This document shows, piece by piece, positions 1 through 64,000 of a stretch of DNA of 64,000 nt (its first letter is position 1; the number at the start of each line of letters is the position of its first letter). Under the pieces are notes generated by a model that saw nothing but the letters and a program-made list of their open reading frames with translations, did not search any database and was not told where the DNA came from. Origin of the DNA: Acidobacteriota bacterium (GTDB lineage: Bacteria; Acidobacteriota; Thermoanaerobaculia; Multivoradales; Multivoraceae); the NCBI GenBank assembly GCA_028877275.1, contig JAPPFP010000014.1, forward strand, positions 248,001-312,000. The letters run 5' to 3'. Both the position numbers and the translations under genes were made by a program.

Positions 1-117
1 GGACCCTCCCTCCGGACCGGAGCGGGCTGGACGTCGTCGGCGCCGGAACCTGCAGGGAGTCTCCCACCGGGTGCGCGGGTCTTCTGACCCGCCGCCGCAG
101 GCGGCCATAGAATCCCG

Positions 118-151
118 CCGGCCGCCAAGCCGGCACCGCTCTGGCGGCCGG
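118..151. repeat. inverted repeat upstream of the first antitoxin gene
   Basis: Two perfect 10-base arms, CCGGCCGCCA at 118-127 and TGGCGGCCGG at 142-151, flank a 14-base loop. The hairpin lies in the gene-free first 195 bases, in which I see no credible coding region. It could be the terminator of a gene to the left of the window or a regulatory hairpin for the antitoxin gene. There is no T-run after either arm. Confidence 0.5.
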
Positions 152-155
152 TTCC

Positions 156-170
156 ACGCGCGACGCGCGT
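156..170. promoter_or_regulatory. 15-base palindrome, candidate operator
   Basis: ACGCGCG at 156-162 and CGCGCGT at 164-170 are perfect inverted 7-base arms around one central base. The site lies about 60 bases before the ribosome-binding sequence of an AbrB-type antitoxin gene. Antitoxins of this class commonly bind palindromes in their own promoters, so an operator role is plausible. CG-only palindromes also occur by chance in GC-rich DNA. Confidence 0.3.
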
Positions 171-195
171 CTGAAGACTGGGACCGCTGCTAGCG

Positions 196-462
196 TTGAC
201 CCGCATCGGCCATACGGAAGGACAACGCAATGCCGCGAGTTGGCGCCAACACAGAATCACTCTCCCTCTCGCACTATGCAGGGAGGTCGGTATCAAACCC
301 GGCGACGAGTATGGCTGCTTCGCGGCCGAAGGCCGCATCACCATCGTGCGCAAAGAGGCGGGTGCGGCCAAGGGCTTTCTCCGGCACGTCTCCGGCGACC
401 AGAGGTTGAGCGACGACGAGTCGCTACGGAGCGCACTCGACGAGCTGAACGAACTCCGCTGA
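196..462 (+). CDS. AbrB/MazE-type antitoxin, probably frameshifted near its start
   Basis: The body resembles the swapped-hairpin AbrB/MazE/SpoVT DNA-binding fold: RITLPLALCREVGIKPGDEY, then a GRITIVRK strand and a GAAKG segment. The open frame can only start at a weak TTG at 196. The natural start looks like ATG at 230, which has a good ribosome-binding sequence (GGAAGGA, 216-222), but that ATG is one base out of frame with the body. Reading from 230 gives MPRVGA and then AA at 248-249 where one more base would restore frame into HRITLP. A single-base deletion, real or a sequencing error, is the simplest explanation. No toxin gene follows; the next gene, mcrC, is convergent and ends 14 bases on. 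It is probably an orphan antitoxin or a decaying gene. Confidence 0.6.
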   Translation: MTRIGHTEGQRNAASWRQHRITLPLALCREVGIKPGDEYGCFAAEGRITIVRKEAGAAKGFLRHVSGDQRLSDDESLRSALDELNELR

Positions 463-476
463 CCGCTCCCCAAAGC

Positions 477-1574
477 TCAAGCGGCTGACGCGCTTGCGCC
501 GGCAAGTCCAGCCAAGTCGTCGGCGAGGTCGTGAAGGTCGCGGCGAAGGTCAGGCCAAGCCTGCCCCAGGTTGAGCGAACGGACCTCGATCGGGTGGCCG
601 GGAAAGCCGTACGCGTGGTGGAACGAATTGCCGTCCGTGGCGTAGAGCAGAATGCCGGCGGGTGAACGGACCCCGAGGTTGGCTCGGGAGTAGTTCGTGA
701 GGTAGGCCCAAAGCTGGTACAGGTGGTCCGAGCGGAGGAACTTCCCGTCGCGGGCGAACGGCTCGTTCACGCACTTCGTCTCCACGATCACGCTCCGGCT
801 CCGCTCCGAAGCGCGGCGGGAGGGGACGAAGATGTCGGCGAACATTGCCGGCACGACCGGTGCTCCGATGGGTGTGACCGTGCCGAATGAGATCTGCCTG
901 TTGCCCGGCCAAACCCCAAGTTCTGGTCGCTCCCGCTTCAGGAAGCCCCGTACGAAAGCCTCGAACAGGTTCCCCATCTCCGTGTCGCTGGCAGTGAATC
1001 CCCGGAACCGGTAGCGGCCGGACCGGCCCTCCGGAACGAGGCGGCCGGCAACCAGCCGGCAGACGCTGAGGAGGAAGCCGTAGTCCGAGTTGTTGCGGTG
1101 GAGCTGCACGCCGTGGAAGAACTCGCCCCGTAACTCGACTTCATCGACTTCGGGGAGTAAACGCGCCAGACGCAGCAGGTCATGGCGCAACCCGTGGTCC
1201 AGATCGTTCGTTGGAAGCGACGCCAACCGCAGCATCGTCGACTTGACGAGGCGGTTGGGCAGCACGTTCCGGGTCAGTTCCTCGTATCGCACCGCCACGC
1301 GAGCGCGGGAACGAAGCGCCCGGGCCACCGTTCGCACCATGTCGATCTTCCCCTTCGGCCGCCGCGCGTCCTCGGCCCGCTCCAGGTAGCCGCGGTCGAG
1401 GCCTCGCCGCCACAGCCGCCGGAAACTGTCGCGGAGCAGCCGCGCCATGAGGTTCTGCGGCAGATCGTCGGGGACCGAGGCGTGTTCTCTCGCCGCCGCC
1501 GAGTCCAGATGCTCGTCGTACCGCTCCCACGCGTAGCAAAGGACGACGTAGAGGGTGTGGGCCGGAATCTTCAT
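477..1574 (-). CDS. mcrC: McrC-like nuclease subunit of McrBC restriction system
   Basis: McrC is the endonuclease partner of McrB; together they cut DNA carrying modified cytosine. This 365-residue protein has the family pattern: a helical N-terminal half with RRPKGKIDM near residue 72, then a PD-(D/E)xK nuclease core. The likely catalytic residues are D247 (FADIFV) and E265/K267 (VIVETK), followed by YQLWAYL at 286-292, which matches the conserved Q-x-x-x-Y helix of such nucleases. The gene lies 11 bases downstream of mcrB on the same strand, so the pair is an operon. The target modification cannot be predicted from the sequence. Confidence 0.85.
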   Translation of the reverse strand: MKIPAHTLYVVLCYAWERYDEHLDSAAAREHASVPDDLPQNLMARLLRDSFRRLWRRGLDRGYLERAEDARRPKGKIDMVRTVARALRSRARVAVRYEELTRNVLPNRLVKSTMLRLASLPTNDLDHGLRHDLLRLARLLPEVDEVELRGEFFHGVQLHRNNSDYGFLLSVCRLVAGRLVPEGRSGRYRFRGFTASDTEMGNLFEAFVRGFLKRERPELGVWPGNRQISFGTVTPIGAPVVPAMFADIFVPSRRASERSRSVIVETKCVNEPFARDGKFLRSDHLYQLWAYLTNYSRANLGVRSPAGILLYATDGNSFHHAYGFPGHPIEVRSLNLGQAWPDLRRDLHDLADDLAGLAGASASAA

Positions 1575-1585
1575 CCCGACTCGAA

Positions 1586-3157
1586 TCAGTCGCCGGCGAG
1601 CAGGTTCGCTACAGCTTCTGGAGCTTTCTCTGGCCGGTCGAACCAGTACTCATCGAGCAGCGGCGCGATGTCGAAGCTGACCACCTCCTCGAACCAACGA
1701 CCATGGTCTGGCGACTCTCCCGAGGGAGGGTCGCAGAAGTAGCTGTGACCGATACGGAAGCCGGATCCCAGGTCCGAGTCCCCGGCGATCGCCTCGTTCA
1801 AGGCGGCGAGCCTCTCGCCAATGCGCGTGCGGAATGGCGCCGGGACGCGTCGATCCTCCAGGTGACGGCGGAACTGGGGGTGCCCGAACGCCGGCTCGAC
1901 CGTGAAGAAGGCGAATCGCCGGCGGAGTGCGTAGTCCACCAACGCCAGCGAACGATCTGCCGTGTTCATCGTGCCAATCAGATAGAGGTTCTCCGGCACA
2001 TGGAACCGTTCGCCGGCGCCTCGCGGGTAAGCGAGCCGTACCGCCCATTCCTCCGACCGCTTGTCCGCCTCGATGAGCATCAACAACTCGCCGAAGATGC
2101 CGCTCAGGTTTCCCCGGTTAATCTCGTCGATCAACAGCACATAGGGCCGGTCTGGGTCCTCCCGAGCTCGCTCGCAGAACTCGAGAAACGGCCCGTCGCG
2201 GAGCACGAAGCCGCCATCTTCCGTTGGCCGGTAGCCGCGGACGAAGTCCTCGTAGCCGTAGGACTGGTGGAACTGCACGGCCTCGATGCGCTCCATCGAC
2301 TGCTCTTCCGCCAGCAACCACGCCAGCCGCTGCGCGATGAACGTCTTGCCGGTGCCGGGCGGGCCCTGGAGCACGAGGGCCTTCTTGCGCGTGAGCTGGG
2401 AGAGCAGGCGCTCGATGTCGGCCTGGTCGAGGAAGATGTCGGCGGCGGCGGCGCCAGTGGTGTAGTTGGCGATAGGCGCGTCGGTAGCGCCCGAGGTGGG
2501 TACGTCTGCCCCGCCGCCAGCCTTCCGCGGATTCCCCATCATCTTCAGCGTCAGGTCCCACGGGTCCACGCCGAGTTTGTCGCTAAGTTCCTCTATCGCC
2601 CGGCTGAACTCGACGTAGCGCTCGCCAACCGAGTTCCCCGCCCCTCTTCGGCAAAGCCTGCAGAATTCGGCAGCCTCCGATCGGAGGTTGACCAGCCAGT
2701 TTCCCGTGTACAGCTGCCAGCGATCAGAGTCGTGCCCATGCCAGCAAACGCTCAGGATCATCGGCGCAAGGTAGCTCGGCCCATCCTCGGAGCCGTCCAG
2801 CGGCCGACTGTCGATCCACCCAGCGAAAGCGTCCACTCGCGCTGCCGCTTCGTCTTCGCTCGCTGGCAGCCGGACGAAGCTCCGCAACTGATCTGTCGCA
2901 TCTTCGTCTCCCACCAGTTCGTCCGCTAGCTTTAGAAGGAAAGGACCGTCCCATGCCGGTCCTCCCAACAACGGGTGGTAACTCTCGGCGAACTGCCTCA
3001 GTCCGCCGCCGTCAGCAAAGCGCCCAGCTGCCTCTCCCACTTGGCGAGAGGCGCCCCTGTCCATCGTTGCCACCCAATCGCTTGTCCAACCCTGGTGGTC
3101 ACCCCTCGTCTCCCACCGCTTGCGCACGCGCTCTAACTCGTTCTTGGGAATCTCCAT
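1586..3157 (-). CDS. mcrB: McrB-like AAA+ motor/recognition subunit
   Basis: This is an AAA+ NTPase of the McrB/dynein-like group, 523 residues. The C-terminal half has all the motor motifs: Walker A GPPGTGKT (265-272), the family segment QFHQSYGYEDFVRGY (295-309), Walker B LLIDEINRGN (341-350), sensor NTADRS (398-403) and arginine finger LRRRF (411-415). McrB normally uses GTP; which nucleotide this one uses is unknown. The N-terminal 240 residues, where McrB-type proteins carry the domain that recognises modified DNA, match nothing I know. They contain several conserved-looking aromatic residues. The gene precedes mcrC, completing a two-gene type IV restriction module. Confidence 0.85.
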   Translation of the reverse strand: MEIPKNELERVRKRWETRGDHQGWTSDWVATMDRGASRQVGEAAGRFADGGGLRQFAESYHPLLGGPAWDGPFLLKLADELVGDEDATDQLRSFVRLPASEDEAAARVDAFAGWIDSRPLDGSEDGPSYLAPMILSVCWHGHDSDRWQLYTGNWLVNLRSEAAEFCRLCRRGAGNSVGERYVEFSRAIEELSDKLGVDPWDLTLKMMGNPRKAGGGADVPTSGATDAPIANYTTGAAAADIFLDQADIERLLSQLTRKKALVLQGPPGTGKTFIAQRLAWLLAEEQSMERIEAVQFHQSYGYEDFVRGYRPTEDGGFVLRDGPFLEFCERAREDPDRPYVLLIDEINRGNLSGIFGELLMLIEADKRSEEWAVRLAYPRGAGERFHVPENLYLIGTMNTADRSLALVDYALRRRFAFFTVEPAFGHPQFRRHLEDRRVPAPFRTRIGERLAALNEAIAGDSDLGSGFRIGHSYFCDPPSGESPDHGRWFEEVVSFDIAPLLDEYWFDRPEKAPEAVANLLAGD

Positions 3158-3231
3158 CCGTCTCCGACCTCCACGCGTTGCTCAAACCCAGCTTTCGGCG
3201 CAACACTACTAACGCGCCGCTGGCGGCCGGC

Positions 3232-3306
3232 TCAGGCAGATTCGACGTCGGTCTGCGCGAAGGCCTGGCCATCGAGGGCGGGCACCGCAGAACTGTCGAC
3301 GATCAC
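3232..3306 (-). pseudogene. VapC toxin remnant: both ends kept, middle deleted
   Basis: A GTG start at 3306-3304 overlaps the stop of the vapB gene, exactly where vapC should begin. The 24-codon frame reads MIVDSSAV, the standard PIN-domain N-terminus with its first catalytic Asp. It then goes directly to GQAFAQTDVESA, which resembles the C-terminal end of VapC proteins of this group (a G-x-x-F-x-x-T-D-[IV] pattern). About 105 internal codons, including the other acidic residues, are missing, yet the join is in frame and the normal-looking end and stop are kept. This is best explained by an internal in-frame deletion. It cannot be an active ribonuclease. Confidence 0.7.
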
Positions 3307-3560
3307 TTCGGCAAACCGCGCTCGTCGTAGAGCTCGTCGCCGTGCTCGACGGCAGAAGGTCCCGGCTGCAGCGACTCGGCGCAGCGGCGGCCGATGGCGA
3401 GCAGCTCCTCGACCCGCGCATCCAGGTCACGCCGGCGCTCCTCGCGGGCGGGACGTTCCCGCAGCGCCACGGTGATGGCGCCGGTCATCGTCTCCCCGGT
3501 CAGCCGGGCCAGTTCGCGCGCGAGACGGCAGGTCTCTTCGTTCCTGATGCTCAGGGTCAT
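3303..3560 (-). CDS. vapB: VapB-family antitoxin (PSK transcription-factor type)
   Basis: This is an 85-residue ribbon-helix-helix-type antitoxin. The N-terminus MTLSIRNEETCRLARELARL, then TGETMT and a VALRER segment, and the C-terminal YDERGLPK are hallmarks of the VapB group related to mycobacterial Rv0623. It normally represses its own operon through the N-terminus and wraps the VapC toxin with its C-terminus. Here the partner toxin has been reduced to a 24-codon remnant whose GTG overlaps this stop codon, so the antitoxin appears intact but has lost its target. It could survive as a regulator or as a neutraliser of toxins encoded elsewhere. Confidence 0.85.
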   Translation of the reverse strand: MTLSIRNEETCRLARELARLTGETMTGAITVALRERPAREERRRDLDARVEELLAIGRRCAESLQPGPSAVEHGDELYDERGLPK

Positions 3561-3596
3561 CGTCGGTTTCCAACCGTTGCCTTCTTTCGGCCCGCG

Positions 3597-4862
3597 CTAC
3601 TCCATCACGGCTGGCGGAGGATCCGTCTCCTCACCGATGACGAGCGCGGCGGCGACCTCGCGCTGTAGCGGCTCAGGATCGCGGCGCACGTAGAGGCGTG
3701 CCAGTTCCTGGCCGCGTTCCACTTTCTCACCCAGGCGGACGTCATACCGGAGTGCGACGGCGTGGTCGATCCTGTGCGGGTCCCGGTCCGGGCGACAGGC
3801 GTCGGCGAAGGCGTTGCCGATGCGGCGGCAGTCGACGGCTTCGAGGAACCCCGACTCGGAGGCCGTGACGACGGCTTCGACCGGCGCCAGGTCGAGGGAT
3901 TCGACCCAGCCGGGCCTGGCGCCCTGCGCGTCGGCCCAGTCGACGAGCTTCTGCCGGGCGGCGCCGGAATCGATCGCCGCGTCGATCTCCCCGGGCGATA
4001 GCTCCCGTCCCACCAGGCGGGCGGCCTTGCGACAGATGGCGGTCACCACCTCGAGCAGCCGTGCGTCGCCGTCGCCGGCAAGACAGTCGAGCGCCTCCCG
4101 CACTTCGGCCGCGTGACCGACCCAGCGACCCAGGGGCTGGTTCATGTCGCTCAGGACGTAGTCGGCCGGCGTGCCGCATGCGGCGCTGATCTCGACGAGG
4201 CTCGAAGCCAGCGAACGGGTGTCGCGCGGGTCGAGGAAGAAGGCGCCGTTGCCGATCTTCACGTCGAAGACGATCCCGGAGGCTCCGAGCGCCAGTTTCT
4301 TGGACAGGATGCTGCCGACGACGAGGGGAATCGAACTCACGGTCGACGTGCGATCCCGCAGGCCGTAGAGACGCTTGTCGGCCGGCGCGATGCCGGCGGT
4401 GGCGATGCCGATCGCCATGCCGAAGCGGTCCAGCAGGTCGAGCGTGCCGGCCCGGTCGAGTTCCAGGCACACGCCGGGGATGCTCTCCAGCTTGTCGGCG
4501 GTGCCGCCGCTGTGGCCCAGGGACCGGCCCGTCAGCTTGGCCGCCGGCACGCCGCAGAAGGCCAGCAGGGGCAGCGCGATCAGGCTGACCGTGTCGCCGA
4601 CGCCACCGGTTGAGTGCTTGTCGACGAGGGGACCGAAGTCCTCCGCCAGGGCCCACCGGTCGCCGGAGTGGAGCATCGCCAGGGTCAGTTCCCGTGTCTC
4701 ATCCCGGTCGAGGCCCCGCATCGCGGCGGCCATCAGGAACGCGGCGAGCTGGACGTCGGTCCAGCTACCGGAGGCCGCACCGTCGACTACGGACCGCACT
4801 TCCGTCCCGGTCAGCGTCCGCCCCTCCCGCATCCGGTTCAGGATGTCGAAGGGCGTCGCCAT
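3597..4862 (-). CDS. deoA: thymidine/pyrimidine-nucleoside phosphorylase
   Basis: The enzyme splits thymidine or uridine with phosphate to give the base and (deoxy)ribose 1-phosphate. The 421-residue length is normal for the family. Visible signatures include the phosphate-binding KHSTGGVGDTVSL segment near residue 80 and the long family motif around residues 104-124 (KLTGRSLGHSGGT, then DKLESIPG). The DVKIGNGAF segment (residues 190-198) also fits. The start chosen is ATG at 4862 (MATPFDILNRMREG), 20 bases after the upstream gene's stop; the open frame runs further but overlaps that gene. It probably works with the purine salvage genes nearby. Whether it prefers thymidine alone or both pyrimidines is not decidable here. 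Confidence 0.9.
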   Translation of the reverse strand: MATPFDILNRMREGRTLTGTEVRSVVDGAASGSWTDVQLAAFLMAAAMRGLDRDETRELTLAMLHSGDRWALAEDFGPLVDKHSTGGVGDTVSLIALPLLAFCGVPAAKLTGRSLGHSGGTADKLESIPGVCLELDRAGTLDLLDRFGMAIGIATAGIAPADKRLYGLRDRTSTVSSIPLVVGSILSKKLALGASGIVFDVKIGNGAFFLDPRDTRSLASSLVEISAACGTPADYVLSDMNQPLGRWVGHAAEVREALDCLAGDGDARLLEVVTAICRKAARLVGRELSPGEIDAAIDSGAARQKLVDWADAQGARPGWVESLDLAPVEAVVTASESGFLEAVDCRRIGNAFADACRPDRDPHRIDHAVALRYDVRLGEKVERGQELARLYVRRDPEPLQREVAAALVIGEETDPPPAVME

Positions 4863-4882
4863 CGCGCTGTGCGGAGTAAGCC

Positions 4883-5722
4883 CTAGCCGCCGAACGTGAA
4901 CGGTGACGCACCCGCCGCTCCGGGACCGAGTTGCTGGCGGGCCCGGATCGCGTAGCCGCTGTCCGGGAACTCGGTGACCACCCGCTGGAATGTCTCCCGG
5001 GCGCCTTCTTCGTCGCCAAGCTGCGCCAGCGTGGCGCCCAACTCGAACAGCAGGGCGTCCTTGGGCAGCGGCGACGACTCGGCCGCCACCGCGCCGCGCA
5101 GCGTGGCGGCCAGTTCCTCGCCCCGCCCCTCGGCGCGATCCAGGCTGTAGAGGTTCAACTGCACGCCGATCGCCATCGCGTGATCGCGGCCCGCGGCGTC
5201 CAGATAGTCCGTCCACAGTTCCCGGGCCTTCGCGGTGTCGCCTTCAGCCGCCGCGATCTGGCCCAGGTAGACGGAAGCCAATCTGCCGGACGACGTCGAG
5301 CCGTAGCTCTCCCTCACGGCCTCCAGTTGCGTCCTCGCCGCCGAGCGCCGCTCAGCCTCCGAGGCGAAGCTCAGGCCGTCGCCACCTGTGTCGCTCCCAG
5401 CGGCGGGCGCCTCCGCCTCTTCCGCGACGGCCTCCCCCGGAGCGCTGTCGGGAGGCGTACCGAACAGGTCGTCGATCGCGTCGGTCGCCGGCGCGTCGAT
5501 CGGCGCCCGGTAGACCTTCAGGGCTTCGCTGAGCTGGTAGCTCGCCTCCTTCTCCCGGCCATCCTGGTAGTTCAGAAACAGCACCGCTCCGACGACTACC
5601 GCGATCACCGCGGCAACGCCCATCAGGATCTGTCGAACGTGCTCCGCGAACCACGTGGAGGCCGAGAAGACGGCCTCCCGCACCTCGTCGCGCCGTATCT
5701 CGTCTCGGGTCAAACGGCTCAT
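4883..5722 (-). CDS. membrane-anchored TPR protein (YfgM-like)
   Basis: This 279-residue protein has a short cytoplasmic N-terminus, one transmembrane segment at about residues 32-50 ([19 protein letters not shown]), an acidic and Ala/Pro-rich spacer (75-120), and then helical repeats. The region from about 130 to 268 reads as tetratricopeptide-like repeats; the last one ([20 protein letters not shown]) is the clearest. This layout matches YfgM-type inner-membrane TPR proteins, which associate with the Sec translocon and periplasmic chaperones. It lies upstream of deoA on the same strand and is divergent from tatA. Assignment to YfgM is by architecture only. Confidence 0.65.
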
Positions 5723-5859
5723 TCCACATCTCCTCCGACGCGGCGAACCCTAGCAGTCGGGGCGGTACTCCCGCGACTCGAGCGACCGTGTGGCAGACTT
5801 GGCCATCCGGGGCGACCCGGCCCTACGGACCCGGCACACGAACCACTGGAGCACCCAAG

Positions 5860-6045
5860 ATGCCCACCCTGGGATTCGGCGAACTTCTGATCGTTCTCGC
5901 GATCGTCGTCCTGATCTTCGGCGCCAGCCGCATTCCGAAGCTGGCGGGCGGTCTGGGCAGCGGCATCCGCAACTTCAAGCAGGGCCTGAAGGGACCGGAA
6001 GAGGACGAGGCCGAAGACAAGCCCAAGCGCGAGATCGAAGAGTAG
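5860..6045 (+). CDS. tatA: TatA/E-type twin-arginine translocase subunit
   Basis: This is a 61-residue pore-forming subunit for export of folded proteins across the inner membrane. It shows the classic pattern: [20 protein letters not shown] as an N-terminal transmembrane helix, the hinge, and the amphipathic helix [19 protein letters not shown] with its conserved FK, followed by an acidic tail. The start chosen is ATG at 5860, because upstream in-frame codons add a non-family extension. No tatC or tatB is nearby, so this is a stand-alone tatA gene. It shares the 137-base upstream gap with the divergent TPR gene. Confidence 0.9.
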
Positions 6046-6064
6046 AAGCGAGGCGTGGCTTTCC

Positions 6065-6141
6065 TGGTGCGCCTGGAGGGGCTCGAACCCCCGACCTGCG
6101 GATTAGGAATCCGCCGCTCTATCCTGCTGAGCTACAGGCGC
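6065..6141 (-). tRNA. tRNA-Arg (anticodon CCT)
   Basis: On the minus strand the sequence folds as a full cloverleaf. Acceptor stem GCGCCTG pairs with CAGGCGC, the D arm is TAGCTCAGC-type, the anticodon stem GCGGA/TCCGC carries loop TTCCTAA (anticodon CCT, reading AGG), and the T loop is TTCGAGC. The discriminator base is A and the terminal CCA is encoded (complement at 6065-6067). It lies 52 bases downstream of apt on the same strand and is convergent with tatA. Confidence 0.95.
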
Positions 6142-6193
6142 CCTGGGGCGTGGCCGCGACGCTGAGCGGCGCCGCGGCAGCCGTCGAAGGATC

Positions 6194-6727
6194 TCAGTAA
6201 CGGACCAGGGATTCAACCACGTCGTAGCCGTCGAGCCGGCGGCGACCGTCCAGGTAGGTCAACTCGACGACGAATCCGATCGCGTCGACCGTCCCGCCGA
6301 CGGACTCGATCAGGTCCGCCGCGGCCTTCGCCGTGCCGCCCGTCGCCAGCAGGTCGTCGACCAGGACGACGCGCTCGCCGGGGGCGACGCCATCGAGATG
6401 CATCTCCAGAGTGTCGCGGCCGTACTCGAGTTCATAGCTGCGCGACGCGGTTTCGGCCGGCAGCTTTCCCGGTTTTCGCACCGGCACGAAACCCACGTTC
6501 AGCCGGTTGGCCACCAGGGGACCGAAGATGAAGCCCCGCGCTTCGATTCCCACGACCTGCTCAATGCGGCGGCCGGCGAACCGCTCAGCGAGCCGGTCGG
6601 CCGTCTGGCGCAGTGCCGCCGGGTCCTTGAGCAGCGTCGTGATGTCCTTGTAGAGGATGCCCGGTTTCGGAAAGTCGGGAACCTCGCGGATCCGCTCCTT
6701 CAGCCAGTTTTCCCCTCCCTCCGCCAT
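6194..6727 (-). CDS. apt: adenine phosphoribosyltransferase
   Basis: The enzyme converts adenine and PRPP to AMP. The 177-residue length and motif order are typical: the N-terminal [14 protein letters not shown], then [21 protein letters not shown], and the PRPP-binding [17 protein letters not shown] near residue 120. It is the last protein gene of the minus-strand run mtnP-surE-pcm-apt, 19 bases after pcm. Together with MtnP it would return the adenine of methylthioadenosine to the nucleotide pool. Confidence 0.95.
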
Positions 6728-6746
6728 CAGGCAATCGCCTCCGCGC

Positions 6747-7436
6747 TCATGGAGCCGCCTCGGCCTTCGTCTTCCAACCGTGACGGCCGATCAGCGGAAC
6801 GAAGCGCACCGCTTCGCCGAGCTGCCGGGCGACGGTTCCGTTGTCGTGCTTCTGGTAGGTGACCAGGCGCTGTTCGTGCCGGTCACCCTCAGGGATGAGA
6901 AGACGCCCGCCAGGCGCCAGTTGTTCGAGAAGCGAGTCCGGAACCCGCGGCGCGGCGGCGGACACCAGGATCCGGTCGAATGGGGCTTCGGCGCTCCAGC
7001 CGACCGTGCCGTCGAAGACCTGTACCTTGACGTTCGGCAGTTCGAGGGCCTGGATCCGACCGATCGCTTCCCGCGCCAGCCGGCCCACGCGCTCGATGCT
7101 GTACACCCGATGTGCAAGGAGGGCGAGGATCGCCGTCTGGTAGCCGGAGCCGGTGCCGATCTCGAGCACGGCGTCGTCCTCCCGCACGCCCAGATCCTCG
7201 GTCATGCGAGCCACCACGTAGGGCTGGGAGATCGTCTGCTCGCAACCGATCGGTAGCGCGTGGTCGCCATACGCGTCATTGACCAGATGCTCGGGCACGA
7301 ACAGGTGGCGCGGCACGCGTTCGAACGCGGCGATCACACGCGCGTCCCGGAGGCCACCCCGCTCCACCAGATTCGCCACCATGCGGCCGCGGGCGTAGAG
7401 GTACGCGCCGGCCGGACCGGCCGTCTGCGTCTTCAA
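6747..7436 (-). CDS. pcm: protein-L-isoaspartate O-methyltransferase
   Basis: The enzyme repairs isoaspartyl residues in aged proteins using S-adenosylmethionine. The 229 residues include the family signatures [20 protein letters not shown], the [17 protein letters not shown] segment, the SAM-binding [15 protein letters not shown] and the later [14 protein letters not shown]. Its start codon overlaps the stop of surE by 4 bases (7433-7436), so translation is probably coupled. The surE-pcm pairing is also known in Escherichia coli. Confidence 0.95.
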
Positions 7437-8215
7437 CCCAGTGCCCCCGCCAGACGAGGCAGAACCCCGTCGCCGGCGTCGAGCGACTCTCCGTCGGTCA
7501 GGTCGGCGGTGAGCGGCGTGATCGAAATGAAGCCGTCCCGGATCGCGGCCGCGTCCGTGTCGTGGCGGCGCTCCGGGTCCGGCTTGCCGACGATCCAGTA
7601 CATCGTGCCGCCCCGCGGATCCGCCTGTTCGACGATCGTGTTGCGGTAGGGCCGCCGTCCGAGTCGCGCGACCCGGACGCCGCGAGGCGGGTCGAAGGGG
7701 AAGTTCACGTTGAGCAACATGCGCTCGGGGATCCCCTGCTCGACCAGGGCAACGATCGCGCGGGCCGCCAGCGCCGCGGCGCGTTCCATGTCGGCGCGCC
7801 GGGCTTTCCGGTACTCCTGGGAAAAGGCGACGGCGGGCACGCCGAGTATCCGCGCCTCGAGCGCCGCGCCCACCGTGCCGCTGTGGGTCACGTCGTCACC
7901 CAGGTTGACCCCCATGTTGACCCCCGAAACGAGCAGATCGGGACGCTGGTCCAGCAGCGAGTGAACCGCCAGGTTGACGCAATCGGAGGGCGTGCCGTCC
8001 ACCGCGAACCAGCCTTCCCGCACCTGCCTCGCGCGCAACGGCCGGAACAGGGTCAGAGCCTGGCTGCAGCCGCTCTGCTCGCGCTCCGGGGCCACCACGT
8101 CGTAGCTGATCGGCCCCCTGGAGGTCGATGCTCCGTCGAGGGCCGCGGCAAGGCAGCGCAGACCCGGCGCGTCGACGCCGTCGTCGTTCGTCAGCAGCAG
8201 TCTGGTAGTGCTCAT
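7433..8215 (-). CDS. surE: 5'/3'-nucleotidase SurE
   Basis: This is a metal-dependent phosphatase acting on nucleoside monophosphates, linked to stationary-phase survival. Signature motifs are LLTNDDGVDAPGL at the N-terminus (metal-binding Asp pair), VVAPEREQSGCSQALT, the GTPSDCVNLAV segment, and LVSGVNMGVNLGDDVTHSGTV. The length of 260 residues is normal. It overlaps the upstream mtnP stop and the downstream pcm start by 4 bases each, so the three genes form a translationally coupled unit. Confidence 0.95.
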   Translation of the reverse strand: MSTTRLLLTNDDGVDAPGLRCLAAALDGASTSRGPISYDVVAPEREQSGCSQALTLFRPLRARQVREGWFAVDGTPSDCVNLAVHSLLDQRPDLLVSGVNMGVNLGDDVTHSGTVGAALEARILGVPAVAFSQEYRKARRADMERAAALAARAIVALVEQGIPERMLLNVNFPFDPPRGVRVARLGRRPYRNTIVEQADPRGGTMYWIVGKPDPERRHDTDAAAIRDGFISITPLTADLTDGESLDAGDGVLPRLAGALG

Positions 8216-9105
8216 CGCTCGCGACCGTTTCCCAGTAGGCGACCGACAATCGGCTCCAGATCACGCAGCACGGAGGCCGGAACGACCGCGGGGTCGGTAA
8301 TCAAAGCTTGCTCCAGGGCATTGACGCAGGGACACTCTCCGGGGCCCCGCTCGGCCGGCAACGATTCGACGATCCGGGCCACCGCGGCCTGGGCGGTGCG
8401 CGCGTTCTGCCGCAGGACCGCGAGCACGGCCTCGACCGTCACGTCCTCTTCCTCCTCGTGCCAGCAGTCGTAGTCCGTGATCAGGGCCAGTGTCGCGTAG
8501 CAGATCTCCGCCTCACGGGCGAGCTTCGCCTCCTGCAGGTTCGTCATTCCGATCACGTCCGCGCCCCAGCCCCTGTGCATGAAGGACTCGGCGCGGGTCG
8601 AGAACTGCGGCCCCTCCATGCACACGTAGATACCACCGCGATGGACCACCGCTCCGGCCGCGGCCGACTGGTCCGCGCAAACCGCCATCAGCACCGGACA
8701 GATCGGATCGGCGAAGGCGACGTGAGCCGCCAGCCCGTTTCCGAAGAAGGTGTCCGGGCGGTGCCGCGTGCGGTCGATGAACTGGTCCGGCACGACGATG
8801 TGGGTCGGCTGGTAGCGCCGTCGCAGCGAGCCGACGGCTGAAAGCGAGATCAGCCGCTCCACCCCCAAGCTCTTGAACGCGTAGATGTTGGCGCGGAAGT
8901 TCAACTCGCTGGGCAGGATGCGATGACCCCGGCCGTGCCGGGCCAGAAAGGCGACCGGCCGGCCCCTGAGTTCTCCGAGCACAAAGACCTCCGACGGGCT
9001 TCCAAACGGGGTCGCGATCGCCCGTTCCTCATGAACCTCGAGTTCCTCCATGCCGTAGAGGCCGGAGCCGCCGATGATCCCGATCGGACCGACGTCAACG
9101 CTCAT
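8212..9105 (-). CDS. mtnP: S-methyl-5'-thioadenosine phosphorylase
   Basis: The enzyme splits methylthioadenosine, the by-product of polyamine and homoserine-lactone synthesis, into adenine and methylthioribose 1-phosphate. Visible motifs are IGIIGGSGLYGMEEL, the phosphate-binding RHGRGHRILPSELNFRANI, YVCMEGPQFSTRAES, and GMTNLQEAKLAREAEICYAT followed by DYDCWH. The 297-residue length matches the MTAP family. Hexameric inosine phosphorylases of the same fold are the alternative, but the NLQEAKLAREAEI and DYDCWH stretches favour MTA. The downstream apt gene would use the adenine released. Confidence 0.88.
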   Translation of the reverse strand: MSVDVGPIGIIGGSGLYGMEELEVHEERAIATPFGSPSEVFVLGELRGRPVAFLARHGRGHRILPSELNFRANIYAFKSLGVERLISLSAVGSLRRRYQPTHIVVPDQFIDRTRHRPDTFFGNGLAAHVAFADPICPVLMAVCADQSAAAGAVVHRGGIYVCMEGPQFSTRAESFMHRGWGADVIGMTNLQEAKLAREAEICYATLALITDYDCWHEEEEDVTVEAVLAVLRQNARTAQAAVARIVESLPAERGPGECPCVNALEQALITDPAVVPASVLRDLEPIVGRLLGNGRER

Positions 9106-10058
9106 GCGCTGGCGCTCCCGGCTATCGTCGAGTTCACGAGCAGGGCCGTCTCCAGCGCACGCCTGCCGGCCGCACCGTCGACGAACGGCGCCCCGCCGCC
9201 GGCGCAGCGGTCGAGAAACGCCTCGAGTTCGAGCCGTAGCGGCTCACCGCCCTCGACCTCGAGATCGGCAGCCAGAATCCGACCCGCCGGCCCGCCGGCG
9301 GAAACAACGCCTCCGCGGGCGGCCTCCTCTTCGCCGCGCACGCGCCGCGCCCCGCGCACCGTCTGCTTCTGATAGTCGAGCGAGAGATACCGATCCTCGA
9401 AGAACACTCGCAACTGGCGCACGCGTTCGGCCGAAACCCGGGAGGCTGTCAGGTTCGCGACGCAACCCGACTCGAGTTCGATCCGAACGTCGGCGATGTC
9501 GACCCGGTCCGACAGGACATCGATTCCGACCGCCCGCACCTCCCGCACCGGACTCGGGTCGAGGGCGTGGAGGATCTGCAGGTCGTGAATCATCAGGTCG
9601 AGGACGACGTCAACGTCCAGGCTGCGCGGGCTGAATGGCGACATCCGTTCGACTTCGACGAAGCGGGGCAAGAGGCCCAGCGCGAGCACTTCCTGGACGG
9701 CCGGATTGTAGAACTCGACATGCCCCACGGCCAGGACAACGCCCTGGGCGGCGGCCGCGGCGATGAGGGCATCCGCCAAGTCGAGATCCGCCGCGATCGG
9801 CTTCTCCACCAGCACGTGAATGCCGGCCTCGATCAGGCGCGCCGACACGTCCAGGTGATCGACCGTCGGCACGGCGACGACGGCGACGTCCACTGCGTTC
9901 AGAATCCCGTCGATCCCGGCCGCAACCGACGCGCCATGCTCGAGCGCGGCCTCTTCGGCCCGCGCCGGATCCGCGTCGACCACGAGCACCGCGTCGGGTC
10001 CCAGCAGGCGGGAAAGCAGGCGCACATGGTGGCGTCCCATCGCGCCGGCGCCGACCAC
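9102..10058 (-). CDS. Gfo/Idh/MocA-family oxidoreductase next to lpxA
   Basis: This is a 318-residue NAD(P)-dependent sugar oxidoreductase of the Gfo/Idh/MocA fold. It has a Rossmann motif VGAGAMGRHHVR at the very N-terminus, AVVAVPTVDHLDVS, and the family hallmark HVLVEKPIA (the Lys of EKP lies in the active site). The start used is a GTG at 10058; the frame is open upstream without a better start, so a few N-terminal residues are uncertain. It follows lpxA by 46 bases. Gfo/Idh enzymes beside lpxA include GnnA, which oxidises UDP-GlcNAc at C3 for 3-amino lipid A, but the partner aminotransferase GnnB is not in this window. GnnA is therefore only a candidate function. Confidence 0.75.
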   Translation of the reverse strand: MVGAGAMGRHHVRLLSRLLGPDAVLVVDADPARAEEAALEHGASVAAGIDGILNAVDVAVVAVPTVDHLDVSARLIEAGIHVLVEKPIAADLDLADALIAAAAAQGVVLAVGHVEFYNPAVQEVLALGLLPRFVEVERMSPFSPRSLDVDVVLDLMIHDLQILHALDPSPVREVRAVGIDVLSDRVDIADVRIELESGCVANLTASRVSAERVRQLRVFFEDRYLSLDYQKQTVRGARRVRGEEEAARGGVVSAGGPAGRILAADLEVEGGEPLRLELEAFLDRCAGGGAPFVDGAAGRRALETALLVNSTIAGSASA

Positions 10059-10104
10059 AACGGCCCGGACCGGAGCCTCCGCGCTCAGGGCGAACCCCCG
10101 TCCC

Positions 10105-10917
<813 letters not shown>

Positions 10918-10942
10918 GATCCGCGCCGCGGTCCGCGGTCCT

Positions 10943-11428
10943 TCAGGGCGCCACCATCGTGGAGGTGCAGACGGCTTCGACCGCCAGCTCCCCGTCGACC
11001 GTGGCCCGGCCCCGGAAGCGGGAGTGGACGGTGCGCAGGCGCAGCGACTCCACCTCCATCCGGAGTTGATCGCCGGGCACGACCGGCCGGCGAAAGCGCG
11101 CCCTCTCGATGCCGGAGAAGAAGAGAATCCGCTCGTCCCGGTCCTCGATCTCGTGAAGCAGCAGCAGCCCGGCCGTCTGCGCCATCGCCTCGATCACGAG
11201 GACGCCGGGCATGATCGGGTTGCCCGGGAAGTGGCCGTCGAAGAACGGCTCGTTGCGGGTCACGTTCTTGATCGCCACGACCCGCTTCCCCGGCACCAGC
11301 TCCAGCACCCGGTCGACCAGGAGGATGGGATAGCGGTGCGGCAGCACACTCGCGATCCAGCGTGAGTCGAACGGTCCGAGCGGCGCACTCACGGCGGCGC
11401 TCTCGGCTTCCTCCCGCTCCTTGCTCAC
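10943..11428 (-). CDS. fabZ: 3-hydroxyacyl-ACP dehydratase FabZ
   Basis: The enzyme dehydrates beta-hydroxyacyl-ACP in fatty acid elongation and competes with LpxA and LpxD for the same substrate. The 161 residues contain [16 protein letters not shown] and the hot-dog-fold active site [18 protein letters not shown], with the catalytic His in DGHF and a Glu in VIEAMAQ. The first codon overlaps the stop of lpxD by 4 bases (11425-11428), indicating coupled translation. Confidence 0.95.
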
Positions 11429-12516
11429 GTCTCGTCTCCCCCGTCCGCCGCCGAATCGTCGTCGCCGCCGCGGCCCGCCGCTTCGAGCGCGCCCACGCGT
11501 CGCTCGAGCGCCCTGAGCGCGCTGCGCATCGCCGGCAGGCGCGACTGTAGCGCGTTCCGCCGGCGCCAGGCCGCGATCGGCACGGCGGGTATACCGGCGA
11601 CCCGCTGGTCCTCATCGACCTCCTGGAACACCGCCGACTTGGCCGCCACCTGCACCCCGTCGCCGATCCTGAAGTGACCGGCGACGCCCGCCTGTCCCGC
11701 CAGAAGCACCCGATCGCCGATCCGGCTGCTGCCGGACACGCCCGCCTGACCACAGAGGATGCATCCCTGGCCGATCTGCGCGTTGTGGCCGATCTGCACC
11801 AGGTTGTCGATCTTCGTTCCGCGCCCGATCGTCGTCGTGTCGAAGGTGGCCCGGTCCACCGCGGAGTTGGCGCCGATCTCCACGTCGTCCTCGATCACGA
11901 CCACGCCGACCTGGGGCAGCTTGATCTGGGAGGCAGCTTCGACGCCCTCCGCGTAGCCGAATCCGTCGGCGCCGAGAACGACACCGGAATGGACGACCAC
12001 CCGTTGGCCGATGCGGGCGCCGGCGTAGATCACGACATGGGGATGGAGCACGGTACCGGCCCCCAGACTGCAGCCCCGGCCTACCACCGCGTGGGCGCCG
12101 ATCACCACGCCCGGACCCAGCGTCGATCCCTCGCCAACCACGGCGAAAGCGTCGACCCGGGCGGTGGGGTCGACCTGGGCGGAAGCGTCGACCCAGGCCG
12201 TTTCGTGAACGCCGGGTTCCACCTCGGGGGCCGGAAAGAGAGCCGTCATCAGGTCGGCCAGGGCCCGGTAGGCGTCGTCGCAGAGCACCAGGTCGGCGCG
12301 GAGATCGGCAAGCGTTTCGCGAGACAAATCCCTGGACACAAGCAGTGCGCCGGCCTTCGAAGCCAGCGCCTCATCCCGGTACCGGGGATTGGTCAGAAAG
12401 GAGAGATCTCCAGGGCCCGCGGCCATCAGGGTGGCGATGCCGTCGATCGGCCGATCCGGATCGCCCTCGAGGTCAGCTCCAACCATCGCGGCAAGATCGG
12501 CGAGGCGGCGGGTCAC
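11425..12516 (-). CDS. lpxD: UDP-3-O-acylglucosamine N-acyltransferase LpxD
   Basis: This enzyme adds the second acyl chain to the lipid A precursor. The 363-residue protein has the N-terminal uridine-binding domain ([20 protein letters not shown]), a long hexapeptide-repeat beta-helix, the signature [19 protein letters not shown], and QIGHNAQIG containing the catalytic His. The C-terminal tail (345-363) is acidic and Gly/Asp-rich. It starts with GTG at 12516. The 106 bases upstream are shared with the divergent secreted-propeller gene. Confidence 0.95.
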
Positions 12517-12622
12517 GAAGCGAGCCTACCGGAAGCGCGACACGCGGAAGCGGCGAAGCGGATACGATGCGCACCGATCCACAGCCGATATCTCCTTGCT
12601 ACGACCGGGAGGTCCGATCTCG

Positions 12623-13993
12623 ATGAACACCGCAACATTGCCCCTGCACCGCAGCCACGCCATCCTTCTCGCGGCCCTCGCCTGCGCCGCGCTCAGCGCC
12701 GGTACGGCTGCCGCATCCGACAACTGGCCCCAGTTCCGCGGCCCGGGCATGAACCCGGCCGTCTCCGACAACGCCGCCCTGCCGGATCGCTGGAGCCAGA
12801 CGGAAAACGTCGAGTGGGTCGCCGAGATCCCCGGTCTCGGGTGGTCCAGTCCGATCGTCTGGGGCAACCAGGTGTTCCTGACGACCGCGGTCTCCGAAGG
12901 CGACTTCGAACGGCCCCAGGCCGGTCTCTACGCGGCCCGCGGGCGCAGCGAACCGCCGCAGGCGCAGCACGACTGGCGCGTGTACTGCCTGGATCTGGCG
13001 ACCGGGGAGGTGCTGTGGCAGCGCTCCGTCAAGGCCGGAGTACCAGAGTTCCCGCGCCACCAGAAACAGACCTACGCCTCGGAGACGCCGACCACCGACG
13101 GCGAACGCGTCTACGCACGTTTCGGCGACCTCGGCGTGTACGCGTTCACGATGGAGGGCGAGTCCGCGTGGAGCTTCGACACGCCCTACCGCCCGACCAT
13201 GTGGGACTACGGCTCAGCCTCCTCGCCCGTGCTGCACGACGACCTGCTGATCATCCTCTACGACAACGAGGAAGAGTCCTGGATCGCCGCGCTCGACAAG
13301 AACACCGGCGAACAGCGCTGGCGCACGAGTCGGGAAGAGGTGTCGAGCTGGGCGACGCCGTTCGTCTGGTCCAACGACGCCCGCACCGAGATCGTCACCA
13401 GCGGCAAGAACCGGATCCGCTCGTACGGCCTGGACGGCCAACTGCTGTGGGAGATGGACGGTCGCATGTCCTGGGCGGCCATCGCCACGCCGTTCGCGGC
13501 TCACGACATGGTCTACGTCAACTCCGGCTACTTCCAGGATCAGCGCCGGCCGGTCTTCGCCATCCGTCCGGGGGCGCTGGGTGACATCACCCTCGAAGGG
13601 GACGCGGCGGAGAGCGAGTTCGTTGCCTGGCACCAGCCCAAGGCCGGCAACTACAACACCTCGCCGCTCGTCTACAAGGGCGTGTACTACAGCCTGCTCG
13701 ACCGCGGCTTCTTCGAGGCGTACGACGCGCTGACCGGTGAACCGGTGTACGGCCGGAAGCGGGTGGCTCCCCGCGGCGGCGCCAGCTTCACCTCATCTCC
13801 GTGGGCCTACAACGACCGCGTGTTCGCGCTCAGCGAGCAGGGCGACACGTACGTGATCCGCGCGGGCCCGGAGTACGAAGTACTGCACACGAACAGCCTC
13901 GACGAAATGGCGATGGCCTCACCGGCGGTTGTCGGCGACCGGCTGCTGATCCGTACCCGGTCGAAGCTCTACAGCATCCGCAACCCGGAGTAG
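12623..13993 (+). CDS. secreted PQQ-type beta-propeller protein
   Basis: The 456-residue protein has a cleavable signal peptide (residues 1 to about 32, hydrophobic core ILLAALACAALSAGTAAA). The mature part begins SDNWPQFRGPGMNP, the usual opening of secreted PQQ-like WD propellers. Repeated blade motifs follow, such as VYCLDLATGEVLWQRSVKAG, SPVLHDDLLIILYDNEEES, and AALDKNTGEQRWRTSREEV. These fit an outer-membrane- or periplasm-associated propeller; PQQ binding or enzyme activity is not shown by the sequence. It is the only plus-strand gene inside the minus-strand bam/lpx locus and has a paralogue at 40566-41990. The start is ATG at 12623, with GGGAGG about 11 bases before it. Confidence 0.8.
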   Translation: MNTATLPLHRSHAILLAALACAALSAGTAAASDNWPQFRGPGMNPAVSDNAALPDRWSQTENVEWVAEIPGLGWSSPIVWGNQVFLTTAVSEGDFERPQAGLYAARGRSEPPQAQHDWRVYCLDLATGEVLWQRSVKAGVPEFPRHQKQTYASETPTTDGERVYARFGDLGVYAFTMEGESAWSFDTPYRPTMWDYGSASSPVLHDDLLIILYDNEEESWIAALDKNTGEQRWRTSREEVSSWATPFVWSNDARTEIVTSGKNRIRSYGLDGQLLWEMDGRMSWAAIATPFAAHDMVYVNSGYFQDQRRPVFAIRPGALGDITLEGDAAESEFVAWHQPKAGNYNTSPLVYKGVYYSLLDRGFFEAYDALTGEPVYGRKRVAPRGGASFTSSPWAYNDRVFALSEQGDTYVIRAGPEYEVLHTNSLDEMAMASPAVVGDRLLIRTRSKLYSIRNPE

Positions 13994-14002
13994 CGCCCGG
14001 CC

Positions 14003-14019
14003 GCCGCGCTACTCGCGGC
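14003..14019. terminator. hairpin between convergent genes
   Basis: GCCGCG (14003-14008) and CGCGGC (14014-14019) form a 6-base stem with loop CTACT. It fills the 25-base gap between the converging propeller gene and skp-like gene, the place where a bidirectional terminator is expected. It lacks a T-run on either side, so intrinsic termination would be weak. Confidence 0.35.
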
Positions 14020-14570
14020 TACTCGGCGGGAGTCGCCGGGTACGCGGCGTTGTAGCGCTCGATGATCAGGTTCGTGATGTCCGCGGCGTCGGCCGCGAAC
14101 AGCAGGCCGCCCTGGAACTTGTTGAAGATCGCGGTGTAGCCGAACTCCCGGCCGACCTGGGCGATGATCGGCAGCACCGCCTGCTCGATCGCCCCGAACC
14201 TCTCGCCCTGCACCTTCTGCATCTCGCGGTTCGCGTCGTCCTGGGCGCGGCGCAGGTCAATCGTCATGTCCTCGAGCTGCTTTTCCAGTTCGGCCAGGCG
14301 GTCCTCGGCCAGGGTCAGCCGACCGTCGTTGTACTGCTGCTGCAGCGCCGCCAACTGCTCCTGCCTGGTCGTGAGCTCCGCCTGCTTCTCGTCCCGGAGC
14401 CGGGTGAGTTCCTGGACCGCGTTCTGGCCGCGCGCCGACTCCTGCAAAAGGCGCTCGACCTCGACCACGGCGATCTTGCTCTGGGCCGCAACCGGCCCGG
14501 CGAGGAGGACGCCGGCGAGGACGGCGGCGGTCGCCGCGGCGGCGCGGAATCCAATCGGTTTGACGTTCAT
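14019..14570 (-). CDS. skp: OmpH/Skp-family periplasmic chaperone
   Basis: This is a 183-residue secreted protein with a signal peptide ending in AGPVAAQ. The mature start SKIAVVEVERLLQES is the standard Skp/OmpH beginning. It is followed by a long charged coiled coil (about 50-130: LRDEKQAELTTRQEQLAAL and LEKQLEDMTIDLRRAQ) and a compact C-terminus (FGYTAIFNKFQGGLLFA). Skp holds unfolded outer-membrane proteins on their way to BamA. It lies 22 bases downstream of bamA on the same strand, the usual arrangement. Confidence 0.9.
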   Translation of the reverse strand: MNVKPIGFRAAAATAAVLAGVLLAGPVAAQSKIAVVEVERLLQESARGQNAVQELTRLRDEKQAELTTRQEQLAALQQQYNDGRLTLAEDRLAELEKQLEDMTIDLRRAQDDANREMQKVQGERFGAIEQAVLPIIAQVGREFGYTAIFNKFQGGLLFAADAADITNLIIERYNAAYPATPAE

Positions 14571-17038
14571 CTTCGTAGTTCTCCGTGAGGCGTCAGAAGC
14601 TGGTTCCGATACTGAAGTCGAAGCTGTCGAACCGCTCCCGGTCGAAGCCTCCGAGGTCGTCCAGCGGATTCAGGTTCGTAGCGTAGATGAAGCGGAGCGG
14701 AGCTCCAAGGATGGGCACGTTGACCCGAAGCTCGATTCCGGCGGACATTCGCATGTGGTTGAAGTCGACGTCCTGGTCGTCGCCGTAGACGTTGCCGGCG
14801 TCGAAGAAGGTCACGACCCGGAAGGGACCGTTGACCAGGGTGTGGTGCTCGAGGTTGATCACGACGCTCTTGTTGCCGCCCTGGGGGAAGCCGTTGCGGT
14901 CGAGGAGAGTGCGCCCGGTTTCCGGATCGCGCACCCAGATGGAACGGAACGCGAAGCCGCGCAGGCTGTTCTCGCCGCCCAGCAGGTAGCGGTCGAGGAA
15001 GAACAACTCGCGCGCGTTGCCCGCGCCGTCTTCCCCGAACGGTTGGATGTAGCCGAGCTGGATGTTCGCCCGCCCCACCGTCCGCAGCCCGCGGTTCGTC
15101 AGCGGCACGGTGATCGCCGCGTTCAGCGACGGGCGAATGAAGAAGGACTCGCCGCCCAGGGGGCCGCCGGCGTACTCGAGGGATGCGACCAGGCGCTTGC
15201 CCTGGGTCGGCTCGAGACGGCTGTTGTGGCTGTCGAACTGGTAGGTGGCCGTGACCGAGCGGCGGTTGAACTCGAACGCCTGCTCGAACGTGTCGCTCGT
15301 CGGGTCGTCGCTCTGCTCCGGGTTGTCGAAGAAGTAGAAGGTCTGCGACTGGTAGCTCTCGATGTCCATGTTGCTGTAGGCCAACTGGACGAGTTCCCAC
15401 CGGCGGAACGACCGGCCGTAGGTGAGGACGCCGCCGGCCTCCTTGCTCCGGTAGCGCTGGTCGATCAGGAGGTCGAAGTCCGTGTCCCGATTGAAGAGCT
15501 GAATCCCGAAGTTCTGGGGGCGATCCTTGACCCAGGGCATGTAGTACGAGACGTCGAAGATGTCGCGGTAGCGGCCCGTCTGAATCGACACGCCGACGGT
15601 CTCGCCGCGGCCCAGGAAGTTGCGGGTGCGCAACGCCGACTGGACAAAGAAGCCGTCGAGTTCGCTGTAGCCGCCGCCGAACTGAACCTCGGTCTGCCCG
15701 GTCTCGTTGCCCTTGACGGTGATGTCGACCTGCTTGTCGTCCGTGTCGTAGTCGACCTCGACGGGGTCGTCCTCGTTGACCACGTAGTACTCGAGCTGGC
15801 TGAGCCGAAGCAGGCTCGTGCGCAGCATGCCCGAGTTGAAGACGTCGCCTTCCTTGAGCAGCATCTGGCGGCGGAGCACCCGGTCGCGCGTCCGGTCGTT
15901 GCCGGTGAACTCCATCCGCCCGATCCGGAACTGGTCGTTCTCCTCGACGGTCACCAGGATGTCGGCAACCAGATCCTCGCGCTCGATGACCTCCATCTTC
16001 ACGTCGGCGAAGATGTAGCCGCTGTTCCGGTACAACTCCCCGATCTGCTCGACGCCCTCGTCGATGACGTCCGACCGCAGCCAGCCACCCTTGGGATCCT
16101 TGAACATCGCAACCAGCAGGCCCTCGGGCAGAACCTCGGCCCCCTCGACCTGAACCTCGCCCAGCTTCCAGCGAGGACCCTCCTCGATCGGAATCACGAG
16201 GGCGAGCTGGCGCTTGCGGTCCTCGATGCGCTCGGCGTTCGGCTTGCGCTCGATCACGTCGAGTTCGGGCTCGCCGACCTCGACGTCCTTGTAGCCGAAC
16301 TGGCGGTACAGGCCCTTGACGTTGTCCAGGTCCTCCTGGACCGTGGCCGAGTTGAACACGTCGCGCTTCCGGATCCGCGTCAACAGATTGGACTTCTTCG
16401 TCTTCTCCATCTGCCGCCGGAGGCGGCCGGCGGAGAACACCTCGTTGCCCTCGAAATCGACCTGGCCGATCTTGACTCTCCCGCCCTCGTCGACGGTGAT
16501 CAGCACCCGCTTCTCGCCGAGATCCGCGTCCTGGATCTCGACGTGGATACCCGCGAACCGGAAGCCGCGTTCCTCGTAGAGCTTCTTGATCGCCTCTTCG
16601 AGCCGCGCCAGTTCGCCCAGGTCCAGCGGCAAGCCCTCGAAGACCGAGATCCGCTCCCGGTCCGTCATGTCGCCGATGTCGCTTCGTTTCACTTTCTTCA
16701 GGCCGTCGTACTCGAGCGAGACCAGGAGCGGCCTTTCCGCGACCGTCACCCGGACCAGGACGCCTTCGCCCTGCGCCTCGGCCGCGATCGAAATGTCATC
16801 GATCAGCTTGCGCTCCCAGAGGTCCTTGATCCGCTCGTTCACGCGGCCGGGATCCCAGGGCTTTCCGGCCTCGATGTCCAGGTAGTAGTTCAGACTGTCT
16901 TCGCTCAACGTCTCGACGCCGGCGTACTCCACCGACACGATCGGCCGGCCGACCAGCAACTGGCCAACGGCAGGCACGGCCAGCAGGAAGACGCCCACCA
17001 GCGCGCACGGCCATGCCAGCCGTCGAAAGACCTTTCGA

Positions 17039-19507
<2,469 letters not shown>

Positions 19508-19517
19508 GGACCAGAGT

Positions 19518-20188
<671 letters not shown>

Positions 20189-20192
<4 letters not shown>

Positions 20193-21406
20193 GTGCGTGC
20201 GCTCCTCATCGCCTCGACCGGGTGAAGAAGGCTCGCCTTGCGCGCCCCGATCACGGCGGCCGCGGCCGTGAACAGGACGGTCACAACCAGTACGACGAGC
20301 ACATCCGTGCCCCGGACCAGGAACGGCACGTAGTCCACGACGTACACCTCCGACGGCGTGGAGATCACGCGGTACCGGTCGAGGAACGCCGCGAGCCCCG
20401 CGCCCGCCACGCCGCCGAGGCCCGCGCCGCCGACCGAAAGCAGCGCGCCGAGCAGGAGGAACACCCGCTGCAATCGGGCCGGCGGCGCACCCATCGCGGC
20501 GAGCACGCCGACCTCGGCGCGCTTGCTCGAGAGCACCATGGACAATGCGGCGAGCAGGGCGAACGAGGCGACCGCGACGATCAGCGCCACTGCCGAGAAC
20601 ACGAGCGCCTTCTCGAGGCGCAGCACGAACAGAAGCGCCCGGTTGGCCTGCCTCCAGGTCGTCACCGTCGCCACGGCCGGGTCGATTCCCCGGCGCAGGA
20701 AGGCGCCGATCTCCTCCGGATCCGCCTCCGGGGCAAGCGTCAGGTCCAGTCGCCTGTCCCCCCGCGCGAACAGGGCGGAGGCCTGCCCGAGCGGCAACAG
20801 CACCGGATCGTCCGCTTCCTCAGCGCGGCCCGACCGGTAGATCAGGTCGACCGCCAGCATCCGGGTCCGCGGCTGGGGTCCGACCGGCGTGAGCCCGGGG
20901 CGCGGCGAAACAACGCGAACCACGTCGCCCACGGCCAGCCCCATTCGCAGCGCCACGGAGACGGGCACGATCAGTCCGGGCGTCGCCTCTCCCCGGACCG
21001 GGATCCAGGGCGGCGGCGTCTTCTGGTAACCCAGCATCTCCACCGCGAACGGACGGTCGTCATCGGCCAGCCAGCCGCGCGCATAGAGCAACTCCTGTAC
21101 GCCCGCGACACCGTTCGTCGCGGCGGCCAGTTCCGCCAGGCCCCGAGCGCTTTCCGTCGTCGTCCGGCCCTCAGGAGCACTTCCGGTGACGCGTGCGCCC
21201 CCGAGTTCGATCTGGAGGGCAGGCGTGTATCGCGCCAGATCGTCCAGCAGGAGGTTCTGAAAGCCGGCGAGCGCCGCCAGCGCCAGCACGAGCGCCGCCG
21301 TGCCCACCGCCAGACCGCCCGCCGTCAGGGTGGACAGCGCCCGGATGTGCGCGTCCGCGCGGGTGGACCGGAAGTACCTGACGGCTATGTGCCAGACGAA
21401 CCCCAC
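20189..21406 (-). CDS. lolC: LolC/LolE-type lipoprotein-releasing permease
   Basis: The 405-residue permease has the MacB/FtsX layout. The first transmembrane segment is in the N-terminal 55 residues (TLTAGGLAVGTAALVLALAA). A large periplasmic domain follows, and three C-terminal transmembrane helices lie at about 270-385 (LVFSAVALIVAVASFALLAA, FLLLGALLSVGGAGLGGVAG, VLVVLVVTVLFTAAAAVIGA). The N-terminal VWHIAVRYFRSTR start is typical of LolC/E. Only one permease gene is present, so it probably acts as a homodimer (LolF-like). It overlaps lolD by 4 bases. Confidence 0.85.
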
Positions 21407-21418
21407 GGCGACGCGAGG

Positions 21419-21958
21419 CTACTCCGAAGCGCCCTCCAGCACGCCGATGTAAGGCAGGTTGCGGTAGCGGTCGTCGTAGTCCAGGCCGTAACCGACGACG
21501 AACACGTCGTCCACCTCGAAGCCGCGATAGTGGATCTGAACCGGCGTCTCCCGCTTGCAGGCCTTGTCGAGCAGCACGCAGAGCCGCACGGAACGCGCCC
21601 CCCTGAAACCCATCAGCGCCATGATCGTCCGCATCGTGTAGCCGGTGTCCACGATGTCCTCGATGAGCAGAACGTCGCGCCCGGCCAGGGAGTGATCGAG
21701 GTCGCGGCGGATCCGCACTTCGCCGGGCGAGGTCGTCTCGCCCCGGTAGCTCGAGGTCTGGAAGAAGTCGACGACGAGCGGCCGGGACAGCCGCTGGAGG
21801 AGGTCGGACATGAAGAAGACGGAGCCCTTCAGCACCCCGACGCAGAGCAACTCCTCGCTGTCCGCGTAATCCCTCTCGATCTCGGCGGCCAGCTCGCCGA
21901 CCCGGCGGTCGAGCACTTCCCTCGAAATCAACTCGCGCGGCATGCCGTCTTCGGTCAT
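21419..21958 (-). CDS. hpt: hypoxanthine phosphoribosyltransferase
   Basis: The enzyme salvages hypoxanthine and guanine to IMP and GMP with PRPP. The 179 residues include LLCVGVLKGSVFFMSDLL, the flexible-loop SSYRGETTSPGEVRI, the PRPP-binding DVLLIEDIVDTGYTM, and FVVGYGLDYDDRYRNLPYIG at the C-terminus. The ATG at 21958 was chosen; the frame extends further upstream but into the divergent purine phosphorylase gene. It is 12 bases upstream of the lolC start on the same strand, so it may head the lol-clpC-bam transcript. Confidence 0.93.
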   Translation of the reverse strand: MTEDGMPRELISREVLDRRVGELAAEIERDYADSEELLCVGVLKGSVFFMSDLLQRLSRPLVVDFFQTSSYRGETTSPGEVRIRRDLDHSLAGRDVLLIEDIVDTGYTMRTIMALMGFRGARSVRLCVLLDKACKRETPVQIHYRGFEVDDVFVVGYGLDYDDRYRNLPYIGVLEGASE

Positions 21959-22021
21959 GGAACTCCTCAGGATATGGTCTGCCGCACTCCAAGCCTGGAG
22001 CGGGCGACCCGAGAAAACGCC

Positions 22022-22912
22022 GTGAATGGACACAAGGATACCGGCCCGGAGACGAGTCTCGCGGCCGAACTCGAGGACAGCCGTCGGCGCTGGCTCGAGG
22101 CGGGAATCCCGGCGCCGGAAGCCCTCCTCGTCACCGGTTCCGGCCTGAGCCTGGATCTCGGCGAGCCGGCGGCGGGACCGTGGTCGTTTTCCGACCTGTT
22201 CCCCTTCGACGTCGAGGCGATCGAGGGCCACGCCGTGACCGCCGAACTCGTGCGGACGGGCAACGGCAGGCTGATGCTCTACAGCCGCGGCCGGCTGCAC
22301 GCCTACCAGGGCTACACGCCGGCCCAGGTCGTCTACCTGGTGCGCCTCAGCGCCCTGCTCGGCGCCCGGTCGCTGGTCGTCACGAACGCCGCCGGTTCGC
22401 TGCGGGAGGACCTGCCTCCCGGCTCGATCGTGGCCATCTCCGACCACATCAACTTGACCGGTCTGAACCCGCTCAGGGGCCGGCTTCCGTCCGCCTGGGG
22501 GCCTCAGTTCCCCGACCTGGCGGATGCCTACGACCCCGGCCTGCGCCGCCGGTTCGCACAGCTCGGGGAGCAGGCCGGAATCCCGGTCGGCGAGGGGGTC
22601 TACGCCGGCCTGCTCGGACCGTCCTTCGAGACGCCGGCCGAGATTCGCGCCTACCGCACCCTGGGCGCCGACCTGGTCGGCATGTCGACGGTGCTCGAAG
22701 TGATCGCCGCCCGCCACATGGGGCTCCGCGTGCTCGGCTTCTCCCTGGTCACGAACATGGGCGTGGGTCTCGTGGACGAAGCGGTCGACCACCAGGACGT
22801 GCTCCGAATCGGCGGCGAAGCCTCCAGCGGTGTCGCCCGCCTCCTCTCCGACCTGTTCGCGGACGACGCGTTCTGGAACGGCCAGGTCGACCGGGAAGAA
22901 GCGCCGAGCTGA
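22022..22912 (+). CDS. purine nucleoside phosphorylase (trimeric type)
   Basis: The enzyme releases purine bases from (deoxy)inosine and guanosine. Signature elements are LLVTGSGLSLDLGE, the active-site region LHAYQGYTPAQVVYLVRLSA, VVTNAAGSLREDLPPG, ISDHINLTGLNPLRG, and AGLLGPSFETPAEIRAYRTL followed by GADLVGMSTVLEVIAARHMG, all typical of the PunA/PNP type. A GTG at 22022 gives about 296 residues. An in-frame ATG at 21974 would add 16 residues but leaves only 15 bases to the divergent hpt start, so I prefer the GTG. It pairs functionally with hpt, which uses the released base. Confidence 0.9.
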   Translation: MNGHKDTGPETSLAAELEDSRRRWLEAGIPAPEALLVTGSGLSLDLGEPAAGPWSFSDLFPFDVEAIEGHAVTAELVRTGNGRLMLYSRGRLHAYQGYTPAQVVYLVRLSALLGARSLVVTNAAGSLREDLPPGSIVAISDHINLTGLNPLRGRLPSAWGPQFPDLADAYDPGLRRRFAQLGEQAGIPVGEGVYAGLLGPSFETPAEIRAYRTLGADLVGMSTVLEVIAARHMGLRVLGFSLVTNMGVGLVDEAVDHQDVLRIGGEASSGVARLLSDLFADDAFWNGQVDREEAPS

Positions 22913-22915
22913 GCC

Positions 22916-24403
22916 ATGTCGGAACTCGAAGCCCAGATCGAAAACCGCCGCGACAAGCGAGACCGCCTGCGCGAACGGGGCGTCGACCCCTACCCGACTC
23001 GCGCGCCGTACGACCTCGAGCCGTGCGAAGTCTGCGAGCGCTACGGCGAGCAGACCGAGGCGGAACTCGAGCAGGCCGCCGTCTCTCTCCGGGTTCCCGG
23101 CCGCGTTCGCGCGCACCGCACCCACGGCAGGGCGGCGTTCCTCGACATCTCCGACGGCGCCGACTCCAGGGTCCAGGTTCTCCTGCGCCGCAACCACGTG
23201 GGCGAGGACTGCTGGTGGCTGCTGTCACAGCTCGACATCGGCGACTACGTGCTCGCCGACGGCCTGTTGATCCGCACCCGCACCGGCGAACTGACGATCG
23301 CGGCCGACCGCCTCGACCTGCTGGCGAAGGCCACCCGTCCGCTGCCGGAGAAGTGGCACGGCCTGGCCGACCGGGAAGAGCGTTACCGGCGCCGCTACCT
23401 CGACCTCCTGAACTCCTCCGAATCAACGCGACGGTTCGTCGTCCGCTCGCGGGCGATCTCCGCGCTCCGCGCCTGCCTGCTCGGCGAGGGCTTTCTCGAA
23501 GTCGAAACGCCGATGATGCAGGCCATTCCGGGGGGCGCAACGGCGCGGCCGTTCGTGACCCACCACAACGCGCTCGACCTCGACCTGTACCTGCGCATCG
23601 CGCCCGAGCTGTATCTCAAGCGCCTGCTGGTCGGCGGGCTGCACCGCGTGTTCGAGATCAATCGCAACTTCCGGAACGAAGGCATCTCGACCCAGCACAA
23701 CCCCGAGTTCACGATGCTGGAGTTCTACTGGGCCTACTCCGACTACGAACAGTTGATGGCCTTCACGGAGACGATGTTCGCCGCGGTCCTGGATGCCGTG
23801 CATGCCGACGGCTCGACAACCTGCACATGGCGCGGCAACGAGATCGACTTCCAGGCCCCCTGGCCGCGGCTCAGCGTACGGCAATCCCTCCTCGAGATCG
23901 GCGGCCTGGATCCGGCCGCGGTCGACGACGGGGCGGCTCTCGCCGCGGAACTCGCCCGCCTGGGCGAAGACCCGCCGAAGAACGCCAGCTACGGCAACCT
24001 GCTGATGGCCCTCTTCGACCGTCTCGTCGAACCGAAGTTGATTCAGCCCACCTTCATCCACGACTACCCGGTCGAAGTTTCACCCTTCGCCAAGCACAAC
24101 GCCGGCGACCCCCGCTTCACCGAACGATTCGAACTCTTCATCGGCGGCATGGAACTCGCGAACGCCTTCACCGAACTGAACGATCCCGACGACCAGGCCG
24201 AGCGATTCCGCCAGCAGCTCCGAGCCCGCGAAGGCGGCGACGACGAAGCCCACCGCTTCGACCGGGACTACGTCGAAGCACTCCAGTACGGCATGCCGCC
24301 CGCCGGCGGCCTCGGCCTCGGCATCGACCGCCTGGTCATGCTCCTGACCGACGCCCGGTCGATCCGCGACGTGATCCTGTTCCCGTTGCTGCGGCCGCGG
24401 TAG
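22916..24403 (+). CDS. lysS: lysyl-tRNA synthetase, class II
   Basis: This synthetase charges tRNA-Lys. The 495 residues contain an N-terminal OB-fold anticodon-binding domain (VPGRVRAHRTHGRAAFLDI) and the class II catalytic core: motif 1 around FLEVETPMMQ, motif 2 FEINRNFRNEGISTQHNPEF, and motif 3 GLGLGIDRLVMLL near the C-terminus. The full-length anticodon domain distinguishes it from the short EpmA paralogue. It starts 3 bases after the purine phosphorylase stop, so the two genes are co-transcribed. Confidence 0.95.
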   Translation: MSELEAQIENRRDKRDRLRERGVDPYPTRAPYDLEPCEVCERYGEQTEAELEQAAVSLRVPGRVRAHRTHGRAAFLDISDGADSRVQVLLRRNHVGEDCWWLLSQLDIGDYVLADGLLIRTRTGELTIAADRLDLLAKATRPLPEKWHGLADREERYRRRYLDLLNSSESTRRFVVRSRAISALRACLLGEGFLEVETPMMQAIPGGATARPFVTHHNALDLDLYLRIAPELYLKRLLVGGLHRVFEINRNFRNEGISTQHNPEFTMLEFYWAYSDYEQLMAFTETMFAAVLDAVHADGSTTCTWRGNEIDFQAPWPRLSVRQSLLEIGGLDPAAVDDGAALAAELARLGEDPPKNASYGNLLMALFDRLVEPKLIQPTFIHDYPVEVSPFAKHNAGDPRFTERFELFIGGMELANAFTELNDPDDQAERFRQQLRAREGGDDEAHRFDRDYVEALQYGMPPAGGLGLGIDRLVMLLTDARSIRDVILFPLLRPR

Positions 24404-24409
24404 GTACCG

Positions 24410-25393
24410 TCAGGGCCGCTCGGCCAGCCATTGCTCCACCGCCCGCCTGGCCGGATCCTCCAGCCAGGGCAGGACGCCGAGGTTGCCTTCGCGGGCGGCG
24501 GCTTCGATGTCGATTTCGTTCCGGTCGAAGAAGCGGGCGGCCCGGTAGTAGGCGTCGCCGCCGGTGACGGCAGCGTCGCCGCGTTCGATCAGGTGGCCCG
24601 CCAGTTCGCGGGCGAGGCGGAGTCGTGCCGGGAGCGGAGGCGCGGGAAGTGGCCGCGGCAGGCGATGATCGAGGCCGGCGGCTTTGACCGCCTCTTGAAA
24701 AGCCGCCTCGTCTGGAGGCGAATCGTCACCGTGGAACACGGCGTCGAAGGCCTCAGGCCAGGTCCGTTCCAGACGTTCAGCGAGCAGGCGCCGGTCGTGG
24801 GCGTCCAGGTCCAGCGAGCGCGGGACGACTCGGTGGGCTCCGGCTGCCGCGAAGCGGACCGTGGCCGGGCCCAGCACCTCTGGTTGATCGGTCCAGCCGG
24901 AGATCAGCGGCCAGACCAGGGTCGCGTCCTGGAGCGGCGGCGGAGCGAATGGGAGGCTCGACTGGCGGTTCTCCCTGAACTCCTCTCGCAGCGCTTCGGC
25001 CTGGCAAACCAGGCTGTCGAGTACGTCGAGCACGATCGTGGCGTTGAGCGGCAGATCGGCGGCCGTGGTGTCCGCCAGGCGACCCCGTACGACCTGGACC
25101 AGGAGGGGTGCGCCTGTGACCGCTGCGGCTTCGATGATGCTCGAGCGGAGTGGCCCATGTTCAGCCGCAACCGGCGGCACGTAGACGACATCGGTCACCA
25201 AGTGGAGCAGCTCGACTGCATCCCTTTCATCGACGGACGCCGCGTCCGCCGCGGCTCCGGACGATCGCAGGCTGCCGGTAGCGAGATCGCACGAGAACTC
25301 GCCCTCACGGGCAAGTGGCCAGCGGGAGAAGCTGTGGTGTATCCAGAGATTGGCGGGTTCGGCGACGTGTTCCCGAAGCGTGAGGGGGGTCAC
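24410..25393 (-). CDS. conserved-looking protein of unknown function
   Basis: I do not recognise this 327-residue protein. It begins MTPLTLREHVAEPANLWIHH, has no signal peptide or membrane segment, and contains few Cys residues. A mixed alpha/beta N-terminal half (VVYVPPVAAEHGPLRSSIIE, ATIVLDVLDSLVCQAEALRE) is followed by a Pro/Ala/Leu-rich linker (about 245-262: RLPRPLPAPPLPARLRL) and a helical C-terminus. Its start is 4 bases before the ribE stop on the same strand side, and it converges with lysS (6-base gap). It is probably the last gene of the rib-ftsY-aroB run. Coding is supported by the tight spacing and codon usage like its neighbours. Confidence 0.6.
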   Translation of the reverse strand: MTPLTLREHVAEPANLWIHHSFSRWPLAREGEFSCDLATGSLRSSGAAADAASVDERDAVELLHLVTDVVYVPPVAAEHGPLRSSIIEAAAVTGAPLLVQVVRGRLADTTAADLPLNATIVLDVLDSLVCQAEALREEFRENRQSSLPFAPPPLQDATLVWPLISGWTDQPEVLGPATVRFAAAGAHRVVPRSLDLDAHDRRLLAERLERTWPEAFDAVFHGDDSPPDEAAFQEAVKAAGLDHRLPRPLPAPPLPARLRLARELAGHLIERGDAAVTGGDAYYRAARFFDRNEIDIEAAAREGNLGVLPWLEDPARRAVEQWLAERP

Positions 25394-25397
25394 GTGG

Positions 25398-26033
25398 CTA
25401 CTTCGACTCGAGCGCGGCGGCGACCGCTGCCTCCACCGCCTTCTGGACGTAGCGGGCGAGAACGTCGCCCTCGACGTTCACCCGATCGCCCGGCTTCAGA
25501 CCGCCCAGGGTCGTCACATCGAGGGTGTGCGGAATCAGCGCCACGTCGAAGGTCCGTTCATCGAGCGACGCCACGGTCAGGCTGACGCCGTCGATCGTGA
25601 TGCTGCCCTTGAGCACGACTCCGGTCTCCAGTCCGGCAGGGACGTTGAAGGTGACGACGCGGTGGTCCCCCTGCTCCTCGACTCGCGCTACGCGCGTCGT
25701 GGTGTCCACGTGCCCCTGGACCCAGTGGCCGCCCAACGGTTCTCCGGCCGAAAGTGGCGGCTCGAGGTTCACCTCGTCCCCTGCCCGCAGCGCGCCGAGC
25801 GTCGTTCGGCTCAGCGTCTCCGGAGACAGATCGAACACGGATCGCGCGGCTCCATCCACCTCGTCCTGCTCCACCACGGTCAGGCACACGCCCGCCACGG
25901 CGATGCTGGCACCTAGATCGAGCTTCGCGGCCAGCGCCGGCGAGTGTCCGACGACCAGGCGCGCACCGCCCCGGTCGGACGCCCCGGGGACCTCGACTAC
26001 CCGCCCACGCTCCGTGACAATTCCGGTAAACAT
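25398..26033 (-). CDS. ribE: riboflavin synthase alpha chain
   Basis: The enzyme makes riboflavin from two molecules of 6,7-dimethyl-8-ribityllumazine. The 211 residues show the duplicated lumazine-binding domain. The first copy starts MFTGIVTERGRVVEV with SIAVAGVCLTV and LGALRAGDEVNLEPPL. The second copy repeats the pattern with TIDGVSLTVASL and LGGLKPGDRVNVEGDVLAR. The ATG at 26033 is the natural start because MFTGI(V/I) is the invariant family beginning. It lies inside the 3' end of ribD (37-base overlap), so translation is probably coupled. Confidence 0.95.
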   Translation of the reverse strand: MFTGIVTERGRVVEVPGASDRGGARLVVGHSPALAAKLDLGASIAVAGVCLTVVEQDEVDGAARSVFDLSPETLSRTTLGALRAGDEVNLEPPLSAGEPLGGHWVQGHVDTTTRVARVEEQGDHRVVTFNVPAGLETGVVLKGSITIDGVSLTVASLDERTFDVALIPHTLDVTTLGGLKPGDRVNVEGDVLARYVQKAVEAAVAAALESK

Positions 26034-27166
26034 CCCTGTCTGTAGCCTAAGAGAATCACGTCCGGTCCGCGCCTGCTGATCCGCAGTTCGTCCAGGCGCC
26101 AGGCATCGGCGAGCCGCCGCGGTCCCTCGCCGCCCAGAGGACCCGGAGCCGCGGCGCCGCCGATCAGAACCGGCGCGCAGCAGACCGCCGCTCGATCCCA
26201 CAGCCCGGAGCCGGCAAAGGCGGCGAGCACTTCCCCGCCACCCTCGACCAGCACGTTGGAGACCCCACGGTCGAAGAGGTCCTCCAGCACATCGGCCGGC
26301 TCGACGGCGGAAAGGGCCAATACCTCGGCGCCGGCGCTGCGCAGCCGATCGCGCCGCGTCGCCCAATCCCGGGCGTCCGCCGACGTCGAGGAGCCGCTCT
26401 CCTGCGGAGCCTCCGTGTAGATGACGACGGGTCCCTCGACCTCGAACAACCGCGCCGTGGGTGACAGCCGCAACCGCCGATCGAGCACCGCCCGCAGGAT
26501 CGGCCCCTCGGCCCGACGCAGCCTCCGGTTCAGCCGTGGATCGTCGGCCAGTGCGGTACCGCTGCCAACGACGATCGCCTGGTGCTCCTCCCGCAGGTCG
26601 AGTGCCCACTTCCTGCCCTGCTCTGACGAGATCCACTGGCTGTCGCCGGTCGCCGTCGCGATCCGTCCGTCCAGGCTCATTGCCCACTTGAGGGTCACCG
26701 CCGGCCGCCGCTGGACGACCCGGGTCAGGAAGGGAACGTTCAGTTCCACCGCCTGCCCGGCAAGCAAGCCGCCCTCGACCCGGACGCCCATGGCGCGCAG
26801 CCGGTCCCCGCCGCCGCCCGTCACCTCCGGGTTCGGATCGCGGTGGGCGAAGACCACGCGCTTGATGCCGGACTCGATGACCCGGTCGGCGCAGGGCGGC
26901 GTGCGCCCGTGATGGTTGCAGGGTTCGAGGGTCACGTACAGCGTGCCGTCCAGCGCCGCGTTTCCAGCGACTCGCAGCGCCGCCACCTCCGCGTGTTCTC
27001 CGCCCGCCAGGCGATGCCAGCCCTCGCCGACGATCGCACCGCCGTTCGTGACGACCGCCCCGACCATCGGGTTCGGCGCCACGGTGTAGCGGCCGCGGCG
27101 CGCCAGGGTCAGCGCGCGGGCCATCGCCCGCTCATCGCCCGGACTGAATCCCGACCCCTCGCTCAT
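25997..27166 (-). CDS. ribD: bifunctional riboflavin deaminase/reductase RibD
   Basis: RibD performs two early riboflavin steps. The N-terminal deaminase domain (about 10-150) has the zinc-binding HAEVAAL and LEPCNHHGRTPPC motifs with the catalytic Glu. The C-terminal reductase domain (about 155-370) has VTLKWAMSLDGRIAT, the DLREEHQAIVVGSGTALADD segment and SNVLVEGGGEVLAAF. The 389-residue length is normal. It overlaps ribE by 37 bases and the ftsY stop by 4. No ribBA or ribH is in the window, so the pathway genes are split in this genome. Confidence 0.95.
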   Translation of the reverse strand: MSEGSGFSPGDERAMARALTLARRGRYTVAPNPMVGAVVTNGGAIVGEGWHRLAGGEHAEVAALRVAGNAALDGTLYVTLEPCNHHGRTPPCADRVIESGIKRVVFAHRDPNPEVTGGGGDRLRAMGVRVEGGLLAGQAVELNVPFLTRVVQRRPAVTLKWAMSLDGRIATATGDSQWISSEQGRKWALDLREEHQAIVVGSGTALADDPRLNRRLRRAEGPILRAVLDRRLRLSPTARLFEVEGPVVIYTEAPQESGSSTSADARDWATRRDRLRSAGAEVLALSAVEPADVLEDLFDRGVSNVLVEGGGEVLAAFAGSGLWDRAAVCCAPVLIGGAAAPGPLGGEGPRRLADAWRLDELRISRRGPDVILLGYRQGCLPELSRSVGG

Positions 27167-28149
27167 CCGAAGAGAGCGGCCGCGAAGGACCGCGGATCGA
27201 AGTCGACCATGTCCTCGACCGCCTCGCCAACGCCCAGCCAGGCGACGGGCAGGCGCAGGTCGCGCGCGATCGCCACCGCCATGCCACCCTTCGCGGTGCC
27301 GTCGATCTTGGCCAGGAAGACAGCGTCGAGCGGGGCGGCGGCGCCGAACTCTCGCGCCTGCACCAGGGCGTTGTGCCCGGTCCCCGCGTCGACGACAAGA
27401 AGGTTCTTCACGCGCCAGGTGCGGCCCTCTTCTTCAGCCGATGCGCGCCGCGCCACCCGATGCACCTTGGCCAGCTCGTCCATCAACTGGCCGCGCGTGT
27501 GGAGCCGGCCCGCCGTGTCGACGATCAGGTGGTCCGCGCCGCGGGCCCCGGCCGCCTGCACGGCATCGAACACGAGCGCCGCCGGATCGCCACCCGACGG
27601 ACGCCGCACGACCTCGACTCCGAGCCGCTCGCCCCAGACCTGGAGCTGCTCGGCCGCCGCCGCCCGGAAGGTGTCCGCCGCCGCGAACAGCACCCGCTCG
27701 CCGCGCGCCAGGGAAGCGTGGGCCAGCTTCGCGGCGGAGGTGGTCTTGCCCGAACCGTTGACGCCGACCAGCAGGGTGATCCGCGGCGGCGGCGGCCACT
27801 CGGCCCGCGGCGCGTCGAGCAGCAGCACCGCCACCTCGTCGACCAGCAACTGCCGGAGCCCGACTTCATCGCCTCGCGCGACGGATCCGGTGCGCACGGC
27901 CGACCGGAGACGCTCGACCAGCTCGAGGGACGTCTCGACACCGAGGTCGGCCTCGATCAGTGTCTCCTCGAGTTGCTCCAGGACGTCCTCGTCGATGCGC
28001 TGCGCGTTTCCCAGCACGGCGCCGATGCGGGAGGAAAGCCCCTCCCGGGTACGACCGAGGCCCCGGCGCAGCCGATTCCACAGCCCGCCCGACCGGAGTT
28101 CCTCCCCGGACGATCGCAGGGCTACGCCGCCGCCGAGGTCCGCACTCAT
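27163..28149 (-). CDS. ftsY: signal recognition particle receptor FtsY
   Basis: FtsY is the SRP-receptor GTPase for co-translational membrane targeting. The N-domain begins WNRLRRGLGRTREGLSSRIG. The G-domain has P-loop GVNGSGKTTSAAKLA, ADTFRAAAAEQLQVWGERLG, DTAGRLHT and the GTP-specificity segment KIDGTAKGG. The ATG at 28149 overlaps the aroB stop (ATGA) and gives 328 residues. The long acidic A domain of enterobacterial FtsY is absent, so membrane binding must rely on the short amphipathic N-terminus. Only about 25 residues precede the N-domain. Confidence 0.93.
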   Translation of the reverse strand: MSADLGGGVALRSSGEELRSGGLWNRLRRGLGRTREGLSSRIGAVLGNAQRIDEDVLEQLEETLIEADLGVETSLELVERLRSAVRTGSVARGDEVGLRQLLVDEVAVLLLDAPRAEWPPPPRITLLVGVNGSGKTTSAAKLAHASLARGERVLFAAADTFRAAAAEQLQVWGERLGVEVVRRPSGGDPAALVFDAVQAAGARGADHLIVDTAGRLHTRGQLMDELAKVHRVARRASAEEEGRTWRVKNLLVVDAGTGHNALVQAREFGAAAPLDAVFLAKIDGTAKGGMAVAIARDLRLPVAWLGVGEAVEDMVDFDPRSFAAALFG

Positions 28150-29315
28150 GCCGGCGCCCCGCCCGCCGGAGCGCGTGATGTGTCGAGGAAGACCTCGAGT
28201 TCGCTCCGCACCAGAGCCGGATCGAGGCCGGGGACGATCTCGCCCCGTCCAGGCGCCGCCGGCAGAATCCACACCAGACCGCTCTCGCGGGCCTTCTTGT
28301 CCCGGCCCATCGCCTTGATCAGGCGGTCCGCGTCGAGACGCACGCCAAGCTGGCGCTCGACGTCCCCGAGCGTCGGCGGCCCGAGCCGATCGATCATCCG
28401 CTCCAGGCGCTCCGCAAACTCCGGATCCAGTCCGCGTCGCCGCGCCAGGCGGAGGGCGAACCTCATCCCGTGGCCGACCGCGTCACCATGGCGTAGCCCG
28501 CGATAGCCGAACTCCGACTCGATCGCGTGTCCCAATGTGTGTCCGAAGTTGAGCAGACGGCGCCGGTCCCCTTCTTCGAGATCCGCTTCGACGACGTTGA
28601 GCTTGGCCTGAATGGAGGCCGCGACGACCGGGGTCAACACTTCCGGGTCCATCGCGAGCAAGCGATCCAGCGACTCCTCCACCAGCGCCAGCAGATCGAG
28701 ATCGAGCAGCGCTGCCATCTTGATCACTTCGAACAGACCGGCTCGAAGCTCCGCTGCCGGCAGGCTCCCCAGGCAATCGATGTCAGCGAGCACGAAGCGC
28801 GGATGGTGGAAGGCCCCGACCGAGTTCTTGCCGCCGGCCAGGTCGACCCCCGTCTTGCCGCCGACCGACGCGTCGACCTGCGCCAGCAGCGTTGTCGGGA
28901 TCTGCACGTAGTCGATGCCCCGCAGGAAGCACGCCGCGGCGAAGCCGCCGAGATCGCCGATGGCGCCGCCGCCGAGCGTGACGAGACGGCTGTCCCGCTT
29001 GCCGCCACGCTCGAGCATCCGCTGCCAGACGGACGCGGCGCACTCGACCGTCTTCGCCGCCTCGCCGTCCGGCACCTCGAGCGTCTCGATCCGCCCCGCG
29101 GGCTCGAGCAGCTTCCTCGCCGCCGCGCCACAGTGCCGATCCGGGAGCTCGCCGGTAACGAGAAACACGGTCCGGCCCCGGCACCAGTCCGCGACCCCGC
29201 TCAGCACGCCGGAGCCTGCCGACGCCAGAAGACCCGGCCCGACGAGGATGTCGCTCTCGCCACGCGGGTGCGCGAGGGTCAGGCGATGCGGCGCGTCCGG
29301 AACGAAGTCCACCAT
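28146..29315 (-). CDS. aroB: 3-dehydroquinate synthase
   Basis: This is the second step of the shikimate pathway. The 389 residues contain the NAD-binding LGGGAIGDLGGFAAA, then FLRGIDYVQIPTTLLAQVDA and SVGGKTGVDLAGGKNSVGAF, and the metal-binding LLNFGHTLGHAIE. It has a 4-base overlap with ftsY downstream, and aspS stops 18 bases upstream of its start. It is probably part of one long operon from hisS to ribE. Confidence 0.95.
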   Translation of the reverse strand: MVDFVPDAPHRLTLAHPRGESDILVGPGLLASAGSGVLSGVADWCRGRTVFLVTGELPDRHCGAAARKLLEPAGRIETLEVPDGEAAKTVECAASVWQRMLERGGKRDSRLVTLGGGAIGDLGGFAAACFLRGIDYVQIPTTLLAQVDASVGGKTGVDLAGGKNSVGAFHHPRFVLADIDCLGSLPAAELRAGLFEVIKMAALLDLDLLALVEESLDRLLAMDPEVLTPVVAASIQAKLNVVEADLEEGDRRRLLNFGHTLGHAIESEFGYRGLRHGDAVGHGMRFALRLARRRGLDPEFAERLERMIDRLGPPTLGDVERQLGVRLDADRLIKAMGRDKKARESGLVWILPAAPGRGEIVPGLDPALVRSELEVFLDTSRAPAGGAPA

Positions 29316-29333
29316 GCCGGCTCCGCGAGCGTC

Positions 29334-31094
<1,761 letters not shown>

Positions 31095-31150
31095 GTGCGT
31101 GTTCCTCGTGGCGAGCCGCTGCCGGCTCGAACCGCCGATCCTCGCACAAC

Positions 31151-32446
31151 TCAGGCGGAAATTCTCGCCGCCACCGCGGCCGCGAAGCCGTCCCGAGGAA
31201 TCGTCTCCTGGCTGCCCTCGTAGAAGTTCCTCAACACGACCTCTTGGCTCTTCTCTTCCTCCTCGCCAAAGAGCACGACCCACTGGCAGTCGTGGCGGGC
31301 CGCCTGTTTCAGACGCGCCTTGAGTGGCCGGAGTGAATCGAACTCACAGATCGCGGGGATACCGGCGGCGCGCAGCTCCTGCGCCAGCTCCATGCCATGC
31401 CGGCGATACGAGCCGCCGATCGGAATCACGCACACGGGCCTTCGACGATGGGCCTCGGCGTTCAGACGCTTACGGGCTCCGGGGATCTTCAGGACCAGGT
31501 CGACCAGCCGGTCCTGACCGATCGCGAAACCGATGCCGGGAACGCTCGGCCCGCCGAGGTCGGCGATCAAACCGTCATAGCGGCCGCCGCCCAGGATCGC
31601 GTTCTGGGCGCCCAGGGCGGTGGACGTGATCTCGAACACGGTCCGCGTGTAGTAGTCGAGGCCGCGCACCAGCCGATCGTCGATCTCGAAGTCGACGCCG
31701 AACCGGCCGAGTTCGTCGCAGACGACCTGGAAGTGGTCGCGAGCCGGGCCGCCCAGCTCGTCGCGAAGTCGTGGTGCGCCTTCCAGTAGTTCCCGCTCCC
31801 TGGGAGCCTTCGTGTCCAGAATGCGGAGGGGATTCGTCTCGAGCCGTCGCCGGCTGTCCGCGCCCAAGTCGTCGCGGTACGGTTCGAGGAACTCGCGAAG
31901 ATACTGGGAGTAACGCTGCCGGCATTCCGCGTCGCCTACCGAGTTCAGGCCCACCTCCAGGTCCTCGAACCCCAGCTCCCCCAGGAAGCGCAGCAGCATG
32001 ACGAGCAACTCGACGTCGCTGTAGGGCCCGGGATCCCCGATCAACTCCGCGCCGATCTGATGAAACTGACGGTAGCGGCCTTCCTGGGGACGCTCGTAGC
32101 GGAAGTACGGCCCCATGTAGAAGACCTTGACCGGCTGCGGTCCCGACGCCCAGTTGTTCTGCAGGTAGGCGCGCGCGACCGGCGCCGTGCCTTCCGGGCG
32201 GAGCGTCAGGCTACGTCCCTTCTTGTCGTCGAAGGTGTACATCTGCTTGCCGACGATCTCGCTGGCCTCGCCCACGCCACGCACGAACAGCTCCGTCTCC
32301 TCCACGACCGGTGTCCGCACCTCGTCGTACCCATAGAGGGAGAACACCTCTCGCGCCTTCTCCTCCACGAACGCGAAAGCACCGGCCTTGCCGAACAGCA
32401 GGTCGTGCATGCCCTTTACGGTCCGGAATCGCCGCTTCGCAGCCAT
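31151..32446 (-). CDS. hisS: histidyl-tRNA synthetase
   Basis: This class II synthetase has 431 residues. The N-terminal FRTVKGMHDLL is the family start. Motif 2 contains FRYERPQEGRYRQFHQIGAE, and the histidine-specific segments LVRGLDYYTRTVFE and ILGGGRYDGLIADLGG are clear, followed by GFAIGQDRL. An anticodon-binding alpha/beta domain begins near residue 335 (RRRPVCVIPIGGSYR). It lies 56 bases upstream of the aspS start on the same strand. Confidence 0.95.
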   Translation of the reverse strand: MAAKRRFRTVKGMHDLLFGKAGAFAFVEEKAREVFSLYGYDEVRTPVVEETELFVRGVGEASEIVGKQMYTFDDKKGRSLTLRPEGTAPVARAYLQNNWASGPQPVKVFYMGPYFRYERPQEGRYRQFHQIGAELIGDPGPYSDVELLVMLLRFLGELGFEDLEVGLNSVGDAECRQRYSQYLREFLEPYRDDLGADSRRRLETNPLRILDTKAPRERELLEGAPRLRDELGGPARDHFQVVCDELGRFGVDFEIDDRLVRGLDYYTRTVFEITSTALGAQNAILGGGRYDGLIADLGGPSVPGIGFAIGQDRLVDLVLKIPGARKRLNAEAHRRRPVCVIPIGGSYRRHGMELAQELRAAGIPAICEFDSLRPLKARLKQAARHDCQWVVLFGEEEEKSQEVVLRNFYEGSQETIPRDGFAAAVAARISA

Positions 32447-32511
32447 GGCGCGATGGTATCCACCCCGGAGACGATTCCCGGTGGTAGCGTCCCGGCAGGG
32501 ACGAACCGCCC

Positions 32512-33645
32512 GTGCAGATCGAACTCTCCGAACGCCAACGCGCCACGGTTGCCGCCGCCGCGACGATTGCCGCGGCCGCTGTCATCCTGGCCGCGGTCGT
32601 GGCGCTGTTCTGGGCCATCGGCAGTTTCTTCGCGGCCTTCTCGAACGTCTTCCTGCCGCTGGCGGTCGCGGCCGTTCTCGCGTTCGTGTTGCGGCCCTAC
32701 TACGAACTGCTGAGCGAGCGGCTGCGGTTTCCCAGGATCCTGGCGGTGGCCGCGGTGTTGCTGTCGCTGCTGCTGCCCGTGGCCGGCTTCGCCTGGTTCT
32801 TCGGCGCCCTGGCCGCGTCCCAGATGACTGGATTGATCGACGCATTGCCCGACGCATCCGATCGCGTGGTGGATTGGGTAGCCGAGACCCTGCCGGCGGT
32901 CAACGAGTTCATGGAGACCAATCCCCTCGGGAGCCGGGTCCGCGACGCGGTAGAGGACATGGACCTGACCAGTCTTCTACCCGGCTTCGGCGTCGTCGGC
33001 GACACCACCCTGGATGTCCTCCAGGGCATCGGAGCCGGCCTCGCCTCCCTGTTCGCCTGGGCCGTCCTGCCGGTCTACCTCTGCTTCTTCCTGATCATCG
33101 ACCCCGACCGCTTCCGCAAGCTGGACCACCTCTTCCCCTTCCTCAAGCCGAGGACCCGCGAGGACGTCGTCTACCTGATTCAGGAGTTCATCGACATCCT
33201 CGTCGCCTTCTTCCGCGGCCAGCTCGTCGTCGCCTTCCTCCAGGGAGCGCTGTTCGCCATCGGCTTCTCCATCGCCGGGCTGCGCTATGGACTGGTCCTC
33301 GGTCTTGCGCTGGGCTTCCTGAACATCATCCCCTACCTCGGGAGCATCGTCGGCCTCGCTGTGGCGCTGCCGATCGGCTACTGGCAGGAGGGCGGCGGGC
33401 TCAACCTCGTCATCTGGGTGCTCGTCGTTTTCGCGCTCGTCCAGTTGATCGAGGCCTACGTGCTGACGCCGCGGATCATGGGCGACCGCACCGGGCTCCA
33501 CCCGATGGCGATCATCGTCGCCGTCTTCTTCTGGGGCTCGGCGCTCAACGGCATCGCCGGCATGATCCTCGCGATTCCGCTGACCGCTTTCCTCGTCGTG
33601 TTCTGGCGCCTCGCCCGGGAGCGTTACATCGGCGAGGTGGTCTAG
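32512..33645 (+). CDS. PerM/AI-2E-transporter-family membrane protein
   Basis: This 377-residue integral membrane protein has the arrangement of the AI-2E transporter (PerM/TqsA) family. Two or three N-terminal helices come first (ATIAAAAVILAAVVALFWAI, then ILAVAAVLLSLLLPVAGFAW), then a soluble segment (about 105-175), and then four or five helices at the C-terminus. The later helices include GALFAIGFSIAGLRYGLVLG and the conserved LGFLNIIPYLGSIVGL. Family members export varied small molecules or ions, and the substrate is unknown here. It converges with addA, with a 7-base gap between stops, and is divergent from hisS. Confidence 0.8.
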   Translation: MQIELSERQRATVAAAATIAAAAVILAAVVALFWAIGSFFAAFSNVFLPLAVAAVLAFVLRPYYELLSERLRFPRILAVAAVLLSLLLPVAGFAWFFGALAASQMTGLIDALPDASDRVVDWVAETLPAVNEFMETNPLGSRVRDAVEDMDLTSLLPGFGVVGDTTLDVLQGIGAGLASLFAWAVLPVYLCFFLIIDPDRFRKLDHLFPFLKPRTREDVVYLIQEFIDILVAFFRGQLVVAFLQGALFAIGFSIAGLRYGLVLGLALGFLNIIPYLGSIVGLAVALPIGYWQEGGGLNLVIWVLVVFALVQLIEAYVLTPRIMGDRTGLHPMAIIVAVFFWGSALNGIAGMILAIPLTAFLVVFWRLARERYIGEVV

Positions 33646-33652
33646 TCCCCAG

Positions 33653-36600
33653 CTAGAGCAGCACCAGCCGGCCAGAGGCCGGGCTGTCGGTCAACTGCTC
33701 CAGCGCAAAGCAGTACCAGCGGACCTGCCGGCGGTAGCGCTCACCGCGGGAGACGCCGTTGCCGCCGGTAACCCCGGCGGGGGCGTCGAGATCGCCCAGA
33801 TCGGTCTTCCAGTCAACGACGATCCAACCGCCCTCATCGTCGACGTAGGCGAGGTCGATCGCGCCCTCGATGATCCGGTGCTCCGCGTCGCCGGCCAGGG
33901 GCAAGAGAAAGGGCGTTTCGCGCAGCACTCGCTGCGACGTCCGGGCGGCTTCAGCCGCGGGGCTGGCAAGCGCCGCCGTCACCACGGCTTCTGCCGCTTC
34001 GACCTCGGCGACCGTCGAGCCGATCAGGGCGCCGTGAAGCCGTGCCAGTTCACCGATCCGGTCCGCTTCCCCGGACAGCGGGGCGTCGCGCAGCACGGTG
34101 TGAACGAGACTGCCGAAGCGCTTCCCGCCGGGCCGGTCGCCTGACCGCGGCAGTTCCTCGATCACGACGTCGACAGGGTCACCCGGCGGTTCGAAGTCGA
34201 GCTCCGTGACCGCTACGGGCGACACGCTCGGCTCCGAGCCACGGGCAACCAGCTCCTCACCATGGCGCTGCCAGCCTTCGAATCGTTCGCGGTTCGCGTC
34301 GTCGCCGGCTTCGACCAGCAGATCCTCGCCCAGCAGACCGTAGCTCGCCGGCGGTTTCCCGTCGAGCAACTCGGCGTCCCACCAGACGACGTCGTAGCCC
34401 GTGTCACCGGCCTCGCCCGCGACGCCCGGGAAACTGTGGCGGCCCGGCCGGACCGACGTCTCGGGCTGATTCTCGTAGTCGTGTGGACGCCTGGCGACAG
34501 TGCGCTCACCGAACGCCGGACAGCCCTCCGCCGGCTCGGACTGCCGCCACTGCTCCGCCGGCGGGTAGACCGCATCGTTCAGACACTGGACCCAGCCCTT
34601 CCGTTGCGCGTCGCCGACCGCCGGCACGACGAGCAGGTCGCGGGCGCGAGTCGCCGCCACGTAGGCGACCCGCACGCCCTCCGCCTCCTCTCGCCGGTCC
34701 TCGATCTCCTTCGCGTCCAGCAGCTCCTGAGGCGACAGGCCGAGGAGCCTCATCGCGCACAAGCCGTCCTCCGGGCGCACGGTCCGTTCGGCGCCGCGAG
34801 ACAGGCCGGCCGTCATGTCGGCGAGGATGACGACCGGGAACTCCAGCCCCTTCGCCGTGTGGACCGTCATGATCCGCACACCCTCCGCGTCCTCCTCCAC
34901 CACCGGCGCCTGGGTGCTCGCCGGGCGCTCGGCCTCCTCGTCCAACTGCTCGACGAAACCGCGGAAGGAGCGGCCGCCCGCCAGCTCGTAACGGCGGGCG
35001 AGATCGCACACCCGCTGCGCGTTGCCCAGCACCTGGTTGCCGGCGGGCCGGAGCGCCATCGACGCCTGGGCCCGGGGCCTGGCCAGTACTTCCTGCACGG
35101 TGCGCACGATCGGCCGATAGTTCCGCCGGCGGTGGAGCTCGGCGAGGAAGTCCAGCACCTCGACCACGGACCGGAACTCCTCGGGTGGTTCGCCGTCCTC
35201 GCGTGCTCGCCGCGGGCCCTGAAGCGGATGCCAGGTGCCGTAGCGGGCCTTGAAGAGCAGCAGCAACTCGTCGTCGAACGCGAACAGCCCTCCCCGTAAC
35301 GTCGCGTAGACGGAGAGATCGTCATCCGGCCACTCCACCGCCTTCAGTGCCGACCGCAGCGCCTCCACCTCTTCCCGCTCGTGGAAGGAGCGGGCGCCGA
35401 GCAGGAGATGGGGAATGCCCACGGCCTCCAGTCCCCGAACGTACTCGCGGGACGTGTCCCGGTTCCAGCTCAGGAACCGGCGGAAGAGGAGGCAGACGTC
35501 CCGGGGCCGGATCCGCGACCGCATGCGCTGTCCGGGCCGGTCCGGGTCCGGAACCTCGACCTCGAACCCGCTGCCTTCGATCAGCCAGCGCACGAACTCG
35601 ACCGTGGCATACGGCTGGCACGCCTCGATCTCCCGATTGCTCAGGTTGCGGGACCCGTACGGTCTGGGTGCCGGCAAGGCGATCACCGCGGGCTGGCCGG
35701 CGATCGGTTCGCGGTGCTCGCCGAGGGCGATGTAGTCCGCGCTGCCGGCTTGATGGTCGCCGGTCATCAGCGGCGCAAAAGCGGCGTTCACGGCTCGCTG
35801 GATCGGCCCGACCGACCGGAAGCTGGTCGTCAGGTGGAGGACCTCGACGCCGCGGCCGGCGAGCATCTCCTTGACGTCGTGGTAAAGCACCACGTCGGCG
35901 CGGCGGAAGCGATAGATCGACTGCTTCGGATCGCCGACGACGAAGAGCTTGCCTGCTGCCGGCCGCACCTCCCTCCAGTCGCACGGTTCGGGACTGTCGG
36001 CGGCCAGCAGAAGCAGGATCTCCGCCTGAAGCGGATCCGTGTCCTGGAACTCGTCGATGAACAGATGGCTGTAGCGCCGCTGAAGGTGGGCTCGGACCGT
36101 GCCGTCAGAACGCAGCAGGTCCCGAGCCTTGATCAGGAGGTCATGGAAGTCCAGCTTGCCGAGAGAGTTCTTTGCCTCTTCGTAACGCTCGACCGCACCG
36201 GCCAGCTCGTCGCGGAGCAGCGCCGCGAGATCCGCGTCGGCCGCCTCCACGAACTGCTCCAGCCGCTCCGCCAGACGCCGCCAGAGCTCCCACACCTGGT
36301 CCCGCGCGACACCCTCCGCGAAGCCGCCGCGACCCTTGCGGGGAGCGCCATAGCCGCTCAGACGACGCCGCAGCTCGACGAGCCGTGCCTCCAGTTGATC
36401 CTGAACCGCCTCGTCGCCATCCGCTTCCACGCCACCGCCGTCCGGCTTCGAAGCGCCCAGCTCCCGCGCCCGGGCGATCCAGGCCGCCAGCTCGACGACC
36501 CGGTCGAGGCCGCGCCGCAGGATGTCGCCGCGCCGCCCGTGCCGCAAGAGGTCGGCGAGACGCTCCACGCGCGTCGCGAGATCCCCGAGTTGCGCTTCGC

Positions 36601-37234
36601 GGTCGAAGTCCGGCCGCCGCCAACTCGACGGGAAATCGCGCCATTCGACCAGGCGAAGAGCGGTGTCGCGCAACCGGTCCAGCGGCGGCTGCCGCGGTGA
36701 CCACGGCCCGGCCGTGAGCCGCGCCAGTTCCCGGCGCAGACCGGGCGGCATCGATTCGAGTTGCTCCTCGATCCAGCTCCGGAAGGCGCGGTTGAAGAGA
36801 CGCGGCGCCTCGTCCTCGGCCAGTTCGCCGAAGCCCGGATCGACCCCGGCTTCGACCGGCCGTTCCCGGAGGATCTCGGCGCAAAGCGAGTGGATCGTAC
36901 CGATCGACGCCTCCTCCAGGCGCGAGATCGCCGCCTCCAGGTTCTCGGTGCGCCTGTCGGCAACGCCGCCGGCGCGCAGCTCGACCAGCCTCCTGTCCAG
37001 TTCCTCGCGCAGGCGTAGCTTCAGTTCGCCCGCGGCCTTGCGCGTGAAGGTGACGGCCGCCAGCCCGTCGACGGTGCCCAGGCCCTGCTCCAGGAGGGCC
37101 ACCAGCCGCTCGACGAGCACGGTCGTCTTGCCGGTGCCGGCGGCCGCCTCGACGAGTTGACTCTCACCCAGCGCCTCCCGGATCCGCCGGCGGGCGGTTT
37201 CGTCCGCGAGTGGCGGCGCGGCCTGGCCGGTCAT
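33653..37234 (-). CDS. addA: AddA-type helicase-nuclease
   Basis: This is the helicase/nuclease subunit of the AddAB double-strand-break repair complex, 1193 residues. UvrD-like helicase motifs are present: Walker A AAGTGKTTVLVERL (from residue 31), Walker B-like LFIDEFQDTDPLQAEI, GDPKQSIYRFRRADV, and motif V/VI regions (IMTVHTAKGLEFPVVILADM and VRVAYVAATRARDLLVV). A C-terminal PD-(D/E)xK nuclease is seen as AIDLAYVDDEGGWIVVDWKT. The ATG at 37234 overlaps the addB stop (ATGA), which gives a normal N-terminus; the frame extends upstream but into addB. Confidence 0.9.
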   Translation of the reverse strand: MTGQAAPPLADETARRRIREALGESQLVEAAAGTGKTTVLVERLVALLEQGLGTVDGLAAVTFTRKAAGELKLRLREELDRRLVELRAGGVADRRTENLEAAISRLEEASIGTIHSLCAEILRERPVEAGVDPGFGELAEDEAPRLFNRAFRSWIEEQLESMPPGLRRELARLTAGPWSPRQPPLDRLRDTALRLVEWRDFPSSWRRPDFDREAQLGDLATRVERLADLLRHGRRGDILRRGLDRVVELAAWIARARELGASKPDGGGVEADGDEAVQDQLEARLVELRRRLSGYGAPRKGRGGFAEGVARDQVWELWRRLAERLEQFVEAADADLAALLRDELAGAVERYEEAKNSLGKLDFHDLLIKARDLLRSDGTVRAHLQRRYSHLFIDEFQDTDPLQAEILLLLAADSPEPCDWREVRPAAGKLFVVGDPKQSIYRFRRADVVLYHDVKEMLAGRGVEVLHLTTSFRSVGPIQRAVNAAFAPLMTGDHQAGSADYIALGEHREPIAGQPAVIALPAPRPYGSRNLSNREIEACQPYATVEFVRWLIEGSGFEVEVPDPDRPGQRMRSRIRPRDVCLLFRRFLSWNRDTSREYVRGLEAVGIPHLLLGARSFHEREEVEALRSALKAVEWPDDDLSVYATLRGGLFAFDDELLLLFKARYGTWHPLQGPRRAREDGEPPEEFRSVVEVLDFLAELHRRRNYRPIVRTVQEVLARPRAQASMALRPAGNQVLGNAQRVCDLARRYELAGGRSFRGFVEQLDEEAERPASTQAPVVEEDAEGVRIMTVHTAKGLEFPVVILADMTAGLSRGAERTVRPEDGLCAMRLLGLSPQELLDAKEIEDRREEAEGVRVAYVAATRARDLLVVPAVGDAQRKGWVQCLNDAVYPPAEQWRQSEPAEGCPAFGERTVARRPHDYENQPETSVRPGRHSFPGVAGEAGDTGYDVVWWDAELLDGKPPASYGLLGEDLLVEAGDDANRERFEGWQRHGEELVARGSEPSVSPVAVTELDFEPPGDPVDVVIEELPRSGDRPGGKRFGSLVHTVLRDAPLSGEADRIGELARLHGALIGSTVAEVEAAEAVVTAALASPAAEAARTSQRVLRETPFLLPLAGDAEHRIIEGAIDLAYVDDEGGWIVVDWKTDLGDLDAPAGVTGGNGVSRGERYRRQVRWYCFALEQLTDSPASGRLVLL

Positions 37235-40200
37235 GGTTCGAGCCTCAAGTCGTTGAGCGCTCCGAGCCGACTCTTCTGCTTGCGGGCGACGCGCAGGTCC
37301 TCGTACGGGCCGCACACCGGGCGGTAGTCGCAGTACCGGCACTCGTCCTTGGCCGGCGCGGCAGGAAGGAAGCCCTCTTCCAGGGCGCCGTCGACGGTGG
37401 CCAGCATCCTGCGGACCGCGCCGCGGCTTCGCTCGTCGAGCGGGACGGAGACAAGGCTGTAACCGCCGCGCTGCGTGCAGTAGAAGAGCCGGCCCGAGAC
37501 GACGTCCCGGCCGAGCACGGCCTCAGCCGCCAGGCTGTAGAGGACCGGCTGCAGCACTTTGCCGCCGCCGATCACCAGAGACGTGCCGGCGTGGCGCGCG
37601 CCGCCGGTCTTGTGGTCCGTCACCCGCAGGCGACCGGCGCCGTCCGCTTCGACCAGGTCGATCGACCCTCGGAGCCGGGCAACCTCCAGGACCGGGGCGG
37701 CTTCCCGAACGCTCCGCGGGTCCCGATCGCGCGACCGCGCCAGGCCGAACCCGAGTTCGGCATGGACCGGCGTCCACAGGCCGCCCTCGTCCGCCACCTG
37801 GCGCAGCCAACCGCGAAGGTCCCCGCGAAGGCCTTCGAACTCGGCCTGCCATACGCGCTCGATCGGCGGCGCCAGCTGGTCCCGGAAGTCGCGTTCGGCT
37901 TCCTCCAGCACAGCGTCCAGCACGCTGAACGCGTCCTCGAGCCGTGCGGATATCACCGGCAGGAACTCCGCCTCGCGGAGGGCGCCGAACAGCCGGAACT
38001 GGATCTCGTGGAAAATGCTGCCGCGGGTCAGGGGATCCAACTGCTCCAGTTGCACGAGTTCGTCGCGCGGGTACAGGCGTAGCACCGCTCCAAGGAAGAA
38101 CCGGTAGGGACAGGCAGCGAAGTTCTGCAGCGCCGTCGGCGAGTAGGAGCGGGCCCCGACGCGATGGCGGGACAGGACCTCCCGGGCCTCGTCACCCACG
38201 TCCACCAGGCCGTCGACCGGAAACCAGCCCTTGCGCCAGCGTCTGGCCCGGGCCCGTAGCGCCCGCGCAAGGTGCTCGTTCGAGGACAGCAGGAACCGCG
38301 CCCTGCCCCGGCGTTCAGCGTCCGACAGTCCACCGCCGAGCAGCGGCTGGAGCATGGCGAGGTCGAACTCCGCTTCGTCGATCGCCTCGTCCGGGTTGGC
38401 GGGCGCCGGCCAGCCGACGATCGCGGCGCCGGCGGCCGCGGCCCGCCGGCCGAGGGTGTCGAGGTCGGGCAACCGACCCTCGGCCGCCCGCAGCAGGTCG
38501 AGGGCGTACAGCGACGGCACTCGGGCCCGGCCCTGCACGAGATCGACTCGTGGGTACGAGGCAACCAGCGTATGAGCCGCCGCGCCGGCGGCCAGGCGGA
38601 GCAGGAGTTGTTCCCGGCGGGTGCGGTCGACGTCGACCGCCAGGCGGTAGCCCGCTCCGCTCAGGGCTCGCCGCCGATCATCGAGCAGCAGGGCGTCCTC
38701 GCCGGACCTCCGCGGGAAGACTCCCTCGGCCAGGCCCGGCACGAACACAAGATCGAAGGAACGTCCGGCCGCCTCCTCCGCCACGCCCACGAAGACGCGC
38801 CCATAGCGACGCTTCGGCGGTTCGCGCCACCTGAACCTGAGGCGCTCGGCGAGTACGCGCTCGACCTCGGGGAGGCCGACTTCGTCGACCTCCGAGAGCG
38901 GCCGCAGTTCCGCCAGGACTTCAAGCACGGACTGCGGGCGCCGCAGCGCCATCGTCGCCAGCTCGCCGAGGCGGTCGAGCCACACACCCCAATCGGCACT
39001 CTCCGGCAGACCGTCCAGGAACTCCACCAGAGGCAGTGCGAAGCTCTGGAGCGTGCCGAGACGCGCGATCTGACGCTCGAGGTAGCCCCTCTGGCCCTCG
39101 TTCTCCTCCTCGACTTCGCGCAGCCGCAGCCGGAACTCGGCGTCGAGTCCCTCCAGTCGCTTCCGCCAGCGCCCGGCGCCACCCACCACGGCGGCGTCCA
39201 CCAAAAGCCGTTCCCACCGCGCAGGGGCCCGGAGAGCACCGGCGGGCGCCGCGTCTTCGTCGGATTCGCCGGCATCGTCCGCGTCGACAACCGTGAACTC
39301 CGAATTCGTCGCCTCCGGTGATTTCAGCACGAGTTGCTCACCGGCTGGTTCCACCCAGGGCACCTCGTCAACCTTCGGCGGCGCACCGTCCGCCGCCGGC
39401 TTCGGCGTCTGGCCGAGCGAGAGATACTCCGCGAACCGGCTCGCCGAGAGCCGTTCACCGGCGCAGGCGAGCAGGGCCAGGAAAGCGCGGCCGGCCGGGT
39501 TGGGGCGAAGCGAGCCTCGCGTGACGTAGGCCGGAACGCTGGCCCGGCCAAGTGCATCTTCGATGAGGGGCAGGTAGGCCGTGGGCTGGCGCACGAGGAT
39601 CGCTATGCGGTCGAAGGCGAGCCCGTCGGCCGCGGCACGACGGATGCGACGCGCGATCTCGACGCACTCCTGGCCCTCTCCGGCGGCCGAGAACAGGTCG
39701 ACGGACGGCGGCCCTCCACCTGGCGGTGGCGGCTCCGCCGGAGGCGTCCCCTCCACGTCCACGCCCGTCTCGAACACGAAACGTTGTACGCGGCCAAGCG
39801 CTGTCCCCGCCTTGCCGTGCGTATCCTGGTCGACGTTCGCTACGGCCTCGGCGCCCAGCGCCGAGGTCAGCCACTCGAGCGACTCGCCGTCACCCGCGGC
39901 GACGGTCGCCACGACCTCCCGGCTACGCCCGGCAAGGGCCCTCAACAGGTCGGCCTGGGCGCGGCTGCGCAACGCGAGGTCCAGCCAGACCGAGCGCGGC
40001 GGCATGATGGCCCGCCCCTCCCCGAGCGCCGCCGCGGCCAGCTTGAGGACGGCGGACCGGTCGGCAAGCCCGAATCGCTTCATCTCGTCGGCAAAGCGCT
40101 CGAGCAGCCGGCCCAGGTCCCGCGTGCCGTCATCCCCGGCCAGGGTTGACGGCGAAACGCCGGCCGACCGCAGTTCGTCGAGCGTCGCCGCCAGCGAACG

Positions 40201-40569
40201 GGCGAAGCCCGGCATGCCGGCGACCGGCGACAGGCGCTCCAGTTGCCCCTCGGCGGCAGCCAACCGCGCCGCGCGGGCCGCCATGGCCTCGGTTCCGAGC
40301 GGTGTGATGGGGCGAAGATCGCGGGCGGCCAGGTCGAGCGCGGCGACCTGGAGCGCCCACTGGTGGAACGACATCGCGTGAACGCCCAGCAGGCCGCCGC
40401 CGGTCCCCGTCAGGCGGCGCAACAGGTCGTCCGCGGCGCCGCGGGACGGCGCCAGGAGCAGGACCTCGTCGCCGGTTTCGAGAAACTCGCGGAGTCTCTT
40501 TCCCGCCTCCGCCAAGCGAGCCCGGGCGGAGCTCGAAGCCAGGATCGACGCCGGTGGCAGATCCGTCAC
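37231..40569 (-). CDS. addB: AddB-type nuclease subunit
   Basis: The 1112-residue partner of AddA has an inactivated-looking helicase N-terminal region and a C-terminal PD-(D/E)xK nuclease (LRGSIDLVEADG and RVTDHKTGG). Four cysteines typical of the AddB iron-sulfur cluster are visible: C820 (AACPYRFF) and C1077, C1080, C1086 (CRYCDYRPVC). The N-terminal site where AddB often has a P-loop reads LLLAPSRGAADDLLRR (37-52) and lacks GKS/T. It overlaps addA downstream and the propeller gene upstream, each by 4 bases. Confidence 0.85.
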   Translation of the reverse strand: MTDLPPASILASSSARARLAEAGKRLREFLETGDEVLLLAPSRGAADDLLRRLTGTGGGLLGVHAMSFHQWALQVAALDLAARDLRPITPLGTEAMAARAARLAAAEGQLERLSPVAGMPGFARSLAATLDELRSAGVSPSTLAGDDGTRDLGRLLERFADEMKRFGLADRSAVLKLAAAALGEGRAIMPPRSVWLDLALRSRAQADLLRALAGRSREVVATVAAGDGESLEWLTSALGAEAVANVDQDTHGKAGTALGRVQRFVFETGVDVEGTPPAEPPPPGGGPPSVDLFSAAGEGQECVEIARRIRRAAADGLAFDRIAILVRQPTAYLPLIEDALGRASVPAYVTRGSLRPNPAGRAFLALLACAGERLSASRFAEYLSLGQTPKPAADGAPPKVDEVPWVEPAGEQLVLKSPEATNSEFTVVDADDAGESDEDAAPAGALRAPARWERLLVDAAVVGGAGRWRKRLEGLDAEFRLRLREVEEENEGQRGYLERQIARLGTLQSFALPLVEFLDGLPESADWGVWLDRLGELATMALRRPQSVLEVLAELRPLSEVDEVGLPEVERVLAERLRFRWREPPKRRYGRVFVGVAEEAAGRSFDLVFVPGLAEGVFPRRSGEDALLLDDRRRALSGAGYRLAVDVDRTRREQLLLRLAAGAAAHTLVASYPRVDLVQGRARVPSLYALDLLRAAEGRLPDLDTLGRRAAAAGAAIVGWPAPANPDEAIDEAEFDLAMLQPLLGGGLSDAERRGRARFLLSSNEHLARALRARARRWRKGWFPVDGLVDVGDEAREVLSRHRVGARSYSPTALQNFAACPYRFFLGAVLRLYPRDELVQLEQLDPLTRGSIFHEIQFRLFGALREAEFLPVISARLEDAFSVLDAVLEEAERDFRDQLAPPIERVWQAEFEGLRGDLRGWLRQVADEGGLWTPVHAELGFGLARSRDRDPRSVREAAPVLEVARLRGSIDLVEADGAGRLRVTDHKTGGARHAGTSLVIGGGKVLQPVLYSLAAEAVLGRDVVSGRLFYCTQRGGYSLVSVPLDERSRGAVRRMLATVDGALEEGFLPAAPAKDECRYCDYRPVCGPYEDLRVARKQKSRLGALNDLRLEP

Positions 40570-41990
40570 GGGGCTGGCGGCGGGATGAGTTCCAGCGCGG
40601 CCAGCCGGCTTCGGCCACGCACGTAGAGCACGCCGTGGGACAGCACCGGCGCCGCCCAGGCCGGGTAGCGGAGCAGGTCGACGGTGCGGCCGTCGACGTC
40701 GGCCCGCAGGCGAATGTGGGCCACCTGCTGGTAGCTCTCCGCCGTCGCGCGGATGAGGAGCAGATCGCCGACTTCGCTGTGGACGACGAAGTGGCCGTCG
40801 ACGTAAAGCAACTGGGTGCGCGCGAGGCGGGGGTGGCTCCAGTGGATCTCGCCGGTCGCCCAGTCGACGGCCCGCAGTTCCGCGTTCGGCGACTTCTCCC
40901 CGCTCGAGACGTAGACGACCCCCTCGTGGTAGACGGGCGTGTTCCAGTGCGCCGCGATCGACTGGTTGCGCGGTCCGTCCTGCCAGATCGATCGGAAGGC
41001 GCCGCTATCGCCGTCGGAGGCGGCCTCGTACTCGAGCAGGACCGCGCCCTTCTCGTAGGACTCCGTGAGCAGCACCTGGTTGCCGACGATCACCGGGTTC
41101 GCCGCGTTCACGCTGGTCAACCGGCGAGCCCGCCAGTCGAAGCGGTCCAACTCCTGGCCCGCCTTCGGGTCGAAGACGATCAGGCCGGAACGGGCGAAGT
41201 GGAAGCCGAGGCGCCTGCCGTCGAAGTCGATGACGATCGGACTCGCATAGCTGGCCAGGTCGTCGCCAACGCGGTAGCGCTCCTCGCCGGTTCGCTTGTC
41301 GAGGGCGACCAGCGCCGTGCCGTTCGACTTCACCCGACCGCTGTGGATGTTCGGCGCGCCCGGCGGACTGCCGCCGACCGCGACGATCAGCAGGTCGCCC
41401 TCGATCCAGGGCGAACTCGCGACGCCGAAGAAGTTCTGCTGGACGCCGTACTTGGCGTGGGTGTCGAGCTCCCACAGCACGGCACCGTCGAGCACGCGGT
41501 GACAACGGAGAACTCCGTCCGCTCCGACCGAATAGACGCGCGCACCGTCGACCAGGGGCGCCGTGCGTGGACCACCGTCGTAGCCATAGTAGTCCTCATA
41601 GTCCGTTGGGTACTCCGAGCGCCAGAGTTCCTTGCCGGTATCGGCGCGGACCGCGACCAGACGCGCCCGGTCGCCAAAACGGGTGAAGTAGAAGAGCCGC
41701 CCGCGGGCAACCGACGGCGCCGCGTACCCCTCGCCCAGTTCGAGGTGCCAGAGCAGCGGCGGCGGATCGCTTGCCCAGTCGGTTCGGACGCCGGTCTCGG
41801 GCGACTTCGAATCGCGGTTCGGGCCGAGGAAACCGGGCCAGTCGATGCCGTCCGTGCGCGTGCGGAGGTCGGGCGGCAGGGTCTCGCCGTCGGCCGCCAG
41901 CGCGACGCCCGCAGGTTCGGTTGCGAGGGCCGCCGCCAGCAAGAGTCCCGCCGCGCGGAGCACGGCCGGGGGACGGCGGCGCGGTTTCAC
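40566..41990 (-). CDS. secreted PQQ-type beta-propeller protein
   Basis: The 474-residue protein has a signal peptide (AAGLLLAAALATEPAGVALA). The mature part opens DGIDWPGFLGPNRDSKSPET, the counterpart of the NWPQFRGP opening of the propeller at 12623. Blade repeats include LVAVRADTGKELWRSEY, RVYSVGADGVLRCHRVLDGA and VALDKRTGEERYRVGDDLA. Its function is unknown: secreted propellers of this type are abundant in some phyla and need not bind PQQ. The stop overlaps the addB start by 4 bases, and the cupin gene ends 2 bases upstream of this start, so all four genes lie in one transcript. Confidence 0.8.
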   Translation of the reverse strand: MKPRRRPPAVLRAAGLLLAAALATEPAGVALAADGETLPPDLRTRTDGIDWPGFLGPNRDSKSPETGVRTDWASDPPPLLWHLELGEGYAAPSVARGRLFYFTRFGDRARLVAVRADTGKELWRSEYPTDYEDYYGYDGGPRTAPLVDGARVYSVGADGVLRCHRVLDGAVLWELDTHAKYGVQQNFFGVASSPWIEGDLLIVAVGGSPPGAPNIHSGRVKSNGTALVALDKRTGEERYRVGDDLASYASPIVIDFDGRRLGFHFARSGLIVFDPKAGQELDRFDWRARRLTSVNAANPVIVGNQVLLTESYEKGAVLLEYEAASDGDSGAFRSIWQDGPRNQSIAAHWNTPVYHEGVVYVSSGEKSPNAELRAVDWATGEIHWSHPRLARTQLLYVDGHFVVHSEVGDLLLIRATAESYQQVAHIRLRADVDGRTVDLLRYPAWAAPVLSHGVLYVRGRSRLAALELIPPPAP

Positions 41991-41992
41991 TC

Positions 41993-42376
41993 TCAGCCGA
42001 CCAGGTCGATCCGGTCCGGCCGGTTGGGCACCAGGCAGAGGAACTCGAACGGCGCCTCGATCACTTCGTAGGAGTGCGGCAGACCCGCGGGAATGAGCAG
42101 CACGTCGTCGGCGCCGACCTCGACCGTCTCGTCGCCCAGCACGATGCGGGCTCGGCCCCGGAGCACGTACTGCTCGTGCTCCACCTGGTTCGTGTGCAGC
42201 GGCATGCCGCCGCCGTCCTCCATGCGGAACCGCCGCATCGCGAAGTGCGGCGCGTCGTCGGCGGCGCCCAGCAGGACCTGGGTCGTCGTCGCCGTGCCCA
42301 GCTCAACCTGGTTTGCCGGCGCGTCGTTGGCGCGCCGTACGACGGCAGGACGTCGGAGCGAAGGCGTCTGGCTCAT
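41993..42376 (-). CDS. small cupin-domain protein
   Basis: This 127-residue single-domain cupin has the two cupin motifs: MRRFRMEDGGGMPLHTNQVE with EHEQYVLRGRA, and then LIPAGLPHSYEVIEAPFEFL. Metal-binding His and Glu residues are in place. Small cupins can be isomerases, dioxygenases or sensors, and nothing here decides. It heads the cupin-propeller-addB-addA run. Its start is 135 bases from the start of the divergent AbrB-type antitoxin gene. Confidence 0.75.
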   Translation of the reverse strand: MSQTPSLRRPAVVRRANDAPANQVELGTATTTQVLLGAADDAPHFAMRRFRMEDGGGMPLHTNQVEHEQYVLRGRARIVLGDETVEVGADDVLLIPAGLPHSYEVIEAPFEFLCLVPNRPDRIDLVG

Positions 42377-42445
42377 GGACCTGACTCTACCGCCGCCGGC
42401 CGCTCGTCCGCGCGCTCCCGCCGCGGCGCCCGCGGACCTCCGTAC

Positions 42446-42474
42446 TTGGCTGCACGCACGGAACGGTGTATCTT
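42446..42474 (+). promoter_or_regulatory. sigma-70-like promoter for the AbrB/VapC pair
   Basis: TTGGCT (42446-42451) and TATCTT (42469-42474) are separated by 17 bases and lie 37 bases before the ATG of the antitoxin gene. AT-rich hexamers stand out in this GC-rich background. A strong ribosome-binding sequence (GAGGAGGG) follows at 42495-42502. Confidence 0.5.
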
Positions 42475-42511
42475 ACTTTCGCCTTACCCGCATAGAGGAG
42501 GGAATCCACCG

Positions 42512-42787
42512 ATGCTCACGCCCGAACCACTGACCACAAAACTCTCGACCAAGGGGCAGGTGATCCTGCCCAAGGCGATTCGCCGGGAGCTGCGCTGGGC
42601 AGCCGGAACGCGCCTCGTCGTGGAGAACACACCCGACGGCGTCCTGCTCAAGCCCGAGCCCGTGCTTCCCGAGACCCGGCCCGAGGACGTGTTCGGCAGC
42701 GTGGCCTACGACGGCCCACCGAAGTCCCCCCAGGAGATGCGGGAAGGCGTCCTGGCCGAGGCCAGGCGACGGCATGCGGGCGATTGA
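42512..42787 (+). CDS. AbrB/MazE-family antitoxin
   Basis: This 91-residue antitoxin has an N-terminal AbrB swapped-hairpin domain (KLSTKGQVILPKAIRRELRW, then GTRLVVENTPDGVLLKPE). Its C-terminal part is flexible and acidic (DVFGSVAYDGPPKSP) and would bind the toxin. The ATG at 42512 is preceded by GAGGAGGG, a very good ribosome-binding sequence. The stop overlaps the start of the PIN-domain toxin by 14 bases, the usual coupled arrangement. It is divergent from the cupin gene and probably autoregulated. Confidence 0.85.
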   Translation: MLTPEPLTTKLSTKGQVILPKAIRRELRWAAGTRLVVENTPDGVLLKPEPVLPETRPEDVFGSVAYDGPPKSPQEMREGVLAEARRRHAGD

Positions 42788-43160
42788 CACCAACGTCGTC
42801 GTTCGCTACCTGACCGGCGACGATCCGGAACAAGCCGCCAGGGCGAGAAATGTAGTCGAGACGGGGAACGTCTTCGTGAGCACGACCGTCCTCCTTGAGT
42901 GCGAGTGGGTCCTGCGCAGCGTTTACGGCCTTGCCGCCGAGGATGCCGCCTCGGCCTTGCGGGCCTTCTCGGGACTGCCGGGTGTCACGGTGGAGAGCCC
43001 GAACCTGCTAGTCGAGGCGCTCGACCGGGCGGCGAAGGGCATGGACTTCGCGGATGCCCTGCATCTTGGCGTCGCCGCTCACTGCGAGACGATGCTCACA
43101 TTCGATCGCGACTTCATTCGCACGGCACGGGACGAGTCACCAGAGGTCGCAGAGCCCTGA
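42774..43160 (+). CDS. vapC: PIN-domain toxin (VapC family)
   Basis: This 128-residue predicted ribonuclease has the four acidic PIN residues in place: AIDTNVVVRYL (Asp), TTVLLECEWVLRSV (Glu), MDFADALHLGVA (Asp) and MLTFDRDF (Asp). The start overlaps the antitoxin gene by 14 bases. The pair appears complete. VapC toxins cut tRNA or rRNA; the target is not predictable. It converges with the small membrane-peptide gene, which ends 3 bases away. Confidence 0.88.
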   Translation: MRAIDTNVVVRYLTGDDPEQAARARNVVETGNVFVSTTVLLECEWVLRSVYGLAAEDAASALRAFSGLPGVTVESPNLLVEALDRAAKGMDFADALHLGVAAHCETMLTFDRDFIRTARDESPEVAEP

Positions 43161-43163
43161 TCC

Positions 43164-43301
43164 TCAGCGTCCGCGGTAGCGGGGACGCTCCGGCCCGTCC
43201 GGCGTCTTCGAGAACAGCTTGAGCAGCAGGCCGGCCCCCAGGGCGATGTCGTAGATCACGCCGAGGACCAGGACGGCAACGAGGAGGGCAACCAGCAGCA
43301 T
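43164..43301 (-). CDS. 45-residue single-pass membrane peptide
   Basis: A short frame that standard cut-offs would miss. Its ATG at 43301 lies 12 bases after the NTF2-like gene's stop. The peptide begins MLLVALLVAVLVLGVIYDIA, a strongly hydrophobic helix, continues LGAGLLLKLF and ends in a charged tail (SKTPDGPERPRYRGR). The composition is what a real small membrane protein would show. No similar family comes to mind; it could be a regulator or partner of a membrane protein. Confidence 0.55.
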   Translation of the reverse strand: MLLVALLVAVLVLGVIYDIALGAGLLLKLFSKTPDGPERPRYRGR

Positions 43302-43313
43302 GACGAAGCCGTC

Positions 43314-44171
43314 TCAGGGCGATGGCGCGATGCCGGCGCCGGCCCTGATTCCCCACCGGCCGTCCGATTCCGTGACCAGGTAGACCGTGTCGAAACTGTG
43401 GATCTTCGCTCCGCCTGCACCGTAGCGCGTGATTCTGACCGCGACGTTCACCCCTCTGGCGCCAGTTTGGATCGCCTCCATGGAGTCCGCTTCGGAGCGC
43501 TCCCAACCGAGGCGCTCGGCGAACGCGTCGAAGTCGAAGCCGTCCCTGTACTCCGCGGCGGAACTCCAGATCCTCACCCCTCCTCTTCCTACGCGAACGT
43601 GGGGAAACTTCATGGCGTCCGTCATCGCCGCCTCGTCACGGGCGTTGAACGCTGCGAGGTAGCTCCCGACCGCGGCAACTGCGGCCGCCGCATTCGCCTC
43701 GCGATCCGACTCCGACAGATCGTCCAGGCCCGCCGCGAGCCTCGCCTGGATCCCGGTCGAGCCGTCCTGCTCCGTCACAACGTAGGTGATCTGGTTGCTC
43801 CAGATGGCCGAGCCGTCGGCACGCAACCGCGTGTACCGCCCTGCGACGTGAGCCTGCCCTTCTCCAGCCTGGACGACGGTTGCCGAGTCGAGACGGGTCC
43901 GATCCCAGCCCGTCGCCAGCACCTGGTCGAAGTCGATGCCCGCAGCGTACGTCGCGGCGTCGGCGAAGACGCGGCCGTCGAAGTCCGCGGTCGGCCGCAC
44001 GTGCGGGTACTGAAGAGTCGCGGCGAAGGCGGCCGGCTCGCGGGTGTTCCAGGCTTCGATGAAGCGGTGAACGGCCTCTTTAGCCTCCTCGTCGGTCAAG
44101 GCGGGTGCCTGAGCCGGCCAGAGAACGAAAAGACAAACCAGTCCAAGCAGGTGGCGCACAGCCAGCGGCAT
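43314..44171 (-). CDS. secreted protein with two tandem NTF2/SnoaL-like domains
   Basis: The 285-residue protein has a signal peptide ending near APAL (residue 25). Two repeats of about 120 residues follow. Copy 1 runs from FIEAWNTREPAAF through QYPHVRP, GIDFDQVLATGWDR and TYVVTEQDGSTGIQARL. Copy 2 runs from YLAAFNARDEAAM through KFPHVRV, GFDFDAFAERLGWER and VYLVTESDGRWGIRAG. The shape fits the NTF2/SnoaL cone fold, which hosts enzymes and binding proteins. The function is unknown. It is divergent from the sulfatase, with only 41 bases between the starts. Confidence 0.65.
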   Translation of the reverse strand: MPLAVRHLLGLVCLFVLWPAQAPALTDEEAKEAVHRFIEAWNTREPAAFAATLQYPHVRPTADFDGRVFADAATYAAGIDFDQVLATGWDRTRLDSATVVQAGEGQAHVAGRYTRLRADGSAIWSNQITYVVTEQDGSTGIQARLAAGLDDLSESDREANAAAAVAAVGSYLAAFNARDEAAMTDAMKFPHVRVGRGGVRIWSSAAEYRDGFDFDAFAERLGWERSEADSMEAIQTGARGVNVAVRITRYGAGGAKIHSFDTVYLVTESDGRWGIRAGAGIAPSP

Positions 44172-44212
44172 CGTGGAATGACTCTAGCCCGCCGTAGCGC
44201 CGGCTAGGATCG

Positions 44213-45730
44213 ATGAGCGTGATTCGACCCCTCAGTCTGCTCACCGTCTGTCTGCTCGCCACCGGCCCTGCCGCCACGGCTCAGCACGACGCTCCGAACG
44301 TCCTGTTCGCGATCGCCGACGACTGGGGGCACCCGCACGCCTCGGCCTACGGCGATCCGGTCGTCCAGACGCCAAACTTCGATCGCATCGCGAGCGAAGG
44401 CGCCCTCGCACACCACGCCTATGTCTCCTCGCCCTCCTGCACGCCGTCGCGCGGGGCGATCCTCACCGGGCAGTGGCACTGGCGGCTCGAGGGCGCCGCG
44501 AATCTCTGGAGCGTCTTCCCCGATCGATTCGAGACCTACCAGGAGCTGCTCAAGGCGGCCGGCTATCGCACCGGCTCGACGGGCAAGGCCTGGGGCCCGG
44601 GCCGTACCGAAACGGAGGGCCGGGAACTCGCCGGGAGACGGTTCGAGAGCTTCGAGAGCTTTCTGGCCGGGCTCGGTGAAGCCCAGCCGTTCGCCTTCTG
44701 GCTGGGTACATCCGATCCACACCGCCCTTTCCAGCCTGGATCGGGCGAAGAGAGCGGCATGGACCTGGACGCGATCCAGCTGCCCGCCGCCTTTCCGGAT
44801 CACCCGGACACCCGAGGCGACGTGGCGGACTACCACTGGGAAGTGCAACGGTTCGACGCCCTGGTGGGCGACGCGCTGAGGTTGCTCGACGAACAGGGCC
44901 TCGCGGAGACCACGATCGTCGTCATGACGAGCGACCACGGCATGCCCTTCCCCCGCTGCAAGAGCAACCTCTACGACTGCGGCTCGCGGGTGCCGCTGGC
45001 GATCCGCTGGCCCGAACGGCTCGAGGCCGGTGTCGAGATCGACGCCTTCGTCAGCCTGACGGACTTGGCGCCGACGTTCCTGGAAGCCGCGGGCCTGCCG
45101 CGGCCCGAGGCGATGACCGGGCGCAGCCTGATTGCACTGATCGAAGCCGGCAACGATGAGGCCGCGGTCGAGGCGGTAGTCGCGGCCGACGGACGCGACT
45201 TCGTGCTGACCGGCAAGGAGCGGCACGTACCGGCGCAGGAGGCGCCCGACGTGGGCGGCTATCCCGGCCGCGCCATCCGTACGCACGACTTTCTCTACAT
45301 CCGCAACTTCCGGCCCGACCGCTGGCCCAACGGTACGCCGAATCAGGAGTTGGCTGCCTATCCCGGCGCCTGGTACGCCGACACGGACAACGGGCCGACC
45401 AAGACGTACATGATCGAGCAGCGGGACCGCGACGCCGAGCATCGCCGGCTATACGAACTGGCCTTCGCGAAGCGCCCGGCGGTCGAGCTCTACGATCTGA
45501 GAAGCGATCCGGACCAGCAGGTCAACGTGGCCGACGAGCCGGAGCACGGGACGACTCGGGACGAACTGGGCGATCGGCTGATGGAGCGCCTCCGGGAGAC
45601 CGGCGACCCTCGCGCCACTGGCGACGGTGACGCCTTCGACGAGTACCCGTATCTCGGCGGCGCGCCCCGCCACCCGAGCCTGCCCCGCGCGCGTCCGGGG
45701 GCCCTGCTTCCGCCGGCGGATCAGCCCTGA
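44213..45730 (+). CDS. secreted sulfatase (type I, formylglycine)
   Basis: This 505-residue exported sulfatase has a signal peptide (LLTVCLLATGPAATAQ). The metal-binding Asp pair is in NVLFAIADDWGHP (D36, D37). The active-site signature SCTPSRGAILTG has C76, which must be oxidised to formylglycine. Later family residues are present in TIVVMTSDHGMPF, followed by KSNLYDCGSRVPLAIRW. A C-terminal subdomain follows. No formylglycine-generating enzyme or anaerobic maturase lies in the window, so maturation depends on a distant gene. The sulfated substrate is unknown. The racemase-family gene follows 28 bases later. Confidence 0.88.
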   Translation: MSVIRPLSLLTVCLLATGPAATAQHDAPNVLFAIADDWGHPHASAYGDPVVQTPNFDRIASEGALAHHAYVSSPSCTPSRGAILTGQWHWRLEGAANLWSVFPDRFETYQELLKAAGYRTGSTGKAWGPGRTETEGRELAGRRFESFESFLAGLGEAQPFAFWLGTSDPHRPFQPGSGEESGMDLDAIQLPAAFPDHPDTRGDVADYHWEVQRFDALVGDALRLLDEQGLAETTIVVMTSDHGMPFPRCKSNLYDCGSRVPLAIRWPERLEAGVEIDAFVSLTDLAPTFLEAAGLPRPEAMTGRSLIALIEAGNDEAAVEAVVAADGRDFVLTGKERHVPAQEAPDVGGYPGRAIRTHDFLYIRNFRPDRWPNGTPNQELAAYPGAWYADTDNGPTKTYMIEQRDRDAEHRRLYELAFAKRPAVELYDLRSDPDQQVNVADEPEHGTTRDELGDRLMERLRETGDPRATGDGDAFDEYPYLGGAPRHPSLPRARPGALLPPADQP

Positions 45731-45758
45731 GTCAGCGGAGGTCCGGCCGGCAACCCGC

Positions 45759-46523
45759 ATGCGGCAGGAGCGGCTCATCGGAATCGTCGGCGGCCTGGGG
45801 CCGTTCGCCCACATCGACTTCGAGCGGAAGCTCCTGGACGCGGCGAGCGAGCTGATCGGCGCGAGGCGCGATCAGGACTTTCCGCAGTGGGTGCTCTCGA
45901 GCATCCCGCAGACGCCGGACCGGACCGAGGCGTACTTCGGCGAGGCGGATGACCCGACGCAGGCGCTGAGTCAGAGCCTGGAGAGGCTGCGAGGCGCCGG
46001 GGCCGACTTCGCGGTCGTCGCCTGCAACACCGCGCACCTGTTCCTCGAGCGACTGCGCGAGGAGAGCCCGCTACCGATCATCAGCCTGATCGAGGTGACG
46101 GCCGACGAGGCGGCGCGTATCGCGCCGGACGGCTCGGTGGGGCTGCTCGCCACATCCGGGACGTTGCGATCACGGCTGTACCACGACCCGCTGGAGACGC
46201 GCGGGCTGCACCCAGTGAGCCCGTTCGACCTGGAGGGCGGCGAGACGCTGCAGCAGCGCAACGTGATGGAGCCGATCTACGGGCCCTGGGTCGATGGGCG
46301 GCATCAGGGAGGCGGGATCAAGACGGATGGCGGGTCGACGTCGGCGCGGGCGCTGCTGGAAGAGGCGGCGGAGCGGTTGGTCGGGGAGGGCGCCGACGTG
46401 CTGATCGCCGGATGTACGGAGATTCCGTTGGTGCTTGAAGGGACGGATGTCGCGAGAAGGCCGTTGCTCGATCCGGCGGCGTTGTTGGCAAAGGCGGCGG
46501 TGCGGTACGCGTACGGCGTTTGA
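45759..46523 (+). CDS. aspartate/glutamate racemase-family protein
   Basis: The 254-residue protein has the two catalytic cysteines of the family: one in FAVVACNTAHLFLERL and one in DVLIAGCTEIPLVL. It begins MRQERLIGIVGGLGPFAHID. The ATG at 45759 is used because earlier in-frame codons lie inside the sulfatase gene. Members racemise aspartate or related amino or hydroxy acids; the exact substrate is open. It follows the sulfatase by 28 bases and ends before a clear hairpin. Confidence 0.8.
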   Translation: MRQERLIGIVGGLGPFAHIDFERKLLDAASELIGARRDQDFPQWVLSSIPQTPDRTEAYFGEADDPTQALSQSLERLRGAGADFAVVACNTAHLFLERLREESPLPIISLIEVTADEAARIAPDGSVGLLATSGTLRSRLYHDPLETRGLHPVSPFDLEGGETLQQRNVMEPIYGPWVDGRHQGGGIKTDGGSTSARALLEEAAERLVGEGADVLIAGCTEIPLVLEGTDVARRPLLDPAALLAKAAVRYAYGV

Positions 46524-46534
46524 CCCAACGCAAG

Positions 46535-46565
46535 ACCGCCGGCGGCCTTGCGGCGCGCCGGCGGT
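46535..46565. terminator. strong hairpin between convergent genes
   Basis: ACCGCCGGCG (46535-46544) and CGCCGGCGGT (46556-46565) form a perfect 10-base stem with an 11-base loop, in the 69-base gap between the converging racemase and cytochrome/monooxygenase genes. Very GC-rich with no T-run, so a bidirectional terminator is likely but may need Rho or other factors. Confidence 0.5.
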
Positions 46566-46592
46566 TCGAACGGAAAGGACCGCGCCTGCGGC

Positions 46593-48077
46593 TTACTCGC
46601 CGCCGGCGGCTCCGGCAGCGGCGGCCTCGGCCTTCTCCCGCTGCTCGGCCATCTGCTGGAGGAAGGCGTTGGCGGCCTTCGCCTCCTCCATGTCGACGGC
46701 GCCGTCCTTGTTCTGGTCCATCATCTCGAAGTACTGCTTGATCCCGCCGGGTGCCTCTTCGAGCTGCATCTTGCCGTCGCGGCTGTCATCGGAAAGTGCG
46801 ACGATGGCCGTCACGTCGATGCCCTGGCCACCACCCTGGAAGGCGCCGCGGCCCTCATTCTCCTCATTGATGTAGGACAGGAAGCCGAAGCTCATCTCAT
46901 CGGTCGTCGGCTCGCCCCAACGCACGGCCGCGGTCGGGTCCGGGTTCGCCGGGTTGTCCTCGGAGTTGTCGAACACCGTGGTCAGGACCACGCGGGTGCC
47001 GGCGGGGACCTTCTTGCGGTCCTTGTACTTGTAGGTGGTCTGCCAGTTGAAGTCGTAGTTCGGCACGTCGAGCAGGACCTCGTGGCTGCCGTCCGGGTAG
47101 TGCGCCTCGTACTTCGCCGCCTTGCCGCGCAGATGCATGTGCGGCAGGTAACCGACGATCTCCGAGTCCGAGGGGAAGGTCCACTCGGTCTGGATCGTGT
47201 AGTCCGAGTCGCCGGGCGGAACGACGAAGTCGTACTTGCCGAGGTCGGCGTTGAAGACCTCGTACTTCACTTCCTCGTCCTTGTCGTAGAACTTGAGCGC
47301 GACCGAGGACTGGTCCCAGGAGCCGGTGCCGGGGCCCGGCTCCTTGTGGTAGTGCATCTGCCACCGCAGGTTGCGGCCCGCCTTCAGCACGTCGGCCATG
47401 CCGTCCTCGTGGATCACCGGGTCGTTCCCCGGGGCGATGCCGCCCAGGCCGGGAACGATGATGTGATGGACCGCCGGGCTGCCGGGCCGGAACTCGATCG
47501 CCTTGACGTACCGATCCTCGGGGATCATCTCCTCGGTAACGGTCGTCTGGAAGTAGATGTAGAGATCCTCGACATCGTCCTCGACGAAGTAGGGCTCGTC
47601 GAACTGCAGAACGAGGTCCGGCTCGCCGATCAACCAGCCGTCGCTGCTCGGCCACTCGACCGGTTCCGGCGCGTCCGCGGGATTCCCGGCCGGAGCGCCG
47701 GATTCGGCCCAGTTCACCAACAGGTCGATCTGTTCCTGGGTCAGCGTGCGCTCGTTCGAGAAGACGCCGTTGTGCTGGGGGGCGGCATCCCACGGAGGCA
47801 TCGCCCGCGAAGCGACCTGGCGCGCGATCGATCGCGCCCAGGGGCGGGTCTCTTCATAGGTCGTGAGCGCCATCGGCGCCACCATGCCGCCTAGGTTGGC
47901 GCCGTTGGGACGGTGGCAGACCTGGCATTCCTGCTGCAGCACCGGCGCCACGTCGGCGTAGAAGGTGATCGGCTCGGGATCGACGGCGGCCGCCGAGGCG
48001 GCGCCGGCAAGCGCCAGTGAAGCGAGCGCGCCGAGCGCTAGCAGTCGGGTCACGGGGGAGAGCTGGGGACGGGTCAT
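46593..48077 (-). CDS. secreted cytochrome c / copper-monooxygenase-like / EF-hand protein
   Basis: The 494-residue exported protein (signal peptide to about residue 30) has three parts. A c-type heme site CQVCH lies at residues 51-55. A region resembling the copper-dependent PHM/DBH monooxygenase fold carries VHHIIVPG, WQMHYH, and GYLPHMHLRGKA with several paired His. Two C-terminal EF-hand-like loops (DDSRDGKMQLEE and DQNKDGAVDMEE) are followed by a charged tail. The ATG at 48077 with GGAGACC before it was chosen over a 38-residue longer frame. The combination suggests a secreted redox enzyme that receives electrons through its own heme. Substrate and metal content are inference. Confidence 0.75.
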   Translation of the reverse strand: MTRPQLSPVTRLLALGALASLALAGAASAAAVDPEPITFYADVAPVLQQECQVCHRPNGANLGGMVAPMALTTYEETRPWARSIARQVASRAMPPWDAAPQHNGVFSNERTLTQEQIDLLVNWAESGAPAGNPADAPEPVEWPSSDGWLIGEPDLVLQFDEPYFVEDDVEDLYIYFQTTVTEEMIPEDRYVKAIEFRPGSPAVHHIIVPGLGGIAPGNDPVIHEDGMADVLKAGRNLRWQMHYHKEPGPGTGSWDQSSVALKFYDKDEEVKYEVFNADLGKYDFVVPPGDSDYTIQTEWTFPSDSEIVGYLPHMHLRGKAAKYEAHYPDGSHEVLLDVPNYDFNWQTTYKYKDRKKVPAGTRVVLTTVFDNSEDNPANPDPTAAVRWGEPTTDEMSFGFLSYINEENEGRGAFQGGGQGIDVTAIVALSDDSRDGKMQLEEAPGGIKQYFEMMDQNKDGAVDMEEAKAANAFLQQMAEQREKAEAAAAGAAGGE

Positions 48078-48292
48078 TCGAGGTCTCCGTGAGGCGTGGT
48101 GTCCAGCGTTCTTGACGGGCGCAGTGCTCCGCTCTGCGCCACATACTATACGACTGCTCAGTTTACGCTGGCGAACCTGCTCCGGTTTCACAGAACCGGA
48201 GAGGCGTTACCGTAGGCGCCGCGAGAAACCGACACGCACGCGTAAACCAAGCCCCGCCGACAACCGTATAGACACCCGAGGAGGAGAGCATC
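48078..48292. other. 215-base divergent promoter region
   Basis: This gap separates the minus-strand cytochrome/monooxygenase gene from the plus-strand efflux operon. An AT-rich stretch (CATACTATACG, 48142-48152) stands out and could hold a minus-10 element for either direction, for example TATAGT on the minus strand. A TTGACG at 48112-48117 is too far from it (26 bases) for a standard plus-strand promoter. A strong ribosome-binding sequence (GAGGAGGA) at 48277-48284 serves the first efflux gene. Confidence 0.4.
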
Positions 48293-49279
48293 GTGAGCAC
48301 GACCGTCGACGTGCAGGGTCTTCGGCATGTCTACAAGGGCGGCACGGTCGCCCTCGACGGGGTCGACCTGTCGATCGGCGCGGGGCTGTTCGGCCTGCTC
48401 GGCCCGAACGGCGCCGGCAAGAGTACGCTGATGCGGATCGTCTGCACCCTGCTCAAGCCGTCCGCCGGCACCGTGACCGTCTTCGGTCACGACGCGGTCA
48501 AGGAACGCCGCGCCGTCCGCGCCCACCTGGGCTACCTGCCACAGGAGTTCGGCGCCTGGCGCCTGCACCGCGTCGAGGAGGTCCTGGACACCCTCGCCGA
48601 TCTCTCCGGCCTGGACGATCGCGCGGCCCGGCGCGAGCGCGTCGACACGGTCCTCGACAACGTCGGTCTAGGCGATGTCGCCCACCGCAAGGTGAAGAAG
48701 CTCTCCGGCGGCATGACCCGCCGTCTGGGCATCGCGCAGGCCCTGATCCACAGGCCGCGCCTGCTCGTGGTCGACGAACCGACCGTCGGCCTGGACCCTG
48801 AAGAGCGCATCCGGTTCCGCCAACTGATGGCCACGCTGGGTCGGGAGCGGACGATCATCCTCTCCACCCACATCGTCGCCGACCTGGGCACCGGCTGCAA
48901 CGACCTCGCGCTGCTCGACGGCGGTCGAGTCGTCTTCCGGGGCTCGCCGACACAGTTGCTCGAACGAGCAGCGGGCCAGGTGTTCGAGGTCACCCTGCCG
49001 ATGTCCGCGCCGCAGCCCGAAGGCGACTTCGAGATCGTCTCGCGCACCGCCAGCCAGAACGAGGCGACCTACCGCGCGGTGGCCGCACCGGGCGGCGTCC
49101 CGGAAGGCGCCCGCATCGCCGCTTCGCCCACCCTCGAGGAGGGCTACCTCGCCTTCATGGTCGCCCGCGGCCGCGCGGAGGCGCTGGTCAGCGACGAGCA
49201 CTTCGGCGAGCACGACGAACTCGAGTTGGCCGAGCCGCCACCCGTCGAGGACGGAACCGGGAAGGAGGCGCACCCGTGA
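48293..49279 (+). CDS. ABC-2-type transporter ATPase (first of operon)
   Basis: This 328-residue ATP-binding subunit has Walker A GPNGAGKS (37-44), Q-loop YLPQEFG (81-87), signature LSGGMTRR (137-144), Walker B LLVVDEPTVGLDPE (157-170) and switch His STHIVAD. A C-terminal extension ends in SPTLEEGYLAFMVARGRAEA, a tail typical of ABC-2/DrrA-like ATPases. It starts with GTG at 48293 behind a strong GAGGAGGA. Its stop overlaps the next gene's GTG by 4 bases; that gene encodes the likely membrane partner. The ATPase domain at the end of the RND fusion downstream is a clear relative. Confidence 0.85.
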   Translation: MSTTVDVQGLRHVYKGGTVALDGVDLSIGAGLFGLLGPNGAGKSTLMRIVCTLLKPSAGTVTVFGHDAVKERRAVRAHLGYLPQEFGAWRLHRVEEVLDTLADLSGLDDRAARRERVDTVLDNVGLGDVAHRKVKKLSGGMTRRLGIAQALIHRPRLLVVDEPTVGLDPEERIRFRQLMATLGRERTIILSTHIVADLGTGCNDLALLDGGRVVFRGSPTQLLERAAGQVFEVTLPMSAPQPEGDFEIVSRTASQNEATYRAVAAPGGVPEGARIAASPTLEEGYLAFMVARGRAEALVSDEHFGEHDELELAEPPPVEDGTGKEAHP

Positions 49280-52200
49280 TCTCGCTTGCCCACGTCTGGT
49301 CGCTCGCCCGAACCGAGATGCGGACCACTCGCCGCCTGTTCCGCTTCTGGCTGTTCTCGGGTGTCGCGATACTCACCTGCCTGCTGAGCTACGGCTACTA
49401 CTGGGTAATCCACGGGCTCTTCTCGTCCTTCTCGGCCACGATCGGTTCGATCAGCCCCAAGTTCCTCCTGAGCCAGACCGCCCAGTTCCAAACGACGATC
49501 CTGGGCCTCGGCGTCGTCTTCCTCGCCTTCGACCTGCGTGCCCGCGACCGTCGTGACCGGGTCATCGAGGTGCTCGACACACGGCCGTACTCGAACGCCG
49601 AACTCGTGCTCGGCCGCTTCCTGGGCACCGTACTCATGGTCTGGGGGGTGGCGTTTGCCGCGATGATGCTCATCCAGACCGTCGGCCATGCCGGATCCGC
49701 CTTTGGCTGGTACGTCGGCGAACCCGCCCTCTGGAGCTCCGTCTGGGCCTACCTCGTGCTCGAGGCACTGCCGGCGCTGGCGCTCTACGTCGCCTTCGTG
49801 CAAGTGGTTTCCCTGGTCAGCAACAACCGGTTGATCGCTGCCCTGGCGGGCATCGTGCTCGCCGCCGGCAGCACCTTCCTGACGTTCCGGGTCCCGGTCT
49901 ACCTCCTGCCGCCGCTGGCCCTGAACGGCGGTTTCATCAGCAACATCTCGGAGGTCGCGCCCCAGATCTGGACCGGCATCAACTTCGTGAACCGGGGCAG
50001 CCTCGCCCTGCTCGCCGCGGGCCTGCTGGCCACCGCGGTCGCCGTCCACCCCCGTCTCGACGACGCGAAGCGCCGCCTGTGGGGGATCGCCGGCGGTGCG
50101 GGCCTCGCGGCCGGCGCCGTGCTCATCTTTGCGGCAGTCACGTGGAGCGGCAACCAGATCGCCGAAAGGGACGCCTGGCGCGCCGCACACGACGAACGCC
50201 GGACCGAAGCGGTCGTCGACCTTCAGACGATCCGAGGCTCGGTCGACATCGAACGGGGCGGACGGCTCGCCCTCGACATCGAGGTTCACTTCCTGCCCTC
50301 GACCGGTTCCGGCGCCATGTTCAGCCTGAATCCAGGCCTCCGGGTGGAGGGCGTCTGGAACGCTGGCGGTGAGGCGCTCGACTTCAACCACGACAACGGC
50401 CTGCTCGACGTCGACCTGGGCTCGGCGCCACCGGCCGGCCAGGTCACCGGGGTCCGCGTACGCGCCCGCGGGCGGCCCGACCTCCGCTTCGCCTATCTGG
50501 ACTCGGCGATCGACTACAACACCGGGGAGTGGCAGGACGCGCAGATCGTCATGCTCGGCAACCTGAACGGCTCCGTCGAACGCAACCACGTCGCACTCCC
50601 CGCTTCGCTCGCGTGGCTCCCCCGCCCGGGCGCGTCCGTCGGCGCCGATGACCCGCGGCAGCGCTCACGGGACTTCTTCGAGCTGGACCTCGACGTCAGA
50701 ACCCCCTCCGGCTGGACGGTCGCGGGGCCGGGCATGGCGGAACCGACCGGCGAAGGTCAGCGATTCGCGCCCGCCGGTCCGGTGCCGGAGGTCATGCTGG
50801 TCGCCGGCAGATTCGACCGCCGGACGACACAGGTCGAAGGAGTCGAAGTCGAAGTCCTGTTCCACCCGAACCACCTGCGTAACCTCGACTACTTCGCCGA
50901 CGCACGAGCCGAAATCGAGCGGGTCGCCGCCGACCGCTTCGCCACTGCCCGCGAACTGGGAATGCCCTACCCCTACAGGCAGTTCAGCCTGGTCGAGGTG
51001 CCCTGGACGCTCCGTTCCTACGGCGGTGGATGGAGGATGGACACCGAGCGAGCGCCGCCCGGCATGCTGCTGATCAGCGAGAGCAGCCTGCCGACCGCGC
51101 GCTTCGAATTCCGGTTCCGCAATCCCGAGCGGTTCGAGGACGAAGAGGGCGGATTGCCTCGGGCCAAGGCGAACGGGCTGCAGCAGTTCTTCCGTCTCGA
51201 CTACTCCGGCGGCAACCTGGAGGCCGGCGGCATCCGCAACGTCTTCCTCTACCAGGCGGGCGCCCGAGGCCCGGAGGCGCTGGCACTGGAAGCGCTTTGC
51301 CACCACCTCGTGAACCAGTTGGTGAACGGCGGCGAGTCGTACTTCTCCGCTCACCTGTTCGACCGCGAGTTCGGCTGGACCATTGCGAACGTGATGCAAG
51401 GGGGGTTCACCGGCCAGTTCGCGGCCGGCGGCGGCTCGGCCGCCAGCGGCATCGTCAAGGCCCTCACGGACCGGCCCGGCGTCTGGGACGCGGTCCTCAG
51501 CAGCTCCCTTACCGAAATGGACGTGGAGGAGAACCCGAAGCAAGCCGTGAACGCGCTCTATCTCAAGACTGCTGCCCTGGCCACGGCAATACTCGACGGC
51601 GCCGGGAGGGAACGCACCGCAGCCATGATCGCCAACCTGCTGCGCGACCACCGGGGTTCGACCTTCACCGCCGCCGATCTCTACAGCGCCGCCCAAGAGG
51701 CGGGCGTGGATCTCGCCGGTCTGGTCGGCGACTTCCTGCACCAGACCGACCTGCCGGGTTTCCTGGTTTCCCCGGCGCAACTGGAGCGCCTGCCGGACGA
51801 CGACCAGGGTGGGCCGCAGTACCAGACCCGGTTGTTCGTCCGCAACGGCGAGGCGGCGCCCGGCCTGTTCCGGCTCCGCTATGCCGTCCGCGCCCCCGGT
51901 GGCGCGCGCTGGGATTCCAGCGAGCCGGTCCTGATCCCCGGGCACACGACGGTCGAGTTCGGACTCGTCACGTCCCGGCCGCCGGGAACGATGCTCGCCT
52001 CCCCGTACCTGTCTTTGAACCGGCGCGAATTCTCCATCGAGTTGCCGCGGCTCGACGACGAGACGATCTCGAACAGTGAGCCGCTTCGCGGTGTCCGGCC
52101 GGCCGACTGGACTCCGGCGTTCCTCGATGGCGGCGCCGGCACCATCGTGGTCGATGACCTGGATCCCGGCTTCGCAGTGGAAACGGACGAGGCCGAGGCG

Positions 52201-52809
52201 GACGGAATCCGGCTCCAGGGCGGTCTCGCCGGCTTTTTCGCACCTACCGTCGAGACCGATCAGGGGCTGCCCGTCTACTCGATCTTCAGCGGCACTCCGG
52301 CCGACTGGTCCCGTTACGAACAGCCTTCGAGCTGGGGACGCTACCGCCGGACGACCGCGCTCATCGCGAAAGGCGACGGAAGCCGCCGCGTCACCTACAC
52401 CACGGAACTTCCCGAAGCCGGCCGCTGGCGAGTGGAGTTGCATGTGCCCTCGCTTTCGCCAGTGCCGGGCGGCGGCGAGATACGCCGTGAAGTGCGGATT
52501 GGCGGCGGGGACGGTCCGCCCCGCGACGACGCTCGCGGCGCCCAAGTCAACGTGAGCTTCGGCCTGAGCCTCGGCACCTACGACCTGGAACTCAGGAACG
52601 GCGGCAGCTCGCGTCCCATCGACTTCGACGCCCAGGGGGCGGGCATCGGCTGGGCCGTGCTGGGCGACTTTGATCTCGCCCCCGGAACGGTGGAACTCGA
52701 GCTGAGCAACGACACGACCGGCAACGTCGTGGCCGCCGATGCCGTGCGCTTCGTGCGCCTCGACAACGGCGCCGGCGCCGACACGACCGGCGGCGGTGGG
52801 GCGCCGTGA
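49276..52809 (+). CDS. ABC permease fused to a peptidase-like periplasmic region
   Basis: The 1177-residue protein starts with about 310 residues of membrane domain. Roughly seven helices are visible, for example FWLFSGVAILTCLLSYGYYW and LFGIAGG-type late helices near residue 275. A long periplasmic region (about 310-880) resembles M1-family aminopeptidases by order of segments. The zinc site HExxH is absent: the expected place reads EALCHHLVNQLV, so it is probably inactive as a peptidase. The last 160 residues look like a golvesin-type carbohydrate-binding-like domain (SWGRYRRTTAL ... VVAADAVRFVRL). It overlaps the ATPase gene and the adaptor gene by 4 bases each. It may bind an envelope polymer or guide the substrate. 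Confidence 0.65.
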   Translation: MISLAHVWSLARTEMRTTRRLFRFWLFSGVAILTCLLSYGYYWVIHGLFSSFSATIGSISPKFLLSQTAQFQTTILGLGVVFLAFDLRARDRRDRVIEVLDTRPYSNAELVLGRFLGTVLMVWGVAFAAMMLIQTVGHAGSAFGWYVGEPALWSSVWAYLVLEALPALALYVAFVQVVSLVSNNRLIAALAGIVLAAGSTFLTFRVPVYLLPPLALNGGFISNISEVAPQIWTGINFVNRGSLALLAAGLLATAVAVHPRLDDAKRRLWGIAGGAGLAAGAVLIFAAVTWSGNQIAERDAWRAAHDERRTEAVVDLQTIRGSVDIERGGRLALDIEVHFLPSTGSGAMFSLNPGLRVEGVWNAGGEALDFNHDNGLLDVDLGSAPPAGQVTGVRVRARGRPDLRFAYLDSAIDYNTGEWQDAQIVMLGNLNGSVERNHVALPASLAWLPRPGASVGADDPRQRSRDFFELDLDVRTPSGWTVAGPGMAEPTGEGQRFAPAGPVPEVMLVAGRFDRRTTQVEGVEVEVLFHPNHLRNLDYFADARAEIERVAADRFATARELGMPYPYRQFSLVEVPWTLRSYGGGWRMDTERAPPGMLLISESSLPTARFEFRFRNPERFEDEEGGLPRAKANGLQQFFRLDYSGGNLEAGGIRNVFLYQAGARGPEALALEALCHHLVNQLVNGGESYFSAHLFDREFGWTIANVMQGGFTGQFAAGGGSAASGIVKALTDRPGVWDAVLSSSLTEMDVEENPKQAVNALYLKTAALATAILDGAGRERTAAMIANLLRDHRGSTFTAADLYSAAQEAGVDLAGLVGDFLHQTDLPGFLVSPAQLERLPDDDQGGPQYQTRLFVRNGEAAPGLFRLRYAVRAPGGARWDSSEPVLIPGHTTVEFGLVTSRPPGTMLASPYLSLNRREFSIELPRLDDETISNSEPLRGVRPADWTPAFLDGGAGTIVVDDLDPGFAVETDEAEADGIRLQGGLAGFFAPTVETDQGLPVYSIFSGTPADWSRYEQPSSWGRYRRTTALIAKGDGSRRVTYTTELPEAGRWRVELHVPSLSPVPGGGEIRREVRIGGGDGPPRDDARGAQVNVSFGLSLGTYDLELRNGGSSRPIDFDAQGAGIGWAVLGDFDLAPGTVELELSNDTTGNVVAADAVRFVRLDNGAGADTTGGGGAP

Positions 52810-53879
52810 GCGCGCGGCAATGGCTCGGCGCCGCGGCCGGCGCCTGCGTCCTGGTTCTGGGTTGCGACGCGACAGGCACCACGGACACCGTCGACTTCCT
52901 GGTGCCGGTGAGCGCATCCGAAGTCCGTACCGGCAACGTCGAAGACCTGATCGTCGCCACCGGCACCCTGCGCGCCGCGGAGAGCATCGTGCTCCAGGTC
53001 GAAACGCCAGGCCGGCTCCAGATCGGGCGGAACAACAACGGCAGCCGGCTTGCCGAGGGAGATCGCGTCGTCCCCGACCAGATGATCGCGGAAGTCACCG
53101 GCGAAGACGCGCGGCTCGCGGCCCGGGTCGAAGCGACGCATCAGGCCTACCAGGGCGCTCTCGCCGAACGCGACGCTCGCGCCAAGCTGTTCGAGCAGGA
53201 GTTGATCGCCGCCGAGGAGCTGCGCCGGGCGGAGACCGCGCTCGAAGACGCCAAGGCGACCTGGGAGCAGAGCCTGCTGACCGAGGACCGCGCCAGAATG
53301 CTGACCCCGATCGGGGGTGTGCTGATGGAGCTTGCCCGCGACACGAGCGGCATGCCGATCGCGGACGGCCAGCTCGTGTCGCCGGGATTCCAGGTCGCAC
53401 GGATTGCTCCGGTCGACTCCCTCGTGGCCGACATCGACCTGGTGGGTCCGGAGCTGGCGCGGGTCCACCCAGGCCAGAAGGGACGGCTCCGCCACTTCGC
53501 CTGGGAGGACATCACCTTCGAAGGAGCGGTCGTCCGCCTGTCTCCCGAAGTCGACCCCACAACCCACACCTTCCGCGCGGAAGTGGCGATCAACAACCCC
53601 GGCGGCCTGCTGCGGCCCGGCATGTTCGTCGAGGTGACCCTGGTCGTGGAGCAGCGCAACGCCGTGCCCGTCATCCCCCGCGAAGCGGTCACCGAGCGCG
53701 GCGGCCGGCGGGTCGTGTTCGTGCTCGACGGTCAGCGCGCCGTGCGGCGCGAGGTGGTGCTCGGTCTCGGCGACGACGAGATCGCGGAAGTCCGCCAGGG
53801 GCTCGAGATCGGCGAGCGGATCGTCGTGCGCGGACTCGAGACTCTGACCGACGGCACACGCGTCCGGGTGTCCGGGTAG
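52806..53879 (+). CDS. RND periplasmic adaptor lipoprotein (HlyD/MFP family)
   Basis: This 357-residue lipoprotein has signal LGAAAGACVLVLGC with the lipobox Cys at residue 20. The lipoyl half-motif GTLRAAESIVLQVETPGRL and a short alpha-hairpin (about 110-165: AERDARAKLFEQELIAAEEL) are visible. The second lipoyl half (MLTPIGGVLMELA) and the beta-barrel/membrane-proximal domains come next (VTLVVEQRNAVPVIPREAV). Such adaptors join an RND pump to an outer-membrane channel. It overlaps the previous gene by 4 bases and is followed by the RND gene after 27 bases. The hairpin is short. Confidence 0.85.
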   Translation: MSARQWLGAAAGACVLVLGCDATGTTDTVDFLVPVSASEVRTGNVEDLIVATGTLRAAESIVLQVETPGRLQIGRNNNGSRLAEGDRVVPDQMIAEVTGEDARLAARVEATHQAYQGALAERDARAKLFEQELIAAEELRRAETALEDAKATWEQSLLTEDRARMLTPIGGVLMELARDTSGMPIADGQLVSPGFQVARIAPVDSLVADIDLVGPELARVHPGQKGRLRHFAWEDITFEGAVVRLSPEVDPTTHTFRAEVAINNPGGLLRPGMFVEVTLVVEQRNAVPVIPREAVTERGGRRVVFVLDGQRAVRREVVLGLGDDEIAEVRQGLEIGERIVVRGLETLTDGTRVRVSG

Positions 53880-53906
53880 CGCCGCCCACCAGGAGGTCGG
53901 GCAACC

Positions 53907-56900
53907 GTGATCGCTGCTCCCGGTGAAGGTTCCGGCCCGGCCCGTCTCGCCGCCCGCCGTCCGGTAGCGGTCACGGTCACCGCCCTGGCGTTCGGCCTCG
54001 TGGGATGGATGTCCTGGCGTGAACTGCCGATCGACCTTCTCCCCGATCTGCGCTCGCCGACGATCGTTGTCGCGGTGCGTTCCGGAGATCGACCCCCGAC
54101 CGAGATGGAACGGCTCTACGGCGAACAGGTCGAGCAGCGCCTGTTCACCGTGCGCGGCATCCGCGAGGTCCAGCAGGTCGCCCGCACGGGCCGGCTGATC
54201 GCCACGGTGCGTTTCGACTGGGAAGCCGACATGGACCTGGCGCTGATCGAGGTCCAGAAGGCGATCAACCCGGTCGCGGCCGACCCGGAAGTCGACGAGG
54301 TCCTGGTCCGCCAGCTCGACCCCAGGCAGTCGCCGGTCATGACCCTGGGGCTGGCCTCCGACCCTGGTGGCCCGGATCTCGCCGAACTCCGCCGTCTCGC
54401 GCGACGCCAGGTGGCGCCGGCCATGGAGCAGCTCGCCGACGTCGCCGAGGTGCGCGTGCTCGGCGGCCGCGAGCTGGAAGTGCGGGTGCGGGTCGACCGC
54501 TACCGCATGCAGGCGTTCGGCGTCACCCTCGGCCAACTGGAGCAGCGCCTGGTGGCCGAGAACGTCGACATCGACGCCGGCACCCTGGAGGATCGCGGCC
54601 AGGTCCTCCTGGTCCGCGGCATCTCCCGTTTCCGCAACCCCCGGGACGTGGAGCGGGTCGTCATCCGCTACCGGACCCAGGCGGGGACGGGTGGCCAGCA
54701 GGTCCGGCAACCGATCCGTGTCTCCGATGTCGCCGAGGTCGAAGTCGTCCACGGCGAGATCGACCACCTGGTACGCGTCAACGGCGGGGAGGGCGTCGGC
54801 CTCCAGGTGTTCAAGGAGGCCGGCGCGAACACGGTCGAGGTCTCGCGCACGGTGCGCGCGGCGCTCGAGAACCTGGCACTCGACCTGCCCCGGGTCCAGG
54901 TGTCGATGGTCAACGACGACGCGGCCCTGGTCGAGGACGCGATGGCCGACCTCCAGAACGCCGCCCTGGTCGGCATTGCGCTGGCCGTCGTCGTCCTGGC
55001 CCTGTTCCTGCGCTCCCTGGGGCCGACCGTGGTCGTCGCTTCCGCCGTGCCCGTTTCCCTCTTCGTCGCCCTGTTCGCGATGCGTCTCTGGGACCATTCG
55101 CTCAACATCATCACCCTGGCCGGGCTGGCACTCGGCGCCGGCATGCTGGTGGACAATGCGATCGTCGTCGTCGAGAGCATCCACCGGCGTCATCGCCCCG
55201 GGGCTTCGGCGGCCGACAGCTCCGCCCGGGGCACCGGCGAGGTCGCCGGAGCGATCGCCGCGTCGACGCTGACGACCTGCGTCGTCTTCCTGCCGGTCCT
55301 CTTCGTGCAGGGACTGGCCGCGCGGCTGATCGAGGGCATCGCCTTCACCGTCACCGCCTCGCTGGTCGCCTCGCTGGCGGTCGCGATGATGCTGATTCCA
55401 GCCCTGTCCCGCTGGTTCCTGCCGCGGGCCAAACCGGCGGCCGGAGTCGGAGAACCAGAACCCGCTGCCGACGTCACGCGGGCGCCCGATCCGGACGACG
55501 GAGAGGCGCGCCCCCTCGGCTGGGCCTTCGGCGCTCTCGAGCGGTTCGTCCTGTTCCTTCTCCGTCTGCGCTGGGTCGTGGTCGGCGCCGCCGTGCTCGC
55601 CGCCGCGGCCGCGGTGAACGTCCTTCTCGGGCTGGGCAGCGAACTTCTGCCGCCGGCTGACCCGCGGCAGTTCTCGGTGCGCATGGTCGGGCCGCCCGGT
55701 CAGCGAGTCGAAGCGACCGCCGCCGCCGTGTCCACGCTCGAGGAGGCGGTGCGCCAGGCTGCCGGCGAGCACCTCGAGGCGATCCAGGCCGAGGTCGGGC
55801 GGCTCCCTGAGGACGACCGGCTGGTCACCACGGAACTGACCGAGGAGAACACGGCCCGGCTTCTGGTCCGGCTGTCGGCCGAGGGCCCCACCGGCAGCCA
55901 GCTCGTGGGCGCGCTATCGCCGAACTTCACCGATCTGCCCGACACGGAAATCGAATGGGAGGTCGGAACGTCGGCGCTGGCCGAGGCCCTGGGCTCGTCC
56001 GGGCCGCCGATCGTGGTCGAGATCGCCGGTCAGTCGCTGGTCGACCTGCGCGCCGCGGCGACCAGCCTCCGCGACGCAATGGCCACCCGAGGAGAACTCT
56101 GGAACGTGCGCTCGTCCTTCGAGGGCGGCCCGCCCGAACTCCGCATCGAACTCGATCGCGCCATGGCCGACGGCCTGGGCGTCGATCTCGAGACGATTGC
56201 GCGCGTGCTCCAGTCCGCGCTCGACGGCCGCAGGGTCACGCTGCTGTCCGTCGGCGACGAGGAGCGCCATGTCGTCCTCTCCCTGCCCCAACCACGGCCC
56301 GAGGAACTCGCCGGACTGCGCTTCACGAGCAGCGCCGGAGCCGATCTCGTCCTCGGCCAGGTGGCGCGCTTCGTACCCACCGAGGGAGCGCGCGAGGTCT
56401 TCCGCCGAGACCAGCGGCGCGTGGCCCAGGTGACCGCCAGGATCGCCGAAGGCAGCGATTATCCGCGCGCCATTGCCGCCGCGAACGACGCGATCTCCAC
56501 GACCGACCTTCCCCCCGGCCTGATCGTGAGGCTGGCCGGCGAGGAGGAGGAGCGCCAGCGCGCCACGTCCGAGTTACGGCTCGCGGGCATCCTGGCGATC
56601 GTCCTCGTCCTGATGGTGCTTGCCGGGACGTTCGAGTCCCTGCTGCAACCCCTCACCGTGCTGTTCTCGATCCCGCTGGCCCTGGTCGGCGTCGCCTGCA
56701 CCATGGGTCCCATGGGCAGGCCGGTCGGCGTGATGGCGCTGCTCGGGCTAATCGTGCTCGCGGGTGTCGCGGTGAACGACGCCGTCCTCCTGATTGCCAC
56801 GGCGCGGCGGCTGATGGCCGCCGGCCTCGAGCGGCGAGCCGCCCTGGCACGGGCCGCCGCGATCCGGCTGCGGCCGATCCTGATGACGACCCTCACCACG

Positions 56901-57089
56901 GTGCTCGTCCTGCTGCCGCTCGCCGTCGGCGCCGGCGAGGCAGCCGAACTGCGAAGCCCGATGGCCTACACGATCATCGGCGGCATCGTGACCTCGACTG
57001 TCGGCTCGCTGCTGGTGCTGCCCTGCCTGTACCTGATTCTCGACTCTCTGAGGCTGACCCGGCGCCGCCGGCGGACCGCGGACGCCTGA
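53907..57089 (+). CDS. RND-family efflux permease
   Basis: This 1060-residue inner-membrane antiporter has the usual duplicated layout: TM1 at 18-35, a periplasmic domain, TM2-6, an intracellular helix, TM7, a second periplasmic domain and TM8-12. In TM4 the motif GAGMLVDNAIVVVES has D416 and N417 where classical pumps have Asp-Asp. In TM10 GVAVNDAVLLI has N957/D958 where AcrB has Lys. It is therefore a VDN-type RND, not an AcrB copy. GTG at 53907 has AGGAGG ten bases before it. It is followed 13 bases later by the RND-ABC fusion, so the two may form a heteromeric pump. Confidence 0.88.
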   Translation: MIAAPGEGSGPARLAARRPVAVTVTALAFGLVGWMSWRELPIDLLPDLRSPTIVVAVRSGDRPPTEMERLYGEQVEQRLFTVRGIREVQQVARTGRLIATVRFDWEADMDLALIEVQKAINPVAADPEVDEVLVRQLDPRQSPVMTLGLASDPGGPDLAELRRLARRQVAPAMEQLADVAEVRVLGGRELEVRVRVDRYRMQAFGVTLGQLEQRLVAENVDIDAGTLEDRGQVLLVRGISRFRNPRDVERVVIRYRTQAGTGGQQVRQPIRVSDVAEVEVVHGEIDHLVRVNGGEGVGLQVFKEAGANTVEVSRTVRAALENLALDLPRVQVSMVNDDAALVEDAMADLQNAALVGIALAVVVLALFLRSLGPTVVVASAVPVSLFVALFAMRLWDHSLNIITLAGLALGAGMLVDNAIVVVESIHRRHRPGASAADSSARGTGEVAGAIAASTLTTCVVFLPVLFVQGLAARLIEGIAFTVTASLVASLAVAMMLIPALSRWFLPRAKPAAGVGEPEPAADVTRAPDPDDGEARPLGWAFGALERFVLFLLRLRWVVVGAAVLAAAAAVNVLLGLGSELLPPADPRQFSVRMVGPPGQRVEATAAAVSTLEEAVRQAAGEHLEAIQAEVGRLPEDDRLVTTELTEENTARLLVRLSAEGPTGSQLVGALSPNFTDLPDTEIEWEVGTSALAEALGSSGPPIVVEIAGQSLVDLRAAATSLRDAMATRGELWNVRSSFEGGPPELRIELDRAMADGLGVDLETIARVLQSALDGRRVTLLSVGDEERHVVLSLPQPRPEELAGLRFTSSAGADLVLGQVARFVPTEGAREVFRRDQRRVAQVTARIAEGSDYPRAIAAANDAISTTDLPPGLIVRLAGEEEERQRATSELRLAGILAIVLVLMVLAGTFESLLQPLTVLFSIPLALVGVACTMGPMGRPVGVMALLGLIVLAGVAVNDAVLLIATARRLMAAGLERRAALARAAAIRLRPILMTTLTTVLVLLPLAVGAGEAAELRSPMAYTIIGGIVTSTVGSLLVLPCLYLILDSLRLTRRRRRTADA

Positions 57090-57102
57090 ACCGGAACACG
57101 CC

Positions 57103-60100
57103 GTGAGAGCCGGTCTCGACACGCTCGCCATCCGCCGCCCGGTGGCGGTGACGATGTTCTTCGTCGCTCTCGTCATGCTCGGTGGGTTCGCCTGGCAGAG
57201 ACTGCCCGTCGAACTGTTCCCTGCTCTCACGGGCGATTCGCTTTACGTCAGCTTCTTCCGCCCGGGAAGCGAACCGGAGACGATCGAGCGGGAGATCCTG
57301 ATGCCGCTCGAGGCCCGGGTCCGCACGCTGCCCCGGGTGGCCGAGACCTGGGGCGAGATCAGCGGCGCCGGCGGCAGCTTCACCGTCCGCTTCGAACGCG
57401 GGGTCGATCTGAAGGTGCGGGAACTCGAGATGCGCCGCATCGCCGCCGATCTCGCACGAACCCAGCCGCGCGATGCCTTCCTGGACGTGCAGGCCGACGA
57501 CACCAGCATGTCCTCGAGCTTCGCCATGATCCTGCAGGTGACCGGCTCCGACGACGGGGACGCGCTGTACGACCTGGTCGACGAGATGATCACGCCCCGG
57601 CTGGCCGCGGTGCCGGGAGTCAGCCAGGCGATGCTGGGCGGCGGCGCCTCACGCCAGTTGACCGTGTGGGTCGACCCGAACCGGTGCGCCGCGCTCGGCG
57701 TGACGACGGAACAGGTGACCGCGGCGGTGCGCGGCGCGGCGGGACGCCTGCGCTACCTCGGCAGCCTGGAGGACGAGGCCGGACGGACGGCGGTGATGCT
57801 CGACGGCCGGCCTGCCGGTCCGGTGTCCATGGGCGAAGTCCGGGTCATCCCCAACCGTCCCGTCCTGGTCCGCCACGTGGCCGACGTGGAGATCGGCTCC
57901 GGCCGCCGCCAGATGCTGTACCGGGTCGACGGCGAGCCGTCGGTCGGCGTCCTGGTGTTCCAGGAGGAAGGCGCCAACCTGGTGCGACTCGGCCGCGATC
58001 TTCGCCGCCGGGTCGAGGAGATCAACGAGGAGTTCGCCCCACTCGGCATCCGCCTGCTCGTCAGCTTCGACGCCGCCGACCTGGTCGAAACGCAGATCGA
58101 CCGGCTGCGGAACCTCGGACTCTCGGGCTTCGGGATCGCGCTCCTGGTCCTGTTCCTCTTTCTGCGCCAGTGGCGCGCGGTGGCCGTGATCGCGGTCGCG
58201 GTGCCGGTCAGTCTGGCCGTTGCCCTTTCCTTTCTCTACGTGGCCGGCCTCTCGCTCAACCTCTTCACACTCTTCGGGCTCGCCATCGGTATCGGACTCA
58301 TCGTCGACAACAGCGTCGTCGTCTTCGAATCCGTCCAGCGGCGGCTGGAACGCGGAAGGAGTCCCGACGATGCGGCCGCGGGCGGTATTCGCCGCACGGG
58401 CCGCGCCATCATCGCCGCTTCCGTCACGACGGCGATCGTCTTCCTGCCGGCCGTCATCGTCGACCTGGAATCGACCCTGATGCAGAACATGATCGGGCTC
58501 CTGTCCCTGGCCATCCTGCTACCGCTGTTCGGTTCCCTGCTGGTGGCGATCGGCCTGGTGCCCCTGCTGGCGCGGCACCTCGCCGCACCGGCCGCGATCC
58601 GCCGGCTGGACAAGCTGCGTCAACGTCGCGAACGCTTCGGCGGTCAGGTGCCGCCGGATCCCACGCGGATTCTCTTCGCGGGCGTGCTCGCCTCCGCGCT
58701 GCGCCGGCCGGCGAGCTGGGTCACCGGTGTCGTCGTCGCGATCGTCCTGAGCGTGATCGCCGCGCTCTTCCTTGTCGCTTCCAGCGGTACTGGCCAGGCG
58801 CCGATCGCGGATCAGGTCCAACTCTCCGTCCGCCTGCCCGAAGGTCGCGGGAGCCTCGACTCGGCCGTCCGCGTCTTCGAACGTCTCGAGACGATCCAGG
58901 AAGTCGAGGGCGTCGACCGTGTGGAGAGCATGATCCGGGAAGAGGGAGGATCGCTCACCGTCCACCTGGTGGATGAAGACGAGCGGCCCCAGGATCTGAC
59001 GGCCAGGCGCGTACGGCAACTGCTGCGACCGCCGGCGCGACGCGCCGGCGCCGAGCTCCTCAATCCGGGTGAGGGGGACGGCCCGGGGGGACGTGGAGGC
59101 GGCGGCGGTGGCAGAGGGGGTGGCGCCCAGGAACTGCTCGGCGGCGGCCCTTCCCGCGTCGTACTTTCCGGCAACGACAACGAGCAGTTGACGGACCTCG
59201 CCTCCCAGGTCACCGAGCGGTTGCGGGAGATCGAGGGCATAGCGAGCGCCTACCCGGCGGTCCGCCCGGGGCCCGACGAACTTCACGTGAGTCCGAATCG
59301 GCGCGCCTTCGACACGTTCGGCGTGCTCCTGGACGAGGTGCTGCCGATGCTGAATCTGGCCGGCCGCGAGGGGACCAGGATCAACACCGGCTATCCGCTC
59401 GACAGCGGGAGGGAGTTGCCGATCGTCGTCCAACGGCTGGAAGACCAGCGCGCCGAGGCGGAGCCTTCCAGCGGCAGCGGCTTCAACCGCGACGTGTCGC
59501 TCAGCGGGCTGCAGCGGCTCCGCGTGTCGACCGAGGCCGGCGTGCTGCCGGTCGCTGCTCTGGCGCAGGTTCGGCAGGCGCCGCCCTCCCCGGTCATCAC
59601 CCATCACAACGGCGTCCGCGAGCGCGAGGTCTTCTACACCCTGTCGCCGGACGTGCCGCGCCGGGGCCCGGCGCGCGACGCCTTCGACCGCAACCTCGAC
59701 GAGGCGATCGCCAGTATCCACCGGCCCACTGGCACGACCATCGCGCTCGACCGCTCCGAGGAGAGCACGAACTGGTTCCGGCGCATCGCCGTCCCGGTCG
59801 TCCTGCTCGTCCTTCTCGTCCTGGCGGTGACGTTCGAGTCGCTGACGCTGCCGATCCTCGTCCTGATCGCGCTTCCCCTCGCCATGCTCGGTTCGGTGTG
59901 GGCTCTGGTGCTGACCGGCATCGGCTTCGAAGCGATGGCTCTGCTCGGCGCGCTGGTCCTGCTCGGGCTGGCAATCAACCCGGCCGTCCTGCTCGTCGAC
60001 CGAATGCAACAGCACACGTTGGGCGCCGGCTGGAGCGCGGGCGCGGCCGCCCTCGCCGCGGTCCGCGAACGCGCTCGCCCGGTCCTGATGACTTCCGCCA

Positions 60101-61920
60101 CGACGGTCGCAGCCCTGGCGCCCCTGTCCATCGCCACCGGGCGGGAAAACGAGCTTTGGCCGCCCTTCGCCACCTTCGTGATCGGCGGCCTCGTGACCGC
60201 GACCGTGCTGACGCTGCTTGTCATCCCCGTCGGCTTCGTCTTCCTGCGACGCCTCGACGAGCTGTTCAGCCGCGTCGGCCCCTGGGTCGTGCTGACCTGG
60301 CTCGGTGCCGTCATCGCGACGACCACCCCCCTGTTCGCGTTCGGCGTGATCGAGTCGATGTTCTGGCAGATCACGACCACGGTGCTGATCGCCGGAGCGT
60401 TGCTCGGCCTCACCGTGTGGCTGCTGCCGAAACCGCCGGCGCCCGAGCCGGAGACGGCCGCCGGTCCGCCCAGGCTCGTGGTCCGCCACCTGCGCAAGAC
60501 GTACGGCCTGCCCGGACCGGTGCGCCGGGCGCTGCGGGCTACCGCCGACTTCGCCAGACGGGTCGCGGCTCAGGGCGGTCAGGCTTTCGAACCGGCCGAC
60601 GCGCGCGACCGGCTGCTCCCTCTCCTGCTTCTCTTCGCCGGCGCCGTCACGCTGGCGGCGCGGATGCGCGGCGGTCTGATCATCATCGGCGTGCTGATCG
60701 CCATCCTGCTGATCGGCTCCCGGCTGCTGCGCGAGATCCGTCGCGCCCGTGGCCGCGCCGACGATCTCGGTCGCGTCGCGCCGGGCGGCGTCGAGGGCGT
60801 GTTGACGGCCCTGCTGCCATGGGCGCTTCTTGCCTGGCTGGTCGTCCCGGAGATGGTCGCCGATCCTGAAGTCGGAGGGTTTGTCGCGCTCGCCATCGTC
60901 TCCACGATCATCCTGCTGGTTCAGCTCGGGCGCCGCACGGCGCGGCTGGAGACGATGCGTCGGGAACAACGAACGTCCCGGCGGCGGCGCGCACGCGGCT
61001 GGCGTGGTCAGCTCTTGCGCCTCTGGCGCACCGCGGCCACAAGGGTGTTCGGCCTCGACCTGCCGATCGACACGGTCAGGGCCCTGGCCGCGGTGAGCTT
61101 CGAAGTCGAACGCGGCATGGTCGGAGTCCTCGGCCCGAACGGCGCCGGCAAGACGACCCTGCTCCGGCAGTTGACCGGCATTCTCGACTCGACCCGGGGC
61201 CGGATCACGCTCGGCGGCGTACCGTTGCTCAGGGTCCGAACGCGCCTCGCGCGCTACGTCGGCTACCTGCCCCAGGACGCCGGCCTGCCGCCCCGGCTGA
61301 CCGCGCGCCAGTACCTCGAGTACTACGCCGCCCTCTATCAGATCGACAAGTCGGAACGGGCCGACCGCATCTCGACTCTGTTACGTGAGGTCGGCCTGGA
61401 CAAGCGCGCGGACGAGCAGATCGGTGGCTACTCGGGCGGCATGCGGCAGCGCGTGGCGGTGGCCCGCACGCTGCTCCGGCTCCCTCCCATCATCGTCGTC
61501 GACGAACCGACCGTCGGCCTCGACCCCCGCGAGCGGGTTCGCTTCCGCAACCTCCTCTCACGGCTCGCGAAAGACCGGATCGTGCTCTTCTCGACCCACG
61601 TCGTCGAAGACGTGGCGGTGGCGTGCGATCGCGTCCTGGTGCTGAGCCGCGGCCGCATGGTGTTCGACGGCCATCCGGCCGCGCTGTCGCGGGAAGCCGA
61701 GGGCCGGGTGTGGTCGTGGCGGACGGCGGACGAAGAAGAAGTGCCTGAGCTCCCCGATGGCGCGGTGCTGGCCGACCGCAAGCCGGAACCCGACGGCACG
61801 AGTAGCCTTCGAGTCCTTGCCGCCGGCCGACCGGACGAGCGGGCCGCCCGCGCCGAGCCGACGCTGGAAGACGGCTACCTGTGGCTCGCGCGCGCGGCGC
61901 GCACCGAGGCGCCGGCATGA
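57103..61920 (+). CDS. RND efflux permease fused to an ABC ATPase domain
   Basis: This 1605-residue protein combines two transporter classes. Residues 1-1050 are a full RND permease. TM4 has IVDNSVVVFES (D402, N403) and TM10 has LAINPAVLLVD (N959, P960). A Gly-rich insert (656-680) lies in the second periplasmic domain. Two extra helices follow (1062-1083, 1087-1109). RLVVRHLRKTYG (1124-1135) looks like the first strand of an ABC ATPase. It is separated by about 190 residues containing four more hydrophobic helices (1171-1188, 1191-1209, 1234-1251, 1259-1276) from the remainder. The rest has Walker A GPNGAGKT (1344-1351), YLPQDAG, signature YSGGMRQR (1443-1450), Walker B IIVVDEPTVGLDP and switch His 1499. 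The tail EPTLEDGYL matches the first ATPase. The stop overlaps the ABC permease start by 4 bases. Confidence 0.85.
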   Translation: MRAGLDTLAIRRPVAVTMFFVALVMLGGFAWQRLPVELFPALTGDSLYVSFFRPGSEPETIEREILMPLEARVRTLPRVAETWGEISGAGGSFTVRFERGVDLKVRELEMRRIAADLARTQPRDAFLDVQADDTSMSSSFAMILQVTGSDDGDALYDLVDEMITPRLAAVPGVSQAMLGGGASRQLTVWVDPNRCAALGVTTEQVTAAVRGAAGRLRYLGSLEDEAGRTAVMLDGRPAGPVSMGEVRVIPNRPVLVRHVADVEIGSGRRQMLYRVDGEPSVGVLVFQEEGANLVRLGRDLRRRVEEINEEFAPLGIRLLVSFDAADLVETQIDRLRNLGLSGFGIALLVLFLFLRQWRAVAVIAVAVPVSLAVALSFLYVAGLSLNLFTLFGLAIGIGLIVDNSVVVFESVQRRLERGRSPDDAAAGGIRRTGRAIIAASVTTAIVFLPAVIVDLESTLMQNMIGLLSLAILLPLFGSLLVAIGLVPLLARHLAAPAAIRRLDKLRQRRERFGGQVPPDPTRILFAGVLASALRRPASWVTGVVVAIVLSVIAALFLVASSGTGQAPIADQVQLSVRLPEGRGSLDSAVRVFERLETIQEVEGVDRVESMIREEGGSLTVHLVDEDERPQDLTARRVRQLLRPPARRAGAELLNPGEGDGPGGRGGGGGGRGGGAQELLGGGPSRVVLSGNDNEQLTDLASQVTERLREIEGIASAYPAVRPGPDELHVSPNRRAFDTFGVLLDEVLPMLNLAGREGTRINTGYPLDSGRELPIVVQRLEDQRAEAEPSSGSGFNRDVSLSGLQRLRVSTEAGVLPVAALAQVRQAPPSPVITHHNGVREREVFYTLSPDVPRRGPARDAFDRNLDEAIASIHRPTGTTIALDRSEESTNWFRRIAVPVVLLVLLVLAVTFESLTLPILVLIALPLAMLGSVWALVLTGIGFEAMALLGALVLLGLAINPAVLLVDRMQQHTLGAGWSAGAAALAAVRERARPVLMTSATTVAALAPLSIATGRENELWPPFATFVIGGLVTATVLTLLVIPVGFVFLRRLDELFSRVGPWVVLTWLGAVIATTTPLFAFGVIESMFWQITTTVLIAGALLGLTVWLLPKPPAPEPETAAGPPRLVVRHLRKTYGLPGPVRRALRATADFARRVAAQGGQAFEPADARDRLLPLLLLFAGAVTLAARMRGGLIIIGVLIAILLIGSRLLREIRRARGRADDLGRVAPGGVEGVLTALLPWALLAWLVVPEMVADPEVGGFVALAIVSTIILLVQLGRRTARLETMRREQRTSRRRRARGWRGQLLRLWRTAATRVFGLDLPIDTVRALAAVSFEVERGMVGVLGPNGAGKTTLLRQLTGILDSTRGRITLGGVPLLRVRTRLARYVGYLPQDAGLPPRLTARQYLEYYAALYQIDKSERADRISTLLREVGLDKRADEQIGGYSGGMRQRVAVARTLLRLPPIIVVDEPTVGLDPRERVRFRNLLSRLAKDRIVLFSTHVVEDVAVACDRVLVLSRGRMVFDGHPAALSREAEGRVWSWRTADEEEVPELPDGAVLADRKPEPDGTSSLRVLAAGRPDERAARAEPTLEDGYLWLARAARTEAPA

Positions 61921-62594
61921 TCACGTTGCTTCGCACTTCGGCGGTGCTGCTTGGTGGACGCCGGTACTGGCTGCTGCCGCTGCTGCCCCTGGTGTGGCTG
62001 GCGGTACAGGCGCTCATGCTGGTAGCCGGCATGCGACCCGCGCTGGAGCCGGTGGCGGCGCAGAACAGCCTGATCGGCGTACCGGTAGCCGTGCTCGCCA
62101 TCTTCCTGGGCGGCCGGATCATCACCGGAGAACTCGATCAGCACAGTCTCGAGATTGCCTACACCGTGCCCGGAGGCGCCCATCGCGTCTGGCTCGGCAA
62201 GCTCGCCGCCGCGATCCTGATGCTCCTGGTCAGCCTGGTCCTCCTCGCCAGCGTGACCTATGCCTTCTTCACGGACTTCCCGGTTCTCCAGGGCCTGTAC
62301 GGAGCAACGCAGGGAGTCGTCTTCTACCTCGTTGCCGCCATGGGCTTCGCGACCCTGTTCCGCAGCGACGTGGCCGGCTCCCTCGCCACGATCGGCGTCC
62401 TCGGCCTCAACCGGCTCTTTGGCGCGTTCCGCGTCTCACCGTTCTGGAACCCGCTCGCCGTGCAAGAGGCGGACGCGGCGCAAATGCTTGCGCTGAACGT
62501 TCAGAACCGCATCGGCACCGCCCTCGCGATCGCGGCGATCGTCGCCCTGACGTTCACCCGCGCCGAGCGTCGGGAGAAGATGCTCAGCGGCTGA
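61917..62594 (+). CDS. small ABC-2-type permease (second of operon)
   Basis: The 225-residue membrane protein has six likely helices, for example LLPLLPLVWLAVQALMLVAG at the N-terminus and a final helix containing TALAIAAIVALTF. The segment GRIITGELDQHSLEIAYTVP followed by RVWLGKLAAA between helices is typical of ABC-2/CcmB-like permeases and contacts the ATPase. The ATG at 61917 overlaps the RND-ABC fusion stop, so it is the natural partner of that ATPase domain. Only one small permease is encoded here; a homodimer would complete a transporter. Confidence 0.75.
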   Translation: MITLLRTSAVLLGGRRYWLLPLLPLVWLAVQALMLVAGMRPALEPVAAQNSLIGVPVAVLAIFLGGRIITGELDQHSLEIAYTVPGGAHRVWLGKLAAAILMLLVSLVLLASVTYAFFTDFPVLQGLYGATQGVVFYLVAAMGFATLFRSDVAGSLATIGVLGLNRLFGAFRVSPFWNPLAVQEADAAQMLALNVQNRIGTALAIAAIVALTFTRAERREKMLSG

Positions 62595-62686
62595 AGTCGC
62601 CGCCGCCACTCCTCCGGGTCGGCAGCTCAGCGGCGGGACACAAACCCAAGATGCCACCAGGTCAGTCAATGGTAGACTCTGCACTT

Positions 62687-62980
62687 ATGGTAGACGGCCT
62701 GACAACCCCACCCGCACAAACGACGGCAGTCGTGGACTCCGCAGGGAGGCTCGTGGTGCCCGCCCACTACCGCGCGGCCCTCGGTTTTCGACCGCGGCAG
62801 GAGGTCGTCCTGGATCTCGATGGTGACACGATCCGGATAACCACCGTTGAGACCGCGCTGGACGCCGCGATTTCCCGCGCCCAGGCCCTGGCCCGCAAGT
62901 ACGACGAGAAGCTGGGACGGACAGGAAGTGCCGTCGACGAGTTCATCGCGGAGCGACGGAGAGAGGCGGCGCGAGACTGA
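62687..62980 (+). CDS. AbrB/MazE-family antitoxin
   Basis: This 97-residue antitoxin has an AbrB-type DNA-binding segment (AVVDSAGRLVVPAHYRAALG, then RQEVVLDLDGDTIRITTVE) and a charged helical C-terminus (SAVDEFIAERRREAARD). Three in-frame ATGs compete (62651, 62669, 62687). I prefer 62687, which keeps the usual short lead before the beta-hairpin; none has a good ribosome-binding sequence. The stop is followed directly by the PIN toxin gene (1-base gap). It lies 92 bases after the efflux operon. Confidence 0.75.
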   Translation: MVDGLTTPPAQTTAVVDSAGRLVVPAHYRAALGFRPRQEVVLDLDGDTIRITTVETALDAAISRAQALARKYDEKLGRTGSAVDEFIAERRREAARD

Positions 62981-62981
62981 C

Positions 62982-63371
62982 GTGGCCCATGTCCTGCTTG
63001 ACGCCTCGGCCGTCCTGGCCATGATCTGGCGCGAACCTGGGGCCGAGGTCGTCGGAGCCGCCGTGCGCGACGGCGCGGCAATCTCCACAGTGAACCTGGC
63101 TGAGGTTGCCGCCCTCCTCCACTATCGTGGGTGGAGAGGCTCCGACGTCCAGAGCACTCTGGCGGCGTTCAGGATGGACACACTGCCTTTCGACTCTGAC
63201 GTGGCCCTGTCAAGCGGCGCCCTGCGCCCAGCAACGGCGCCAGCGGGCCTCGGACTGGGCGACCGCGCCTGCCTCGCCACCGCGGCGCACTTCAAGTTGC
63301 CGGTCCTCACCACCGACAGGTCGTGGCTGCGAGTCGATCTGGAGGGAATCGAGGTTCGGGTGATCCGCTGA
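62982..63371 (+). CDS. PIN-domain toxin (VapC family)
   Basis: This 129-residue predicted ribonuclease has the acidic residues VLLDASAVLAMIW (Asp), TVNLAEVAALLHY (Glu), LGLGDRACLATA (Asp) and PVLTTDRSWLRV (Asp), all in the expected order. GTG at 62982 starts immediately after the antitoxin stop. The pair looks complete and functional, unlike the two damaged modules at the left end. It converges with the partial gene at the window edge. Confidence 0.85.
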   Translation: MAHVLLDASAVLAMIWREPGAEVVGAAVRDGAAISTVNLAEVAALLHYRGWRGSDVQSTLAAFRMDTLPFDSDVALSSGALRPATAPAGLGLGDRACLATAAHFKLPVLTTDRSWLRVDLEGIEVRVIR

Positions 63372-63395
63372 ATCACCGCGAGTCGCGAGAACCGA

Positions 63396-64000
63396 TCAGA
63401 AGTCGCAGGTCAGTCCCGGATACCGGAACACGACGCCCGGATCGAGCTGCTTCGGCTTGTTCGCCGCCTCTTCGGCGCGGGCGCCGGCGAGCATGCCCTC
63501 CATCCCGTAGTTGCCCTCATGACAGGCGTACTCGTAGATCGCGTCCCCTGTTCGCTTGAGGGGAATCGACGCCGTCCAGGGCTTTGTCCACGTCCCCGGG
63601 TCGGTCACCGTGACCTCCCATTCCAGGGTCTCCGGGTCCGTCAGCGTGAACCGCTCGGTGATCTTGAGCTGCTCCGAGGAGCCCATGAAGTCGTTCTTCC
63701 TCGAGTAGTTCGTCGTCTCGATGACCAGGGTGTCGCCGTCCCAGTGACCGCGGGAGTCGCCGTTCCACAGCCGGACATCGCCGTCGAGAGGGGACTCGTC
63801 GTCCAGCCGTATGACGCGCGCGTCGTGGATCATCTCCTGGTGGATGACGACGTGGTCCTCGCTCTGGAAGATCTGGTGGTAGCCGTTGTAGCCCGGGAAG
63901 ATGAAGGGGGCGCCGTAGCTGATGCAGCGCTCGGCGATCGGCCGGTCGAGCCAGGAATCGGCCGGGTGCTCCATCAGGTGCTTCACCCGCTTGCAGAGGC
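63396..64000 (-). CDS. C-terminal part of a secreted-protein family of unknown function (cut by window edge)
   Basis: The frame is open to the window end, so the start is missing; about 200 C-terminal residues are visible. Segments such as GYNGYHQIFQSEDHVVIHQE, MIHDARVIRL, WNGDSRGHWDGDTLVIETTN and YEYACHEGNYGMEGMLAGAR belong to a family I recall from Acidobacteriota genomes, where the missing N-terminus usually carries a signal peptide. No enzymatic function has been established that I know of. The apparent GTG start at 63986 is probably internal. Confidence 0.6.
   Translation of the reverse strand, partial: LCKRVKHLMEHPADSWLDRPIAERCISYGAPFIFPGYNGYHQIFQSEDHVVIHQEMIHDARVIRLDDESPLDGDVRLWNGDSRGHWDGDTLVIETTNYSRKNDFMGSSEQLKITERFTLTDPETLEWEVTVTDPGTWTKPWTASIPLKRTGDAIYEYACHEGNYGMEGMLAGARAEEAANKPKQLDPGVVFRYPGLTCDF

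Follow-up and report, generated by a model that had tools for sequence, protein, structure and literature searches.

An RND permease and an ABC ATPase joined in one conserved reading frame: a putative hybrid exporter

A single reading frame in the window, by which we mean the whole 64,000-nucleotide stretch of DNA that was analysed, runs from an RND permease into an ABC ATPase, and this covalent joining of the two is real. Judged by their sequences, the parts of the chain and of its locus belong to known families, and the new element is the joined chain together with its six-gene context. From this evidence the fusion looks like a real, undescribed hybrid exporter. A full-text literature search of open-access papers found no published description of an RND-ABC fusion, and within that literature the remark of the first-pass annotation that it knew of no described system with this covalent joining holds. 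The genes of the locus, which in the window overlap or sit at most 30 bases apart, are given below.

48293-49279, + strand: ABC1, a stand-alone ABC ATPase of 328 aa, first gene of the conserved locus (ABC_tran, E 3e-31)
49276-52809, + strand: large ABC-2 permease of 1177 aa (Pfam ABC2_membrane_2, weak; C-terminal Golvesin_C)
52806-53879, + strand: periplasmic adaptor, or membrane fusion protein (TIGR01730 RND_mfp above cut-off; HlyD_D23)
53907-57089, + strand: RND2, a separate RND permease and proposed heterotrimer partner (ACR_tran, E 3.5e-198)
57103-61920, + strand: RND-ABC fusion of 1605 aa with a GTG start (open reading frame, Pfam, genus comparison)
61917-62594, + strand: small ABC-2-like permease of 225 aa (ATG at 61917, 4-base overlap with the fusion stop)

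The fusion frame is open through all 1605 codons without interruption, and Pfam models match on both sides of it (ACR_tran on residues 8-1048, model positions 4-1020, E 1e-145; ABC_tran on residues 1330-1470, E 6e-28), which bears out the continuous RND-to-ATPase frame that had been read from the letters. Its third-position G+C of 0.88 is similar to that of the neighbouring genes. Two findings had been named beforehand that would speak against the fusion, namely a frame break or assembly join between about 60250 and 61000, and absence of the fusion from close relatives. Over that interval the genus genomes with adequate contigs, including a single-contig genome, are unbroken. As to the relatives themselves, 16 other species of the genus carry the fusion as a single frame at 73-95% identity (15 at full length, G008 up to residue 1368), whereas one genus genome (G020, 88% complete) gave no match to the fusion, for which its incompleteness is a possible reason. 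Among the genus carriers of the unbroken fusion, the genome G019 is a single contig and G009 consists of three, and in three further species the fusion is broken solely at contig ends.

Pairwise dN/dS values within the genus were ~0.05-0.4 in the linker, the insert and the nucleotide-binding domain (NBD) and 0.08-0.24 in the RND half, with a single outlier of 0.48 in the linker that is based on very few synonymous changes; such values indicate that the joined frame is selected as a protein. A split at the RND/NBD junction was found in none of the relatives examined, and the shortened frames among them stop at contig ends. An assembly join is thus ruled out by the unbroken frame in genus genomes, one-contig ones included, by purifying selection through the junction and by the lack of any junction split. 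That two adjacent genes were wrongly joined by annotation or assembly has no finding in its favour and is hardly credible, given that the same frame recurs in one-contig genomes, in many species and apparently in three phyla, and that the junction is under purifying selection. In a separate observation, the fusion frame of locus L240 (G449) is interrupted once, within the RND half and away from the junction, through error or decay.

Along the chain, the following segments were distinguished.

57103-60252, + strand: RND half, residues 1-1050 (ACR_tran, alignment to OqxB, motif table)
60286-60426, + strand: two extra transmembrane (TM) helices after the RND half, residues 1062-1108 (hydropathy; helices 2-24 and 31-57 of the model)
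60466-60507, + strand: strand resembling an NBD start, PPRLVVRHLRKTYG, residues 1122-1135, parted from the NBD by the insert
60610-60927, + strand: core of the TM insert, residues 1170-1275, with ~4 predicted helices (hydropathy; AF2 helices of low to moderate confidence)
61039-61692, + strand: ABC nucleotide-binding domain, residues 1313-1530, with its motifs all intact (ABC_tran, AF2 pLDDT, Foldseek)
61693-61917, + strand: C-terminal extension with LEDGYLWL, strands and a final helix in the model, resembling ABC-2-type ATPases

The RND half shows the AcrB-type domain order at full length over ~1020 positions, as in HAE-1 permeases, with 12 TM helices by homology. An HAE-1 permease would end after TM12 and carry no ATPase, whereas here 555 residues follow the RND half and hold two and then ~4 TM helices and an NBD. 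The view of residues 1051-1312 as a plain linker had to be given up, as hydropathy and the model instead place there two TM helices, the strand resembling an NBD start and the ~4-helix insert. This strand reads LVVRHLRKTYG in part, with a near-invariant L-K-Y-PG in an alignment of 12 diverse homologues, and the whole insert, of ~180 residues and ~4 helices, lies ahead of Walker A. In a group of fusions lacking the insert (type C, see below), the NBD-start sequence is contiguous with the Walker A strand, which argues that in the insert-bearing types A, to which the window belongs, and B the insert splits a putative first strand from the NBD body. AlphaFold sets residues 1313-1322 at the place of the first strand and gives residues 1122-1135 a pLDDT of ~35, with only two rows covering the region. 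From the even helix numbers, all parts of the NBD would be cytoplasmic. Elsewhere in the chain, a Gly-rich low-complexity stretch, GPGGRGGGGGGRGGG, occupies residues 655-675 in the periplasmic part of the RND half, and a Gly-rich stretch is found at a similar place in the type B fusions L077 and L081.

The fused NBD is, by its sequence motifs, catalytically complete. Walker A (GPNGAGKTT, residues 1344-1352), the signature (YSGGM, residues 1443-1447), Walker B (IIVVDE, ending in D1467/E1468) and the switch His (H1499) were located as the first-pass annotation had claimed, and they are invariant or almost so in the 12 diverse homologues, down to 48% identity. The features of an ABC-2-type NBD are all there, namely Walker A, Q-loop, signature, Walker B with Glu, D-loop and H-loop, and the L-DGY--L of the C-terminal extension is conserved in the alignment of these homologues. 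The structure prediction that had been proposed as a check folds the NBD confidently, with a pLDDT of 80-95 from residue 1313 to ~1330 and of ~95 from about residue 1330 onwards. Foldseek matched the domain to 4yer, NosF and 1vpl.

The label 'proton-type' that the RND half had been given is only partly secured. By alignment to OqxB and the motif table, the AcrB residues D407, R971 and T978 are kept as D402, R990 and T997, whereas Asn stands in place of D408 (N403) and K940 (N959). D402 and N403 lie in TM4, N959 and P960 in TM10, and R990 and T997 in TM11; P960, next to N959, is invariant in type A. Ordinary RND pumps encoded in this genome (L199, L201, L204) show the same Asp-Asn/Asn pattern, and thus the substitutions are no proof of lost proton coupling. 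A loss of coupling through D408N/K940N was dropped as a candidate on these grounds.

Nearly all fusions lie in one conserved locus, which in types A and B runs in the order ABC ATPase, large ABC-2 permease, adaptor, RND2, fusion and small ABC-2-like permease. Orthologues of ABC1, whose Walker A, Walker B and signature are intact, stand upstream of the fusions in L022, L024, L230, L231 and L232. A partner RND adjoins every fusion with a readable upstream gene, the exceptions being L071 (masked) and L088 (cut at a contig end). The nearest solved chain to RND2 is MdtB. In the tree, the fused RND halves form one clade and the partner RNDs of types A and B another, which indicates that the pair is co-inherited. 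The adaptor and the outer-membrane factor (OMF) that a tripartite efflux system requires are both encoded in the genome, the adaptor in the operon and the OMF elsewhere: the window operon holds no OMF gene, and TolC-family channels are encoded at other sites. In the type B locus L078 an OMF gene lies within the locus.

The suggestion that the RND chain serves to recruit the neighbouring ABC permease has gained support. That small permease is conserved directly 3' of the fusion in types A and B, and 17 of the 18 members of its family match ABC2_membrane_2, mostly weakly (best E 2e-6; the window's own gene, at E 0.004, falls below the curated cut-off). An ABC-2-like motif, (E/D)-x-D-x-x-(T/S)LE...W, is present in the small permease of nearly every A or B member, and the predicted structure has a pLDDT of 47. 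Directly 3' of this gene, positions 62666-63371 read as an AbrB-type antitoxin and PIN-domain toxin pair; elsewhere in the genus that place is taken by a further copy of the small permease (L022, 14935-15624; L023, 14154-14831).

The large permease, with orthologues in L070, L072-L076, L089 and L230-L232, contains a degenerate region resembling M1 peptidases, and the L230 orthologue gives a weak Peptidase_M1 match. ABC-2 domains joined to a peptidase are known from the ABC-2/M1-peptidase fusion family, TC 3.A.1.145 (PMC3924187). The large permease likewise combines an ABC-2 domain with a peptidase-like region, but it differs in that HExxH is absent from the members tested, including the window gene, and in that Golvesin_C is added. 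If the large permease is kin to that family, the absence of HExxH suggests that its peptidase region is probably inactive. The large permease (49276-52809), with its Golvesin_C domain and degenerate M1-like region, is conserved along with the fusion.

Recurrence in distinct species, which had been proposed as a check, was found in the genus, in classes of the phylum other than the window's own, among Pseudomonadales, and in the phylum to which a Gemmatimonadetes-labelled genome belongs. In a phylum sample of 396 genomes, with matches required over linker, insert and NBD, full matches were obtained in families f20 and f40, with frames of 1575-2004 codons and with one-contig genomes among them (G129 and G387; L071, from G387, contains a masked run). 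More distant fusions with the insert at the same place, here type B, come from f44, f73 and f18, and types A and B together reach other classes of the window's phylum. Within the window's own order, type A was confined to the genus, apart from one fragment at a contig end elsewhere in the same family, which makes the distribution patchy. A Pseudomonadales MAG (JAKUTH010000058.1, L089) carries a type A fusion of 1637 codons that reaches 47% identity in its C-terminal part, and the fusion, or a piece of it at a contig end, is also present in ten more relatives of this MAG. In a wide sample of that MAG's phylum the fusion was found in 1 of 398 genomes, that genome only. A genome in the phylum of the Gemmatimonadetes-labelled MAG carries a type B fusion of 1591 codons. 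The fusions thus apparently span three phyla, as judged from the other two samples, in which no window-like genus members occur. Apart from these, a frame of more than 1000 codons in L222 (G970) has an NBD mid-frame and no RND match.

Type C fusions (L082-L088), from the window's order and class, have frames of 1305-1851 codons in which the RND half is joined directly to the NBD. They are without the TM insert, and their RND half is poorly conserved, with ACR_tran matching only the first third. Every relay residue in TM4, TM10 and TM11 is gone, and the NBD is intact. The type C loci that were read contain the same genes; in two of them the small permease precedes the adaptor, and in G304 none was seen. 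NBD trees set type C apart from A and B, and the first of them suggested an independent origin of the type C fusion. A single clade that takes in every fusion was not rejected by an AU test (p 0.32), and what the loci share in gene content argues for a common origin; an independent origin is no more than a candidate.

Compared with known systems, the locus is like the heteromeric HAE-1 pumps MdtABC and MuxABC in having an adaptor and two different RND permeases in one operon. It differs in that MdtB and MdtC are without an ATPase and their operon without ABC permeases, whereas the fusion has an NBD and its locus ABC permeases, and in the N959-P960 of the fused half at the K940 position. With ABC-2 exporters that have DrrA/GldA-like ATPases (NosFY, TM_1403), the fused NBD shares sequence, fold, C-terminal extension and an adjoining ABC-2-like permease, but here an RND permease precedes it in the same chain and a TM insert breaks it up on its upstream side. 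MacAB-TolC likewise combines an ATP-driven transporter with an adaptor and an outer-membrane channel. MacB consists of an NBD on a 4-TM FtsX-like permease and has no RND half. Unlike the N-terminal NBD of MacB, that of the window chain is C-terminal, its membrane part is ACR_tran and the neighbouring permease is ABC-2-like, which places the chain outside the MacB family.

An RND pump is built as a trimer, and an ABC motor requires a pair of NBDs. The reading that we favour, held tentatively and at somewhat less than an even chance, is that the locus encodes a single exporter spanning the envelope, made up of an RND pump with an ABC-2-type motor covalently anchored to it. RND2 and the fused RND half would form a heterotrimer, and in the simplest stoichiometry two fused chains and one RND2 would supply exactly two NBDs for the ABC dimer. 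This dimer would drive two copies of the small permease, a contact suggested by gene order and family signature, and the substrate would in this step cross or leave the inner membrane. On the periplasmic side, the RND trimer tethered to the motor could then pick it up and send it over the outer membrane by way of the adaptor and a TolC-type channel whose gene lies elsewhere. This second step would be powered by the proton gradient in RND2 and perhaps also in the fused RND half. MdtB2C provides a precedent for an RND heterotrimer with divided roles (PMC4338810).

What favours such a relay of substrate from motor to pump is that two fused chains and one RND2 would give two NBDs for two small permeases. 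Additionally, every NBD motif is kept in one frame, types A and B retain the locus content across lineages and type C retains it with a relocated small permease, and the small permease family keeps its ABC-2-like motif. The joint inheritance of fused halves and partner RNDs, with the partner beside the fusion, agrees with it, as do the TolC-family channels elsewhere in the genome and the OMF gene in a type B locus. Against it, the stand-alone ABC1, which is also intact, could pair with the fused NBD instead. The two would then sit under the large and small permeases as one hetero-ABC-2 exporter, of which a single fused chain docks on the RND trimer. ABC1 and the large permease are almost constant companions of the fusion, but the degenerate site frequent in heterodimers is seen in neither NBD, and the fusion gene adjoins the small permease whereas ABC1 adjoins the large one; we consider this arrangement quite improbable.

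An unlikely though somewhat stronger contender is a single pump energised twice, in which ATP binding and hydrolysis at the fused NBD directly drives or gates the RND cycle and supplements or replaces the proton relay in the fused protomers. One chain would then couple primary (ATP) and secondary (proton) energy, with the NBD taking the place of the relay in type C. The type C halves, which are without relay residues although their N-terminal part is still recognisable as RND and the NBD is intact, are in keeping with this, as are the D-N-N triad with adjoining Pro in the window chain and the extra helices that tie the NBD to the RND TM bundle. A self-sufficient RND-ATPase would need no small ABC-2-like permease, however, and one is retained in A, B and two C loci; moreover, RND2 keeps the common Asp-Asn/Asn relay, and no coupling route from NBD to RND is known. 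We give a similarly low probability to the fusion being a tether only, which sets the stoichiometry and co-localisation of an independent RND pump and ABC-2 exporter without mechanical coupling. Each half is like its stand-alone family and the partner genes for two complete transporters are all present, but no relative shows a natural split at the junction, and types A and B both retain the helix-bearing insert in the NBD, which points to a role beyond that of a leash.

Efflux systems are commonly sorted by their source of energy, with RND pumps in one class and ABC exporters in another. With both classes in one conserved chain, the hand-over from an ATP step at the inner membrane to an envelope-spanning step becomes testable by point mutations in one protein, and so does ATP drive of the RND fold. 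The type C fusions, without relay residues, raise the question of whether an RND protomer can work without protons. If the NBD does drive the RND cycle, the fusions would represent a new transporter class, in which the RND fold is powered by ATP.
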